This document shows, piece after piece, positions 1 through 50,708 of a DNA stretch of 50,708 bases (its first letter is position 1; every line of letters begins with the position of its first letter). A program made the translations under genes and the position numbers. The notes beneath the pieces were generated by a model. It was not told the origin of the DNA. It made no database searches and was given only the letters and a program-made list of their open reading frames with translations. The stretch comes from a virus: positions 1 to 50,708 of IMG/VR virus record IMGVR_UViG_3300021079_000013, one strand, 5' to 3'.

Positions 1-122
1 GCCACCATTTGTTTGTCAGTTAATCCATTGTATTTTGCAAGTGACCCTTGAAGGTTTTTCAAAAATGAGTTTTGACCTTTGTAGTTCTTAACTCTGTCTA
101 AAGTGATAGTGGTAGTTGTCAT
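1..122 (-). CDS. Hypothetical protein, N-terminal 40 residues only (runs off window)
   Basis: The start ATG is at 120-122 and the frame stays open to the window edge, so only the N-terminus is visible. It begins MTTTTITLDRVKNYKG and continues with a segment (NSFLKNLQGSLAKYNGLTDK) that looks like a small helical module seen at the start of some phage DNA-associated proteins, but I cannot name the family. A strong Bacteroidetes-type promoter (144-175) lies 21 nt upstream, so the start is well supported. It shares its promoter architecture and the spacer word TTCCTTATCTTTGTATTCAC with the genes starting at 1488 and 48389. Confidence 0.75.
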   Translation of the reverse strand, partial: MTTTTITLDRVKNYKGQNSFLKNLQGSLAKYNGLTDKQMV

Positions 123-143
123 ATTTTTATCGTTTTGTGAATA

Positions 144-175
144 CAAAGATAAGGAAGTTATTTTAATCTACCAAA
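144..175 (-). promoter_or_regulatory. Bacteroidetes-type promoter for the gene starting at 122
   Basis: On the minus strand the -33 element TTTG (172-175) is separated by exactly 20 nt from the -7 element TATCTTTG (144-151). This matches the known Bacteroidetes primary-sigma consensus TTTG/TAnnTTTG. The -33 box abuts the T-tract of the terminator at 184-201. Confidence 0.85.
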
Positions 176-183
176 TAAAAAAA

Positions 184-201
184 TCCCTCATTTCTGAGGG
201 A
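184..201 (-). terminator. Intrinsic terminator, probably bidirectional
   Basis: The palindrome TCCCTCA-TTTC-TGAGGGA has A-tracts on one side and T-tracts on the other, so it works as a terminator on either strand. On the minus strand it follows the 35-aa gene at 210-317, and its T-run leads into the -33 box of the next promoter. Confidence 0.8.
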
Positions 202-209
202 TTTTTTTC

Positions 210-317
210 TTATTTCTTTAACTTTGATACAAGTTTTAGAACATACGGTCCAACGACCGCACCTACAACAACACCTAATAAAAAATGCCATTGTAATAAA
301 AATTCTAAATTTTCCAT
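210..317 (-). CDS. Small 35-aa single-span membrane protein
   Basis: ATG at 315-317 and stop at 210-212 give a 35-residue protein starting MENLEFLLQWHFLLG. The centre is a hydrophobic helix with a glycine-zipper pattern (GVVVGAVVG), followed by a lysine-rich tail (KLVSKLKK), so one membrane span with a positive cytoplasmic C-terminus is likely. The gene ends just before the terminator at 184-201 and starts 30 nt after the outer-membrane-like gene at 347-796. That placement supports it being real rather than the overlapping 77-aa frame, which is cysteine-rich and unlikely. The function is unknown; a small lysis-related or membrane-stress protein is possible. Confidence 0.65.
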   Translation of the reverse strand: MENLEFLLQWHFLLGVVVGAVVGPYVLKLVSKLKK

Positions 318-346
318 TTAAATTTTGTTTAATTTTGTTTATAGGA

Positions 347-796
347 TTATAACTGATAATGCAAAGACAAGCCAACTTGACTTGAATGTTTACCATCCTT
401 TACTGTCCTGAGAATTGATTGCTCGAGACACCACTTCTTGTTTAACATTACTCCAACGGAAGGAACATAAGTAAAGTCCCCTTTTTGACCATTGTGAAAT
501 GTTACACCGCCATCAAGACCTACATGTAGACTCTTTATTAGGTGTTTACGATATCCAATAAGAACTGGTATCTGAACGAAACCTGCCTTATTTTGCATGA
601 AACCTAATGAGAAGTTCACTTTATTTTTTGAGAACTTAACACTTTGACCCCAAGCCTTGGAATCCAAATCAACTTTTCCTGCAAGAGGTGCATATAATGT
701 TGGTCCCACGGATAGATCCCATCCTGTTTTGTGGTGTTGTCCAAACGTTACAATAGAACACGCAATCGCTAGAAATAACAAAAACTGTTTTTTCAT
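347..796 (-). CDS. Exported outer-membrane beta-barrel-like protein
   Basis: The 149-aa protein starts with a clear Sec signal peptide (MKKQFLLFLAIACSIVTFGQ) ending in the Bacteroidetes-typical FGQ, so the mature protein probably begins around residue 20-21. The rest alternates polar and hydrophobic residues with many glycines and aromatics (for example LSVGPTLYAPL, VGLDGGVTF, QVGLSLHYQL), as expected of amphipathic strands in a small outer-membrane barrel that ends with an aromatic-rich strand. A phage gene of this kind might alter the host surface, for example by superinfection exclusion, but that is inference. A stable hairpin (827-867) sits in the upstream leader. Confidence 0.7.
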   Translation of the reverse strand: MKKQFLLFLAIACSIVTFGQHHKTGWDLSVGPTLYAPLAGKVDLDSKAWGQSVKFSKNKVNFSLGFMQNKAGFVQIPVLIGYRKHLIKSLHVGLDGGVTFHNGQKGDFTYVPSVGVMLNKKWCLEQSILRTVKDGKHSSQVGLSLHYQL

Positions 797-826
797 TTTT
801 TTTTAATTTAATGATTTATAAATAAA

Positions 827-867
827 AATCCCATTCTTAAACACTCTTGTGAGCATCAGATGGGATT
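827..867 (-). terminator. Hairpin with T-rich tail upstream of the 347-796 gene
   Basis: On the minus strand AATCCCAT pairs with ATGGGATT around an inner hairpin, followed by TTTTATTTAT. It could be a second terminator behind the one at 904-929 or a structured 5' leader of the exported protein gene. The sequence does not decide between these. Confidence 0.5.
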
Positions 868-903
868 GGTATTTCTGTATTATAAATATCCAATAAAACA
901 AAT

Positions 904-929
904 AACCCCCACTTTTGAGGGTGAGGGTT
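904..929 (-). terminator. Intrinsic terminator after the 1024-1488 gene
   Basis: On the minus strand AACCCTCAC pairs with GTGGGGGTT (one wobble), followed by ATTTGTTTTATT. It lies about 95 nt beyond the stop of the gene at 1024-1488. Confidence 0.65.
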
Positions 930-1023
930 GTTCTGAAATTGTATCATTTATAAGGTTTTCCCTTCAGGGTTGTCCATAAATGACATAATAAATTTTAATA
1001 TTTTTTTCCTATTTTGGGTGATT

Positions 1024-1488
1024 TTAGTTTTGGATGAATGCTTTATCAGCCCAAGTTTTAGTTCCAACCAACGCCCACAAACTCATATCACACATGTCAG
1101 GGAAAGATTGTCTCATAGCTCCAACGGTCATCACCTCAAGGAATCCACGGTCAATTGAATGCCATTTACCACCTTTGGTTGTTAGTACATTAAACCAATG
1201 TCCACTCTCACCTTTCATTTGAACATTAACAAGAGAGTTCTTACTCCAAGAAGACACAACTTCATAAGGAAATGAAGTCCAATCAGAGATGTTAATGAAT
1301 CCTGCTTGACATTTTGCAGCTACACGGAATTCGTATTGTTTCTCTACATCTTTGATATGGTTGGAAACCATAACAGAGATTCTCTTGTTCTTTACTGTGG
1401 TGTCAAAAGATCCGTAGAATACGTCTCCTGCCATTGTGCCTGTAGTTACTTTGATTGCTGGGATTGTAGGTGTGTTTGTCTTTGTCAT
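1024..1488 (-). CDS. Hypothetical protein, 154 aa, beta-rich
   Basis: The protein begins MTKTNTPTIPAIKVTTG, has no signal peptide, and consists of alternating strands with many Val, Trp and Phe residues. I recognise no family. The start lies a short distance downstream of a perfect host-type promoter (1511-1542) with the same leader word as the genes at 122 and 48389, suggesting co-expression early in infection. It forms a single-gene transcription unit closed by the terminator at 904-929. Confidence 0.8.
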   Translation of the reverse strand: MTKTNTPTIPAIKVTTGTMAGDVFYGSFDTTVKNKRISVMVSNHIKDVEKQYEFRVAAKCQAGFINISDWTSFPYEVVSSWSKNSLVNVQMKGESGHWFNVLTTKGGKWHSIDRGFLEVMTVGAMRQSFPDMCDMSLWALVGTKTWADKAFIQN

Positions 1489-1510
1489 ATGTGGTTGTTT
1501 TTTGTGAATA

Positions 1511-1542
1511 CAAAGATAAGGAACTATTATTTAACCACCAAA
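1511..1542 (-). promoter_or_regulatory. Bacteroidetes-type promoter for the 1024-1488 gene
   Basis: Minus strand: TTTG (1539-1542), 20-nt spacer, TATCTTTG (1511-1518). Spacing and boxes are identical to the promoters at 144, 5936, 7461, 7742 and 30049. Confidence 0.85.
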
Positions 1543-1543
1543 A

Positions 1544-2128
1544 TTATTTTTCATACCCAAAAATATCAAATTGGTGTTCACATAAGTTATATACAATTTC
1601 TTTCATATCTGAATCATAAAATGACTCCCATTCATCAATTTCTTTTCCTGAAATTGTCATATCATCAAGTTGTTTTTCAGTCAAAACATCATAAATAAAT
1701 GGAAGTTTTTTAATATCCTCACCAAAATGTTCTAATCTTATAACATAATCTGGTTGTTTTTGAAGTTGGGGATTTTTTATAATATTAATAATACCTGTCT
1801 CATCATTTTTTATGTTATGTATATAATCTTTAAATGTTCCTTTATTAGCAAAGTTTTTGTATAATGAAAGTGCTCTTGAATATGGATTTCTGGTATTACA
1901 AATTACTTTATACTCACTATATTTTCTGTCTTGGTAATAAAGATGGGTATAATTCCGAAAATATGTATCATCAATATTTTTATTAAATGAATTTTGATTA
2001 ATATCTTTAAATTTGAATCCGTAAAAACAAAGAATTCTTGCAACCCCTCTTGAACCAGTTCTTTCTGGCCCATACCAGAGGTATTTGTATTTTTCAGAAA
2101 CATTAAATCCTGGTAATCCTGTTGACAT
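1544..2128 (-). CDS. Sulfotransferase-like protein (P-loop-type PAPS-dependent)
   Basis: This 194-aa protein resembles the sulfotransferase superfamily, which moves sulfate from PAPS to carbohydrate, protein or small-molecule hydroxyls. Near residues 20-32 is a 5'-phosphosulfate-loop-like segment (GPERTGSRGVARIL), with Arg where many members have Lys. Near residue 80 is the 3'-phosphate-binding signature NTRNPYSRALSLY. It is a diverged paralogue of the protein at 13087-13713: both carry (T)RNPY(S/T)R, a DxxIRxE block and a terminal FD(I/L)FGY. Its ATG overlaps the upstream stop (TAATG), so it is translationally coupled to the zinc protein at 2128-2553. The substrate is unknown. Family placement is by motif only. 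Confidence 0.6.
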   Translation of the reverse strand: MSTGLPGFNVSEKYKYLWYGPERTGSRGVARILCFYGFKFKDINQNSFNKNIDDTYFRNYTHLYYQDRKYSEYKVICNTRNPYSRALSLYKNFANKGTFKDYIHNIKNDETGIINIIKNPQLQKQPDYVIRLEHFGEDIKKLPFIYDVLTEKQLDDMTISGKEIDEWESFYDSDMKEIVYNLCEHQFDIFGYEK

Positions 2129-2553
2129 TATTTTTCACAAATATTTGGTTGATAGCATCCTTGTCCACCTCCTTCAACATATCCTTCTCTCATATCAATA
2201 TGTGTGGAACGTAAATAAGGTGTTTCCTTTCCACATATTACGCATTTATCATATTCGTTTTGTTTGGATTCATTATCTTGTTCCAAAACACAACTCAAAT
2301 GATCATACCCAACCAAATAATCATAATCAACTTTTGATGTATCTTTATTGCAATAAGAACAGGTATATGGACGGATTATAGACTTAACAAGACCATCATC
2401 TCCGATAATCATGGCGAAGTGTTCGTCATCATATTGAGGTCCTTCTGAGTCCCTTCTGGCTTGCCAGTATTTATTTCTTGTGAGCTCACCAAGTTGCATA
2501 TCATTTGGTGTTTCCAAAATTTCTTTTTCAGTTAAAATAACTTGTATTGACAT
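2128..2553 (-). CDS. Small zinc-binding protein with two Cys clusters
   Basis: This 141-aa protein has two treble-clef-like metal sites. The first is CSYC followed by HLSC about 20 residues later. The second is CVIC followed by a Gly-rich stretch ending in Cys and a final NIC near the C-terminus. The segment EGYVEGGGQGCYQPNIC is glycine-rich and distinctive. Its stop overlaps the start of the sulfotransferase-like gene, making a two-gene unit. Nucleic-acid or protein binding is plausible from the zinc ribbons, but no specific role can be read from the sequence. No clear promoter was seen upstream. Confidence 0.7.
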   Translation of the reverse strand: MSIQVILTEKEILETPNDMQLGELTRNKYWQARRDSEGPQYDDEHFAMIIGDDGLVKSIIRPYTCSYCNKDTSKVDYDYLVGYDHLSCVLEQDNESKQNEYDKCVICGKETPYLRSTHIDMREGYVEGGGQGCYQPNICEK

Positions 2554-2601
2554 AGTGAAGTGTTTTTAAAAATATACAACGTCAATATTACAAAATAAAG
2601 G

Positions 2602-2609
2602 TATTTATT
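2602..2609 (+). promoter_or_regulatory. TATTTATT element, candidate late promoter for the 2613-4364 operon
   Basis: TATTTATT lies four nt before the ATG at 2613. The same element recurs just upstream of many other genes here (see the late-promoter finding). The function is inferred from its position. Confidence 0.45.
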
Positions 2610-2612
2610 AAT

Positions 2613-3005
2613 ATGATTAACGAAGAAGTTTTATCAGAGAAGTTAAAATATTTGATAACCATGAATGCCAAACCTAAAATGTTTGACATCATGACAGTAC
2701 ACATTGAATTTGAATATATTGACCAAAATCAAACTAAATTAGCAAATTACAATGTTGATGTCAAATTTGATTACCAAGGATCATTAGATTTTGATATGTA
2801 TTCTTTCGCACACGATATTCAAAGAATGTCCGAAAAACTTAGGGATATAATAAATGAATATGTTATAACTAGAGATGGCAAAATAGTTAGTGGAAATAAA
2901 ACAAATTGTTTTTCAACAGAACCTATGGTTTATAACATAGATTATGAAGCTGACAATAGACATATCTTTGATTTAGGTTATAAATTTAGTTACGCAGAAG
3001 ATTAA
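2613..3005 (+). CDS. Hypothetical protein, 130 aa
   Basis: This is the first gene of a three-gene plus-strand operon. The protein starts MINEEVLSEKLKYLITMN, a short N-terminal helix containing an [LI]xE tripeptide (VLSE), reminiscent of the possible capsid-targeting starts seen elsewhere in the window, though weaker. The rest is mixed alpha/beta with many acidic and aromatic residues. I recognise no family. The stop is one nucleotide before the next start (3007), so the operon is compact. The TATTTATT element at 2602 is the only promoter-like signal near the start. Confidence 0.75.
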   Translation: MINEEVLSEKLKYLITMNAKPKMFDIMTVHIEFEYIDQNQTKLANYNVDVKFDYQGSLDFDMYSFAHDIQRMSEKLRDIINEYVITRDGKIVSGNKTNCFSTEPMVYNIDYEADNRHIFDLGYKFSYAED

Positions 3006-3006
3006 T

Positions 3007-3855
3007 ATGAACGACAAATTAAAAAGATTAGCCAAGAATATTACGGAGTTGTTATTAAATGTTTCAACTCCACAAGACACGTACTATAGTTTGAGAATGA
3101 TAATGGGAAAGCAGAAAGAATATTTTCAGTACATGGGTCCTGAAAATATTCTCAAATTAACATTTTATTGTTATTCATTCGCAGAAACAGGTTCATTTGA
3201 CCTTGGAGATAAAATGTTAAATAATATTGGATTTGCAGTTGTTTTCTATAACTCAGGAGATAATCATAATGAAGACTGTGATAACTGTTCAGGAAATGGT
3301 GAGCTTGGTTGTGACGAGTGTTATGGTGATGGTAATATTGATTGTGATACATGTGGTACTACAGGTGAGATGCAATGTCCCCAATGTAATGGAAATGGAG
3401 AAATAGAAGATGGTGAAGACATGATAGAATGTGATGAATGTAAGGGGGGAGGACTTGTATCATGTGAAGAATGTGGTGGAGATGGAAGATTGGATTGTAA
3501 TAATTGTAATGGCGGCCAACAAACTTGTAACGACTGTGATGGAACTGGTCAAATTGCAACTGACGATTACGATTATGAAAGATATTTTATCGTAACTTGG
3601 AACAAATTCATCAAAGAAAGATGTGAGTATACAGAAGGAAATACTGATATCGCAATCAGTGAATATGATTTTGACAGACTAAGAAATGACTATATAAAAT
3701 TAAGGATTGATACCAAGTGGATACACTTTGCTGATTGGGTTGATACCAATGAAATCTACTGCTCTTACTACAACGACAATCCTAAGATGTTTATAGATGA
3801 CGAAATGTTTTTAGACACAGGAGAAGATAATATGAAAGTATATATAAAAAGATGA
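3007..3855 (+). CDS. DnaJ-type zinc-finger protein with eight CxxCxGxG-like repeats, no J domain
   Basis: This 282-aa protein contains, from about residue 95 to 185, eight consecutive CxxC units with Gly-rich tails (CDNCSGNG, CDECYGDG, CDTCGTTG, CPQCNGNG, CDECKGGG, CEECGGDG, CNNCNGGQ, CNDCDGTG). This is the cysteine-rich fold of DnaJ, doubled from the usual four repeats, and the HPD-bearing J domain is absent. The flanks are unrelated to DnaJ: an N-terminal helical part and an acidic, aromatic C-terminal part. Zinc and unfolded-protein binding are expected from the fold; recruiting a client to DnaK is not, since there is no J domain. Its stop overlaps the next start (ATGA). Confidence 0.75.
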   Translation: MNDKLKRLAKNITELLLNVSTPQDTYYSLRMIMGKQKEYFQYMGPENILKLTFYCYSFAETGSFDLGDKMLNNIGFAVVFYNSGDNHNEDCDNCSGNGELGCDECYGDGNIDCDTCGTTGEMQCPQCNGNGEIEDGEDMIECDECKGGGLVSCEECGGDGRLDCNNCNGGQQTCNDCDGTGQIATDDYDYERYFIVTWNKFIKERCEYTEGNTDIAISEYDFDRLRNDYIKLRIDTKWIHFADWVDTNEIYCSYYNDNPKMFIDDEMFLDTGEDNMKVYIKR

Positions 3856-4364
3856 GTAACTTAAAAACATTTCTTAAAGTATTGAGTAAAGTTGGGTATC
3901 CAAATCCCGACACAGAATCTATTGCCAAAATGGTTGATTATAATTTGGAAGATTTTCTTCCTGATTTAGTCGCTGAACTTGGACAGGAAAAAGCCGATGA
4001 ATTCACCGAGAAAGCAATAAACAAAATGTCAACTCCAAAAGGTATAAAGGTTACCAACATTTATGATTACCCAGAACAATATGCATACATTGATGTATAC
4101 AATCCACGTCTTGATTTAGAAAATGATGAAACAACTGTATTGTGTGATTGGAGTTGGGGTGACACTAAATTATTATCCCAAGATGATGATGAAAATGAAA
4201 CTTACAAAACAATTGAAGAAATAGGTGATGAAGTTGGTATGGGAGAGTGGGCAGATTATGACGACTTGGTTGACGAAATTAGGGAAGATTGTAATAAATT
4301 AGTTTTCAAGAACTGTGGTTTCGGTATATGGTGGGATGACCAACATGGTGACCTGAAAAAATAA
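3852..4364 (+). CDS. Hypothetical acidic protein, 170 aa
   Basis: This is the third gene of the plus-strand operon, starting at an ATGA overlap with the zinc-repeat gene, so translation is probably coupled. The protein starts MSNLKTFLKVLSKVGYP, a short helix, and is strongly acidic, with clusters of Asp/Glu and several Trp (CDWSWGDTK, GIWWDD). I recognise no family. The operon ends at the hairpin at 4369-4386. Confidence 0.75.
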   Translation: MSNLKTFLKVLSKVGYPNPDTESIAKMVDYNLEDFLPDLVAELGQEKADEFTEKAINKMSTPKGIKVTNIYDYPEQYAYIDVYNPRLDLENDETTVLCDWSWGDTKLLSQDDDENETYKTIEEIGDEVGMGEWADYDDLVDEIREDCNKLVFKNCGFGIWWDDQHGDLKK

Positions 4365-4368
4365 AAAA

Positions 4369-4386
4369 GAGAGACCGAAGTCTCTC
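4369..4386 (-). terminator. Intrinsic terminator with UUCG tetraloop
   Basis: On the minus strand GAGAGAC-TTCG-GTCTCTC is followed by TTTTTT, a classic terminator for the 5307-4431 operon. On the plus strand the same stem follows the 3852-4364 gene but has only a short T-run. A second small hairpin (GTACTG/CAGTAC) lies at about 4396-4411. Confidence 0.85.
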
Positions 4387-4430
4387 CTTTAGGGCCGTAC
4401 TGGTTCAGTACAACTACCACCACCAAATTT

Positions 4431-4724
4431 TTAAAAAACTTGGAAACCTTTGCCTAAAACTTGATTAACAAGTTTTTCAACATCTTCTGATTTCATATAA
4501 CCAATAACATCATCACTACCCTCAGGATAAAAGAATTTTGTAATAAAATCACCACTCTTCTTATCTATTATCGCAATCTCAAAATCATTTATAAAATCAC
4601 CATACAATCCACTTCTGCCCCCTACAATTGAAAATTCAATTTCATCATTATAAAGGCGTGTCATCTTACCACCATCTAATGGGTGTGGTTTAGCCCACTC
4701 AATAATATCTTTTATCGTAATCAT
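4431..4724 (-). CDS. Hypothetical protein, 97 aa
   Basis: Last gene of a three-gene minus-strand operon (5307 to 4431). It starts MITIKDIIEWAKPHPLDGG and has a mixed alpha/beta pattern with a Gly-rich turn (VGGRSGLYG). No family recognised. The start overlaps the previous stop by 4 nt (ATGA), indicating coupled translation. The UUCG terminator follows. Confidence 0.75.
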   Translation of the reverse strand: MITIKDIIEWAKPHPLDGGKMTRLYNDEIEFSIVGGRSGLYGDFINDFEIAIIDKKSGDFITKFFYPEGSDDVIGYMKSEDVEKLVNQVLGKGFQVF

Positions 4725-5029
4725 TTTTTATTTTTTAGTTGGTTTAATTTAATTTCAAGAAGACTTATCTTATCTCTGTCTTTCTGATTTTTATTAGTTT
4801 TATTCTTTAATTCTTTAATTATCCCTGACACATAAGTTTCCTCATCATCAGTTTTTTTAATCACTTCAGACTCTGTAATATCTTCTACCTCATAATATTC
4901 TTCATCATGATAATTATATTCTCCTTGTAGCATTGGTTGCATATAACTATTTTTCCTGCCAATATGCTCACCTAATTTATAAGCAACATAAACTATTATT
5001 GCGTCTTTAAGTATATTTTTTATATTCAT
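4721..5029 (-). CDS. Small membrane-anchored protein with charged cytoplasmic tail
   Basis: This 102-aa protein has an N-terminal amphipathic/hydrophobic helix (IVYVAYKLGEHIGRK, about residues 11-25), then an acidic middle rich in Asp, Glu and Tyr, and a Lys/Asn/Gln-rich C-terminus likely to form a coiled coil. It overlaps both neighbours by 4 nt. No family recognised. A membrane-tethered accessory protein is the most that can be said. Confidence 0.7.
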   Translation of the reverse strand: MNIKNILKDAIIVYVAYKLGEHIGRKNSYMQPMLQGEYNYHDEEYYEVEDITESEVIKKTDDEETYVSGIIKELKNKTNKNQKDRDKISLLEIKLNQLKNKK

Positions 5030-5307
5030 TTTGTTACCTCCGCTTCCATTTTCGATTTGTTAATTAAATGTTCCGCTAATGTATAGTTATCAACTCCTGT
5101 AGTGATAATAGAACTAACTAAATGTTTATAAGGAACGTGAACAAGGAAATCAACCCCATTGAAAAATGTTAAATCTTCTTTCATTGAAATACATCCCTGT
5201 ACCATTTTAAGGAATAACTTAAATTGAATTGGGTTAACAAAAGTTTCATCCAAAAGTTTCCCAAAAGTTTCATGTTGAATCTTAATATTATGTGAGTTCA
5301 TTGTCAT
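5026..5307 (-). CDS. Hypothetical protein, 93 aa
   Basis: First gene of the 5307-4431 operon. The start is either Met1 or Met3 (MTMNSHN). A -7 box (TATCTTTG, 5326-5333) lies 18 nt upstream, but its -33 region is only T-rich, so the promoter is weaker than the others. The protein is a compact alpha/beta fold with a conserved-looking middle (FFNGVDFLVHVPYKHL). No family recognised. Confidence 0.75.
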   Translation of the reverse strand: MTMNSHNIKIQHETFGKLLDETFVNPIQFKLFLKMVQGCISMKEDLTFFNGVDFLVHVPYKHLVSSIITTGVDNYTLAEHLINKSKMEAEVTK

Positions 5308-5325
5308 ACCTATTGATTTAGATTA

Positions 5326-5333
5326 CAAAGATA
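5326..5333 (-). promoter_or_regulatory. -7 element upstream of the 5307 operon (weak -33)
   Basis: TATCTTTG on the minus strand. At the 20-nt spacing there is TTTT rather than TTTG, so only half the consensus is present. Confidence 0.5.
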
Positions 5334-5361
5334 ATGATATTATTTGAAATAAAAAAAATAT

Positions 5362-5913
5362 TTATTCAGATTCAGCAGATAATACTACTTGACTATGACT
5401 CTTACTATTCCCATCTCCCATAATACGATAAGTTTTAATTTCACCTAAATCAGGGAACTTAACGGCTTCCACCTTAATCCCCCAATTAATAACCTCATCA
5501 TTAACAGCTGGTGTTACAAGATTAGTTAAATCAACCAAATCATCCCAATTTGTAGTCTCCACAATATCACGGATAATACCTTGTGTCATATCAACAAGAA
5601 CATCATTAGCATGCATTACATTCAATAAAAAACTTTGAACATTAAAAATATGATATCTAACAATAGTTGTTAACACAATTGATTTTTCATCCATTGTTGT
5701 AAGAGTTTGAGGACTTAAGTTGACTGTCTGAGTAATAACAGGAGTAACCCAAATCTTATCAAAGAATGGAATTTTAAAATTAAGACCAGGATAAACTACC
5801 CGATGGAATCTACCTGTTCTAAGGTGGACACCAGCTTCCCATTGGTCAACGATTTTGAAGGGAAGAATTTCGTGAATAAAAGTTACTAATAAATCAATTA
5901 ATTTGTCAAACAT
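5362..5913 (-). CDS. SPFH/band-7 (stomatin-prohibitin-like) domain protein
   Basis: This 183-aa protein carries the SPFH core. A hydrophobic N-terminal helix (LIDLLVTFIHEIL) for membrane association is followed by the family's G..PGLNFKIPFFDK block (about residues 34-53), then VLTTIVRYHI and a helical segment ending near EAVKFPDLGE. SPFH proteins form ring- or cage-like membrane scaffolds and often regulate proteases such as FtsH. This copy is shorter than usual bacterial members because the long C-terminal coiled coil is missing. It has its own strong promoter (5936-5967), so it is probably early. A role in shielding from membrane proteases or in organising the host membrane is inference. 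Confidence 0.8.
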   Translation of the reverse strand: MFDKLIDLLVTFIHEILPFKIVDQWEAGVHLRTGRFHRVVYPGLNFKIPFFDKIWVTPVITQTVNLSPQTLTTMDEKSIVLTTIVRYHIFNVQSFLLNVMHANDVLVDMTQGIIRDIVETTNWDDLVDLTNLVTPAVNDEVINWGIKVEAVKFPDLGEIKTYRIMGDGNSKSHSQVVLSAESE

Positions 5914-5935
5914 ATCTTTTGGTTTTGTTGAATAA

Positions 5936-5967
5936 CAAAGATAACCCTTTTTTTTAATTTTACCAAA
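5936..5967 (-). promoter_or_regulatory. Bacteroidetes-type promoter for the SPFH gene
   Basis: Minus strand: TTTG (5964-5967), 20-nt spacer, TATCTTTG (5936-5943). The -33 box directly touches the TATTTATA element of the divergent gene at 5979. Confidence 0.85.
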
Positions 5968-5975
5968 TATTTATA
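5968..5975 (+). promoter_or_regulatory. TATTTATA element before the 5979 gene
   Basis: TATTTATA ends 3 nt before the ATG at 5979 (TATTTATAAGGATG). It is the shortest spacing of this recurrent element in the window. The downstream AAGG could also act as a weak ribosome-binding site. Confidence 0.5.
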
Positions 5976-5978
5976 AGG

Positions 5979-6263
5979 ATGTTAGAAAAAGATTTGGAAA
6001 TGTTAGAAAAAATTCTTATGGACATGAAATACTCTCCATCGTATATTTCTATGTTATTAACACATCTGGTAAAACAATTAGAAAACTCTTCGTTAACTCA
6101 TTTTACACCACAATTTATTTACTCATCATTATCTTTCGAAGAAGGTAGACATAAAGCAAGACAAATCTCAGAATACTTTGAAGATTTGAAAAAACACGGC
6201 TCATACAAAACTTCCTTGCAAAAGACAATAGATAATTCCCCGACATTCAGCAAGTTTAATTAA
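5979..6263 (+). CDS. Hypothetical helical protein, 94 aa
   Basis: The protein begins MLEKDLEMLEKILMDMKYSP and is predicted to be almost entirely helical, with charged and Leu residues in heptad-like order at the start. No family recognised. It is transcribed divergently from the SPFH gene, with overlapping promoter elements. It ends just before the stem at 6270-6297, which on this strand lacks a T-run. Confidence 0.75.
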   Translation: MLEKDLEMLEKILMDMKYSPSYISMLLTHLVKQLENSSLTHFTPQFIYSSLSFEEGRHKARQISEYFEDLKKHGSYKTSLQKTIDNSPTFSKFN

Positions 6264-6265
6264 AT

Positions 6266-7277
6266 AAAAAACCCCATCCGTAGAAACGGACAGGGTTAAG
6301 GCAAAATAGGTTGAGAATACACCATTTTGTGAGAGACTTTACAGGAGATTATTTTGTTTCCTCCGATTTCCACTTCCTTTTGAGAAGTACCTCTCAGTCA
6401 CGGTCAATTAGATTAACCAATCCTAAAGTCGTAATATACTCTATTCTTACTCATCACTCTTCTAGGTTGCCACCCAAACTCATCCTTGCGGGATTAGAGA
6501 ACTTTCGAAACAATCGTATCGGGTTTGAGACCCTTTACGGCCATGAACAACTCATGACTAAGTAGTGACCTGTCTACCACGACTAACGAACACTTTTTCT
6601 TTTAATTTTTTAGTTTTCACCGTTTGAAAGTAAAAGTTTGATTTGTGGATAATAGATGTAGCGGTTCGTTAAACCAGCCATCCCATCTTTTGAACGAGAC
6701 GATACTGAACTACACCTTGAAGTCTCCCGACCTCCATACTTCGAGTCTATTTCATAACTGAAACCTTGGTAGGTCTCTGATAAGGAGAACAACAGCACCA
6801 CCTGTACGAACTCTTACCTTTCGGTTTTAAATCTACTCTAACATTGAACTCCGCAATTGTATAGTTGGACGACCATACTTCTCACAACAGCTCTACGAGT
6901 TATTCTTATTGGTGTTCCCACCTCAACCAAACGACCCACATCGCTTAGTCACCCAACCACTTTCCCTACAGTGTTACCCTCAGTACTAAAGGTCAGATGA
7001 TATCTCGCTTGTCTACTCGAGCTCCGTTACCGAAGCCGCAACCGTTCCAATCAAGAACAAATCACTTTATACCACTTTCATGGTTTATTTTATGGACTAT
7101 AGACCGCCCAATATATCTTATCATTTTGTTACTCAAAATCAACCCGAAGGTCTCATTATCAAACATTCTGAACAGACAATATTTTTATTCAAAGAACTTT
7201 TTAAAGAATGAAGAAAAGGGGAAACTTTACGACCAAGTAAACTTGGAACCTTTACTACCCCTTCTCTTCACTTGTCT
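6266..7277 (-). ncRNA. Candidate ~1-kb structured non-coding RNA (giant ornate type)
   Basis: A perfect promoter (7280-7311) fires into about 1,010 nt with no convincing reading frame on either strand, and the transcript ends at a 12-bp terminator (6270-6297) that has its T-run only in this orientation. The RNA has many local hairpins. A 5' domain is closed by AGACAA/UUGUCU (7272-7277 with 7174-7179) and contains a 12-bp stem (7258-7269 with 7210-7221) capped by CCAAG-UUUA-CUUGG. ACCAU-GAAA-GUGGU is at 7071-7084, GGUG-GGAA-CACC at 6911-6922, GAGGUC-GGGA-GACUUC at 6719-6734, GGGU-CUCAA-ACCC at 6521-6533, and a UUCG loop at about 7145. Size, repeated GNRA/UUCG loops and position beside a phage tRNA resemble the GOLLD and ROOL RNA classes, but membership is untested. 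Confidence 0.7.
6270..6297 (-). terminator. Strong intrinsic terminator ending the ~1-kb ncRNA
   Basis: On the minus strand AACCCTGTCCGT pairs completely (two wobbles) with ACGGATGGGGTT around a TTCT loop and is followed by TTTTATTT. There is no minus-strand gene here other than the non-coding RNA, so the terminator itself argues that the RNA is real. Confidence 0.9.
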
Positions 7278-7279
7278 TA

Positions 7280-7311
7280 CAAAGGTAAGAATGTTTTTGG
7301 AAACAATCAAA
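7280..7311 (-). promoter_or_regulatory. Bacteroidetes-type promoter for the ~1-kb ncRNA
   Basis: Minus strand: TTTG (7308-7311), 20-nt spacer, TACCTTTG (7280-7287). No start codon with a meaningful frame follows. Confidence 0.85.
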
Positions 7312-7321
7312 CTTTTTTGTA

Positions 7322-7458
7322 AGTTTTTTTAACAAGACAACTGAATTCGTTATTCTCCATTGAAGATGCGTTATTCACCATCAATCACCCCCCACTCCTA
7401 ATGGGACAGGTTAACTTCATCTCGATGTTAAAGAACTTTCGGTGTTACCCGATTGTTT
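7322..7458 (-). ncRNA. Candidate ~130-nt small RNA between tRNA and large ncRNA
   Basis: It starts at a perfect promoter (7461-7492) directly after the tRNA and ends somewhere before the next promoter; no terminator is visible. It can form UUAAC/GUUAA (7411-7431) with an inner AUC/GAU, and CCCA/UGGG (7391-7405). It contains a 13-nt direct repeat with one mismatch (7348-7360 and 7369-7381). A 24-codon frame (ATG at 7381 down to about 7307, running into the next promoter) preceded by GGGGGG is the only coding alternative. The 9-mer GGGUAACAC near its 5' end also occurs in the large RNA (6971-6979). Confidence 0.5.
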
Positions 7459-7460
7459 TT

Positions 7461-7492
7461 CAAAGATAAGAAGAACTTTTCAATTCGTCAAA
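7461..7492 (-). promoter_or_regulatory. Bacteroidetes-type promoter behind the tRNA
   Basis: Minus strand: TTTG (7489-7492), 20-nt spacer, TATCTTTG (7461-7468). It lies 9 nt beyond the 3' end of the tRNA and drives the small RNA region. Confidence 0.85.
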
Positions 7493-7501
7493 TCTTTTTT
7501 G

Positions 7502-7573
7502 TTGCGAGGGCGAGATTCGAACTCGCGACCTATAGGTTATGAGCCTACCGAGCTACCACTGCTCTACCTCACG
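7502..7573 (-). tRNA. tRNA-Met(CAU), initiator type
   Basis: The 72-nt cloverleaf has arms of 7, 4, 5 and 5 bp. The anticodon loop is CUCAUAA (anticodon CAU), the T arm is GCGAG-UUCGAAU-CUCGC and the discriminator is A73. Initiator features are visible: a C1 x A72 mismatch at the top of the acceptor stem, A11-U24 in the D stem, and G30-C40 and G31-C39 in the anticodon stem. The third initiator G-C pair is replaced by A29-U41. The 3' CCA is not encoded (the sequence after A73 is CAAAA). It sits between two ncRNA elements behind its own promoter (7742-7773). Confidence 0.93.
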
Positions 7574-7585
7574 ATATATCTTAAT

Positions 7586-7653
7586 GATTACAATCCCACT
7601 TCCCCATAGTCACCTATCCACGTCATGCGCTGGTTGTACCAGCGGGTGTAATC
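7586..7653 (-). ncRNA. 68-nt structured element (three-way junction) in the tRNA leader
   Basis: A 7-bp closing stem GATTACA/TGTAATC continues as CCC/GGG past a two-base bulge. It encloses a 6-bp hairpin CGCTGG-TACAA-CCAGCG and a second arm with AUAG-GUGA-CUAU (GNRA loop). It ends 12 nt before the tRNA, in the same transcript. The size and 7-bp acceptor-like stem recall a tRNA, but no T arm or anticodon arm exists. It could be a tRNA-processing guide, a regulatory element or a small RNA; the function is unknown. Confidence 0.55.
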
Positions 7654-7685
7654 AATATTTTTAAAAGAACTAATTTAGAAAAGAA

Positions 7686-7731
7686 GTCCCACAAGCTTCA
7701 ATTATTTTCTCAAACAATACACTTGTGGGAC
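7686..7731 (-). terminator. 10-bp stem near the tRNA transcript 5' end (attenuator-like)
   Basis: On the minus strand GTCCCACAAG pairs perfectly with CTTGTGGGAC across a 26-nt loop, followed by TTCTTTTCT. It begins about 10 nt after the predicted start of the tRNA transcript. It could act as an attenuator or protect the 5' end. Confidence 0.5.
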
Positions 7732-7741
7732 AATTGTTTCA

Positions 7742-7773
7742 CAAAGATAAGAAAGTTTTGGGGAACTATCAAA
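7742..7773 (-). promoter_or_regulatory. Bacteroidetes-type promoter for the tRNA transcript
   Basis: Minus strand: TTTG (7770-7773), 20-nt spacer, TATCTTTG (7742-7749). The predicted transcript carries the 10-bp stem, the 68-nt element and the tRNA. Confidence 0.85.
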
Positions 7774-7875
7774 TTTTTATAAAACTTTATTTTGGGGTGT
7801 TCACCTTTTCAGGTGTGGATATATAAATATCACCATTTTCACCAAAGTTATTCAAAGATAGTATTTTTTTTTCAA
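7774..7875. other. Gap between the tRNA promoter and the 38-aa gene
   Basis: No gene seen. It holds a small hairpin CACCT-TTTC-AGGTG (7803-7816) without a T-run, and an isolated -7-like TATCTTTG (7853-7860, minus) with no -33 partner. Confidence 0.5.
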
Positions 7876-7992
7876 TTAAAGATCCATATCATCAATATTT
7901 TTTTTAATTTTTTTTTCTATTGAATACCACCAACATACTGCCACCACAAAAAGTATTGGCATAAACCCAAAAAGTATTGTATCTTTTATCAT
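7876..7992 (-). CDS. Small 38-aa membrane protein coupled to the Nudix gene
   Basis: ATG at 7990-7992 overlaps the Nudix stop (ATGA), which argues for a real, translationally coupled gene. The protein has one strongly hydrophobic span (FGFMPILFVVAVCWWY) followed by a Lys-rich segment and an acidic C-terminus (NIDDMDL), so one transmembrane helix with a cytoplasmic tail is expected. Function unknown. Confidence 0.6.
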   Translation of the reverse strand: MIKDTILFGFMPILFVVAVCWWYSIEKKIKKNIDDMDL

Positions 7993-8408
7993 TTTAATAT
8001 TATTTCAGCGATTTTATGCATGTAATCTCCTGTCATTACTGGATCTATTTCACTTAATGTAAAATATTTCCATTCTGTGTGTTCTTCCCCATCAATAGCA
8101 TTAACCAAATCAGGTTCAATTTCATTATCCACCCCTAATAAATACACATACATTAAACCTTTAATTTTTTTACCGTCTCTAGTATGTCTTGGTATCAATC
8201 CAATAAAAGTTAGTTCTTTATCTTCTATGTTAACTGCGGTTTCTTCAAAGAATTCTCTTTTAGCCCCGTCTTGAGGTGTTTCATTATCTTCCATCTTCCC
8301 ACATGGAATTGACCACATTCCTGAAGATAATCCAAGGTTGTTTCTTTTACAGAGTAAAATTTTATCACCACATTTAACCATCACACCAACGTACCTTTTG
8401 TTTTCCAT
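7989..8408 (-). CDS. Nudix hydrolase
   Basis: This 139-aa protein has a complete Nudix box at about residues 37-59: G, five residues, E, seven residues, then REFFEETAV. This is the GX5EX7REUXEEXGU pattern with Ala replacing the final Gly. The catalytic glutamates that bind Mg2+ are present. Length is normal for a stand-alone Nudix enzyme that hydrolyses a nucleoside diphosphate linked to another group. MutT-like sanitation of oxidised nucleotides or mRNA decapping are both known for phage members, and the sequence does not choose. It is divergent from the DUF192 gene, the two starts being 15 nt apart. Confidence 0.88.
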   Translation of the reverse strand: MENKRYVGVMVKCGDKILLCKRNNLGLSSGMWSIPCGKMEDNETPQDGAKREFFEETAVNIEDKELTFIGLIPRHTRDGKKIKGLMYVYLLGVDNEIEPDLVNAIDGEEHTEWKYFTLSEIDPVMTGDYMHKIAEIILK

Positions 8409-8410
8409 TG

Positions 8411-8418
8411 TATTTATA
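8411..8418 (+). promoter_or_regulatory. TATTTATA element before the DUF192 gene
   Basis: TATTTATA ends 4 nt before ATG 8423. Because its reverse complement is TATAAATA, the element also reads as a T4-late-like box 2 nt before the divergent Nudix ATG. Confidence 0.45.
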
Positions 8419-8422
8419 TTAT

Positions 8423-8770
8423 ATGAAAGTTAAAGTTAATAATAATATTTTTAAAATCAAAACATTAATTGATGAAAAATCCCAATCAAGGGGTATGATG
8501 GGTAAAAAATTTGATAAAACTTTTAATGGATTACTTTTTTTAATGGGTGGACACAAACAATGTTTTTGGATGAAGAATTGTATAATCCCATTGGACATTA
8601 TTATAATTAAAAATAATGTAATTGTTAATATTCATCATGATTGTCCTCCATGTAATGGAAATGATTGTCCAAGCTATTGTGGTAACGGAAATATTGTATT
8701 GGAAATTAAAGGTGGTCTATGTGAAAAACTTAATATTGAATCCGGTGATTCAGTTGAATACCTATTTTGA
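8423..8770 (+). CDS. DUF192 family protein
   Basis: This 115-aa protein shows the DUF192 landmarks: SRGMMGK near residue 25, FWMKNCIIPLDI in the centre, and the ending G.GNIVLEIKGG. Between them is a Cys cluster (CPPC, CPSYC) found in many members. DUF192 proteins are small beta-barrel-like proteins of unknown function. There is no signal peptide, unlike many bacterial homologues that are exported. The start at 8423 is chosen because the upstream in-frame start is TTG and lies across the TATTTATA element. The gene overlaps the convergent DHH gene end by 9 nt. Confidence 0.85.
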   Translation: MKVKVNNNIFKIKTLIDEKSQSRGMMGKKFDKTFNGLLFLMGGHKQCFWMKNCIIPLDIIIIKNNVIVNIHHDCPPCNGNDCPSYCGNGNIVLEIKGGLCEKLNIESGDSVEYLF

Positions 8771-10159
8771 TTCGGCAATCTTTTCTTTTAATATTGTTTC
8801 AAACTGATGAGCAATCATTTTAATAAACTTAACTGAAGGTGAATCATCTTTTTCAGAATCATACTTATATTGTCCTTGAGGTGGTCTCTTACCTCTACCT
8901 AAGTAATTTAATCCTGAAATATTAGTAATACATTTGTGTCCTCCTGAATTGGCTTGAATTAAATCCCACGCATTAACACCAATCTTATCCATCATAGCAA
9001 TTTCATCCTCTGATAAATCTTTAAATGGTTTTTCCATCATTTCTTTAACTTTATCTAACGCCTTATCACCACCATCCATGAACATAAACTTTCCACCATA
9101 CAATGCATCAAAATCTTTGAACGTAAACCCAACACTCTCAGGACCCGCACTTGTCTCACTCACCCATTTCATTGTAGATAATGGTATATTTTTTTGTTTC
9201 AATTGTCCTTCCCATTTTGATAATACCTCTTGAGCTATTTCCCCAAGATTAACACCTTTAAGTTCTCTATCCTTCTTAAAAGGATTACACGATGCCTGAA
9301 CCAATCCCATCGGCCAAGCCATGATAAGAAAGTCTGCCTCAGGATTATTTCTAAATGGGGTATACCTATCATAAGACCCAGGTTTAAACATACTACCTCC
9401 ACCATATTGGAAAATAATATTATCATTGACTCTTGGAAAGTCTTTCATTTTTGTTTTATAATCTTCTGCATTTTTTTGTAATTCTTCTGGTTTTGCTGCG
9501 TTTGTTCTTGTCATCCAAATCTTAATGTTATTTAAAATAGACATCAGTGATGGTTCAGAATCCATAACTAATCCTTCAAGAAATCCTGGCTTGTTTTTAA
9601 ATGCTAGTAATAATTTATTAATAACGAACCCTAACATCATTTTATTCTTTTGTAATGGTTTTTCTTTATCATACCTATAAAGATAATTAACCACTTCATT
9701 TGGCGTTATATTATGTTTTGCAAAATCTGCAGAGTCCACTGTATTAATTAAAAGAATATCTGAAGACGGAAATAAATCTTTTGGTGATACTACTTGAGAT
9801 ATTGTCTCAACATTTGAACGAGCTCCTCTAAATTGTTTTGAAGTTCCTTTTTCAACACCTACTTGTCTATCATGGTGGTCTGTATGAATAACAAACATTG
9901 GCTTACCGTGAGCAAAATCAACTAACACAGGCATTGTATCACCTGTTGCATCATTCTTTTTTACTGAAAATTCTTTATCACCGTATTGAATAATATGGCA
10001 ATCAACTACATCAATACCATTATCTTCAAGATATTTTTTCATTGCAATTGCAGTTGTTACTCCATCAAGGTCTTGGTGAAAATAAATTTCTGCTTTAGGA
10101 TATCTTTTCTTTAAAGCTGAAATATCTCTTATACCTGTTTCTTTTAATAATTTCTTCAT
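8762..10159 (-). CDS. DHH-family phosphoesterase (RecJ/NrnA-like)
   Basis: This 465-aa protein has the DHH phosphoesterase signatures: HQDLDGVTTA (motif I, DxDG) near residue 28, a second Asp segment VLVDFAHG, and HTDHHDRQ (the DHH motif) near residue 92. A GGHKCITNISG segment near residue 405 matches the DHHA1 nucleic-acid-binding end. DHH enzymes are Mn2+-dependent nucleases or phosphodiesterases acting on short RNA, ssDNA or cyclic dinucleotides. Cleavage of a signalling nucleotide would be an attractive anti-defence role, but only the fold is supported. It starts MKKLLKETGIRD (an LKE tripeptide like other possible targeting peptides) and lies 11 nt behind the 10171 gene. Confidence 0.85.
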   Translation of the reverse strand: MKKLLKETGIRDISALKKRYPKAEIYFHQDLDGVTTAIAMKKYLEDNGIDVVDCHIIQYGDKEFSVKKNDATGDTMPVLVDFAHGKPMFVIHTDHHDRQVGVEKGTSKQFRGARSNVETISQVVSPKDLFPSSDILLINTVDSADFAKHNITPNEVVNYLYRYDKEKPLQKNKMMLGFVINKLLLAFKNKPGFLEGLVMDSEPSLMSILNNIKIWMTRTNAAKPEELQKNAEDYKTKMKDFPRVNDNIIFQYGGGSMFKPGSYDRYTPFRNNPEADFLIMAWPMGLVQASCNPFKKDRELKGVNLGEIAQEVLSKWEGQLKQKNIPLSTMKWVSETSAGPESVGFTFKDFDALYGGKFMFMDGGDKALDKVKEMMEKPFKDLSEDEIAMMDKIGVNAWDLIQANSGGHKCITNISGLNYLGRGKRPPQGQYKYDSEKDDSPSVKFIKMIAHQFETILKEKIAESK

Positions 10160-10170
10160 TGTATTTTACC

Positions 10171-11115
10171 TCACGCAGCTTTACCAAGTTGATTAAATAT
10201 ATTACTCATTAAATGGGATAAGGGATTATCCTCAGTTGTTGATGATTTTGTAGATTCTGTTGATGATTTATCTGAATTTGTTGAACTTGTTTTACTTTCT
10301 TCATTTTTATTGTAATTTTTAGCAATATAATCACTAGTTTTTGGATCGTTTGCTATTTTTTTTCTAAATTCAGCATCATCAGACATTTTTCTTTCAAATG
10401 TCGTTAATGAAGGAATTCCAAAATAATTTAATAAATTATTTGTAGCGATAAAATTTCTAAATGAGTTTCTTCTATCTCGGTTGGCTCCAACATTTAACCA
10501 CCATTTTTGAATACCTTTTTCAGGTAAAACACCATGTTTTGCAAAATATTTTGTTAATCTTTGTCCCTGATAATAATCTTTTAAACCTGTTTTAAATGCT
10601 CCACCTGCAATAGCTTCTTTACCCCCAGCCTTTATACCTGCCAATGCACTACCTCCACTTATTTCACTTAATCCACTTTGTAATTTCGATCCTAATCCAG
10701 CATTAACTTTACTAATACTTTCAACCGTTTTTTCAACGACAGGAGATTTAACATATTTACTTAAACTGGAAAATTTAGCTGCGGCTTCAGGATTTTTTGC
10801 CAAATATTGTGTTAGTTTAACTCCACCTTCTTTCATTGCAATAGCGCCTTCTCTACTACCTTTAAATAATTTTATGATTGGTTTAGCAATAAAATCACCA
10901 ACCGTAGGTATAAGTGCAATTAACATTAATGCAGCATATAATTTTTCACCCTTATAAAGATAATAACATATTAACGCAATATCTGCCACCTCACCAATTA
11001 CAGGTACGAATCCAACCGCCATTAATACATTCTCAATACTTAACAACGACTCATTAAGTACTTGTTGTTCCTTGATTAAACTTAATTGTTTTTTGTTTAT
11101 AATGATGTCAGCCAT
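10171..11115 (-). CDS. Membrane-active protein with pretoxin-like hydrophobic module
   Basis: This 314-aa protein starts MADIIINKKQLSLIKEQQ, with the LIKEQ form of the possible capsid-targeting cleavage motif. Residues about 30-85 hold two hydrophobic hairpins (GFVPVIGEVADIALICYYLY and LIALIPTVGDFI). These closely resemble the P-x-GEx-D / IPxVGD helical module that precedes toxin domains in polymorphic toxins and occurs in some phage virion proteins. The middle is Ala/Gly-rich, and the C-terminus is a Ser/Thr/Lys low-complexity linker followed by a short amphipathic tail. A TATTTATA element lies 19 nt upstream. A packaged protein that acts on the inner membrane during injection is a reasonable inference. 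Confidence 0.65.
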   Translation of the reverse strand: MADIIINKKQLSLIKEQQVLNESLLSIENVLMAVGFVPVIGEVADIALICYYLYKGEKLYAALMLIALIPTVGDFIAKPIIKLFKGSREGAIAMKEGGVKLTQYLAKNPEAAAKFSSLSKYVKSPVVEKTVESISKVNAGLGSKLQSGLSEISGGSALAGIKAGGKEAIAGGAFKTGLKDYYQGQRLTKYFAKHGVLPEKGIQKWWLNVGANRDRRNSFRNFIATNNLLNYFGIPSLTTFERKMSDDAEFRKKIANDPKTSDYIAKNYNKNEESKTSSTNSDKSSTESTKSSTTEDNPLSHLMSNIFNQLGKAA

Positions 11116-11134
11116 GTTTTACTTATAATATCCT

Positions 11135-11142
11135 TATAAATA
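11135..11142 (-). promoter_or_regulatory. TATTTATA element before the 10171-11115 gene
   Basis: TATTTATA on the minus strand, 19 nt before the ATG and directly after the terminator at 11158-11177. Confidence 0.5.
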
Positions 11143-11157
11143 TCCTGTAAACAAAAA

Positions 11158-11177
11158 AAAGGGTCATACGACCCTTT
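11158..11177 (-). terminator. Intrinsic terminator after the methyltransferase operon
   Basis: AAAGGGTC-GTAT-GACCCTTT followed by TTTTT on the minus strand, 3 nt beyond the methyltransferase stop. Confidence 0.9.
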
Positions 11178-11179
11178 AA

Positions 11180-12034
11180 TTATAAATCTAATTTAGTTTG
11201 TTTCTTTTTATCAATAAAATGTTGGACCCTTTCTTTTGCCACTTTACAATAATTCTCACTCAATTCAATCCCAATCCACCTACGTCCACCAATCTCAGCA
11301 GCACAGATACTTGTACCAGAACCTGTGAATGGGTCAAGAACAATATCGTTTCTGTATGTAAGAATTTTAATTGCCTTCATCGGAATATCCATTGAGAATG
11401 TTGCCTTAGTCATTTGTTTTGTGTCAGCAAAATAATCCCACTGTCCGTATACCAACTCCATAAATTCTTTCTTATGTTCATCTTGATATATTGTTTTCTT
11501 TTTTGTTGTTCCATCTTCCTGTTCAACATCCATAACTTCACCAACCCATTCAGGTTCTCCCTTAATCTTCTTTATGTGAGTCTTTTTATATGCCAACAAC
11601 ACACATTCTTTTGGGTTATAGATATAAGGTGCCGATGGTGACATCCAAGAACCCCACGCAGTGGTCTTACTTCTATGTGGTGAGTCTTCTTCCAAATCCA
11701 CAACCCCATAAAACTTATAACCAATACTCTTCATCACTTGCCAAAGTTCAGATACCATCAGTATTCTTCCACCTTTGTCTTGTCTATTAATTTCATAAGG
11801 AACGTTTAAAGCAATTCTACCATCATCTTTCAACACTCTATAAGCCTCTCGCATCCAACTGGCACTAAATAATTTATATTGTTCAAATTCAATGTCGTCG
11901 TTGAATGAGTCATATGCAATACCAACTCCATAAGGTGGTGATGTTACAATTAAATCCACAGAAGATTCTGGCATCTTCGCCATTACTTCAATACAATCCC
12001 CGCTAATAACTTTCCCTACGTAATCTTCTATCAT
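11180..12034 (-). CDS. DNA methyltransferase (N4-cytosine/N6-adenine, TSPPY class)
   Basis: This 284-aa enzyme transfers a methyl group from S-adenosylmethionine to an exocyclic amino group of DNA. Motif IV is TSPPYGVG near residue 32 and motif I is DPFTGSGTSICAAE near residue 238. The order is that of the beta-class amino-methyltransferases, and an S-P-P-Y motif is common for N4-cytosine enzymes. Length is typical. It is the last gene of the operon that begins at 14968 and overlaps the nucleotidyltransferase gene by 4 nt. No partner endonuclease is adjacent, so self-protection from host restriction is the likely use. Confidence 0.9.
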   Translation of the reverse strand: MIEDYVGKVISGDCIEVMAKMPESSVDLIVTSPPYGVGIAYDSFNDDIEFEQYKLFSASWMREAYRVLKDDGRIALNVPYEINRQDKGGRILMVSELWQVMKSIGYKFYGVVDLEEDSPHRSKTTAWGSWMSPSAPYIYNPKECVLLAYKKTHIKKIKGEPEWVGEVMDVEQEDGTTKKKTIYQDEHKKEFMELVYGQWDYFADTKQMTKATFSMDIPMKAIKILTYRNDIVLDPFTGSGTSICAAEIGGRRWIGIELSENYCKVAKERVQHFIDKKKQTKLDL

Positions 12035-12432
12035 AACTTTCCCTCTTGTTTTAATTGTTCTCTAATTTTAGTTGCCGATATCTCACCAACCTCTGTTGGT
12101 GGTATATGTTCTATAATATCATAACCAACTCCTCTTCCAAAGTTTACTGATTCAATATCAGGTATTACTATAACCTCAACTCTCTTTTCAGCTATCAAGT
12201 CTAATAGTTTAACAACTATATTTGAATGAACTTGTGAAGCGGTAAAGGGATTTTTTTCATCGGGAGCTATATCTCTTATGCAAATTAATACGTTTTTACC
12301 TTGGTTTAGTCTTTGGTCTATCAACCATCTGTGACCATCATGCCATGGTTGCCATCTTCCAATAAACATTGAATATTGTTTACCAAAGTTGTTTTTTAAT
12401 TTTGGGTCTCCTTCTACGTGTATTTTTTTCAT
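12031..12432 (-). CDS. HxGH-type nucleotidyltransferase (cytidylyl-/adenylyltransferase fold)
   Basis: This 133-aa protein has the nucleotidyltransferase signature GRWQPWHDGH near residue 26 (the HxGH motif) and ISATKIR near residue 119, equivalent to the ISSTxxR end motif. It therefore activates a small acid or phosphate with a nucleoside triphosphate. Distant relatives include NMN adenylyltransferase, glycerol-phosphate cytidylyltransferase and ATP sulfurylase. It abuts an APS kinase gene (its start touches that stop) and lies three genes from a sulfotransferase, so an ATP-sulfurylase-like or sulfur-related role is tempting but unproven. It is much shorter than canonical ATP sulfurylases. 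Confidence 0.75.
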   Translation of the reverse strand: MKKIHVEGDPKLKNNFGKQYSMFIGRWQPWHDGHRWLIDQRLNQGKNVLICIRDIAPDEKNPFTASQVHSNIVVKLLDLIAEKRVEVIVIPDIESVNFGRGVGYDIIEHIPPTEVGEISATKIREQLKQEGKL

Positions 12433-12869
12433 TATATTTTTAATTTAACTCTGATTTCTTGAAGACTATCATAAACTTTTTTATTGGTTGTATCAATATC
12501 AATAAAATTTTCTAAGGGCTTTTCATATCCTTCAACATGAAACGATTCTCTCCCTCTAATCTCATTGGTATGAATATAAAGTTCAACAATATCTTTTCCC
12601 ATTTTTTGTTTGAAGGTTTCTCTTTGGTCTTTGTAAGGTGACACTAAACAAACAATAGGATTCATTTTTTTATTATGTAAAAAATGAGCAATGTTCTGTG
12701 CTAACTCAATGTTTTTTCTACGTCCTTGTTCACTATAATCTTTATTTTCAAAGATTTCTCTGATGTCATCACCATCAACCAAGACTGCATCTCCCTGTAA
12801 TACGGCGCTTAACCAATTCCCTAATGTTGTTTTTCCTGAACCAGGTTGCCCTGTAAACCAATATATCAT
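12432..12869 (-). CDS. cysC: Adenylylsulfate (APS) kinase-like protein
   Basis: This 145-aa kinase has a Walker A GQPGSGKTTL (residues 7-16), the APS-kinase DGDDIR motif (33-38), GRRKNIELAQNIA (49-61) and a CLVSPYKDQRE segment (74-84), in the order found in CysC. The enzyme phosphorylates adenylylsulfate at the 3' position to make PAPS, the sulfate donor for sulfotransferases. It is shorter than cellular CysC (about 170-200 aa), with a trimmed C-terminal lid. Related nucleotide-kinase specificities cannot be excluded, but two sulfotransferase-like genes in the window, one in this same operon, favour PAPS synthesis. Confidence 0.78.
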   Translation of the reverse strand: MIYWFTGQPGSGKTTLGNWLSAVLQGDAVLVDGDDIREIFENKDYSEQGRRKNIELAQNIAHFLHNKKMNPIVCLVSPYKDQRETFKQKMGKDIVELYIHTNEIRGRESFHVEGYEKPLENFIDIDTTNKKVYDSLQEIRVKLKI

Positions 12870-13090
12870 TTCTCTAAATTTTTAATTTTACGGTCTAAAT
12901 AAAAAGCGGCTTTTTTAAGGTCTTCCAATTCTTTTGTTGGGTCTTTTTTACCAGCTCTTGCAACATATTTTACTACATTGAAGAGGTAAGCATCTTTGTC
13001 TAAATCCCACGCTTCACAGACTTTTATTACTTCGTATGGATTATCCACTCCACCATAGTATACAGGTCCATTTACCATTTCATTACTCAT
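12866..13090 (-). CDS. DUF3310 domain protein
   Basis: This 74-aa protein matches the DUF3310 pattern common in phages: YYGGVDNPYEVIKVCEAW at the start, FNVVKYVARAGKK in the middle and ELEDLKKAAFYLDRKI at the end. The family is small, helical and of unknown function, sometimes annotated as nucleotide-kinase-like without evidence. It overlaps both neighbours by 4 nt (the sulfotransferase upstream and APS kinase downstream), so all are translated as a coupled set. Confidence 0.85.
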   Translation of the reverse strand: MSNEMVNGPVYYGGVDNPYEVIKVCEAWDLDKDAYLFNVVKYVARAGKKDPTKELEDLKKAAFYLDRKIKNLEK

Positions 13091-13713
13091 TTTTTATAAG
13101 AATTTTTATCATAACCGAATAAATCAAACAAATTTGAATTATTATAATATACTAAGTCAGCACTTGCATTATTATAAAAATCTTTCCAATTTACCCAATC
13201 ACCAATATTTTTATTAATATTTAAATCAATTAAAGATTTTAATTCACCACTTTTATTAAATTCACTATTTCTAATATAATCAATTTTTTGATAGTCTTCC
13301 AATAAATTTTCAACTCTTATAATATTATCAGGTGTTCTAATATTATAATTCCTAATATTAAGACTATCTCTCCTTTGAAATTCAGACTCAAGAAATTCTT
13401 GAAATTCAAACTTTAAATCTACTATTTCATTATTTGGATTTCTTGTAAATTTAAATTTAGAAACATATCTAGTATATGGATTTCTCATTGTTGAAATAAA
13501 CTTATACTTTTCATGACCATCAAAAAATTTCAACATATGTTGTTGTACTAAATTATTTTTTCCAATTTCTTTTCCAACTTTATCATCAACAATACTATAA
13601 GATGTAAAACCAAAATTTTTTAAAATATTTACAGCTAATGATGTTGCGGTTTTATCAGGTATCCATATAAAAGAATTATATTTTTCTGAAATATTAAGAA
13701 AAAAAGTGTTCAT
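13087..13713 (-). CDS. Sulfotransferase family protein (PAPS-dependent)
   Basis: This 208-aa protein has the 5'-phosphosulfate-binding segment IPDKTATSLAVNIL (about residues 18-31; Lys and Thr/Ser as in the K-x-x-(S/T) loop) and the 3'-phosphate-binding segment STMRNPYTRYVSKF (about 74-87). A block DNIIRVENLL and a terminal FDLFGYDK are shared with the paralogue at 1544-2128, which shows these are two members of one family despite low overall identity. It lies in the same operon as APS kinase, which would supply PAPS. Possible acceptors are host surface polysaccharide, phage glycan or peptidoglycan-linked sugars; none can be chosen from the sequence. Confidence 0.7.
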   Translation of the reverse strand: MNTFFLNISEKYNSFIWIPDKTATSLAVNILKNFGFTSYSIVDDKVGKEIGKNNLVQQHMLKFFDGHEKYKFISTMRNPYTRYVSKFKFTRNPNNEIVDLKFEFQEFLESEFQRRDSLNIRNYNIRTPDNIIRVENLLEDYQKIDYIRNSEFNKSGELKSLIDLNINKNIGDWVNWKDFYNNASADLVYYNNSNLFDLFGYDKNSYKK

Positions 13714-13716
13714 TAA

Positions 13717-13968
13717 TTACTTAGATTTTTTTTCTGGTTTGGACCCTTTCTTATAAGGTTTTCTCTCAACTTGCTCAGTTGGTTGAGCCGTTACTTGTTC
13801 GGTTGCTGTTTCTTCAACAACTTTCTTACCTCTTGATAATTTCCATTCTGTTTTGGAAACATATTGCCAACTACTACCGACCATATTGTATGCGGTTTTG
13901 TCATCAACTCTTTTAATTTCTCCAAGTTCAACTTCTTTTGTTGCCCTAATTGCTTTAATACATTTCAT
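13717..13968 (-). CDS. Hypothetical basic protein, 83 aa, with low-complexity tail
   Basis: The first half is a compact fold (MKCIKAIRATKEVELGEIKR followed by an SSWQYVSKTEWKL segment). The second half is a Thr/Glu/Gln then Lys-rich disordered tail (KPYKKGSKPEKKSK). No family recognised. The gene overlaps the previous one by 14 nt and is 3 nt from the sulfotransferase start, so it belongs to the 14968-11180 operon. Confidence 0.75.
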   Translation of the reverse strand: MKCIKAIRATKEVELGEIKRVDDKTAYNMVGSSWQYVSKTEWKLSRGKKVVEETATEQVTAQPTEQVERKPYKKGSKPEKKSK

Positions 13969-14170
13969 AAGATTGTTCCTCCATGTGTTTTTTTATGTTT
14001 ATTAATATTTCTTCATCGGTTTTTCCTTCACAGAATAAATCATAGATACGTGAACTAATGTCATCTTCAAAGAATAACATATCGCTTTTCCCATAATAAC
14101 CTTTCAGATTATTATTTTCTAACGCGTTAATACAGTATTTTAGGTTGATTGTTCTTTTGTTGAATCCCAT
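13955..14170 (-). CDS. Hypothetical protein, 71 aa
   Basis: A small helical, acidic protein (MGFNKRTINLKYCINALENN...). The segment ISSRIYDLFCEGKTDEEILINI looks like a short helix-turn-helix pair, but no family is recognised. Second gene of the 14968 operon. Confidence 0.7.
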   Translation of the reverse strand: MGFNKRTINLKYCINALENNNLKGYYGKSDMLFFEDDISSRIYDLFCEGKTDEEILINIKKHMEEQSYEMY

Positions 14171-14188
14171 TGTATAATGATAAACAAA

Positions 14189-14968
14189 TTACTCTTCAGA
14201 GTCAAAGTTTTTTATCTTTTCTAAATTAACTATTTGAAATACATAAGCCATTATTTTTCTTTTCATTATAGGAATTAATGTCTCATTCATTGGAAAATGA
14301 TGTGATGTTTTCATTTCAAATATAGGAAATTCGTGGTGTTGTCCTGATTCTTTCCAAGTTGAATAGTTATCAATAATTTTAACCAAATTAATATCTTTAG
14401 GTTCATCATTGAATATCAATTTAAGGTGAGTCTTGTTATTAATATCATCACCTTTTACTTTTTTGATTTGATATTCCCACACATAAAGTTTGTTGTCATA
14501 TTTGTCATAAAAATATATATAACCAACTCCCCCTGATAAATTATGTTTGTTTTTTTTAAGGGAAACAGATAGTGAATCATATGCCATGTTCCAAATAGAT
14601 TTGGCCATGTTGAATGCATCAAATAATTTTCCACCAGAATATTTGATAGTTTTATCTAGTTCATGTTCTTCCTCAGAACTTAAGTCTCTTGGCTTTTTAG
14701 GATAAAGTTCTTTTAATAAAATTTCATCGTCACAAGATTCAAATACTTTATTTGTTAATAATAAAGTATTCTCTTTAACAATTGATTGTAGATTGGCAAG
14801 ATGCAATGATAGTTCAACAAAATCTGGATATATTTCCAGTTTGTCAAATCCTTTCTCACACTTCTGTAAGTAATCTAATAAAGTGTATTTGTTATATTCA
14901 AAATCAACTGGTTCTTTAAATAACCATTCAGGATTAAGTTTGAACGACATTTTCTTTTTTCTTCCCAT
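14189..14968 (-). CDS. Hypothetical protein, 259 aa, first gene of the sulfotransferase operon
   Basis: The protein starts MGRKKKMSFKLNPEWLFKEP, with LNPEWLFKEPVDFEYNKYTL as a conserved-looking N-terminal block, followed by a helical middle and a beta-rich C-terminus. No enzymatic motif is visible. The ATG lies only 4 nt after a -7 box (TATATTTG, 14973-14980), the position expected of a leaderless transcript. This fixes the start and gives the operon 14968-11180 its own host-type promoter. Confidence 0.8.
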   Translation of the reverse strand: MGRKKKMSFKLNPEWLFKEPVDFEYNKYTLLDYLQKCEKGFDKLEIYPDFVELSLHLANLQSIVKENTLLLTNKVFESCDDEILLKELYPKKPRDLSSEEEHELDKTIKYSGGKLFDAFNMAKSIWNMAYDSLSVSLKKNKHNLSGGVGYIYFYDKYDNKLYVWEYQIKKVKGDDINNKTHLKLIFNDEPKDINLVKIIDNYSTWKESGQHHEFPIFEMKTSHHFPMNETLIPIMKRKIMAYVFQIVNLEKIKNFDSEE

Positions 14969-14972
14969 ATTT

Positions 14973-15003
14973 CAAATATAATATTCTAATTGGTGTTAAT
15001 CAA
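14973..15003 (-). promoter_or_regulatory. Bacteroidetes-type promoter giving a leaderless mRNA for the 14968 operon
   Basis: Minus strand: TTG (15001-15003), 20-nt spacer, TATATTTG (14973-14980), then 4 nt to the ATG. The -33 box lies inside the last codons of the upstream gene. Confidence 0.75.
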
Positions 15004-16756
15004 TTCTGATGATATAAAATAATTTATCCTGAACATATATTTCATCAGCATTTCCATCATAACTACTTATTGTATGTCCATATCCATCAGCATCTATTAC
15101 TCCTTGAATAAAATCATCCTTATCAATGTAGTCCTCCCAATTTAATCCGAATGTTTCCATAAACTCTTCTGGGTCATCTCTTACATCTCTAACTAAATCA
15201 TCAATTTTTTCAGTAATTATTTCTTCTGGAAAGTCTCCTGAAGGATCTTCTTCTATATCGGTAATCTCACTTTCCATCTCATCAATTCTTTCCGTAAGCT
15301 CATCAATCTTTTCTTGTGTTTCATCATCATCTTCTCCTCCATCCATTTCATTCTCAAGTCTTTCTATTAATGTTTGAGTTTGTTTTATTCTGTCATTTAA
15401 TATATCAATTTCCTCATCTTGTTCATTAGATAACGCCCTATCTTCATCAGTAAAATAAGAGTCGGGATTATTTCTTACATCATCATCATAAACATCTTCA
15501 GCATAATCTGCGACTCTATCAGCATCAATATAATCTTTAGCAAAACCATTACTAAATCCGTTATATCCTATATCATCAATTAATTGGTCAACATAATCAT
15601 AACAACTACTTTGCATCTCATCCTCATTACCAACACCATACGTGTTACCATCTACATTACTATTAATAACCTCAAACTGAGTTAAGTCATAATGACTACC
15701 TACAGGAATAACATTATAAACATCTATCTTATTTTTATATTCTTCAACCTCATCTTCCAAATCACTTATTTCATTTAATAAATCTGTTCTAACTTCTTCA
15801 TCTGCATCATATTCTGTTTGTAGTCTTTCTATCTCATCTTTTAATCTTTGTATTTCAATCCTATCTTCATTTGTTAAAACTTCAACCTCATTATCATCAA
15901 CCAATTGGTTTAATAATGCATGAGCCTTTAATCCTTCCTCAGGACAATTTGGTCCTAATTCCCATTCACCTTCCGTTCTTCTTTCTTCTGCAGCTTCTTC
16001 TTTTTCTCTTAATATTGCTTGAGCTCTTAATCTATTTAATCTTTCATTTTCTTTTTTAGCTAATTCTTTATCTCTATAAATTTTAAGTTGTTCACTATAT
16101 TCTTGTTCTAAGTATGAATTAATATTCCCCATTATTTCATCATACTTTTCTTTACCTAAAATTGCCGGCAATATTTTAGTTTCATTATCCTGAGCATCAT
16201 AAACAATTACATTACCATCAAACTTTTTTAATACTGCAATTTTATATAACGGGTCACTAGTTGACTTTGTTTTATCTAATATATAAAATAATTTACCATC
16301 TTGATTGTATTGTTTGAATTGATGATCAGAATCTGCCGCAGTACACCATTTAGTTCCTTTACCATAATAACATGACGCATCATGAGTTAATGGATTAACG
16401 ATAAAAAATCTATCATCTTCATGAACAACATTACCTCCCTCAACTTTTCTAACTTCTCTCCTAGCCTTTTGTTCATAACTAATTAACGCATTAATTAACT
16501 CAACAATACTCTTATATCCATTAATATCAGTTATCGGTAGATTACTTGATATCTTATCAAAGGTTTTTAATGCCACGGATAATTTTGAAAGATTACTATC
16601 AAAATTTATTTCACCAATATTTTTACCAGCCCAATCCAAATATTTTTGAGGGATAGCATCAATAATTTTTTTCAAATTTTCAGGTGAAAACTTTTGAGTA
16701 AATTTAGATGTGAAATCATCAACTCTACTTTCTTGTATTATTTTTAAAAAATCCAT
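14996..16756 (-). CDS. Large acidic coiled-coil protein with G-x-GT-x-WCT motif
   Basis: This 586-aa protein starts MDFLKIIQESRVDDF, a possible capsid-targeting peptide (IQE). Around residue 133 is YYGKGTKWCTAADSDHQF, followed by the Y...GKLFYIL element. The same pattern is found in the protein at 30402-31718 and, from memory, in other phage proteins of unknown function. Residues about 225-345 and 430-510 are charged coiled coil, separated and followed by an Asp/Glu-rich globular part. A TATTTATC element sits 12 nt upstream. A packaged or scaffold-associated protein is possible; no enzyme is proposed. Confidence 0.7.
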   Translation of the reverse strand: MDFLKIIQESRVDDFTSKFTQKFSPENLKKIIDAIPQKYLDWAGKNIGEINFDSNLSKLSVALKTFDKISSNLPITDINGYKSIVELINALISYEQKARREVRKVEGGNVVHEDDRFFIVNPLTHDASCYYGKGTKWCTAADSDHQFKQYNQDGKLFYILDKTKSTSDPLYKIAVLKKFDGNVIVYDAQDNETKILPAILGKEKYDEIMGNINSYLEQEYSEQLKIYRDKELAKKENERLNRLRAQAILREKEEAAEERRTEGEWELGPNCPEEGLKAHALLNQLVDDNEVEVLTNEDRIEIQRLKDEIERLQTEYDADEEVRTDLLNEISDLEDEVEEYKNKIDVYNVIPVGSHYDLTQFEVINSNVDGNTYGVGNEDEMQSSCYDYVDQLIDDIGYNGFSNGFAKDYIDADRVADYAEDVYDDDVRNNPDSYFTDEDRALSNEQDEEIDILNDRIKQTQTLIERLENEMDGGEDDDETQEKIDELTERIDEMESEITDIEEDPSGDFPEEIITEKIDDLVRDVRDDPEEFMETFGLNWEDYIDKDDFIQGVIDADGYGHTISSYDGNADEIYVQDKLFYIIRID

Positions 16757-16768
16757 TAGTCTTTATTT

Positions 16769-16776
16769 GATAAATA
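16769..16776 (-). promoter_or_regulatory. TATTTATC element before the 14996-16756 gene
   Basis: Variant of the TATTTATA element, 12 nt before the start codon on the minus strand. Confidence 0.4.
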
Positions 16777-16808
16777 TGTTTTTAATCCTATATTTCGTTT
16801 AAAGATGA

Positions 16809-16816
16809 TATTTATT
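16809..16816 (+). promoter_or_regulatory. TATTTATT element before the MGCGCK gene
   Basis: Copy of the recurrent element 28 nt before ATG 16845; the longest spacing among the listed copies. Confidence 0.35.
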
Positions 16817-16844
16817 ACAATAAACTTATTAAAAATTAATTCAC

Positions 16845-17021
16845 ATGGGATGCGGATGCAAAAAAGGTAACGAAAGTCAACCACCGGTACAATCAAATGT
16901 TCAACAAGCAGCTCCTCCAAAGCCAAATGTTAACGAAGATGTTAAATCGGCAATCAAAAAAACAATTGAAAAGTATTATAATGTCGGTAAGACAAATACT
17001 AACGGTTGGGTTAAGGGATAA
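16845..17021 (+). CDS. Small 58-aa protein with MGCGCKK start
   Basis: ATG at 16845 and TAA at 17019-17021 give a 58-aa protein. It opens with Cys-containing MGCGCKKGNESQPPV, has a Pro/Gln/Asn-rich flexible middle and ends in a helix (SAIKKTIEKYYNV) and GWVKG. Similar MGCGC-starting mini-proteins occur in T4-like marine phages (from memory), with unknown function. It is bracketed by a TATTTATT element upstream and a 12-bp terminator downstream, which supports expression as a single unit. Confidence 0.7.
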   Translation: MGCGCKKGNESQPPVQSNVQQAAPPKPNVNEDVKSAIKKTIEKYYNVGKTNTNGWVKG

Positions 17022-17040
17022 TCAGATAAAAAACTTTTAA

Positions 17041-17071
17041 AAAAAGGGGCAAGAAATTTGTCCCTTTTTTT
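17041..17071 (+). terminator. Intrinsic terminator after the MGCGCK gene
   Basis: AAAAAGGGGCAA pairs with TTGTCCCTTTTT (12 bp, one G-T wobble) and is followed by TT. The next gene's TATTTATA element (17073-17080) begins immediately after the T-run. Confidence 0.85.
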
Positions 17072-17072
17072 G

Positions 17073-17080
17073 TATTTATA
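17073..17080 (+). promoter_or_regulatory. TATTTATA element before the 17085 gene
   Basis: TATTTATA, then four nt, then ATG 17085. It is fused to the upstream terminator T-run. Confidence 0.5.
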
Positions 17081-17084
17081 TGTT

Positions 17085-18065
17085 ATGGATATTCAAGATT
17101 TTATAGATGATTTTAATAATGGTGGAACTGACGCTAAAAATTATTTTAACGACTATGATACTTTTTTTAAAATCCTTGAAAAAAGAGGTCTAATGAATCA
17201 ATTAGATCCTAAAGGTTCAAACATTGGAGACCTTCAAAATGATTTATTAAGGTATTACTATAAAAATGACAAACCTACTTTTTATCATTGGCTTAATAAT
17301 ATTTTAGGTGATGTTGAAATTATTGATGGTGTCGCTTATTTAGTTTTATCTTCGCCAGGGGAACTATCTATTCTATTTTGTAACCATCGTAATGATATTT
17401 CCAGAGATACAATTGAATCTATATTAGATGGAGAACACGATTATGATTATTATTCTGATTTAACAGATGATGTTTATAGAGATGTTATTGAAGAATTAAC
17501 AAAAGAAAACATTCTTTATTTAAAAGAATATATTATTAAAACTTTAGATGGTAAAGAAATTGACCCTGAAACAAATGAATTAGAATTAATTGCATCAGAA
17601 CAAGGTCATTCAGAATATGTTGTTGTTAACCAAGAAAATATTGATAGAATATTTGATGATAAAGAAACAATGAATGAATTATTGTCAGGGGATTTACATG
17701 AATTGAAATCAGAATTATACAATATCTATTCAAACGCATATAATACTGCTTACAGTGATATGGTTTATAATGATATATGGTCTGAATTAGATGGTATTGT
17801 TGTTCCACATGGCGAATATATATCAATACCACACCCATACAAAGAAAATACTCAAGTTCAAAAATTTAAAATAAAAATTTGGAATTTTGATGACGCAATA
17901 TTAGAAATGATTAGTCCCAGTTCAAATTATTCTTTAGAATACTATGGTTCATTTTTAGGTAGTTATGCTGATGAAAATTCTTGTTTAAGTCCAAGAATTC
18001 ATGATTATCCCGACCATAGAAAAATTGACGCCAATATAAACGAATACTTCAAAGAATACATTTAA
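17085..18065 (+). CDS. Hypothetical acidic protein, 326 aa
   Basis: The start at 17085 (MDIQDFIDDFNNGG) is preferred, because the longer frame begins with TTG inside the terminator. The protein is very acidic (many Asp/Glu/Tyr), mostly helical, and has no visible catalytic motif. It precedes two metalloprotease-like genes with a 13-nt gap containing another TATTTATA, so the three may be co-expressed late. Function unknown. Confidence 0.75.
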   Translation: MDIQDFIDDFNNGGTDAKNYFNDYDTFFKILEKRGLMNQLDPKGSNIGDLQNDLLRYYYKNDKPTFYHWLNNILGDVEIIDGVAYLVLSSPGELSILFCNHRNDISRDTIESILDGEHDYDYYSDLTDDVYRDVIEELTKENILYLKEYIIKTLDGKEIDPETNELELIASEQGHSEYVVVNQENIDRIFDDKETMNELLSGDLHELKSELYNIYSNAYNTAYSDMVYNDIWSELDGIVVPHGEYISIPHPYKENTQVQKFKIKIWNFDDAILEMISPSSNYSLEYYGSFLGSYADENSCLSPRIHDYPDHRKIDANINEYFKEYI

Positions 18066-18067
18066 AG

Positions 18068-18075
18068 TATTTATA
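18068..18075 (+). promoter_or_regulatory. TATTTATA element before the 18079 gene
   Basis: TATTTATA ends 3 nt before ATG 18079 and overlaps the intergenic gap after the previous stop. Confidence 0.5.
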
Positions 18076-18078
18076 TTA

Positions 18079-18870
18079 ATGATTAATGAAATAACCATAA
18101 AAAAACTACTATTGGAATTGAGAGGTGAGTTACCCCCAAAGAAAGTCCCAAAGAATATTAGAAAGATATTAGACCAAATTGAATTGTTTGAGGTCTACCC
18201 AAGAATATTTGCATTGGTTATCAAAGATGATAAGTTAAGGGCAAGAGTCTTCTTAAGATACCAAGAGTTCTATGAGTCAGATTCAGACTCATTCAGAGGA
18301 CAAGGATTCAAGTGGAAGGATTATATTGATTTCTATAAAGAGAAGACTAAGAAGGACTATTTCTCTTACCATGAGGATTTTGCAGGTTATAATGTTCCTT
18401 GTGATACATTGGAATCTTGCATGACAAAAATCCCCGACCTTAACATATATGATATGATTATGTTTAGCGTCGTTGATACCATTCACAATGTTGTTGGTTC
18501 AGATAAATATTATCTTATCGGTATTGACCAAAGCGATGGTGAAGACCCATCATTAATATATCATGAAGTTGCCCACGGGTTATGGTTCTCCGATCCAATA
18601 TACAAAGCCAAGATGACCAGAGTTATTAATAACATGGATCCAAGAGTTAAACAACAGATGTTAAACAAAATTAGATCATACGGTTATGGTGATAATGTAT
18701 ATGATGATGAACTTCAAGCATATTTATCAACAGGACTTGGATCAGAAATGAGAGGGATTAGAAATATTAAACCTGAAATGATTAAGTTTAATGACGTTTT
18801 TGAAAGATATACCAAAAAAATTAAACCAAAAAGAATACCAATTGATTGGAGCACAGATTTAGATAAATAA
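18079..18870 (+). CDS. HExxH zinc metallopeptidase-like protein with possible capsid-targeting start
   Basis: This 263-aa protein contains YHEVAHGLWF near residue 160, the HExxH zinc site of metallopeptidases. It is followed about 46 residues later by an acidic helix (DDELQAYLSTG) whose Glu may be the third ligand. The N-terminus MINEITIKKLLLELRG ends in an LLE tripeptide, like other proteins here whose starts resemble the T4 capsid-targeting peptide. No signal peptide is present, so action in the virion or in the host cytoplasm is more likely than export. It is followed directly by a second HExxH protein (end touches start at 18870). Confidence 0.7.
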   Translation: MINEITIKKLLLELRGELPPKKVPKNIRKILDQIELFEVYPRIFALVIKDDKLRARVFLRYQEFYESDSDSFRGQGFKWKDYIDFYKEKTKKDYFSYHEDFAGYNVPCDTLESCMTKIPDLNIYDMIMFSVVDTIHNVVGSDKYYLIGIDQSDGEDPSLIYHEVAHGLWFSDPIYKAKMTRVINNMDPRVKQQMLNKIRSYGYGDNVYDDELQAYLSTGLGSEMRGIRNIKPEMIKFNDVFERYTKKIKPKRIPIDWSTDLDK

Positions 18871-19715
18871 TGAAATTCTTAAACATATTAAATACCGTTA
18901 TATCCGAACAAAAAAGATTTCAGTTTGACCCAGAAACTTATGCCAACCTAACAGCATTAACAGATAAACTCTGGTCAATAAGAAATAGAGAATTTAAAAA
19001 CAAAACAAAGGTTGACCAACTTCAATTCAAAACATCAGACGGATCAAATGGATTAGTTCAATTCTATATTAACCCAAGATATAAACACTTTGGTGAATTA
19101 GATACAAGACCAAAAGGTTCAAGAGACCCATTAGATTTAGTAATACAATTAAATCCAAAAAAATATGGTTCAAAGAAAAACTTATTCTTAACCATCTACC
19201 ACGAAATGCTCCACGCCACAGACCCATCACAATCCACAAAAATGAATATCAAGTTCCAATCAACTTATAACGATAAAAGTGATAAAGATTATTGGGGACA
19301 TAAAATTGAATTCAGGGCAATAACAAATGAATTTTTGGAAGCATTAGTTGGTGAATTTACAAGGAGATTTAACAGATTAAAAAATCCTGAGAACAAAAAA
19401 TATCTTCTTAAATCTTTAAATAATATAATAAACTACTTTGGAAAAAATGAGCCCTTATCAAAACTATCTTTAGATATACTTGATAGACTGAATGATGAAA
19501 ATATTTCTGATAATAAAATATCTAAAGTTATTTCAAATATTAGTATGGATTTTCCACAAACAACTGAATTACTCAGAAATAAAAAAGAACCTTACTTCCT
19601 AACTTATATTGAATTAATCAAAAAATATAATCCTAAAATGTGGCCGAGATTTCTGACCATGTTATATAACACAAAAGATGAAATTGAAACATTATTAAAT
19701 AAAGAAGGGATTTAA
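18870..19715 (+). CDS. SprT-like/HExxH zinc metallopeptidase-like protein with possible capsid-targeting start
   Basis: This 281-aa protein has YHEMLHATDPS near residue 111 (HExxH) and a downstream helix EFRAITNEFLEAL carrying candidate third-ligand glutamates. The N-terminus MKFLNILNTVISEQKRF is strikingly like that of the unrelated LRR protein at 30402-31718 (MKFTSLLKSVILEQSRF). This marks it as a shared leader rather than part of the protease fold. The HExxH core resembles SprT-like or phage-encoded minimal metallopeptidases, but the exact family is not fixed. It is convergent with the tail-fibre genes (4-nt overlap). Confidence 0.7.
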   Translation: MKFLNILNTVISEQKRFQFDPETYANLTALTDKLWSIRNREFKNKTKVDQLQFKTSDGSNGLVQFYINPRYKHFGELDTRPKGSRDPLDLVIQLNPKKYGSKKNLFLTIYHEMLHATDPSQSTKMNIKFQSTYNDKSDKDYWGHKIEFRAITNEFLEALVGEFTRRFNRLKNPENKKYLLKSLNNIINYFGKNEPLSKLSLDILDRLNDENISDNKISKVISNISMDFPQTTELLRNKKEPYFLTYIELIKKYNPKMWPRFLTMLYNTKDEIETLLNKEGI

Positions 19716-21607
19716 ATTAATCCCTTTTCTTTTGCCAATAATTCTAATTTATTTAACTTTTCTTCTTTAATATCAATTATATTTGATTGTTCTTTAATTG
19801 CTTCAATACACATAACAATAATATCTTGATATTTTACTTTTAACATATTTCCTTTTCCCTCGTTACCAAATACAACTTCAGGTAAAACAAATTCTAATTC
19901 TTGTGCAATAAATCCAATATCTTTAGTTCCTCCTTCAGGAAGACCAATATTTGAATTTTTCTTCCATACAAAACTTACACCTCTAATTTTACTAATTTTT
20001 TCAATCGCATGTGTAATTGGTTTAATATCCTTTTTTAATCTTTGATCAGAAGGACCTGCAGGTCCTGTTGCTCCAGGATCGCCGGTAAAACCTCCTGCTC
20101 CTGGTGACCCTGTCGCTCCACCTCCACCTTGAGAACCTTGAGCTCCTCCTGGTCCTGTTGGTCCTCCTGGTCCTTGGGCACCTTGTCCTCCACTTCCACC
20201 TTGTGAACCTTGGGCTCCAGTCGATCCACCTCCACCTTGAGAACCTTGTCCTCCTTGTGAACCTTGAGCTCCAGTCGCTCCACCTCCACCTTGTGAACCT
20301 TGTCCTCCTTGTGATCCTTGGGCTCCTGTTGATCCAGCACCCCCTTGAGCTCCTTGGTTTCCTTGTGATCCAACTGAACCTTGTGCTCCAACTGAACCTT
20401 GTGAACCTTGGCCTCCTTGAGCTCCTTGGGCTCCTGTCGATCCACCACCACCTTGTGAACCTTGTCCTCCTTGTGATCCTTGGGCTCCTGTCGCTCCACC
20501 ACCTCCTTGAGCTCCTTGGGCTCCTTGTCCACCTGTTGGTCCTGTAGGACCTGTAGTACCTTGGGCTCCTTGTCCACCTTGTGAACCTTGACCACCTTGA
20601 GCTCCTTGATTTCCTGTTGCACCACCACCGCCTTGAGCTCCTTGTGCCCCTTGTCCACCTGTTGGTCCTGTCGGACCTGTAGTACCTTGGGCTCCTTGTC
20701 CACCTTGTGAACCTTGTCCTCCTTGAGCTCCTTGATTTCCTGTTGCTCCACCACCGCCTTGAGCTCCTTGTGCCCCTTGTCCACCTGTTGGTCCTGTAGG
20801 ACCTTTAGTACCTTGGGCTCCTTGTCCACCTTGTGAACCTTGACCACCTTGAGCTCCTTGATTTCCTGTTGCACCACCACCGCCTTGGGCTCCTTGAGCA
20901 CCTTGACCACCTTGAGCTCCTTGATTTCCTGTTGCGCCACCACCGCCTTGGGCTCCTTGAGCACCTTGACCACCTTGAGCTCCTTGATTTCCTGTTGCGC
21001 CACCACCACCTGTAGTACCTTGTGAACCTTGTCCACCTTGAGCTCCTTGGTTACCTGTTGCTCCACCACCGCCTTTGGCTCCTTGCGCCCCTTGACCACC
21101 TTGAGCTCCTTGATTACCTGTCGCTCCACCACCGCCTTGGGCTCCTTGAGCACCTTGACCACCTTGAGCTCCTTGATTTCCTGTCGCTCCTTGAGATCCT
21201 TGTGCACCTTGTGCACCTTGACCACCTTGTGATCCTTGACCACCTTGTGATCCTTGGGCTCCTGTTGATGCTATAGTTCCTTGGGCTCCTTGTCCTCCTG
21301 TATTTCCTTGTGAACCTTGAGCCCCTTGAGCTCCTTGATTGCCTGTCGGACCTGTTGGTTGTAATGCTCCTTTCCATCCAGTACTATCAATTAAGGTTCC
21401 TGAATTATTAATTAAAGATGTTACTAATTTAAGATCTGCTCCACTAACTGCAAAAGTTGGTGAAGTAGTATTGAAAGTTAAATAAGTAGTTGCACCTCTT
21501 TTAAATTTAAGTGAACCAGACTCTATAACTAAGGTAGTTACAGTACTTGCTGTATCGCTAAAATCAATTGTTCCCGTTCCAGGTGTTATTAATATATTTT
21601 CAGGCAC
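19712..21607 (-). CDS. Collagen-like tail fibre with S74 chaperone (fibre 3)
   Basis: This 631-aa fibre has a unique beta-rich N-terminus (about residues 1-80, presumably attachment), a long Gly-X-Y collagen-like shaft (about 86-516) rich in GAQ, GSQ, GNQ, GGQ and GPT triplets, and a C-terminal intramolecular chaperone starting SDQRLKKDIKPI at residue 520. S74-family chaperones trimerise the fibre and then cut themselves off just before the Ser, using the Ser/Lys dyad in S-D-x-R-x-K, which is intact here. A coiled coil ends the protein (EEKLNKLELLAKEKG). The DNA is a tandem array of 9-bp-based repeats that creates long spurious frames. It overlaps the 21600 gene by 8 nt. Confidence 0.88.
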   Translation of the reverse strand: MPENILITPGTGTIDFSDTASTVTTLVIESGSLKFKRGATTYLTFNTTSPTFAVSGADLKLVTSLINNSGTLIDSTGWKGALQPTGPTGNQGAQGAQGSQGNTGGQGAQGTIASTGAQGSQGGQGSQGGQGAQGAQGSQGATGNQGAQGGQGAQGAQGGGGATGNQGAQGGQGAQGAKGGGGATGNQGAQGGQGSQGTTGGGGATGNQGAQGGQGAQGAQGGGGATGNQGAQGGQGAQGAQGGGGATGNQGAQGGQGSQGGQGAQGTKGPTGPTGGQGAQGAQGGGGATGNQGAQGGQGSQGGQGAQGTTGPTGPTGGQGAQGAQGGGGATGNQGAQGGQGSQGGQGAQGTTGPTGPTGGQGAQGAQGGGGATGAQGSQGGQGSQGGGGSTGAQGAQGGQGSQGSVGAQGSVGSQGNQGAQGGAGSTGAQGSQGGQGSQGGGGATGAQGSQGGQGSQGGGGSTGAQGSQGGSGGQGAQGPGGPTGPGGAQGSQGGGGATGSPGAGGFTGDPGATGPAGPSDQRLKKDIKPITHAIEKISKIRGVSFVWKKNSNIGLPEGGTKDIGFIAQELEFVLPEVVFGNEGKGNMLKVKYQDIIVMCIEAIKEQSNIIDIKEEKLNKLELLAKEKGLI

Positions 21608-23699
21608 TGACTACTTCTTTTAATTTGTTTATTCTTTTATATATAGAATCAATATTTTTTTGTTGTTCTTGGATACTACCTACACCAAGAGTTACCATTA
21701 TATCATATTGTACAGTCTTATATCCATCATCGTCTGTCCAAACAATTTCAGGTACTATTAATTCTAATTGTTGGGCAATAACACCTATAGATTCACCATA
21801 ATAAACACTATGTTCAGGATTTTTCTCTTTTATTTTATCTTTTAACTTAGGATGCTCATGATCCCAAACAAATGTTACTCCTTCAATTTGTTTTGCGGAC
21901 TCAAAACTATTTTCTAATTTTTTAATATTATCTTTAAGTCTTTTATCTGACGGAGATCCTGTTGGTCCTGTAGGTCCTTGAGCACCTTGTCCTCCTGTTG
22001 AACCAGCTCCACCTTGAGATCCTTGAGCCCCTTGAGTTGAACTGGGAGTTCCTTGAGGTCCTTGAGATCCTTGAGCCCCTGTTGTTCCGACATTAGTTCC
22101 TTGTGCTCCAGTTGCTCCACCTCCACCTTGTGAACCCTGTGCTCCTGTAGATGAACTTGCAGCTGCTGGTGCTCCAGCTCCACCTTGTGACCCTTGAGCT
22201 CCTGTAGATGTACTTGCCGCTGCCGGTGCTCCACCTCCACCTTGTGATCCTTGGGCTCCCGTGTTACCTGCTGCTCCTTGAGGTCCAAAATTTCCTTGTG
22301 CCCCCTGCGCACCAGTGTTTGCAGGAGCTCCTGCCGAACCTCCACCACCTTGTGATCCTTGAGCTCCTGTTGATGTACTTGCGGCTGCGGGTGAACCTTG
22401 GGCTCCTTGGGCTCCTTGAGCACCTTGGGCTCCTGTTGATGCTCCTTGAGCACCTTGGGATCCTTGAGCACCTGTCGCACCTGTATTTCCTTGGGCTCCT
22501 GTGTTACCACCCTGTGCACCTGTTGAACCACCTCCCCCTTGGGCTCCTTGAGCACCTTGGGCTCCTGTTGATGCTCCTTGAGCACCTTGAGATCCTTGAG
22601 CTCCTATCGCACCTGTATTTCCTTGAGCTCCTGTAACACCACCTTGAGCTCCTGTTGAACCTCCTCCCCCTTGGGCTCCTTGAGCACCTTGGGCTCCTGT
22701 TGATGCTCCTTGTGCTCCTTGGGATCCTTGGGCTCCTGTCGCACCTGTATTTCCTTGGGATCCTGTAACACCACCTTGAGCTCCTGTTGAACCTCCTCCC
22801 CCTTGGGCTCCTTGAGCACCTTGGGCTCCTGTTGATGCTCCTTGAGCACCTTGAGCACCTTGGAGTCCTGTAGCTCCTGTATTTCCTTGGGCTCCTGTAA
22901 CACCACCTTGTGCACCTGTCGCACCTCCTCCACCTTGTGCTCCTTGATTACCTTGGGCTCCTGTTGATGCTCCTTGAGCACCTTGGGCTCCTGTTCCTCC
23001 TTGTGCTCCTTGAGCACCTTGGGCTCCTGTTGATGCTCCTTGAGCACCTTGGGCTCCTGTTCCTCCTTGGGCTCCTTGAGCACCTTGGGCTCCTGTTGAT
23101 GCTCCTTGAGCACCTTGGGCTCCTGTTCCTCCTTGGGCTCCTTGAGCACCTTGGGCTCCTGTTGATGCTCCTTGAGCACCTTGGGATCCTGTTCCTCCTT
23201 GGGCTCCTGTATTTCCTTGAGCTCCTGTTGATGCTCCTTGAGCACCTTGGGCTCCTGTTCCTCCTTGTGCTCCTGTATTTCCTTGGGCTCCTACATTTCC
23301 TTGGGCTCCTTGATTTCCTAATGCTCCTTGAGATCCTTGGGCTCCTTGAGCTCCTTGAGCACCTGTACTTCCCACAACCCCTTGAGCACCTTGTGAACCT
23401 ACATTTCCTTGTGCCCCCTGAGCTCCTTGTGCACCTTTTATTCCTGCAGTAGGTCCGACCCAAACAGCTGATGAATTAATCATTTGAACACCACCAACAT
23501 ATAATGTACCAGTAGTTATTGAGGCACCACTACTAACTATATTTGCACCTATGGATATCGCATTTGGATTTGTTGTTCCAGACACTACAAGAGTACTTCC
23601 ACTTGCATCCCAAAGTATTCGATTCGTTCCATCATCAAATACTACGTGTGGGTCTGTAATGCTACCATTACCTTGAGGATATATAATTACATTTGCCAT
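21600..23699 (-). CDS. Collagen-like tail fibre with S74 chaperone (fibre 2)
   Basis: This 699-aa fibre has an N-terminal domain of about 88 residues (MANVIIYPQGNGSITDPHVV...). A Gly-X-Y shaft follows, largely built of a 22-residue module (GAQGAQGASTGAQGAQGAQGG with T) repeated several times, interrupted by Ala/Ser-rich breaks (APAAASTST). The C-terminus is an S74 chaperone from residue 584 (SDKRLKDNIKKL), with the catalytic Ser and Lys present. The shaft breaks could be flexible kinks. Its start overlaps the previous stop (TAATG), so the three fibres are coupled. Confidence 0.88.
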   Translation of the reverse strand: MANVIIYPQGNGSITDPHVVFDDGTNRILWDASGSTLVVSGTTNPNAISIGANIVSSGASITTGTLYVGGVQMINSSAVWVGPTAGIKGAQGAQGAQGNVGSQGAQGVVGSTGAQGAQGAQGSQGALGNQGAQGNVGAQGNTGAQGGTGAQGAQGASTGAQGNTGAQGGTGSQGAQGASTGAQGAQGAQGGTGAQGAQGASTGAQGAQGAQGGTGAQGAQGASTGAQGAQGAQGGTGAQGAQGASTGAQGNQGAQGGGGATGAQGGVTGAQGNTGATGLQGAQGAQGASTGAQGAQGAQGGGGSTGAQGGVTGSQGNTGATGAQGSQGAQGASTGAQGAQGAQGGGGSTGAQGGVTGAQGNTGAIGAQGSQGAQGASTGAQGAQGAQGGGGSTGAQGGNTGAQGNTGATGAQGSQGAQGASTGAQGAQGAQGAQGSPAAASTSTGAQGSQGGGGSAGAPANTGAQGAQGNFGPQGAAGNTGAQGSQGGGGAPAAASTSTGAQGSQGGAGAPAAASSSTGAQGSQGGGGATGAQGTNVGTTGAQGSQGPQGTPSSTQGAQGSQGGAGSTGGQGAQGPTGPTGSPSDKRLKDNIKKLENSFESAKQIEGVTFVWDHEHPKLKDKIKEKNPEHSVYYGESIGVIAQQLELIVPEIVWTDDDGYKTVQYDIMVTLGVGSIQEQQKNIDSIYKRINKLKEVVSA
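22975..23265 (-). repeat. 66-bp tandem DNA repeats within fibre 2
   Basis: About four to five near-identical 66-bp units encode the 22-residue GAQGAQGAST... module. Units differ by a few third-position or GAQ/GNQ changes. Such arrays can gain or lose units by recombination, changing shaft length by multiples of 22 residues without a frameshift. Confidence 0.8.
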
Positions 23700-25765
23700 T
23701 AACTAAGTTTGGATTCAATAAAGTTTAATTCTTTGTCAATATCTTCAATAAATACTTGTTGTTCTTTTATTGCTTCCACTAAAACAGCGTTTAATTTAGA
23801 ATAATTTATAAAATAATACCCATCATTTAAACCTACAACTTCAGGAAAATATTTTTTAACATTTTGAGCAATTAATCCTATTGAATGTAATTTTTTATTT
23901 TTAACAACATTTTTATAAAATTCAGGAAGATTATCATTCCAATCAAACTCAACAACATCCAATTCAAGAATCTTTTTTAAACTATCCTTTAAAACTTCAA
24001 TTCCTTGTTTTAATCTAACATCAGAACAACCATAATAAACTGTCCAATCACCAGTACCATTAACATCTCCACATTGAGCGCAACCTGTAAATGCGTCTCC
24101 AGCATGATACCATGATTTAGTATCAGATTGACAGTAATTATAATCAGGATATATTTGGTATGTATAACCATAACTTGAAGAACATGTACTTGTTAAAACA
24201 CGACTATACGCACTAATACCAGTACCATAATTACAAGCGTAATAACATCCACTTCCAAAACTAGGTATATTACCTCCAAGAGAATAACAAGTAAAACTAG
24301 CAGGTCCTGTTGGTCCTGCAGGCCCTTGAGCTCCTGTTGGCCCTTGAGGTCCTTTAGACCCTTGAGCTCCTGTGTCTCCTTGAGGTCCTGTACCCCCTGG
24401 ACCTCCTGCAGCTCCTGGACTTCCTTGAGGTCCGCTATATCCACCTGCTCCACCTCCTCCTTGAGACCCTTGTGCTCCCGTTGCACCTTGTGGTCCAGGT
24501 CCTGTGGCTCCCCCTTGAGATCCTTGTGCTCCCGTTGCACCTTGTGGTCCAACTCCTGTAGCCGGACCTTGAGATCCTTGAGCTCCTGTTGAACCTTGTG
24601 GTCCAGTTGGCCCTTGAGGTCCCTTAGGTCCTTGTGCTCCTTGACCACCTGTTGGTCCAGTTCCTGTCGCACCTCCTTGAGCTCCTTGAGCTCCCGTCGC
24701 ACCTTGTGGACCAACTCCTGTGGCTGGACCTTGAGCTCCTTGTGCTCCCGTTGCACCTCCTGAACCTTGTGCTCCCGTATGACCTGTGGCTCCTGGGGAA
24801 CCTACAGGTCCTTGAGATCCTGTGGCTCCTGTTGGACCGATTGCACCTCCACCTCCTTGAGCACCTTGTGCTCCCGTTGCTCCTCCCGAACCTTGTGCTC
24901 CTGTATTACCTGTGGCTCCTGGAGAACCTAAAGGTCCTTGAGCACCTGTGGCTCCTGTTGGACCGATTGCACCTCCACCTCCTTGAGCACCTTGTGCTCC
25001 CGTTGCACCTCCCGAACCTTGTGCTCCCGTATTACCTGTATTACCTTGAGCACCTTGAGCTCCTGTTCCACCTCCTGAACCTTGTGCTCCCGTATTACCT
25101 GTGGCGCCTTGAGTACCTTGAGCTCCCGTTGCTCCTCCTGAACCTTGCGCTCCCGTATTACCTGTATTACCTTGAGTACCTTGGGCTCCCGTTGCTCCAC
25201 CTGAACCTTGTGCTCCCGTATTACCTGTATTACCTTGAGCACCTTGTGCTCCTGTTGCTCCTCCTGAACCTTGTGCTCCCGTATTACCTGTATTACCTTG
25301 AGTACCTTGTGCTCCTGTTGCTCCTCCTGAACCTTGTGCACCTGTATTACCTACAGATCCGGTAACTCCTACAGCACCTTGAGCTCCTTGAACTAAACTA
25401 ACAGCTCCTTGAGACCCTACAGCTCCTTGAGCTCCTTGGGATCCGATAGCTCCTGTATTACCTTGAGCTCCTTGTGCTCCTGCAATACTAGTACTTGGAC
25501 CTATCCACGCATTTGTTGCATTAATTACTTGAGTTCCACCAACAGCAAAATAATCTCTGACACTTAAACTAGCTCCAACCGATATAATTAAATTTGAAGG
25601 CTGAATGGATAAAACATTCGATACTGTAGCAGCACTAAATGCAATAGTCGCTCCTGATAGAACTTGAAGTCCTACTATAGTTGTATTCTCAAAACTTATG
25701 TAAGGAATCCTACTCGCTTCAGGTGCAATGGTATTACTTGGAACGATTAATATATTTTTAGCCAT
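23699..25765 (-). CDS. Collagen-like tail fibre with Cys-rich tip and S74 chaperone (fibre 1)
   Basis: This 688-aa fibre is the first gene of the fibre operon. It has an N-terminal beta domain (MAKNILIVPSNTIAPEASRI...), a Gly-X-Y shaft with GPT, GPQ and GAQ triplets (about residues 100-490), then an extra domain of about 90 residues with eight cysteines and many Tyr/Gly (from SFTCYSLGG to YYGC). That domain is followed at once by the S74 chaperone (SDVRLKQGIEVL, residue 581). The Cys/Tyr domain would be the exposed tip after autocleavage and is the best candidate for receptor binding; it is absent in the two sister fibres. A TATTTATA element lies 21 nt upstream. Confidence 0.88.
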   Translation of the reverse strand: MAKNILIVPSNTIAPEASRIPYISFENTTIVGLQVLSGATIAFSAATVSNVLSIQPSNLIISVGASLSVRDYFAVGGTQVINATNAWIGPSTSIAGAQGAQGNTGAIGSQGAQGAVGSQGAVSLVQGAQGAVGVTGSVGNTGAQGSGGATGAQGTQGNTGNTGAQGSGGATGAQGAQGNTGNTGAQGSGGATGAQGTQGNTGNTGAQGSGGATGAQGTQGATGNTGAQGSGGGTGAQGAQGNTGNTGAQGSGGATGAQGAQGGGGAIGPTGATGAQGPLGSPGATGNTGAQGSGGATGAQGAQGGGGAIGPTGATGSQGPVGSPGATGHTGAQGSGGATGAQGAQGPATGVGPQGATGAQGAQGGATGTGPTGGQGAQGPKGPQGPTGPQGSTGAQGSQGPATGVGPQGATGAQGSQGGATGPGPQGATGAQGSQGGGGAGGYSGPQGSPGAAGGPGGTGPQGDTGAQGSKGPQGPTGAQGPAGPTGPASFTCYSLGGNIPSFGSGCYYACNYGTGISAYSRVLTSTCSSSYGYTYQIYPDYNYCQSDTKSWYHAGDAFTGCAQCGDVNGTGDWTVYYGCSDVRLKQGIEVLKDSLKKILELDVVEFDWNDNLPEFYKNVVKNKKLHSIGLIAQNVKKYFPEVVGLNDGYYFINYSKLNAVLVEAIKEQQVFIEDIDKELNFIESKLS

Positions 25766-25786
25766 GTAAAAACTTTTCTATTAACT

Positions 25787-25794
25787 TATAAATA
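25787..25794 (-). promoter_or_regulatory. TATTTATA element before the tail-fibre operon
   Basis: TATTTATA 21 nt upstream of the fibre-1 start, the only promoter-like signal before the three-gene fibre operon. Confidence 0.5.
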
Positions 25795-25891
25795 CTACAA
25801 ACTTGATTTATGTTTCATAAAAATTATATTCATTTTTATAATTAAATTTATTATAATTTATAAAACAATAAATAATAGAACATATATATTA

Positions 25892-26647
25892 ATGATTTTA
25901 AAAAACCCTACCAGTAGAATTTCAATTGTAAATTTACTATCCGATTTTATCTTATCCAAGATACCTGATAATGAAGACACCATAATTAGTGTTATTGATT
26001 GTAAAAACTTTTTTGTAGTCAAAGGAAAAACTTCCCATAAAGAATTATTAGACACTCCCAAAATAGTTGATGAATTTGTAACAAAATTTTCAAAACATAT
26101 TGGTGATTATAAAGTAACTCATACAATAGATTTAATTGAATACAATTGTAAATTCAATAAACTTAATAATATAACTTTAACATATCATAACACCTCAAAT
26201 TGTTCCTATCACTATTCTCAAATAGATGCATTTAAAACAAAAAAATCATCTTATAATTATTGTTATTTCCTGAAAGAGATTGATGACAATGAATTAACTT
26301 TCACATCAGAATTTCCTCATGGTTATTCCTTGAGTCAAGGAAGGTCTTTATACTATTATGGTAAACATATCATGTATAATATCCCAACTAATTATCCAGT
26401 ATCAACATTAACATTCAAATTATCAACGGATAAAGATGATGAGGGTGATTACAAATTTTCTGTGACTAACAATAATTTAAACATTGAAGATGATTATTTG
26501 AAATCAGCTATTTTAGATGTATTTAATTTTGATTTAAGTTGGATTGAATCTGAAATAAAAAAAGTGGATTGGTATAATGAAATACTCAGCCCACTTGAAG
26601 ATTATTCTTTCTTAACTGAAAGAGTAAAAGATTTTATTATTATTTAA
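25892..26647 (+). CDS. Hypothetical protein, 251 aa
   Basis: A plus-strand gene divergent from the fibre operon and convergent with glutaredoxin (their stops overlap by 4 nt). The protein starts MILKNPTSRISIVNLLSDFI, is mixed alpha/beta, and contains a block EFPHGYSLSQGRSLYYYG near the middle. I looked for synthetase, nuclease and structural signatures and found none. The 126-bp region upstream (25766-25891) is AT-rich and, apart from the fibre promoter element, holds nothing recognisable. Confidence 0.75.
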   Translation: MILKNPTSRISIVNLLSDFILSKIPDNEDTIISVIDCKNFFVVKGKTSHKELLDTPKIVDEFVTKFSKHIGDYKVTHTIDLIEYNCKFNKLNNITLTYHNTSNCSYHYSQIDAFKTKKSSYNYCYFLKEIDDNELTFTSEFPHGYSLSQGRSLYYYGKHIMYNIPTNYPVSTLTFKLSTDKDDEGDYKFSVTNNNLNIEDDYLKSAILDVFNFDLSWIESEIKKVDWYNEILSPLEDYSFLTERVKDFIII

Positions 26648-26943
26648 ATAATCCCATTTTTTTTCCTATGTTCATTAACAATGACTAACGCTTCTGTTAA
26701 TTCATTATAGTCTCTTTCTGGTGCATATAAGAAAGATTCATGAGACTTATCATTTCCTTCAATAATTAGAAGAGCCGGAATCATATCATTATCTGTTATT
26801 TCTGCAAATATATCATACTCTGATTTGTATTTGTCTATATCTCTATCATGAAATTCAATTCCTTCATTCTTCATCATGTCTTTAAAGTCCTCGCAGAATG
26901 GACATCCTTTCATAGTGTAAACTACAACTGATAAATCTTTCAT
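26644..26943 (-). CDS. Glutaredoxin
   Basis: This 99-aa protein has the glutaredoxin active site CPFC (residues 14-17, within MKGCPFCEDF) and the cis-proline segment MIPALLI near residue 55. Glutaredoxins reduce disulfides using glutathione or thioredoxin-type partners; in T4-like phages they feed electrons to ribonucleotide reductase. Its start touches the stop of the thioredoxin gene, so both are co-translated. No ribonucleotide reductase is in this window, so the target lies elsewhere or in the host. Confidence 0.88.
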   Translation of the reverse strand: MKDLSVVVYTMKGCPFCEDFKDMMKNEGIEFHDRDIDKYKSEYDIFAEITDNDMIPALLIIEGNDKSHESFLYAPERDYNELTEALVIVNEHRKKNGII

Positions 26944-27263
26944 TAGTTAGATATTAAACTAAGGACTTGGTTAGGTGTCATTACTCCAGATTGAGAAAAT
27001 ACTTCCTTACCTTCCTTAAATATTTTTATTGTTGGCACACTTCTTATTCCCAACTCTCTTGAAAATTCCATATCAGATTCAACATCGTACTTATAAATAC
27101 CATATGATGGACTCTCTGATTCTTTAATTAAAGATTCATTAACTCTTTCTAAGTTAGATAACATTACTTTACAAGGTCCACACCATACGGCAAATAAATC
27201 AAGTACGAAATTTTCCCCTTCTTGTATTTTTTGTTTAATTTGTTCTGTTGTTAGTTGTTGCAT
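26943..27263 (-). CDS. Thioredoxin
   Basis: This 106-aa protein carries the canonical WCGPCK active site (residues 27-32) and RSVPTI (the cis-proline loop). Length is standard. It reduces protein disulfides in the cytoplasm and is expected to work with the adjacent glutaredoxin. It overlaps the upstream small gene by 29 nt. No signal peptide is present, so it is not a periplasmic thiol-disulfide protein. Confidence 0.92.
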   Translation of the reverse strand: MQQLTTEQIKQKIQEGENFVLDLFAVWCGPCKVMLSNLERVNESLIKESESPSYGIYKYDVESDMEFSRELGIRSVPTIKIFKEGKEVFSQSGVMTPNQVLSLISN

Positions 27264-27588
27264 TTTTATATTGTTTTAATAATTGTGATATGAATAAATA
27301 CAATTCATTGTATTGTTCAACTTTATAATAAATAGTTAAATTTGAAATTGTGTCTGAGTGTAAAATATCTCGGATTTTAATGAATAAAAAAAACTTTTGT
27401 TGGCTTTTAAAAATTACTTCTTCAAATTTTATAAGACCACTTTCATTAATTGATGATTTTTCATAAACTCTTGTGAGTTTTTTTTCATTCAAATACTTTA
27501 AAAACTCTCCTTTTAATTCAGGGCAAATCATAACTGAAAATATGCCATCTTTTAATTCTAAATTTTGTATGTATTCTGGTTTTTCCAT
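27235..27588 (-). CDS. Hypothetical protein, 117 aa
   Basis: A small alpha/beta protein (MEKPEYIQNLELKDGIFSV...) with many Lys, Phe and Ile residues and no recognisable motif. Its start touches the stop of the PcfJ-like gene and its end overlaps thioredoxin, so it is a middle gene of the 29231-26644 operon. Function unknown. Confidence 0.7.
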   Translation of the reverse strand: MEKPEYIQNLELKDGIFSVMICPELKGEFLKYLNEKKLTRVYEKSSINESGLIKFEEVIFKSQQKFFLFIKIRDILHSDTISNLTIYYKVEQYNELYLFISQLLKQYKNATTNNRTN

Positions 27589-29231
27589 TAAAAATCTATT
27601 TCAAATGCGAACGAATGATTATTCTCAATATTTTTATATTTCCACTTAAGTTCATTTTCAACCCAATAAGAGTCTGAAGTTAGAGTTACCCCATTCTTAC
27701 ACTCTTTAATTATTTTTACGGTCTCAAATCTTTTATCCTTAATACAAGATAATAATTGTTTATCTAATTTAAATAGAACATCATTCCATTGTTCATCTAG
27801 TCGGCTATTATATTTTCCAAGTGTTTGGTGTCTTTTAAGTATAACTTTATTATCATCTTTTATTATGCGGTATTCAATGGTTGCCCTTTCATTAGAATTA
27901 ATTGAATCTTTTCTTAATGAAATTATTATTGTTCCACATTTTCCAATGTATGTTTTAACACAATTTGATTGTACTGAACTTTCTTCATTATAACTTGAGG
28001 TATCATTCAATAATACGGGAAAATATGTATCTATTGGTTTAGATATTAGTTTGTACATATATTCAGGGTAAGTCCTTGTATAGACTCCGTTCTTATAATA
28101 CTGTAATTTATCAGACCAGTCTAAATGTTCTTTACGGAAATCTTCTTTACTATCAACAGAATACCATCTTAAATCATCTTCTCCGAATCCTTTTAATTCA
28201 ACATACATTCTTATGTGATCATAAAAAGTATAACTATCTAAATTCTCATATACAAATACTTGTTTAAATAAACTAAACACTCTTCTTAATTCTTCAGTTG
28301 ATAATAGTTTTGTAAATTGTTCAGGTATTAATTGACTACTTAAATTACAATTTAACAAACTTAATATAATATCATTCTCTTGGTTTATCCAATTTTTTCC
28401 AAAAAGTTTTATTGCAGTATTGTATAATTGAATGTTTAATGCCTCGCATTTGTGTAAGGCACTTTTTAATTTCTTACCTGAAATGTTTTGTTGATACATA
28501 AAAGCATCAATCAATTTATTATCATATTTCTTTAATAGTTTTCTAATTTCTGGTCCCACTAAAATATCCGAATAGACACCAAAATTATTTGGATATTTTA
28601 TCCCTCTTTTATTTAAATAAAATCTAAATAATCTTTGGCTAAAATTAAGTTCCTCAAAATTAATCCGTTGGTCAATCTCAAACATAAAACTAGAAAATGC
28701 ATTCATCACTTCATTATATGAATCATCTGAAAATTGAGATATATAATTTTTTAATAATGATTTAAGAGAATTTAACGGATTATTGGCAAAGAAATTTCTT
28801 CTTATCCTTTTATTACATTTTTTCTTTTGATACTCATGAATAAAACCAAAATAAACATCACCTGTTTTTATATTAACTGAAACATAATCTACATTTTTAT
28901 TAACCTTAAACCATGATTTACCAGCTCTTCTACTCTTAAACCCCTTGAATACTTTAAGAGACACTTTATCTTCATTTCTTTCAACAACAACCATCACATA
29001 TTGTTTCGTAACTGAATACATGGGATTACTATAATTCTCTATGTAGGTTTTTTCATCTGTGAAGGTTTTATCCAAAATAAATAAAGGATGCTTCTCTGTT
29101 GGCGGAGAATAATTTGTAAACATAAAATCTTCTTCCTTTGTTAAAGAATTTAGATTAATAGGTAATGTATCTTTATAAACAATACTTTCGTATTTTTCAA
29201 AACTTTTCTTATATATCTCTTGTTTCATCAT
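27588..29231 (-). CDS. PcfJ-like domain protein
   Basis: The C-terminal third carries the PcfJ-like pattern: VQSNCVKTYIGKCGTIIISL followed by ATIEYRI, QTLGKYNS and a Trp-containing helix. PcfJ-like proteins are common on plasmids and phages, and their molecular role is not known. The start is placed at 29231 (MMKQEIYKKSF) rather than 29276, because the longer frame would start inside a terminator hairpin. A -7 box (TATATTTG, 29234-29241) ends 2 nt before this ATG, as in leaderless transcripts. The first gene of an operon running to glutaredoxin. Confidence 0.75.
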   Translation of the reverse strand: MMKQEIYKKSFEKYESIVYKDTLPINLNSLTKEEDFMFTNYSPPTEKHPLFILDKTFTDEKTYIENYSNPMYSVTKQYVMVVVERNEDKVSLKVFKGFKSRRAGKSWFKVNKNVDYVSVNIKTGDVYFGFIHEYQKKKCNKRIRRNFFANNPLNSLKSLLKNYISQFSDDSYNEVMNAFSSFMFEIDQRINFEELNFSQRLFRFYLNKRGIKYPNNFGVYSDILVGPEIRKLLKKYDNKLIDAFMYQQNISGKKLKSALHKCEALNIQLYNTAIKLFGKNWINQENDIILSLLNCNLSSQLIPEQFTKLLSTEELRRVFSLFKQVFVYENLDSYTFYDHIRMYVELKGFGEDDLRWYSVDSKEDFRKEHLDWSDKLQYYKNGVYTRTYPEYMYKLISKPIDTYFPVLLNDTSSYNEESSVQSNCVKTYIGKCGTIIISLRKDSINSNERATIEYRIIKDDNKVILKRHQTLGKYNSRLDEQWNDVLFKLDKQLLSCIKDKRFETVKIIKECKNGVTLTSDSYWVENELKWKYKNIENNHSFAFEIDF

Positions 29232-29233
29232 TG

Positions 29234-29264
29234 CAAATATAGGTAAAATAAAAATGGAGAACAA
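29234..29264 (-). promoter_or_regulatory. Leaderless-type promoter for the PcfJ-like operon
   Basis: TTG (29262-29264), 20-nt spacer, TATATTTG (29234-29241), then ATG within 2-5 nt. The -33 box lies inside the terminator hairpin of the DUF932 gene. Confidence 0.7.
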
Positions 29265-29274
29265 TAAGTTCTCC
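29256..29274 (-). terminator. Intrinsic terminator after DUF932
   Basis: GGAGAAC-TTATT-GTTCTCC followed by ATTTTTATTTT on the minus strand, 7 nt after the DUF932 stop. Confidence 0.85.
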
Positions 29275-29280
29275 ATCTTT

Positions 29281-30030
29281 TTAACAATAAGATTCTGCTA
29301 GTTCCCATAAACTGGTGTTAACCTTGTTGATGTTGGAGAAGTTTTTCAACTCCTTCATTGAAACAACCCTTCCTTTTTTTGAATTATACTTCATTCCACC
29401 ACGAACAAACTTCTCTTGGATTACATTGAAGGTTTTCCAAACACTATTTCCGATATCACCATCTCTTTCAGGTCGTAAGAAATCTTCAATTTTAATGGTA
29501 GGAATTGACCCTTTCTCCCAACGAATCATTGCTGATTTGTTTACGAAGTCAACCAACTGTCCCTCATTTAAGAATGTAGATTCCATCTTACCAACAGACC
29601 TCTGAACGATTGGTAATCTTTCAGCAAATTGGTCTGTGATTTGTCTTACAGTACCCAAGTCAAAATTCATGTGTCTAACAGAAATTGCGTCTGCAACTGA
29701 GGTAGGAACAGTAAGTCCGTTAGAACATACCAGTCTGTGAAGTCCTGAACTCACAGAGAAAGCACTAATGCCATTGTGTGAGTTCCTAATCACCGCCTCA
29801 ATCAAAGAATCTCCTACTTGAGGAAGTTCTCCATTACGAAGACGAAGCTCATGTTGAGCAAATTGACCTCTACCTACTTGTTTGGCTGAATAAACTTTCC
29901 AACCTGCAATATCAAAATTTTCCACAACTTCAATCGTTGGAACGAAGGTGTACTTATTAGACATTTTTGGGTCAGGACTTGTCGCGAATACTGAAGGAGC
30001 GATTTCTTGTAGTGTTTGTATTGATAACAT
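29281..30030 (-). CDS. DUF932 family protein
   Basis: This 249-aa protein matches the DUF932 phage/plasmid family: FVPTIEVVENF near the start, a central SSGLHRLVCSNGL, and near the end LRPERDGD followed by NSVWKTFNVIQEKFVRGG. The family is common next to replication and mobility genes; its function is unsettled. It is a single-gene unit with a perfect promoter upstream (30049-30080) and its own terminator (29256-29274). Confidence 0.88.
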   Translation of the reverse strand: MLSIQTLQEIAPSVFATSPDPKMSNKYTFVPTIEVVENFDIAGWKVYSAKQVGRGQFAQHELRLRNGELPQVGDSLIEAVIRNSHNGISAFSVSSGLHRLVCSNGLTVPTSVADAISVRHMNFDLGTVRQITDQFAERLPIVQRSVGKMESTFLNEGQLVDFVNKSAMIRWEKGSIPTIKIEDFLRPERDGDIGNSVWKTFNVIQEKFVRGGMKYNSKKGRVVSMKELKNFSNINKVNTSLWELAESYC

Positions 30031-30048
30031 ATCTTATTGTTTAGAAAA

Positions 30049-30080
30049 CAAAGATAAGTTTATTAATTTAAACCGCCAAA
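30049..30080 (-). promoter_or_regulatory. Bacteroidetes-type promoter for DUF932
   Basis: Minus strand: TTTG (30077-30080), 20-nt spacer, TATCTTTG (30049-30056). Confidence 0.85.
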
Positions 30081-30377
30081 TTAATTTAAACAATAATATC
30101 CCTTTTTAAATTTAACGAATACTCTATCATCTAAGAATTCTTCTTTTGAATGGGTTTCTTTAATTGACTGGCGATTCAATACCCTACAGATATCAGTTAA
30201 TTGTTTTTGCGTAAGAGAAGCGTCTTCTCCTTTTTCATGATTAGTATATGCAACCTCTTTAATTTTAATATAAAATTCTTCTTCTTTTTCTTTTGGAACT
30301 AAATTAAGAAGGTCTTTTGGATTTTCTCTGAAAAACTTTACAAGGTTATTCATGTATATCTCAACATCAACACTCAT
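30081..30377 (-). CDS. Hypothetical protein, 98 aa
   Basis: A helical, charged protein with a distinctive block FFRENPKDLLNLVPKEKEEE near the start and a C-terminal FVKFKKGYYCLN. The N-terminal block looks familiar from other T4-like phage hypothetical proteins, but no function is known to me. It follows the LRR protein on the same strand. Its stop directly precedes the DUF932 promoter. Confidence 0.75.
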   Translation of the reverse strand: MSVDVEIYMNNLVKFFRENPKDLLNLVPKEKEEEFYIKIKEVAYTNHEKGEDASLTQKQLTDICRVLNRQSIKETHSKEEFLDDRVFVKFKKGYYCLN

Positions 30378-30401
30378 ATATTATTATTTAAAGATTAATA
30401 A

Positions 30402-31718
30402 TTATTCTTTTAAGTCCCACATTCCACCACCCATATCACTTCCTTTTTGTTGGATAGACTGAGGTACTTGAACATTTTCACTTCCTTTAAGATTCAAGAA
30501 ATATAAGTTTGGTAAGTCTGCAACACATTCAGGTATTGTTCTAAGTTTTGGATTATTAATTAATGCTAAAAATCTTAACTTAGGTAATGTACAAACAGAA
30601 TTTGGAATACTATCAATACAATTGTCTAATAAAATCATATTCAAGTCTTTAAATCTTCCTATTTCTTCAGGAATTCTTACAAGAACATCACTTTTATTAT
30701 CTCTATTTTGAATTTGGAATTCTTTTAATGTATCAGGTAAACTTCCAATTAAGTCATCTAAACCATATAATGCAATAAACTTACCTATAGCTCCATGGCT
30801 GAAACTATCAATAACTAATTTCTCTCCCCCTACTGTTAATCCTTTAGCAAACTCAGGTTTAAAGAAATCTTTTAATTCTGCCATTGGCCCATTAAGTAAC
30901 TGAACCAAATCTTGTTGACGATCATCCTTATCCATAAATTGATTAGATGGGAAATGGAATTGATAACGATTTCTAGGTAATCCTGTAGTAGGTGAAATGT
31001 CTGTATCATTAGGATTGAATATTACATATAATGGGCCATCCTTAATATATCTATCAAACCATGAAGCTCCAGGCGCAGATGTACACCATCTTGTTTCTTG
31101 GTTATTACCACCATAGAAACATGCTGCCTCTTTACCAACAGCTCCCTTATCTTTAATTTCAATTACTCTCCAATTATCACCATCATACATTAATTTAGCA
31201 CCAGGGTGAACAGGAGCACTTTTTCTTTCTGACTTAGTTGTTGATGCCAATGTTAAATCAAAATCTTTAACTGCATCATATAACTGGTCAGGAGACATTT
31301 TATTAATATCTTTCTCACCTTTAATTTTAGTTTTAAATCTATCAAACTTTTTAAGGTCATCTGTAACTTTATACAAATCTTCCATAAAAGTTTCTTTAGA
31401 CTTCTTCACCTCTTTATCATATCCATTATCACCAGGTTGTCTCTCAGTATTTGGAGTTAAATAATTTCTAATTATCCATTGAACATATTTACCCGCTTTA
31501 ACCTTTTCTAATTCTTTTGAATCAGCAGTTTCAACATCAACATTATTTAATCTTGTTGTTGGATCCGCAGTAACCAACTGAATAAACTCTTGTTTAGACA
31601 ACTTTGGTTTACTTTTAATACCTTCTTTATCTTGAGAAGGTTTGGTCAAAGCATTGAACAATACCTCAAATCTTGACTGTTCTAGTATTACTGATTTTAA
31701 TAACGATGTAAATTTCAT
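30402..31718 (-). CDS. WCT-motif plus leucine-rich-repeat protein with possible capsid-targeting start
   Basis: This 438-aa protein has three parts. The N-terminus MKFTSLLKSVILEQSRF resembles a T4-type capsid-targeting peptide ending in ILE. The middle (about residues 195-285) carries the G..T.WCT pattern (NNQETRWCTSAPGASWF, then GPLYVIFN), also present in the 14996-16756 protein. The C-terminus (about 335-430) has leucine-rich repeats (IPEEIGRFKDLNMILLDNC, IPNSVCTLPKLRFLALINN, IPECVADLPNLYFLNLKGS), of the bacterial/plant IPxx...L..L type. LRRs bind proteins, so this may be an effector that contacts a host target. A TATTTATT element lies 15 nt upstream. Confidence 0.8.
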   Translation of the reverse strand: MKFTSLLKSVILEQSRFEVLFNALTKPSQDKEGIKSKPKLSKQEFIQLVTADPTTRLNNVDVETADSKELEKVKAGKYVQWIIRNYLTPNTERQPGDNGYDKEVKKSKETFMEDLYKVTDDLKKFDRFKTKIKGEKDINKMSPDQLYDAVKDFDLTLASTTKSERKSAPVHPGAKLMYDGDNWRVIEIKDKGAVGKEAACFYGGNNQETRWCTSAPGASWFDRYIKDGPLYVIFNPNDTDISPTTGLPRNRYQFHFPSNQFMDKDDRQQDLVQLLNGPMAELKDFFKPEFAKGLTVGGEKLVIDSFSHGAIGKFIALYGLDDLIGSLPDTLKEFQIQNRDNKSDVLVRIPEEIGRFKDLNMILLDNCIDSIPNSVCTLPKLRFLALINNPKLRTIPECVADLPNLYFLNLKGSENVQVPQSIQQKGSDMGGGMWDLKE

Positions 31719-31733
31719 CTAAAAGAATTTAAT

Positions 31734-31741
31734 AATAAATA
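31734..31741 (-). promoter_or_regulatory. TATTTATT element before the LRR protein gene
   Basis: Variant of the TATTTATA element, 15 nt before the start codon at 31718. Confidence 0.4.
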
Positions 31742-31761
31742 TGTTGTGATTACAAAAATAA

Positions 31762-32601
31762 CTAATAATTCAATATCAACAGCTCTTCTCCCATATTTTG
31801 TTTCACATTTTTTTTCGCGGCAGCAGCTTTAGCAAATTCTTTACGTTCCCACCTATACTGATTTTCAGGAAACCAATCATGTAATTGTGGAAAATCATAA
31901 TATGATAGACTAAACTTACCCTGAATCCCATTAAGGACATTTGCAAGCCTTTCATGGTCTTTACTATCAAAATCATGATTAGAATAATAATTCTCGGTTT
32001 TCCAATAGGGTGGATCTAAATAGATATATGTAGATTTTGAATCATATTTATTAATAACATCAGCAAAATCCATATTCTCCACATCTGTAATCTTAAGGAA
32101 ATGTTCCACCCAATCAGGTTTACTTAATTTGTCTCTAAATGAGAGGTATTTAGACCTATATTTACCCTTTAAATCTATAAACGATGAAGTCTCAGGCTTA
32201 CTACCCGAAAAGACCTGTGTGAGGACGTAAGCGTACTTAGCGGCGACTTCATAGTCATAAGCTTGTACGCTGACATTAGGTGCAAATATTTCAGCCTGAA
32301 AGCTGATAAATTGTTGTTTCATCTCAGGTGGAGTAAAAGTAGACCCCATCTGTTGAACAGGAATCTCATCCAATGCTCTTTGTAGTTCAGATGGATTCTG
32401 AGCACATTGGAATAAATTATAATTTAAAGGATTAAAGTCGTTATAAACAACTTTCTTTAGATTTGGGTATTGACTCAAATCCATATTAAAGAAACACCAA
32501 AACATTCCACCGAATGTTTCAACATATGTTTCCATGTCTTGTGGGTAGAATGGAACTATCCATTTCCCAATTTTTGATTTTCCACCGATATAACTTAACA
32601 T
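31762..32601 (-). CDS. DNA adenine N6-methyltransferase, Dam/D12 class
   Basis: This 279-aa enzyme has the D12-class order: YIGGKSKI at residues 4-11 (motif I region, FxGG-like), ETFGGMFW near 38, YNDFN near 74 (the Asp that binds AdoMet) and LDPPYW near 187 (motif IV DPPY). It would methylate adenine in a short palindrome such as GATC, though the target cannot be read from sequence. Length is typical of Dam. No cognate nuclease is adjacent, so protection from host restriction is the likely role. Confidence 0.9.
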   Translation of the reverse strand: MLSYIGGKSKIGKWIVPFYPQDMETYVETFGGMFWCFFNMDLSQYPNLKKVVYNDFNPLNYNLFQCAQNPSELQRALDEIPVQQMGSTFTPPEMKQQFISFQAEIFAPNVSVQAYDYEVAAKYAYVLTQVFSGSKPETSSFIDLKGKYRSKYLSFRDKLSKPDWVEHFLKITDVENMDFADVINKYDSKSTYIYLDPPYWKTENYYSNHDFDSKDHERLANVLNGIQGKFSLSYYDFPQLHDWFPENQYRWERKEFAKAAAAKKNVKQNMGEELLILNY

Positions 32602-32648
32602 ACTTTAATAATAAAACAAAATATTGAAAAAGCAAATTTTTTTTCTAT

Positions 32649-32656
32649 TATTTATA
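32649..32656 (+). promoter_or_regulatory. TATTTATA element before the 48-aa gene
   Basis: TATTTATA ends 15 nt before ATG 32672 on the plus strand. Confidence 0.4.
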
Positions 32657-32671
32657 AATAAATTAAAATAT

Positions 32672-32818
32672 ATGTCAGAAAAAGAATGTAAATCTTGTAA
32701 AGAAAAAGGGCCAGGAAGTTTTCAAATAGGTACTATTATATTAGGATTCTATGTTTTATTCTCCGCATGTTATGGGACAGTACAAATAGTTAAAGAAATA
32801 ATTAATTTATTTAAGTAG
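32672..32818 (+). CDS. Small 48-aa membrane protein
   Basis: The start at 32672 (MSEKECKSCKEKGPG) is preferred over the longer frame because a TATTTATA element lies between them. A CKSCK pair precedes a single transmembrane helix (GTIILGFYVLFSACYG) and a short amphipathic tail. The CxxC pair before the membrane span may bind metal. The gene is convergent with dnaJ (8-nt overlap of the ends). Function unknown. Confidence 0.65.
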   Translation: MSEKECKSCKEKGPGSFQIGTIILGFYVLFSACYGTVQIVKEIINLFK

Positions 32819-33731
32819 TCCTTTCAAACTTAACATGTAGTTTAACATACATATCTCCTCCATTATATCCTTTTCCTTTCAATCTTAAAGGTCTTGATGA
32901 ATCAAATAATTTTGGTGCAGACATCATAAGGTCTCCATCAGGATGTGGTATGTTGAATTTATCTTGTTGTACTTCATCTAAGTTAAGATATTGATTATAA
33001 ATCAAATCGTTATTTATTTTTTCATAACCATCTTTAGATACCATTTCAATTTGTATTACTAAGTCACCATATTCTCCATTACTAAAATCACCTAAATTTT
33101 GTAGTTTAAGGAATTGTCCATCATCGGCTGCGTGAGGAATATTAATTCTAATTTCTTGAGATTGGGTCTTTGTACCTTTACCTGAACAATGATGACATTT
33201 GTTTATAATAACTTGACCTCTACCACCACAGCTTGAACATGTCGTTCTTATTTGTTGTACCATGAACCCTGTACCCACCGTTCTTATTTGGAATCCATTA
33301 CCTCCACAAGTTCCACAAGTATTTGTATCTCCTCCAGTTCCTTTACAAACATGACATCCGTGTTCTCTAAAATAGTTAATTGTTTTTACGGATGCTTTAT
33401 AAGATTCTACTGGACTTACTTGAGCTTTAATTATTTTATCAGGTGCGGATTTTCTTCTTGGTTGCTGTTGATGATTTCTAGAATTGAACATCTGAGTAAA
33501 TAAATCTTCAAATGGAGTTCCTCCGTATGGATTACTCTTCCTATTATTGTATTGAGCTCGTTTATCCTTATTACCTAAAACATCATATGCCTCAGCAATA
33601 TCTTTAAATTGTGCTTCTCCATCAGGATTTACATCAGGATGATACTTCTTTGAAAGTGTTCTATAACTTTTTTTTATGTCATCTTCTGATGATTGCTCTT
33701 CAACTTCCAGTATTTTGTAATAATCTTTCAT
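32811..33731 (-). CDS. dnaJ: DnaJ (Hsp40) co-chaperone
   Basis: This 306-aa protein has a complete J domain (residues 1-65) with the HPD motif (KKYHPDVNPDG) needed to stimulate DnaK ATPase, a short linker, four CxxCxGxG zinc repeats (CHVCKGTG, CGTCGGNG, CSSCGGRG, CHHCSGKG, about 125-185) and a C-terminal client-binding domain. It is shorter than bacterial DnaJ (about 375 aa) because the Gly/Phe linker and the last C-terminal part are reduced. A phage DnaJ would redirect the host DnaK to virion assembly or replication. Its ATG lies 2 bp from the divergent start at 33734. Confidence 0.92.
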   Translation of the reverse strand: MKDYYKILEVEEQSSEDDIKKSYRTLSKKYHPDVNPDGEAQFKDIAEAYDVLGNKDKRAQYNNRKSNPYGGTPFEDLFTQMFNSRNHQQQPRRKSAPDKIIKAQVSPVESYKASVKTINYFREHGCHVCKGTGGDTNTCGTCGGNGFQIRTVGTGFMVQQIRTTCSSCGGRGQVIINKCHHCSGKGTKTQSQEIRINIPHAADDGQFLKLQNLGDFSNGEYGDLVIQIEMVSKDGYEKINNDLIYNQYLNLDEVQQDKFNIPHPDGDLMMSAPKLFDSSRPLRLKGKGYNGGDMYVKLHVKFERTT

Positions 33732-33733
33732 AT

Positions 33734-34378
33734 ATGGTAAACTACATTGTAGTATTATTTAAGGATAAACTAAAGAAAAAGATAATAAATAAGTTTGTAA
33801 CATTAAAGAATGCTAAAGATTTTTATGGAAAAAAATTATTGGCATCTAATGATGTTATTTTTGAAGTTATCGTTGAGAATGGTCATCCTTGTAGATATGA
33901 GATAGGGATTATTGAAATGAGTTCAAAACAAAGTGTTCCTGTTTATGTGATTGATGAGATGGGTAGAAGTAGTAAGGTTAAATTAGAGGATGAAGGAATG
34001 ACATTATTGCAAATAAGTCAGTATAAAAAAGAAGAAACTATTTTTGATATACAAAGAGATAAGAAAATTCTTACTCAAGAATTCATTAAAAGATATTTGA
34101 AGTCTGATGGATTAAAAATGATATCTGTACTCAATAATAAAATTTTAGTACAAAATGACGATACCGTTAATTTATTTTCTTGTAAGAATGAAGATGAATC
34201 TTCAAGATTTTTAGATTGTTTATCTACCTATTTCTTTAAAACTAAAAGGGGTGATTGCCTCTTTATTAAAGATTACTCCACCCCTCAAAGGAAATATTTG
34301 TATAATTTATTGGAATCAAAAGGATATGATAAGAAAGTCCTTTATAGAAAATTTACGACTTATCCTCCATCAATATAA
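33734..34378 (+). CDS. Hypothetical protein, 214 aa
   Basis: The start at 33734 (MVNYIVVLFKDKLKKKIINK) is chosen because the upstream extension is only the antisense of dnaJ. The protein is mixed alpha/beta with a basic N-terminal helix and a C-terminal part containing FIKDYSTPQRKYLYNLLESK. It looks like a conserved T4-like-phage hypothetical protein (from memory), with no assigned function. It is divergent from dnaJ and overlaps the convergent gene at 34353 by 26 nt. Confidence 0.75.
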   Translation: MVNYIVVLFKDKLKKKIINKFVTLKNAKDFYGKKLLASNDVIFEVIVENGHPCRYEIGIIEMSSKQSVPVYVIDEMGRSSKVKLEDEGMTLLQISQYKKEETIFDIQRDKKILTQEFIKRYLKSDGLKMISVLNNKILVQNDDTVNLFSCKNEDESSRFLDCLSTYFFKTKRGDCLFIKDYSTPQRKYLYNLLESKGYDKKVLYRKFTTYPPSI

Positions 34379-34583
34379 AATGGAATTCAGTTCCCGAAAT
34401 ATCTATTGTAAATTGTTTGTGTTGTCTGTCAATTTCTCTAAAATGATTAATTACACTATTGTACTCTCCTATAGGTAATTCAAATATAATAGTACCCTTA
34501 CCACTAAACATAGTTTGAACTGACTCAGCAATCAAAGCCAATTTTTCTAATTCCCTAGGATTACTATCTTTATTTTCTGCCAT
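34353..34583 (-). CDS. Hypothetical protein, 76 aa
   Basis: Helical N-terminus (RELEKLALIAESVQTMF) followed by a short beta segment (GKGTIIFELPIG) and FTIDISGTEFHFILME. No family recognised. It overlaps the preceding gene (34547-34744) by 37 nt. The last gene of a tightly overlapping run that starts at 35489. Confidence 0.7.
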   Translation of the reverse strand: MAENKDSNPRELEKLALIAESVQTMFSGKGTIIFELPIGEYNSVINHFREIDRQHKQFTIDISGTEFHFILMEDKS

Positions 34584-34744
34584 AATGTTATTTTTTTAGG
34601 AACTGGAAAAAGTTCATTTTTATTTAAACCTTTAATTTCCTTAAGAATTTTATTCTTATATGATTTTTCTTCTAAGTTATCTCTTTTTTTCTCATTCTCC
34701 AACCAATTCAACATCCTCTGGCTGGAATCCGTCTTGTTCGTCAT
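34547..34744 (-). CDS. Hypothetical basic protein, 65 aa
   Basis: Lys/Glu/Asn-rich helix followed by a short hydrophobic C-terminus (LWQKIKIVILGN). It overlaps both neighbours (53 nt upstream and 37 nt downstream), so either its start or its status is less certain than the others in the run. No family recognised. Confidence 0.5.
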   Translation of the reverse strand: MTNKTDSSQRMLNWLENEKKRDNLEEKSYKNKILKEIKGLNKNELFPVPKKITLWQKIKIVILGN

Positions 34745-35129
34745 TTACGTCTAATTCAGGTTGTTCATCAAAATCAAAATAAAGATTTTGAAGTTTATCT
34801 AAATCTGTTTTTTCAAAAGTTTGTTTAAGTTGCTCCACCGTTTGTTTAAAAAGTCTTTCTTTTAATTCTCTTTCTTTATTTGACTTAATAATTCTGGCAA
34901 TCTTTGTTAAAACTAATGAAATATTAGATTCGTCAATTTGTGCGACAAAGGATATCCCTTTGTAATTTTGGTCTTCCGCTTGAAATGCAACTATTTCACC
35001 CTCATCAATAATATTTTTTGATATTGTCCATTTGGTTGGAAATACCATATCAAAACTCATGTAAGTTTTAAGTCTTCTGATGGAATGAATATAATCAATA
35101 AACGGAGCTATTTCTTTGTAAAAACTCAT
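34692..35129 (-). CDS. Hypothetical protein, 145 aa
   Basis: Starts MSFYKEIAPFIDYIHSIRRL, continues with a beta segment (VFPTKWTI, EIVAFQAED, GISFVAQI), a charged helix and an acidic tail ending in DVELVGE. It resembles small phage structural or assembly-accessory proteins in composition only. Its start overlaps the end of the upstream membrane gene by 4 nt. Confidence 0.75.
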   Translation of the reverse strand: MSFYKEIAPFIDYIHSIRRLKTYMSFDMVFPTKWTISKNIIDEGEIVAFQAEDQNYKGISFVAQIDESNISLVLTKIARIIKSNKERELKERLFKQTVEQLKQTFEKTDLDKLQNLYFDFDEQPELDVNDEQDGFQPEDVELVGE

Positions 35130-35314
35130 AATTTAAAAATGTATGTTAATATGTAACTTATTGATAATCCTATGATTATAAGTTCCCTAACTGAGTACGT
35201 CAACGGTTTAGGTTCACGTTGTGTTAGGGCACTTATAAACTTTGTGACATTTTTTAATGACACTAATATTGTGAATACGAATATAAAAAAATATAAAGCG
35301 TCAATATTATGCAT
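35126..35314 (-). CDS. Small membrane protein, 62 aa, two spans
   Basis: The start is taken at ATG 35312-35314 (MHNIDALYFFIF), because the longer frame begins with TTG and the ATG overlaps the upstream stop (ATGCATAA). Two hydrophobic helices (ALYFFIFVFTILVSL and IIIGLSISYILTYIF) flank a basic loop, giving a two-span membrane protein. Holin-like size and topology are possible, but its position among unknown genes gives no support. Confidence 0.65.
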   Translation of the reverse strand: MHNIDALYFFIFVFTILVSLKNVTKFISALTQREPKPLTYSVRELIIIGLSISYILTYIFKL

Positions 35315-35489
35315 TATCTTCTGTCTTTTTGTGTTCAAGGATTTCTCCTCTTAACTTTTGTAATAAAGCCTTTAATTCTTGTGCGGTCTTTCTTGCTCTG
35401 GTTCCAGCGCTTTTATTTCCCTTAAAGAATTTAGTTGCGTCAACTGAAATAAGCTCAGTTAATTCTTTGATTTGTTCTAAAGTTTCCAT
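35307..35489 (-). CDS. Histone H1-like (Hc1-type) DNA-binding protein
   Basis: This 60-aa protein reads METLEQIKELTELISVDATK and then FFKGNKSAGTRARKTAQELK, ending with KLRGEIL. This is the pattern of the small histone H1-like proteins of Bacteroidetes and Chlamydiae (DAEKFFEKGNKAAGTRARKxLQELK). These bind DNA through the basic helix and condense it. A phage copy could organise packaged or replicating DNA or displace host nucleoid proteins. It is the first gene of an overlapping run ending at 34353. Confidence 0.78.
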   Translation of the reverse strand: METLEQIKELTELISVDATKFFKGNKSAGTRARKTAQELKALLQKLRGEILEHKKTEDNA

Positions 35490-35572
35490 TTTTAAATGTT
35501 AAAAATAAGTTTATTATTAATATACTATATTATAATTTTTTTTGTGCTGGTGTAAATAGAATCGAACATTTT

Positions 35573-36043
35573 TTACGTTTCAATATTTTTTTCCAGTAGT
35601 TTATAAAGTTCAGTTAGTATGTCTAAATCTGATTTACTGAATGGTTTTTCAATGTTAAAAACTTCGGTAATAAAGTGTGATATAACATTCTTAATATTCT
35701 CTTCTTTTTGATTGTAAAAACTATCATCAAAAAATGATTCAAAATAATCTTTATGTTTTCCACCATGTTTTATGTTGATATTTTCTTTCCTAAAATCTTC
35801 CAGTAATTTATTCCAACACCAATTGAAGTGTGATGTGTTATCTTCCTTTGACATTACTATTTTTGTCTCAGATTTTTCATCACCTAAGTAAGTGTCAATA
35901 ATAATAAAATTTAATGACCTAAATATATCACCATACAGCTCAATTTTTTCATAATTCATATTATGAATATTGAACCATACCACAACATCTTCTTTAGGTA
36001 CGGGCTTAGACATCCAATTAAAAAAATTCTCCATAGAGTTCAT
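35573..36043 (-). CDS. Hypothetical protein, 156 aa
   Basis: Conserved-looking N-terminus MENFFNWMSKPVPKEDV followed by WFNIHNMNYEKIELYGD and a C-terminal helical pair. It resembles phage proteins of unknown function recalled from T4-like genomes. Two starts are possible (36043 or Met4 at 36034); both lie within a 9-bp hairpin (36029-36051) that also has a T-run, so expression may depend on read-through of a terminator. Confidence 0.75.
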   Translation of the reverse strand: MNSMENFFNWMSKPVPKEDVVVWFNIHNMNYEKIELYGDIFRSLNFIIIDTYLGDEKSETKIVMSKEDNTSHFNWCWNKLLEDFRKENINIKHGGKHKDYFESFFDDSFYNQKEENIKNVISHFITEVFNIEKPFSKSDLDILTELYKLLEKNIET

Positions 36044-36051
36044 CTATGGAG
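36029..36051 (-). terminator. Hairpin with T-run overlapping the start of the 35573-36043 gene
   Basis: On the minus strand CTCCATAGA-TGAAC-TCTATGGAG is followed by AATTTTTTTAATT. It terminates the 37882 unit and sequesters the next start codons. Confidence 0.7.
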
Positions 36052-36082
36052 AATATAAGTTATCAATTTAAAATGTGAATTT

Positions 36083-37882
36083 TTATTGTGTTTTTCTATT
36101 ATAACCAATCAAATTTTTCATCTTCTCCATTTCCTCGTTAACAAGTTTTTCTTTCTTGTTTTCTGTAGATTCTAAGGTATTAAGAATTTTAGTCGCCTTT
36201 GCAATTGAACTTGATTTGTCAGAACCTTGTTGTTTAGATTTTAAAGCCCCTTTTTTTGTACCATTACCTTCAACTTCAATAGTTTCTTGCGGTTGTCTTT
36301 TATAAGAAGCCTTCTGTTGTTCAGCACCATATAAATTATCATCATAGTTCTTTTTAAATCTTTCTCCAACTTTACTTGGGACAACATTACCTAATGCCTT
36401 TCCGTCTTTATCTGTAACAGCATTACCAAACATTGAATCACCTTTTAATTGCTTATCAATTCTTTCATCATCAGGTTTGATTTCGTCATAAACTAAATTT
36501 GTCATTCCAGGATATGAGAAAGCTTCAATATATTCTTCAACAGCTTCTGATGGATTATACTTCATTTCATTATGTTCTTTTTCCATATCATAATTACTTT
36601 GAGGGAAACTTTCAGGATTCATTTCATATTTTTCTTTTGTACTACTTGTACTATCTTTCAAATAATCAGTCATTTTTTTAGCTAATTCTTTGAAATATGA
36701 ATCTCCTTCTGATTTATTCTTTCCTAAAACTTTTTCAGTTTTCTTTAATCCTGTTGCTTCTTTTTTACTAATGTTATTTTTTTCAGCAGCGTCTTTTACT
36801 TTTTGTTCTAACACCAAACTCTCAATCATATCAATTAATTCTGTTTCAGTTAATCTCAATGAATTTTTACTTTCTTTAACACTTTTTAATGTAAGAGCCA
36901 AATTAACTTGTTTTAATAATTTAGAATCAGCTGCAGATAATTTCTTATCTCCTTCAGATTTCTTATGAAGTTCTGCCTTTAAAGATTTTAATTTAGTTAC
37001 TGGAATTTTATCTCCTTCGGGTACACCTAATTTCTTATGTAATGAACCTTTTTTCATATGTGTCTTCTGAATCCATTTTTCATCAGATTCTTTAGTTTCT
37101 TTTTTGTGATTACATTTACAATCAACCATTCCACATTTAGGACATTTTTTACCCTTTGCTTCTTTAACAGGATATTTGTGACCACCAACTTCAAAACTTT
37201 TATCGTGATGTTTTTTAGCACTATCTAAAGCTCCTGAGAAAGCATTTCCTTCATCAGTTTCTGCATCTTCCTCTAAACCCTTTGCAAGTCTAACTCTAAA
37301 TGGCTTACCACCAAATTTATCTTGATATCTTTTGAAAAATCTCTCTCCGTCATTAGGACCAAACCAATTTTGATTTTTACCGTGTTTTGCCATTAATGAT
37401 TGAAAATCAGGAAATTCTTCCTCATCATAATCTTCTAAAGAATCTGGATTAACTTCTCTATCAGTATCATCAAACCAACCGTGTTCATCATCAAATGAAC
37501 CAAACATTTTGTTTCTGATTTTATTTTTAATTTTATTATCAGCTAAACCTTTACCAACATATGTTGGTTCTTGTTGTGATAATTCTTCCGCTTCTTCATC
37601 TTCGTCTTCATCTCCATCATACTTACCAGGAGTTGATTGAGTATTTCCCTCCTCATCAAAGTAAAACCACTCTTCAATTTCTTTTTTATGTTTTTTTGCT
37701 CCTCTTAATTTTTCAAAATCAGCGGCAGTTAATTTACCTTTAGGCTCAGCAACGTCTAATTTCTTTTGATTACCTTTAAGTTCCTCATCAATTTGTTCGG
37801 AAACTTGTTTAGATTTTTTCTCTATTTCCTCGGAAAGGATTTTTGAGACCATTTTGTCAATGTTATTTTTGAAGTCGTTCAT
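36083..37882 (-). CDS. Probable virion/scaffold-type protein, 599 aa
   Basis: A long, highly charged, mostly disordered or helical protein. The N-terminus MNDFKNNIDKMVSKILSEEI ends in an LSE tripeptide. An internal copy of the same type, LIDMIESLVLEQ near residue 360, fits the [LI]xE prohead-protease pattern, so it may be processed. A small zinc ribbon (KKCPKCGMVDCKC) and a WIQKTHMKKGSLHKKLG block familiar from phage structural proteins follow in the middle. The C-terminus is Lys/Glu-rich. A TATTTATA element lies 12 nt upstream. A head-core or internal head protein is the best guess. Confidence 0.65.
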   Translation of the reverse strand: MNDFKNNIDKMVSKILSEEIEKKSKQVSEQIDEELKGNQKKLDVAEPKGKLTAADFEKLRGAKKHKKEIEEWFYFDEEGNTQSTPGKYDGDEDEDEEAEELSQQEPTYVGKGLADNKIKNKIRNKMFGSFDDEHGWFDDTDREVNPDSLEDYDEEEFPDFQSLMAKHGKNQNWFGPNDGERFFKRYQDKFGGKPFRVRLAKGLEEDAETDEGNAFSGALDSAKKHHDKSFEVGGHKYPVKEAKGKKCPKCGMVDCKCNHKKETKESDEKWIQKTHMKKGSLHKKLGVPEGDKIPVTKLKSLKAELHKKSEGDKKLSAADSKLLKQVNLALTLKSVKESKNSLRLTETELIDMIESLVLEQKVKDAAEKNNISKKEATGLKKTEKVLGKNKSEGDSYFKELAKKMTDYLKDSTSSTKEKYEMNPESFPQSNYDMEKEHNEMKYNPSEAVEEYIEAFSYPGMTNLVYDEIKPDDERIDKQLKGDSMFGNAVTDKDGKALGNVVPSKVGERFKKNYDDNLYGAEQQKASYKRQPQETIEVEGNGTKKGALKSKQQGSDKSSSIAKATKILNTLESTENKKEKLVNEEMEKMKNLIGYNRKTQ

Positions 37883-37894
37883 TGTATTTTTTAT

Positions 37895-37902
37895 TATAAA
37901 TA
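37895..37902 (-). promoter_or_regulatory. TATTTATA element before the 36083-37882 gene
   Basis: TATTTATA 12 nt before the start codon on the minus strand. Confidence 0.5.
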
Positions 37903-37905
37903 TCT

Positions 37906-38613
37906 TTATTTAGTTCTTTTACTTAGTTTATTCATTTCATTCTGTAGAATCTTTTTAATTTCAATCTCACTAATATTCAATTTATTTGAGACGTTCTTAA
38001 TTGCTTCTTTAACAGATTCATTTTTAGTAATTTTCAGAGCATTTATATCTCCTTGATTACAATATGGAAACTTAGTACATTTCTTTTTAACTTTAACAAA
38101 TCCTCCTCCAGGTATTTGTGTCTTTCTACTTGGCCCCCAATCTTTTTTCTTAGTTGATTTTGCCCACATTGCAGGTGATTCATAACCACCAACAGAACCT
38201 GAACCTGTTGCCTCAGTCGCTTCAATTTTTTCACTCTTCCCTCTTCTAATTAAACTAGGTGTTTCTGAATTACTTTTTGCATTAAATTCTCCAAATAAAG
38301 GTTCAGAAAATGCGCCAACTGAACCTGAACCAGTCGCTTCTTTGGTTTCAGATTTACTTTTTTTCTTTAGACCTTGACAATGAGCTTTCTGACTAAAACC
38401 TTTTGGATGTGAACAATCTATAGATTTTTTATATTTTTTACTCCATTCTTCATTAGTATTTTCTTCTTTTTCATTTTCATCAACTTCTTTCTTTTCTTTC
38501 AGATTTCTAGTATAGTTTGTAAAATCTCCCATAGTTGAAGCATTTAACTTCATTCCCGGTTCGGTATAAGCCTTTGCCAAATCTTTTTTAAATAAGTCTG
38601 CGATTTTTCCCAT
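37906..38613 (-). CDS. Probable structural protein with duplicated EATGSGSVG motif
   Basis: This 235-aa basic protein contains CSHPKGFSQKAHCQGLKKK near residue 68, a phage motif with paired Cys. Two copies of an EATGSGSVG(A/G) element follow, after which the sequences differ (FSEPLFGEF versus YESPAMWAKSTKKKDWG). A Gly/Lys segment ends in KKCTKFPYCNQGDINALK. From memory, the last block is common in virion-associated proteins of T4-like phages. The C-terminal helix carries INALKITKNESVKEAI and an ISEIEIKKIL stretch. The repeat suggests an internal duplication. Confidence 0.65.
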   Translation of the reverse strand: MGKIADLFKKDLAKAYTEPGMKLNASTMGDFTNYTRNLKEKKEVDENEKEENTNEEWSKKYKKSIDCSHPKGFSQKAHCQGLKKKSKSETKEATGSGSVGAFSEPLFGEFNAKSNSETPSLIRRGKSEKIEATEATGSGSVGGYESPAMWAKSTKKKDWGPSRKTQIPGGGFVKVKKKCTKFPYCNQGDINALKITKNESVKEAIKNVSNKLNISEIEIKKILQNEMNKLSKRTK

Positions 38614-38614
38614 A

Positions 38615-38860
38615 TTATGCGTTCTTTAATCTTGGTTCCCAATAACTTCTATTCATCCACATGAACTGATAGAACTCACGGAACATTCTTAATGTGATGT
38701 CTTTAACATCACCTTCCAACTTACCTCTTTTAATTTCTTTTTGAACTCTATCAATAAGTTTATCTTCAAATTGTTTCATAGTGCTGCTACCCATAAAGTT
38801 TTTAATTTCTTTACGAACAACTACTTCCATTTCTTTAACTTCTGAACTTGTTAGTGCCAT
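38615..38860 (-). CDS. Hypothetical helical protein, 81 aa
   Basis: An all-helical protein (MALTSSEVKEMEVVVRKEIK..., ending QFMWMNRSYWEPRLKNA) with a Trp/Tyr-rich C-terminus. It looks like a conserved small phage structural-module protein. It is separated from both neighbours by 1 nt or less, in the middle of the 41643-37906 late unit. Confidence 0.75.
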   Translation of the reverse strand: MALTSSEVKEMEVVVRKEIKNFMGSSTMKQFEDKLIDRVQKEIKRGKLEGDVKDITLRMFREFYQFMWMNRSYWEPRLKNA

Positions 38861-38861
38861 T

Positions 38862-39488
38862 TTATTTTTTCAATTTAATTTTCCAATACATTCCACCTTG
38901 TACTGAAATTCCTTTGTTATTATTTATTCCGGCTCCTAAGTTATATATTTTATCTGTTTTTGTTTTTAACAAAAGTGATGGTCCAAAACAATTAAAGAGT
39001 CCTGTGTTATCAACACCTAAATTACCACCAACATAAACTTGATTTCTTAGTTTTTCTTTTAAGATTGTTGTATCTCTAATAATTATTTGATTAACTTTTG
39101 CGTTATAACTTCTTCCAAAAATATTATTTTTTTGTATTGTATCTATAATAGAAACATACCCCATCTTATCTTTTAAATTTAAAGTGTCTTTAAATATGTT
39201 TTGGGCAAAATAATCTTTCAATATTGCACTTGTATCAACATTTTGAAGGACAGGAACATATATTGTTGTATCATGATATATGTCTTTACCTTTCTTCATA
39301 ACAGCAAACGATTTTGGAACGTATTGAGTATCTATTACTTTTTTAACAACTTCATATGGTTTTCCACCAACATAAACTGTTTCACCAGGTTTTGGAGATG
39401 GTGTACAAGTTCTCATTAATAGTATCACTATTACTAATACCACAATAATAATTGTTTTAAAATCTATTTTATTAATCATTTGTTTCAC
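38862..39488 (-). CDS. Membrane-anchored protein with beta-rich C-terminus
   Basis: This 208-aa protein has one N-terminal transmembrane helix (TIIIVVLVIVILLMRTC, about residues 11-27), then a Pro-containing linker, a helical middle and a C-terminal beta-rich part (VYVGGNLGVDNTGLF and ISVQGGMYWKIKLKK) like outer-membrane strands. A protein linking inner and outer membranes would fit the role of a spanin, but Bacteroidetes phage spanins are poorly known and this is a guess. It lies two genes after the amidase. Confidence 0.65.
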   Translation of the reverse strand: MKQMINKIDFKTIIIVVLVIVILLMRTCTPSPKPGETVYVGGKPYEVVKKVIDTQYVPKSFAVMKKGKDIYHDTTIYVPVLQNVDTSAILKDYFAQNIFKDTLNLKDKMGYVSIIDTIQKNNIFGRSYNAKVNQIIIRDTTILKEKLRNQVYVGGNLGVDNTGLFNCFGPSLLLKTKTDKIYNLGAGINNNKGISVQGGMYWKIKLKK

Positions 39489-40071
39489 CTGTTTTTTTCC
39501 TACTAGCTAAAATTCTAGACCATTTTGATTTAAATTTCTGATAGTATTGTTGAAGTTTATTTATTAAATCTAAAAAGTCTTCATCAACTTTTAACATATC
39601 TCCATTAATATAAGTCCCACTATTTTCACCTATTGTGAATGTAAAATCAATATCTTTATCTATAATTTTACCAGACCAATCAACATTATTTGAATATACA
39701 TTTAAGGTATTAAAATCAACAAGGTCGGAAACTTCTTCAACAAATTCATCCATAGTTTCTTGGAACGCCAATTTATCATCTGTAGTGATATCTGTGTCAG
39801 TTTTATTTTTACCATGAAGGGCTAATATACCACCTGATATTCTATATCTTTGTGTTTTATCTTTAACAGAAGACACTTCTTCTTTATCATCACCATCTTC
39901 ACGAGCAGTCTCATACTCTTGGTTATCTTGACCAGTATCTTGGTCAATTTTCTTTTCAATATCCATTGCAATGTTTGGTGGAGCTTCATCTGTGGTTTGT
40001 TCCATCAACATTCTTGATTTCTTTAAAAGAGTTTTTATCTCATCGTATCTTTCATTGTGCAAGTTGCTCAT
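39472..40071 (-). CDS. Probable virion protein with possible capsid-targeting start, 199 aa
   Basis: The N-terminus MSNLHNERYDEIKTLLKKSR continues to MLMEQ, an LME tripeptide of the [LI]xE type. A disordered acidic segment follows, then a globular part with beta strands (DFNTLNVYSNNVDW, IDFTFTIGENSGTY) and a final helix. No family recognised. It overlaps the amidase gene by 20 nt and the 38862 gene by 17 nt, in the late unit. Confidence 0.65.
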   Translation of the reverse strand: MSNLHNERYDEIKTLLKKSRMLMEQTTDEAPPNIAMDIEKKIDQDTGQDNQEYETAREDGDDKEEVSSVKDKTQRYRISGGILALHGKNKTDTDITTDDKLAFQETMDEFVEEVSDLVDFNTLNVYSNNVDWSGKIIDKDIDFTFTIGENSGTYINGDMLKVDEDFLDLINKLQQYYQKFKSKWSRILASRKKTGETND

Positions 40072-40660
40072 ATTCTATAAATTTTGTAAACATTTCAAAA
40101 TTGAAGGAAGGATTTAAGTCTGTGTAAGATGTATCAAAATTGCTTTTAGATACTATTCCACCGAATTGGTCTATACCCTCAACCTTGGTATTATGACCTA
40201 TAAATCTTCTTTCTAAGTTTAGAGATTCAATTAATTCATTACACAATTCAGCAGTTGCTTCAAGTTGACTTGTTGTGTAAGGTTGCCAAAAAAAGAAATC
40301 TCTCCACCTTTTTTCGTAAACCTGTTCATTATAAATACTCCCATTCCAGCTAATATGATAGTTGGTAAGTGGTTTCTTTTCCAACCATCCCAAGTTCTCC
40401 AAACTGATAATAACAGAATTTCTATTAATGTTCTCTTCAGGGAAATAGTTTGAATAAGAATTATCATCAAGTAACTTCAATACTTTACCTCTTGAGGTTA
40501 CAACATAATTAGGAATCTTATCATACTTGCCATTATACCTAAATTTAAGGGAGGTCAAGTATTCCTCAACCTCCCTTGATGTATGACATAGGATTATTTG
40601 TTTCTTCTTTTTTTGCTTCCCTACGGAGTTAAATTTTCCATATCTTTCAATATTAAGCAT
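40052..40660 (-). CDS. N-acetylmuramoyl-L-alanine amidase-like protein (Amidase_2 fold), candidate endolysin
   Basis: This 202-aa protein fits the amidase_2/T7-lysozyme-like fold. ILCHTS near residue 24 gives the first His ligand. VTSRGKVLKL and SVIISLENLG match the central strands. YTTSQLEATAELCNELI matches the helix following the substrate cleft, and FIGHNTKVEG followed by FGG gives the second His and the G-rich end. The family cuts the amide between N-acetylmuramic acid and the stem peptide and needs zinc. The third ligand is uncertain. Flanking membrane proteins suggest a lysis cassette. Confidence 0.72.
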   Translation of the reverse strand: MLNIERYGKFNSVGKQKKKKQIILCHTSREVEEYLTSLKFRYNGKYDKIPNYVVTSRGKVLKLLDDNSYSNYFPEENINRNSVIISLENLGWLEKKPLTNYHISWNGSIYNEQVYEKRWRDFFFWQPYTTSQLEATAELCNELIESLNLERRFIGHNTKVEGIDQFGGIVSKSNFDTSYTDLNPSFNFEMFTKFIEYEQLAQ

Positions 40661-41360
40661 CTCTTCTAGCGTAAGTAAGTATTTTTTTCTCAGGTTTTAT
40701 TTCTTCGGGGACTTCTTGCATCTCAACCAAAGATCCAAATTTTTTCTCGTTGATTTTATTTAACTCATTTTCAAGAATTCTTAATTGTTCTTCACTTGGG
40801 TTAAGTTTTTCTTCAACAAATTCGGATTCTTTTTTTCCTGCCTCAGTACTTAATAAATCAATATTAATATCTTTTGGTAATAATTCACTATTCTTTTTAT
40901 CTTCTTCTTCAAATTTCACCAACATATGTAGGAAAGATAAAGAGATGATTGGTAACATACCTCCAGCAAATAATGCCAAAAATCTTTTATGACCAACAGG
41001 ATCACCTGAATCAACACCCAAGAAACTAACAATGGGGTCAACCATATCAACCCAGTCTTTAAAGGATTGACTATTCACATCAATATATTGATAAGCAAAA
41101 AATATGTTACCAATAAATTGAATTAGAGTTACAATTCCAAATGGGAAATATACTTTTCTACCCATTCTAGCAGAAATAGCAGCCAATGCCGACAATGCAG
41201 CAATTTCAATTCCAACTGATAGATATATCGCCCAACTAAATGGGTTAGATATTCCATACCATTTTGTTACGTGCGAAATTGATACGAACGCAACAGTTAA
41301 TATTGGAACCAAAAAAGAAATATAGATTATCGTTTTAAAGTTTCTTTGAAACCAATTCAT
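40653..41360 (-). CDS. Polytopic membrane protein with charged cytoplasmic tail
   Basis: This 235-aa protein has four hydrophobic spans: about residues 10-28, 43-62, 74-92 and 123-141 (TIIYISFLVPILTVAFVSI, IYLSVGIEIAALSALAAI, FGIVTLIQFIGNIFFAY, FLALFAGGMLPIISLSFLH). A long charged C-terminal helix follows. Topology is compatible with a large holin or membrane protein of the lysis region, since it overlaps the amidase start by 8 nt. It is much longer than classical holins because of the tail. Function unproven. Confidence 0.65.
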   Translation of the reverse strand: MNWFQRNFKTIIYISFLVPILTVAFVSISHVTKWYGISNPFSWAIYLSVGIEIAALSALAAISARMGRKVYFPFGIVTLIQFIGNIFFAYQYIDVNSQSFKDWVDMVDPIVSFLGVDSGDPVGHKRFLALFAGGMLPIISLSFLHMLVKFEEEDKKNSELLPKDINIDLLSTEAGKKESEFVEEKLNPSEEQLRILENELNKINEKKFGSLVEMQEVPEEIKPEKKILTYARRDA

Positions 41361-41361
41361 C

Positions 41362-41643
41362 TTATTTTTTATTTAATTTTTTTATTTCCTCTTCAATTTC
41401 CGTTTGTCTTCTAACATCCAATAATTTTCTGTCAGTAGCTTGAATCATTCTTTTTTCAGATTCCAAACCAGAAATTTTAAGTTCTCTATCCAACTCTCCT
41501 TTTGTATAAGTTGAATCTTTGATTGCAGCAATCTCTTTTTTAATTTTAGATAATTCTCTTGAATCACCACATCCTTTAAAGAACGTTAATAGGGCAATAA
41601 CCAACACAATAACTGTGAAGTTGTTTTCTATAAATTTTTTCAT
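41362..41643 (-). CDS. Small membrane protein with coiled-coil tail (i-spanin-like)
   Basis: This 93-aa protein has one N-terminal transmembrane helix (FTVIVLVIALLTFFKGC) followed by an extended, Lys/Glu-rich coiled coil of about 65 residues. That is the topology of an inner-membrane spanin subunit or of an Rz-like protein. It sits first in the amidase cluster. Assignment is by topology and context only. Confidence 0.6.
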   Translation of the reverse strand: MKKFIENNFTVIVLVIALLTFFKGCGDSRELSKIKKEIAAIKDSTYTKGELDRELKISGLESEKRMIQATDRKLLDVRRQTEIEEEIKKLNKK

Positions 41644-41672
41644 AATAATAATAGTTTTAATTCACCAAATAT

Positions 41673-41701
41673 AAAAGGTGTATTACATAAATACACCCTT
41701 T
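41673..41701 (-). terminator. Intrinsic terminator after the sigma-factor gene
   Basis: AAAGGGTGTATT pairs with AATACACCTTTT around TATG, followed by ATATTT on the minus strand. The loop side contains a TATTTATG stretch similar to the late-promoter element. Confidence 0.75.
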
Positions 41702-41709
41702 AAACGATT

Positions 41710-42507
41710 TTACATATAATCAAACAACGAACTTGTTTCATTTCGCAATTTTCTTAACGCTTTTTCCTTAATCTGTCTCACACGTTCCTTTGTTAAATCA
41801 AAGTCATTTCCAATATCTTCAAGGGTTCTTGTTGAACCAGAAAGACCAAAATAATCTTCCACAATAATTCTTTCCCTCTCATCCAATACATCCAACATAC
41901 ATATTAACATATCTTTCAATGTTTGTTCTGTGGTCATATTGGCATCAGCCAAATCAGCATTGGGATTATTCAATATATCCATCAAAGTATCACCATCCTC
42001 ATTTAAAGGTGAATCCAAATTAACCGTATATGGAAGATTAACAAACTTTTCTGGTAGCTCAACACCAGCATTATCCAATTCCTTCTTGGCCTTATGCAAT
42101 TCTTGAACCACATTCACGGGCAAACGAATGGTTCTCGCATTCTCATTTAAAGATTGAAGAATGGATTGTCTAACCCACCAAACAGCATAAGATATAAACC
42201 TTAATTTCTTTGACCAATCAAAATTTTCAATGGCCTTCATCAACCCATAGTTACCCTCAGCAATCAAGTCAGGAAAATCCAATCCTTGGTTTTGGTATTG
42301 CTTACTTACGGTAATCACAAAACGCAAATTACCCTCCAAAATTTCTTTTTTAATGTCCGCCTTTTCATTATCTGTTATGTTATCAGATAACATTCTCTCA
42401 GATAATTCTCTCTCCCTCTCAGGAGTCATGACAGTTAGTTTTCTAATGTCTTTTAAATAACTTGCAATTTCTTCTTGGTTGATTGGTATTACTGCTTTTT
42501 CTTTCAT
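41710..42507 (-). CDS. RNA polymerase sigma-70 family factor
   Basis: This 265-aa sigma factor retains regions 1.2 to 4. ISYAVWWVRQSILQSLNENA is region 2.4 (recognition of the -10 element). LRFVITVSKQYQNQGLDFPD is region 2.1-2.2. Region 3 spans about residues 140-185. Region 4.2 is TLEDIGNDFDLTKERVRQIK, with a helix-turn-helix for -35 contacts. It resembles host RpoD in the core but is shorter, with no region 1.1. A phage sigma factor redirects host RNA polymerase, most likely to the TATTTATA late-promoter candidates here. It is the second gene of a two-gene unit and is followed by a terminator. Confidence 0.93.
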   Translation of the reverse strand: MKEKAVIPINQEEIASYLKDIRKLTVMTPERERELSERMLSDNITDNEKADIKKEILEGNLRFVITVSKQYQNQGLDFPDLIAEGNYGLMKAIENFDWSKKLRFISYAVWWVRQSILQSLNENARTIRLPVNVVQELHKAKKELDNAGVELPEKFVNLPYTVNLDSPLNEDGDTLMDILNNPNADLADANMTTEQTLKDMLICMLDVLDERERIIVEDYFGLSGSTRTLEDIGNDFDLTKERVRQIKEKALRKLRNETSSLFDYM

Positions 42508-42509
42508 AA

Positions 42510-43031
42510 TTAAATTTTACTATATGTGTCTAATGTGTCTTTTTCAAATTGAGTTAGAGAATCCATTCCATTATTCGCAATCTTATCCAAGATATAATCC
42601 AACGATGGTTTCTTAACCTTTTCTTTAACCTGATTCAAAAGTAATGCCACAAAATCATCATCATCTTCATCATCTTCCATAAAATCAGAATTGTTTTTGA
42701 TATGACTCATGTTTATATTAATAGATACATCCTCACTCTCATTTTCCAAATCAAATAAATGTTCTTTCAGGTCTTTTGGCATACAAACTGACACATTGTC
42801 AGTATATTCCGATAATATAAAACAATCAACAATACCAAATAAACTTCCTTGTACATAATCATGTATCTCTTCCTGACTTACCTCAGATGCAAAGTGAAAT
42901 ATTAACGCTCCATTAGATGATTGGAACTTAAGGTGGGCAGAATCGACAATTGGGGTCAGGGTCAAAGCAATATCCTTACAAATATTCTCATCCTGAAAAT
43001 CACCTATAATGGTCAATAAAAATTTAGTCAT
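42510..43031 (-). CDS. Hypothetical protein, 173 aa, with C-terminal DUF6576-like motif
   Basis: Starts MTKFLLTIIGDFQDENICKD, with a beta/alpha core, an acidic linker (EDDEDDDDF) and a C-terminal segment LDYILDKIANNGMDSLTQFE then KDTLDTYSK. The last part matches the short LDxILDKIxxxGxxSLTxxE motif found at the C-terminus of some Bacteroidetes proteins (including rhomboid-like ones). It sits directly upstream of the sigma factor (2-nt gap), so the two are co-expressed. A TATTTATT element lies 15 nt upstream. Confidence 0.75.
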   Translation of the reverse strand: MTKFLLTIIGDFQDENICKDIALTLTPIVDSAHLKFQSSNGALIFHFASEVSQEEIHDYVQGSLFGIVDCFILSEYTDNVSVCMPKDLKEHLFDLENESEDVSININMSHIKNNSDFMEDDEDDDDFVALLLNQVKEKVKKPSLDYILDKIANNGMDSLTQFEKDTLDTYSKI

Positions 43032-43046
43032 ACTTTTTTTAATTTT

Positions 43047-43054
43047 AATAAATA
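43047..43054 (-). promoter_or_regulatory. TATTTATT element before the sigma-factor unit
   Basis: TATTTATT 15 nt before the 43031 start. If this element is a phage-sigma promoter, the sigma gene would be autoregulated. Confidence 0.4.
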
Positions 43055-43058
43055 TAGA

Positions 43059-43547
43059 TTAATAAATTATGTTTTCAAAATATACTTTTCCTTTTGCTCC
43101 TGAATGTTGTTCATACCACTTTCCTTCTTTGTCCAACCACACATAAGGATTAGTTGGATCTTCAGTCCACCCATATTGATTATAAAAATCAGGTTCCTTC
43201 TTTAATAAATTTGCACGATGTGAAGAATGGAATCTTTCATTACCAAACCACTCAGGATAAAATACCGATTCATCGATAACCTCCTTGTTCATCGTATTCT
43301 TGAATCCACGTTTAACCCACTCATCAATACTTGCATTCAAGTACATCTTAAGCAATGGTACGTGTTTTCTCCACATTGTGGTTGCTGGATGATTAACCCA
43401 ACCCTTATAAGGTGTACCATCCAACTTTGGTCTACCAAGTATTGCATTTATAATTTGAAAGGTCTCAACTCTTTGTTTTCCCAAACGCTTGTTGTCAAGG
43501 ACCCTTAATGATTCAGTTATGTCTGAATATGGTAAGAATGTTTGCAT
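43059..43547 (-). CDS. Pyrimidine-dimer DNA glycosylase-like protein
   Basis: This 162-aa protein matches the widespread MQTFLPYxD family, related to T4 endonuclease V-type pyrimidine-dimer glycosylases. It starts MQTFLPYSDITESLRVLDNK, continues RLGKQRVETFQI and GWVNHPATTMWRKH, and ends in a basic domain. Such enzymes excise UV photoproducts and nick DNA via an imine intermediate. The canonical start places the ATG only 4 nt after a -7 box (43552-43559), so the mRNA is leaderless. Confidence 0.85.
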   Translation of the reverse strand: MQTFLPYSDITESLRVLDNKRLGKQRVETFQIINAILGRPKLDGTPYKGWVNHPATTMWRKHVPLLKMYLNASIDEWVKRGFKNTMNKEVIDESVFYPEWFGNERFHSSHRANLLKKEPDFYNQYGWTEDPTNPYVWLDKEGKWYEQHSGAKGKVYFENIIY

Positions 43548-43551
43548 AACA

Positions 43552-43582
43552 CAAAGATATGGATAATTAATTTAATTACAAA
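43552..43582 (-). promoter_or_regulatory. Leaderless-type promoter for the glycosylase gene
   Basis: TTTG (43579-43582), 19-nt spacer, TATCTTTG (43552-43559), 4 nt, ATG. Confidence 0.85.
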
Positions 43583-43590
43583 ATAAAAAA

Positions 43591-43610
43591 CCCCCACTAA
43601 AGGGTGGGGG
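43591..43610 (-). terminator. Intrinsic terminator between DUF262 and glycosylase genes
   Basis: CCCCCAC-CCTTTA-GTGGGGG followed by TTTTTT on the minus strand, leading directly into the -33 box at 43579. Confidence 0.9.
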
Positions 43611-43622
43611 GTTACTTATCTA

Positions 43623-45128
43623 TTAAAATTTAGTATCCAAAAGATTAATTAACTTAGAAATTTTTTCTCTGAAATCTTTTCCAAGAGTTCCATTATTTTT
43701 ATTCAACATTACAACATCTTGAATTATTTGATAATTTACTGAATCAAAATAATCTTCTTGTAATCCATATTTCATGACAGGAGACTCTTCACCGTTAATG
43801 AATGAATTCAAATCTTTTTTACTTGCGGTTGAGAGAAGTGAAAGATAGTCAAATAATCTTTGGGTAAATCTAAAGAAGGTATTATTTGGGCCCCCTTCAC
43901 TAAAATATTTACCCATTAACTTATTGTCTGATGTAATCTTACCGAATAAAACTCTCAAACTACAAAGTAGAATTAAATGAGATATTTTTTTTCCACCACC
44001 TATTAATTCTTCAGGTACTTTGATAAATTTATCTTCCCCGTTGACAACAAATTTTTGTGATAAGGTTTTTCTCAAAGTCATGGTCATAAAATCCATAAAC
44101 CTTTCATTATCAACATTCAATTCGTCTATTTTATTATCAATAATCAAATCTTGAATTGTTTTTGTTTTTGGTGCCCAATCAACAAAATAATTTCCATTTT
44201 TATTTTTTTCAAACATAGATAAACATTTGATAATCGAAAACGCAAATTCTCTTTGTTCTTTACTCTCAATTAATGAATTTTCAACATCAATATTTAACGC
44301 AGTCAATAATGGATGTTGTGTCTGAACAAACTTCCTTGATAAAATAACAATATCATTAGTTTGTCCATAAACAGTGTCCTCGGGTTTCGCTTGAGCAACT
44401 TGAGAATTTAATTTACCAAATTTCTTTGTTATTTGGTTTTTAGCAATTTCTTCATTGTAGTCAGGATGACCCAATTGAATTGGTTTATCCGTTTTAATAT
44501 TTCTAAATTTCACGTCAGTGATTTTAGCAATATCGAAAGGAGTACCCATAATTGAATCTTGAAGTCTACTTGGAAGTATTCCGAATTTTACATCAGGTAT
44601 TGATTTGTTCTGTGCTAATTGTTTTTTTAAAGAATTACATTTAACACTATCTTGAGAGGGAAATTCTAACAAGTATGAATAGTATCTAGCCCAAAAACTA
44701 GCGGCATACTTTCCATTTAACTTGAGCTTGCTGAGAACAAAATCTCTCATAATTTCTATTCTCTGTTTACCGTCAACTACTTCGAAGTTTTCACGAGTAC
44801 CTGGTTTTTTGTATACTACTATTCTACCAACACGTTCACCCATCAAAATATCATTAAGTATTTTTTTCTTTGTTTCAAGTGGGTGTTGGTCTTTAAGTCT
44901 TTGGTAATCCACATCAGCATCATACTTGTTATTTTTTCCATAGTTTGAGTGGATTTCTTGATAGGAGTGACTCGATGTACCAGCTTCTTCCAAATAAACC
45001 TGATAAATTTCACCTGAGGGTGCTTTGTATAGTGAACTATTTTGTTCTACTAAATTTTTGAAGATTTGTTCTTCTTGTGTGAGTACATTTTCTTGAGTTT
45101 GTACGAACTCATCATTTTGATTTTTCAT
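43623..45128 (-). CDS. DUF262/ParB-like nuclease-domain protein
   Basis: This 501-aa protein (start at ATG 45128; a GTG at 45158 is less likely) contains VVDGKQRIEIMRDFVLSKL near residue 115, the signature of DUF262, a ParB/Srx-fold NTPase-nuclease domain also found in the type IV restriction enzyme GmrSD. The rest is helical. The partner DUF1524 (HNH) domain of GmrSD was not seen, so this is a stand-alone member, as is common in phages. It could take part in DNA metabolism or exclusion of other phages. It has its own promoter and a structured leader. Confidence 0.78.
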   Translation of the reverse strand: MKNQNDEFVQTQENVLTQEEQIFKNLVEQNSSLYKAPSGEIYQVYLEEAGTSSHSYQEIHSNYGKNNKYDADVDYQRLKDQHPLETKKKILNDILMGERVGRIVVYKKPGTRENFEVVDGKQRIEIMRDFVLSKLKLNGKYAASFWARYYSYLLEFPSQDSVKCNSLKKQLAQNKSIPDVKFGILPSRLQDSIMGTPFDIAKITDVKFRNIKTDKPIQLGHPDYNEEIAKNQITKKFGKLNSQVAQAKPEDTVYGQTNDIVILSRKFVQTQHPLLTALNIDVENSLIESKEQREFAFSIIKCLSMFEKNKNGNYFVDWAPKTKTIQDLIIDNKIDELNVDNERFMDFMTMTLRKTLSQKFVVNGEDKFIKVPEELIGGGKKISHLILLCSLRVLFGKITSDNKLMGKYFSEGGPNNTFFRFTQRLFDYLSLLSTASKKDLNSFINGEESPVMKYGLQEDYFDSVNYQIIQDVVMLNKNNGTLGKDFREKISKLINLLDTKF

Positions 45129-45214
45129 TTTTTTATTTTTTTTGACTACATTATACACTGTATTTATATCCGTTTCCGATATAATAGTGTTTTGTTTTTT
45201 TACTTCAGTTTTAA

Positions 45215-45246
45215 GACCTCAGATGGTAAAACTAATACCGATGGTC
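45215..45246 (-). promoter_or_regulatory. Hairpin in the 5' leader of the DUF262 gene
   Basis: GACC pairs with GGTC, enclosing GGTA/TACC. The leader between the predicted transcription start (about 45265) and the ATG is about 140 nt, the longest in the window, so it may be regulatory. Confidence 0.4.
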
Positions 45247-45267
45247 TTTTTGTATTCGAATACTTTA

Positions 45268-45299
45268 CAAAGATAGAATTAAAAATTCGTAATGACAAG
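45268..45299 (-). promoter_or_regulatory. Bacteroidetes-type promoter for the DUF262 gene
   Basis: CTTG (45296-45299; TTG core), 20-nt spacer, TATCTTTG (45268-45275). Confidence 0.8.
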
Positions 45300-45317
45300 T
45301 TTTTTCAAAATAAAAAA

Positions 45318-45336
45318 CCCCACTTTATGGGTGGGA
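45318..45336 (-). terminator. Intrinsic terminator after the methyltransferase gene at 45343
   Basis: TCCCAC-CCATAAA-GTGGGG followed by TTTTTTATTTT on the minus strand. Confidence 0.85.
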
Positions 45337-45342
45337 GTTTTA

Positions 45343-46158
45343 TTATTCTTTGACTTCAAGTCTCTTGACACATATGTCATGATATTCTTTAGAAATTTCA
45401 CTACCGAGATAAGACCTTTCAGTTTGAATTGCCGCTCGTGCCGTAGTTCCACTACCCATAAAAGGGTCAAAAACTAAATCACCAGGGTTAGTCCAACTAA
45501 TAATATGGTCTTTAACCAATTGTGTTGGAAATATTGCAGGGTGTTGATAAGCTATTTCATCCTCCTGACCGTTCTTAGATGTTTTAAATGTCCATACATT
45601 ATATCTCTGACCATACTCTTCAATAATTTTTTTCTTTCTCTCCACCATAGTTCCATCCACCTGTCGAGAAGTATTCTTACCCCAACTACCGACTTGACCA
45701 CCATAAACATTCTTTCTGTCTTTAATAGAATTAAATGTCTTTGGTTTACCTTTAGATAAAACAAACATGTATTCAAAAATTTGATGGTATCTATTTGAAG
45801 ATGGGTTTGAAAAATTATTCTTCATGTAAATCATCGTATCATGGATGTTAAACCCAATCTCTTTGAGGTATAATGCTTGTCTGAACGATGTTCCTGTCTC
45901 ACTTCCTTTCTCCGTTCCGTCTCCGACAACCCATACAACAATCCCTCCTTCTTTAGTTGTTCTATGTAATTCTCTCGCAATTTTTTCAAAATCAAAAGAA
46001 TATCCATTAAACTCAGTTTTCTTACCTGAGATATGATTATTGTATGTTCTTAAATCATCGTAGGGAGGTGATGTCACAGTTAGGTCAATAGTATTGTCAG
46101 GTACTTTAGATAGTGTTATCAGACAGTCCTCATTGTATATTTTATTTATTGGAATCAT
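45343..46158 (-). CDS. DNA methyltransferase (TSPPY class), partner of the 46142-46594 gene
   Basis: The start at 46158 (MIPINKIYNEDCLITL) is preferred because the longer frame begins with TTG; it overlaps the upstream stop by 17 nt. TSPPYDDLRTY near residue 32 is motif IV, DPFMGSGTTARAA near residue 237 is motif I, and an AdoMet-binding turn precedes the end. The order is beta-class amino-methyltransferase (N4-cytosine or N6-adenine). It directly follows a restriction-endonuclease-like gene, suggesting a type II system. Confidence 0.9.
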   Translation of the reverse strand: MIPINKIYNEDCLITLSKVPDNTIDLTVTSPPYDDLRTYNNHISGKKTEFNGYSFDFEKIARELHRTTKEGGIVVWVVGDGTEKGSETGTSFRQALYLKEIGFNIHDTMIYMKNNFSNPSSNRYHQIFEYMFVLSKGKPKTFNSIKDRKNVYGGQVGSWGKNTSRQVDGTMVERKKKIIEEYGQRYNVWTFKTSKNGQEDEIAYQHPAIFPTQLVKDHIISWTNPGDLVFDPFMGSGTTARAAIQTERSYLGSEISKEYHDICVKRLEVKE

Positions 46159-46594
46159 AAATTTCGTAAAATTTTTGAGCTCTGATTGACTTATTTTTGC
46201 CAATAGGTAATTTATCTAATTCGTCTTTTTCAACCTCAATCATATCCACATTTCCATTTTTGAGGTCTCTCAAGTCTAATAATAAGTAATTATCTAAAGA
46301 ATTCAACTTTTGTTTAAATCCTTCTTCTGTAACACTTCTACCATACCCCACTTCTTTTGATGACGCAAAACTTACTTGATTTGTTATTGAACGAACCTCA
46401 ACTCTTTTTCCTTTAATATCATTAACGTCAAATGGAGAATTTTCATTTTGTCTTTTTCCATCAACCCAAAATTCACCTACTCTTCCCATAATTCTACCAT
46501 CATTGAGAAAATCAAATGCTTGATTAATACCCGTAAATCCAAAAGCTTCTGCTAACTTTTTTAAATTAACTTTTTTTGTTTTTATTTTTTTCAT
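46142..46594 (-). CDS. PD-(D/E)xK-type restriction endonuclease-like protein
   Basis: The start at 46594 (MKKIKTKKVNLKKLAEAFG) is chosen because the longer frame starts with GTG in the terminator. This ATG lies 4 nt after a -7 box (TACATTTG, 46599-46606). Residues about 55-70 read SPFDVNDIKGKRVEVRSI, a PD-(D/E)xK-like arrangement (Asp, then Glu-Val-Arg), followed later by DNYLLLDLRD. The 150-aa size suits a small type II endonuclease. The match is by pattern, not by family. Confidence 0.5.
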   Translation of the reverse strand: MKKIKTKKVNLKKLAEAFGFTGINQAFDFLNDGRIMGRVGEFWVDGKRQNENSPFDVNDIKGKRVEVRSITNQVSFASSKEVGYGRSVTEEGFKQKLNSLDNYLLLDLRDLKNGNVDMIEVEKDELDKLPIGKNKSIRAQKFYEIYDSNK

Positions 46595-46598
46595 ATAA

Positions 46599-46606
46599 CA
46601 AATGTA
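46599..46606 (-). promoter_or_regulatory. -7 element of the endonuclease-like gene (leaderless)
   Basis: TACATTTG followed by 4 nt and the ATG. The -33 region at 20-nt spacing is only T-rich (terminator tract), so this promoter is weaker than the others. Confidence 0.5.
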
Positions 46607-46630
46607 ACAAAAAATATTTGAAATAAAAAA

Positions 46631-46649
46631 CCCCACTTTAATGGTGGGG
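46631..46649 (-). terminator. Intrinsic terminator after the DUF723-type gene
   Basis: CCCCAC-CATTAAA-GTGGGG followed by TTTTTTATTT on the minus strand. Confidence 0.9.
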
Positions 46650-46650
46650 T

Positions 46651-47805
46651 CTAATTAATTCCTAATTCTTTTAGTATGTATGGTTCTATCTCTTCCTTCT
46701 TCATCGTGTAAGGTATACGGATAAGTTTGATTCCGTTTTTCTTACAGTATTGGTTTTTTATTTTATCTCTTTTCTTTTGTCTTTCAAATGCCTCTACCCC
46801 TCCAAAAGTTGAAACAGGCATGTAATGTTGCTCTCCGTCATATTCAATACAAACATTTAGTTGTGGTAAATAAAAATCAAATGGTAAGGGTAAACATTTT
46901 TGACCTTTGAGAGTATTAATACAATCTAAAAATCTTTTTTCCCTTACCTTTTCTATATTATGTTTATTTAATATATCATTTACCAATCTTTCTCCTCTTG
47001 ATTCACTACAAGAAGGACATCCAGCACCTCCAACATGTTTACTTGGTGTTTGAGAAAATTCTCCGTGTTTGGGACAAATAATTGTCACTTTATCAGACAC
47101 AGTCTTGAAATCAACCTTAGAATAATCGTATTTATTAGTATGAACTATTTTAGCATCTTTTAAAAAATCTTCGGCTGACTTTCTGTTACCTAATATTAAA
47201 TTTCCACATTTAGGACATCCTTGACCCTTTAAATGATGGTCAGGTGTTTGAAGAAAATCTCCGTGAATTGGGCAAGTTATAATAACTTTTTGTCTTGCTG
47301 TTTCGTAATCAACTTTGGAATAATCATATTTGCCGTCGTGAACAATATTTGCTTGGTCAACAAAAACACTATCAGTTTTTCTATTTATATCCGATAGTCT
47401 CTGAAGACCACATTTTTGACAGCCTCGTCCACCCAAAAGTTTGTTTGGTGTTTGGTTAAACTCACCATGTTTCGGGCATACTAAAGTTACATCCGTAGTA
47501 GCTCCTTTATAATCCACTTTATCATAATTGTATTTATCTCCATGGATTTGTTTTAATTTTTGAATGAAGTCATCTGTATTACTTTTACCCGTTTTGGATT
47601 TTTGCATGTGAGATGTTATATCGTCAAATATTCCGTGTTCTCGAGCCCATTTGGATGCTGCTGAATATTCTTTTTGAAAATCACCTCTCCTTTGGTAGTC
47701 TTTAGCAATATCCTTTATCATTTCTGGAGTCCATTTAGTTTGTTTTGCAAATTCATTAATGTACCTCGTATGTTCACGTAATATATGTCTAATCAGTTGT
47801 TTCAT
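46651..47805 (-). CDS. DUF723-repeat protein with C-terminal endonuclease-like domain
   Basis: The start at 47805 (MKQLIRHILREHTRYINEF) is preferred because the longer frame begins with GTG inside a terminator; a TATTTATT element (47811-47818) lies 5 nt upstream. Three repeats of the type GKYDYSKVDY...CPxHG...QTP...GGxGCPxCG (about residues 85-280) form zinc-binding DUF723 modules. The C-terminus (about 325-360) carries CIEYDGEQHY and later KLIRIPY, like the small nuclease domains of Vsr/DUF559 type, with Glu, Asp and His as candidate catalytic residues. Phage homologues are often free-standing homing-type endonucleases. Confidence 0.78.
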   Translation of the reverse strand: MKQLIRHILREHTRYINEFAKQTKWTPEMIKDIAKDYQRRGDFQKEYSAASKWAREHGIFDDITSHMQKSKTGKSNTDDFIQKLKQIHGDKYNYDKVDYKGATTDVTLVCPKHGEFNQTPNKLLGGRGCQKCGLQRLSDINRKTDSVFVDQANIVHDGKYDYSKVDYETARQKVIITCPIHGDFLQTPDHHLKGQGCPKCGNLILGNRKSAEDFLKDAKIVHTNKYDYSKVDFKTVSDKVTIICPKHGEFSQTPSKHVGGAGCPSCSESRGERLVNDILNKHNIEKVREKRFLDCINTLKGQKCLPLPFDFYLPQLNVCIEYDGEQHYMPVSTFGGVEAFERQKKRDKIKNQYCKKNGIKLIRIPYTMKKEEIEPYILKELGIN

Positions 47806-47810
47806 CTCAC

Positions 47811-47818
47811 AATAAATA
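47811..47818 (-). promoter_or_regulatory. TATTTATT element before the DUF723-type gene
   Basis: TATTTATT 5 nt before ATG 47805, directly after the terminator at 47833-47858. Confidence 0.5.
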
Positions 47819-47832
47819 TCTTTGTAATTAAA

Positions 47833-47858
47833 AACCCTCACCGTTGGAGGTGAGGGTT
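47833..47858 (-). terminator. Intrinsic terminator after the SHOCT protein gene
   Basis: AACCCTCACC-TCCAAC-GGTGAGGGTT (10 bp, perfect) followed by TTTAATT on the minus strand. Confidence 0.9.
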
Positions 47859-47864
47859 ATAACA

Positions 47865-48389
47865 CTATTGAATGTATTTTGATAGTTCTGTCCTTAACTT
47901 ACTAAATTCTTCTTGTGTAATTAAACCTAAATCCAATTTATCTTTGGCTTTCTTTAATTGAGACAAAGCCTCATCAGAAGACATTCCGTCACCTTTAATT
48001 TCTTTGGTTTGAATCGCTGGTTCAACATCAAAATATAATTTAGCCAAGGCAATCCCTCCGTTAGTAATGACCCATACTTTGTATCCTTTTTTCAAATTGC
48101 CTACAACTTGAATTTTTTTAATTTCAACTTCTCTATTTGCATAATTTGGTAATATTGGTGAAGTACCCGCCAATGGGTCAACCGATTGAACGTATACAAA
48201 TTGTCTGGCATCTGATGGTAAACCCATCTTAACTTTTCCCCCTACTTTGAATTCTGTTCCGTCTTTAGACACATAACTTTCAAATTGTTTGGTACTTAAC
48301 TCAGTAGTTAAATCCGAAAACTTTAATTCTTGAGCAAATACTGAAACCGAGGCAATTAAGGCGATTGCGACCATCATGATTTTTTTCAT
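47865..48389 (-). CDS. Exported protein with C-terminal SHOCT-like domain
   Basis: This 174-aa protein starts with a Sec signal peptide (MKKIMMVAIALIASVSVFAQ; cleavage after FAQ is typical of Bacteroidetes). A beta-rich periplasmic domain follows, and residues about 138-172 match the SHOCT pattern (LSQLKKAKDKLDLGLITQEE then F..L). SHOCT is a short two-helix oligomerisation motif. A phage protein secreted to the periplasm could modify the envelope. It is a single-gene unit with its own promoter. Confidence 0.8.
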   Translation of the reverse strand: MKKIMMVAIALIASVSVFAQELKFSDLTTELSTKQFESYVSKDGTEFKVGGKVKMGLPSDARQFVYVQSVDPLAGTSPILPNYANREVEIKKIQVVGNLKKGYKVWVITNGGIALAKLYFDVEPAIQTKEIKGDGMSSDEALSQLKKAKDKLDLGLITQEEFSKLRTELSKYIQ

Positions 48390-48417
48390 ATTGTAGTTGT
48401 TTATTTTTTTGTGAATA

Positions 48418-48448
48418 CAAAGATAAGGAACTTATATTAAACTACAAA
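48418..48448 (-). promoter_or_regulatory. Bacteroidetes-type promoter for the SHOCT protein gene
   Basis: TTTG (48445-48448), 19-nt spacer, TATCTTTG (48418-48425); the -33 is fused to the T-run of the terminator at 48451-48476. The leader word between the promoter and the gene matches those at 122 and 1488. Confidence 0.85.
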
Positions 48449-48450
48449 AA

Positions 48451-48476
48451 AAAAGTCCCACTATTGTGAGACTTTT
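48451..48476 (-). terminator. Intrinsic terminator overlapping the end of the SbcC/gp46 gene
   Basis: AAAAGTCTCAC-AATA-GTGGGACTTTT followed by T6. The left arm encodes the last residues (K-V-S-Q) and the stop of the upstream gene, so the terminator is embedded in coding sequence. Confidence 0.88.
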
Positions 48477-50677
48477 GAAATGTTATCGGTTTTTGTAATA
48501 TGAATTACATTATCTGCGAAATTGGATATAAGTCCATTATGGGAAATTAAAAATATTTTTTCAAAGTAATCTTTTAATTTTTTAAAAAAATCTCCAATCA
48601 TCTCCATATTGTCGTTAGAAATTTTACCCCACGTCTCGTCATACACCGATATGTTTGGTTTTGGAAGTGAACATACCTTAGCAAGTACCGCTCTGATAGC
48701 CAACGCTCCAACCGTCTTCTCATATCCTGAACCAGCGGTCATTGGTTTTTCAATACCTGTTCCGTTGTCAATCATGATGAAGTCAACCTCGTTCTTGTCG
48801 TTGATACGAATCTCCAAGTTAAAGAAACAAGAGTCCTGAAGTAGTCTCTGAAGTTCAGAGTTAATCAATGGCATCATTGTCTTCATAATAATTTTGGTTA
48901 TTCCGTTCTTACCGAAGACATCAAGATATATCTTATAAATCTTCTCACGTTCAAACTCTTCAGCAATCTTAAGGATGGTCTCATTGTTCTTTTCAATACG
49001 ACCTTCAAGGTTTTCAATCTGATTGGTGTTGGTTGTTTGGATTCTTTCGTACCCTCTCTTCTCACCAATCAATTCATCAATTCTCATATTGGCTTTAACC
49101 AACATACCCTCAATCTCGTTGTTCTTCTTAATCTTATCTTGAACCTCTTCGTATCTTTTTAACTTCTCTTCAGACTGTTCCAACTTCAAGTTATTGGATT
49201 CAAGGGACAACTCATATTTTTCTTTGATAAGTTTGTTTCTTTCATATTCATCAAAATCTTTCTTTAGTTGAGTGAACGATTGTTCCTTCTTCTCAAGTTT
49301 GGCTTGTTCTTTCTCAAGGTCTTTAACTTTCTTCTCCCAATCTTTTAACTCATCGATTTTTTTCTTTGTTAACGCAGCTTCCATCAACTTGATTCCGCAG
49401 TGTTCACATTGAACACCATCACCATACTTCTTGATGAGTTCTTTGATGTCCTCCACTTGTTTCTGTGCAAGGATTAACTCACCAGCAACTCGTTTCAATT
49501 CACCCTTAACCTCATCGTGTTGGTCCTCGTGGTAATATTCCTTTGGTTCAACAATCTTAATCTGTTTGATTTGTTCTTTGATTCTATCCCCACCACTTTC
49601 AAGGTCACTGATGTCAGACTGAAGTCTAATAGGATTTAACACAATCAACTCTTGGTCCAAATCGGTATGCTTTGACTTTAACAAATCATCCTTATACTCC
49701 TGACCTTTCTGAAGTCTTTTGTCTACATCTATAATCTTTGTTGCTGAGTCTTCAATCTCATTTTCAAGTCTTGTTATCTCATCCTTGTTGTTATCATTGT
49801 CTTGTTTCAATGACTCCGTGTTGTATACATTTGACATCATTCCTTTTGAGAACTCAGAGAAGATTTCTTTACCAGTCTCTTCCTTCTTCTTCAAGAACTC
49901 AAGACCCAAGAATCTACTTAACACCTGACCACGAGCTGTTGGTTTTGCCTCCAACAAGTCTTCAAGGTTTGATGCTGTCGTCACAATGGTCATTAGGAAG
50001 TCATCCATGTCTCCGATAGATGTCTTGATAAAGTTCTCAGTCTCACGTCTTTGCTCCCCTGTAAAGTTCTGTAATTGACCGTCAGCTAACTTCTTGAAGA
50101 AGTCCAAGTCAGTCTTAACATTCCATTCACCAGCTTTAGATTTTTTTCTTTCAATCTTGCGAGCAATGATATACTCCTCACCATCAATGATGATGTCACC
50201 TTTGACACTGACCACATTCTTATCTGTGAATCGGTTGAAGATTTCTTCTGCCTTCTGTGTCTTGGTTGTTGTATTAAAGAATAAGAATAATAACAAGTCC
50301 ACGGTCAATACCGTCTTACCACCAAAATTTGGTGGATCTGATTCAACAACTGTAATACCATTACACTTATCAAAATCAATCACTTGGTCTTCACCATAAG
50401 ATAAGAAGTTACTGAATTCAATCTTCTTGATGTACCATCTCTTGAATGGAGTTACATCAACCTCATTGGCCATCATCCTGTTCTCAACCGCAAGGTCAAT
50501 GTTCATGACTTGGTCATAATATTGTTCTTGTTGTTTAGTTTCAAGAAGAGACCTAATCAGTTCATTCTGATAGTTCTTATCCATGATATTAACTGCAACA
50601 TCAATAGTCTGTTGGGTTTCATCAGTTGTCTTTACCTTGGTTATAACATTAATGTTTGATGAAACATACTTCTTCAT
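48461..50677 (-). CDS. Recombination endonuclease large subunit, SbcC/Rad50/T4 gp46-like
   Basis: This 738-aa (or longer) ATPase has the ABC-type structure of SbcC/gp46. WYIKKIEFSNFLSYGED and a Walker A NFGGKTVL are near residue 115. A long antiparallel coiled coil is interrupted by a zinc hook QCEHCG (about residue 425). Near the end are the signature segment AGSGYEKTVGALAIR and Walker B SVYDETWG. With SbcD/gp47 it forms the complex that processes DNA ends for recombination-dependent replication. The first about 80 residues before the ATPase start are extra, and the frame stays open to the window edge (50708), so the true start may lie outside. Confidence 0.9.
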   Translation of the reverse strand: MKKYVSSNINVITKVKTTDETQQTIDVAVNIMDKNYQNELIRSLLETKQQEQYYDQVMNIDLAVENRMMANEVDVTPFKRWYIKKIEFSNFLSYGEDQVIDFDKCNGITVVESDPPNFGGKTVLTVDLLLFLFFNTTTKTQKAEEIFNRFTDKNVVSVKGDIIIDGEEYIIARKIERKKSKAGEWNVKTDLDFFKKLADGQLQNFTGEQRRETENFIKTSIGDMDDFLMTIVTTASNLEDLLEAKPTARGQVLSRFLGLEFLKKKEETGKEIFSEFSKGMMSNVYNTESLKQDNDNNKDEITRLENEIEDSATKIIDVDKRLQKGQEYKDDLLKSKHTDLDQELIVLNPIRLQSDISDLESGGDRIKEQIKQIKIVEPKEYYHEDQHDEVKGELKRVAGELILAQKQVEDIKELIKKYGDGVQCEHCGIKLMEAALTKKKIDELKDWEKKVKDLEKEQAKLEKKEQSFTQLKKDFDEYERNKLIKEKYELSLESNNLKLEQSEEKLKRYEEVQDKIKKNNEIEGMLVKANMRIDELIGEKRGYERIQTTNTNQIENLEGRIEKNNETILKIAEEFEREKIYKIYLDVFGKNGITKIIMKTMMPLINSELQRLLQDSCFFNLEIRINDKNEVDFIMIDNGTGIEKPMTAGSGYEKTVGALAIRAVLAKVCSLPKPNISVYDETWGKISNDNMEMIGDFFKKLKDYFEKIFLISHNGLISNFADNVIHITKTDNISKVSQ

Positions 50678-50708
50678 AAAGTATTGTTTAACAGACTTAA
50701 TTCTTTCT

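Follow-up and report, generated by a model that had tools for sequence, protein, structure and literature searches.

Why would a phage carry a single tRNA gene, and why one of initiator type? The question is posed by a 50,708-base virus record (IMG/VR IMGVR_UViG_3300021079_000013), here called the window, i.e., the whole stretch of DNA that was analyzed. Codon compensation is a poor explanation for such a lone tRNA because an initiator reads start codons only. ARAGORN identifies one tRNA in the window, a tRNA-Met(cat) at 7501-7573 on the minus strand, and Rfam returns a tRNA match at 7573-7502 (-) with 64.7 bits (E 7e-12). A preliminary description of this DNA had placed an initiator-type tRNA-Met at 7502-7573; the position is correct, and the strand, which it did not give, is minus. 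The GOLLD RNA that adjoins the tRNA was absent from that description. A search with 25 kb of the window found no closely similar DNA among phage records.

Initiator features occur at several positions of the phage tRNA. Specifically, position 1-72 is a C1xA72 mismatch with no Watson-Crick pair, the D-stem carries A11-U24, and the anticodon stem consists of A29-U41, G30-C40, and G31-C39. Two of three G-C pairs are therefore present, as the preliminary description had also read, and the tRNA lacks the canonical 3GC arrangement, i.e., three consecutive G-C pairs at 29-31/39-41. The anticodon loop is CUCAUAA, the anticodon is CAU, and the discriminator base is A73. The gene is followed by CAAAAAAG; thus, CCA is not encoded. 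The phage tRNA has an identity of 0.757 to E. coli tRNA-fMet, compared with 0.622 to E. coli elongator Met and 0.589 to tRNA-Ile2(CAU). Its mean identity reaches 0.752 with 30 Bacteroidota initiators, compared with 0.559 for 12 phage elongator-Met tRNAs. A tree, in which the E. coli sequences were included, groups it with the initiators at modest support (0.67). The identity elements, the identity comparison, and the tree bear out the proposal of an initiator-type tRNA-Met, and the gene groups with initiators and not with elongator tRNA-Met or tRNA-Ile2. Those two identities are ruled out by the comparison, by the tree, and by the CAU tRNAs of island-type phages considered below.

Relatives of the tRNA point in the same direction. 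In 18 distinct GOLLD-linked sequences, 99.7% of cloverleaf cells are paired and 8 pairs have changed on both sides. Pairs 11-24, 29-41, 30-40, and 31-39 are constant in all 18, and position 1-72 is non-Watson-Crick in 16 and U1-A72 in 2. The other stems covary while the initiator pairs stay constant; thus, the sequence evolves in the manner of a functional tRNA that has initiator identity. A chance tRNA-like sequence is ruled out by the Rfam score and by the cloverleaf conserved in these 18 relatives. Judged from its sequence, the phage gene is an initiator-type tRNA of AU/GC/GC form, not the canonical 3GC form.

How does this form compare with initiators elsewhere? Bacteroidota initiators, retrieved with a pattern that left position 29 free, have GGG among the matches listed, except for one genome chosen for AGG. 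The phage tRNA departs from Bacteroidota initiators at 29-41 and in the length of the D-loop, which is short in the phage. The AU/GC/GC initiator form is also present in contigs assigned to Bacteroidales, Planctomycetes, Omnitrophota, and other groups, and some of these cases may be phage sequence within bacterial-assigned assemblies. The earlier view that an initiator is unusual for a phage stands only in part. A pattern for the AU/GC/GC initiator type has at least 120 matches in viral contigs, and tRNA-Met genes with initiator features exist in named phages, e.g., Cellulophaga phi4:1 and Serratia BF. Initiator tRNA-fMet is likewise phage-encoded in cyanophages, as a review mentions (PMC4810235), and in Sinorhizobium prophages, from which it has been reported (PMC12429752). 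However, the cyanophage initiator occurs among many elongator tRNAs (PMC4810235), whereas the window tRNA is the only one in its record and is linked to GOLLD. Moreover, unlike the known phage tRNA-fMet, it has A29-U41 and not three G-C pairs.

Such departures from the host form could reflect conflict over the initiator itself. The hypothesis is that the phage tRNA replaces a host initiator cut by an anticodon nuclease of the VapC kind, with the changed anticodon stem and short D-loop conferring resistance. Some VapC enzymes are known to cleave initiator tRNA, phage tRNAs have been proposed to evade such nucleases (PMC10264068), and the differences at 29-41 and in D-loop length are consistent with this notion. 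We nonetheless consider it quite unlikely: the CUCAUAA loop is that of an ordinary initiator and escape mutations are placed in the loop (PMC10264068), phages of the VapC-bearing host mostly avoid encoding tRNA-fMet (PMC10264068), and the link to GOLLD would be left unexplained.

The genes of the window lend no support to the suggestion, made in the preliminary description, that the initiator is connected to leaderless genes. Rather, both the SD-like tetramers and the promoter spacing are as usual with a Bacteroidota host. Bacteroidota translation normally starts without an SD sequence. Of 48 window genes, 3 are preceded by SD-like tetramers, compared with 2.1 expected, and the visible Bacteroidota-type promoters mostly end 18-36 nt ahead of the start codon. 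The only possibly leaderless genes are 43059-43547 and 14189-14968, each with a promoter that ends 4 nt before the start. Elsewhere in the window, three large genes at 19712-25765 (-) combine collagen-like repeats with an S74 chaperone domain and probably encode tail fibres; their G+C content is 45-49%, compared with ~30% around them.

The tRNA and GOLLD are co-oriented (-), and the GOLLD 5' domain starts ~380 nt downstream of the tRNA. Conservation across 16 module clusters delimits the parts: it is 0.85 in the tRNA, 0.39-0.60 in the spacer, 0.76-0.82 at promoter P3, and high again from ~7120, with values of ~0.5 before ~7123 and 0.7-0.9 after. The GOLLD 5' domain obtained in this way spans ~400 nt. 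A recent structural report gives 420 nt for the 5' domain of env-38 GOLLD (Kretsch et al. 2025, PMC12286853), and the conserved stretch matches it in length. Because a promoter and ~380 nt lie between them, the tRNA is a gene separate from GOLLD, and a tRNA inside the GOLLD gene is not supported. On sequence grounds, the tRNA gene is the one that opens a non-coding module comprising P1, boxA, a structured element, tRNAi, P2/P3 with boxA, GOLLD, and a terminator (Table 1). On the opposite strand, a 111-codon ORF at 6997-7332 (+), antisense to the spacer and the GOLLD 5' end, is probably no gene.

Table 1. Features of the tRNA-GOLLD module in the window, in order of transcription
Feature	Position	Strand	Basis or remark
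Promoter P1, TTTG-N20-TATCTTTG	7742..7773	-	Pattern; upstream of tRNA
Hairpin at start of P1 transcript (GTCCCACAAG...CTTGTGGGAC, then T-rich)	7686..7731	-	Folded; seen in related leaders
boxA-like AGTTCTTTTA after P1	7662..7671	-	Compare rRNA leaders
Structured RNA element (candidate), invariant CAACCAGNGCAUGACNUGGAU core, covarying closing stem	7585..7654	-	~70 nt, 11 nt upstream of tRNA
Initiator-type tRNA(CAU)	7502..7573	-	ARAGORN, Rfam, C1xA72, A11-U24, A29-U41/G30-C40/G31-C39, A73
Promoter P2	7461..7492	-	Pattern; directly after tRNA
boxA-like AGTTCTTTAA after P2	7428..7437	-	Motif search
Promoter P3	7280..7311	-	Pattern; conserved island at 7323-7274
boxA-like AGTTCTTTGA after P3	7189..7198	-	Motif search
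GOLLD 5' domain	6718..7120	-	Conservation rise between 16 modules; outer boundary approximate
GOLLD RNA 3' domain (RF02032, model 1-416)	6308..6717	-	324 bits, gathering 150, E 4e-92
Intrinsic terminator after GOLLD	6270..6297	-	12-pair stem then TTTTATTT

Is the pairing of GOLLD with an initiator specific? A GOLLD pattern chosen irrespective of tRNAs matched 53 stretches, and GOLLD was confirmed in 50 of the 50 records checked. In this set, a lone tRNA lies directly upstream of GOLLD at 19 loci and on one further contig when its two loci, L006 and L158, are joined, i.e., on 20 contigs, and all 20 tRNAs are of the AU/GC/GC initiator type. The CAU tRNAs of island-type GOLLD phages are elongators in 11 of 11 cases examined. 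In LR745206.1, a 634-kb uncultured phage, an initiator-type tRNA (UA/GC/GC) lies 540 nt upstream of GOLLD. From the side of the tRNA, GOLLD is not a near-universal partner of phage initiators, as it is found in only 7 of 50 initiator-pattern records.

Some GOLLD loci carry an altered molecule. In ten GOLLD records (L124, L126, L132, L134, L142, L163, L167, L169, and contigs of L135 and L141), a variant cloverleaf takes the place of the tRNA. It keeps the CAU loop, the T-arm, and the acceptor, and its D-arm is truncated to a three-base loop. Among five distinct variant sequences, the CUCAUAA loop is constant and the anticodon stem covaries. The variant is unlikely to be a normal initiator. A tRNA-like variant with a three-base-closed D-arm is seen in L124, L126, L492, L509, and L510. 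Two further arrangements were observed: a viral contig on which a tmRNA gene (85 bits) follows GOLLD at a distance of ~1.9 kb (L153:3109-3511), and a tRNA starting 10 nt after the GOLLD end, with an anticodon region that is not CAU (L411:3338-3410, LR756502.1).

The genes around the module bear on the origin of the pairing. In 15 of 16 module clusters, flanking proteins are shared among the clusters, with identities to the window's proteins of 30-86%; L032 and LR745206.1 stand apart from, or outside, this comparison. Many independent origins of the pairing are thereby made less credible. Most modules belong to a single broad lineage of phages; thus, the pairing shows long conservation, not many independent gains. 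Shared ancestry could account for the pairing, and this possibility counts against the explanation that we favor below.

Expression of the module appears to follow a distinctive plan. The window contains 12 Bacteroidota-type promoters of the form TTTG-N18-21-TANNTTTG, compared with 2.6 expected. P1 sits 168 nt upstream of the tRNA, and nearly all modules have a promoter upstream of the tRNA. P3 is the probable GOLLD promoter. The three-promoter plan is kept in related modules, with P2 and P3 merged in some. The motif GTTCTT[TA] follows 33 of 41 module promoters in the 16 clusters, compared with 1.05 expected from shuffling, and the minus strand of the window has just three copies of AGTTCTTT[ATG]A, one after each of P1, P2, and P3. 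Bacteroidota 16S leaders have a similar promoter, followed by boxA-like GTTCATTAACATATTG, GTTCTTTGAAAG, or GTTCTTTAAGAT. Thus, the module shares with the bacterial rRNA operon leader (promoter, boxB/boxA, structured RNA) a promoter followed by a boxA-like GTTCTTT(A/G)A, ahead of a tRNA and a large structured RNA. Unlike the rRNA operon, the module encodes tRNAi and GOLLD and not rRNA, and it has three promoters, each with its own boxA. We infer that antitermination of the rRNA type may operate at the boxA-like sites, and the predicted hairpin at the start of the P1 transcript is a possible attenuator or boxB-like hairpin. The window also encodes, at 41710-42507 (-), a phage sigma-70 family factor with regions 2 and 4 that could serve the module promoters.

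The presence of several promoters bears on what GOLLD and the tRNA might do together. GOLLD is described in PMC12286853 as forming a 14-mer nanocage, as rising during phage lysis, as sometimes having tRNAs within its linker, and as recovering ribosomes in pull-downs. The notion that tRNA and GOLLD form a machine that captures or occupies ribosomes, i.e., an RNA cage with a P-site ligand, either tethered or in trans, builds on the cage, the linker tRNAs, the ribosomes, and the place of env-38 downstream of a Met-tRNA. Retention of the CAU loop even in variants lacking a normal D-arm fits as well. We regard the notion as doubtful: with P2 and P3 located between tRNA and GOLLD, the tRNA can be absent from most GOLLD transcripts, and island phages possess GOLLD but no initiator among the CAU tRNAs examined.

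The ~70-nt element that precedes the tRNA may represent a new RNA family. By hand count in eight sequences, its closing stem varies between phages yet pairs at 7 or 8 of 8 positions, and its CAACCAGNGCAUGACNUGGAU core holds a compensatory C-G/A-U pair. No Rfam family, ribozymes included, matches the element, which lies 5' of the tRNA; a known Rfam RNA was thus rejected. A host origin was likewise rejected, as the sequence is absent from 345 Bacteroidota genomes. A search of a phage collection gave no match. Viral contigs contain 53 distinct sequences of the element (~60-70 nt). Most of them lie 30-45 nt upstream of a tRNA or have a tRNA on either side, and some copies have no detected tRNA; loci carrying it include L200, L247, L490, L491, L498, L503, L504, and L514. 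Theta (HDV-like) ribozymes are also structured RNAs beside phage tRNAs, mainly in Bacteroidota phages (PMC10879173). However, they abut the tRNA 3' end (PMC10879173), whereas the element precedes the tRNA or is flanked by tRNAs, and its core shows no evident resemblance to them. That the element controls transcription or tRNA processing is a guess.

A structured RNA 11 nt from the tRNA, together with the T-arm and acceptor that persist in the variants, would suit a tRNA that is mainly a transcription or processing device, whose cloverleaf brings in RNase P and sets the end of the transcript and whose initiator identity is due to descent only. This reading is highly improbable: the initiator pairs and the CAU loop are invariant in 18 sequences whose other pairs covary, and GOLLD has its own promoter. 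At some loci (L417, L418, L419, L422, L424, L426, L432, L434, and L437), the element is present and the tRNA ends after its first nine bases, with no GOLLD after the broken-off tRNA within the range searched. These are apparently natural deletions of the module. Having lost all but nine tRNA bases, this group indicates that the module is dispensable there.

Parts of this arrangement have precedents. Phage initiator tRNAs are known, as is GOLLD near tRNAs, even downstream of Met-tRNA: env-38 GOLLD, from a marine metagenome, is reported to lie "downstream of Met-tRNA" (PMC12286853), the same order as in the window. However, in the accessible part of that report, the tRNA is not named an initiator, and a promoter/boxA plan and an upstream element are not described; here, these features are conserved across the 16 module clusters. 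What is new is the initiator identity of the GOLLD-linked tRNA, the conserved promoter/boxA architecture, and the upstream element. None of the three was found in the literature searched, and the 2009 GOLLD and 2020 mycobacterial GOLLD papers may describe parts.

Our favored explanation, to which we assign a probability of roughly 55%, is that the phage infects a Bacteroidota host and carries a genuine initiator-type tRNA in an rRNA-operon-like module that relies on boxA antitermination and host processing, supplies initiator, and has GOLLD as a partner. Specifically, boxA would recruit the host NusB-S10 antitermination machinery, yielding high, processive expression. The tRNA would be freed by RNase P and host 3' processing, CCA would then be added, and host enzymes would methionylate and formylate the product. 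A phage-controlled initiator, distinct from the host 3GC form, would allow initiation to go on during infection, serving it while host functions fail. GOLLD, expressed with the tRNA, would contribute as its partner to this takeover of translation, and it is plausible that the two act jointly at initiation. Conservation of the pair in many related phages makes it probable that both RNAs cooperate when the phage infects. Against this explanation stand the ten GOLLD records with a truncated D-arm and the loci at which the module is lost; in addition, among 40 ORFs searched in Pfam, which represent part of the genome, there is no initiation factor, formyltransferase, or deformylase. A bolder proposal, which we think unlikely, is that GOLLD and the initiator-type tRNA constitute a dedicated phage system that controls host translation initiation from an rRNA-mimicking operon, and that the ~70-nt element represents a new structured RNA class of phage tRNA arrays controlling tRNA processing or transcription.

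The window offers a clear-cut example of a solitary phage tRNA whose presence is hardly accounted for by codon compensation. The structure of GOLLD is solved, and a conserved initiator tRNA partner, combined with the promoters and rRNA-type boxA sites, makes a specific idea about its function testable: GOLLD may work on ribosomes at the initiation step of translation, at rRNA-like abundance.
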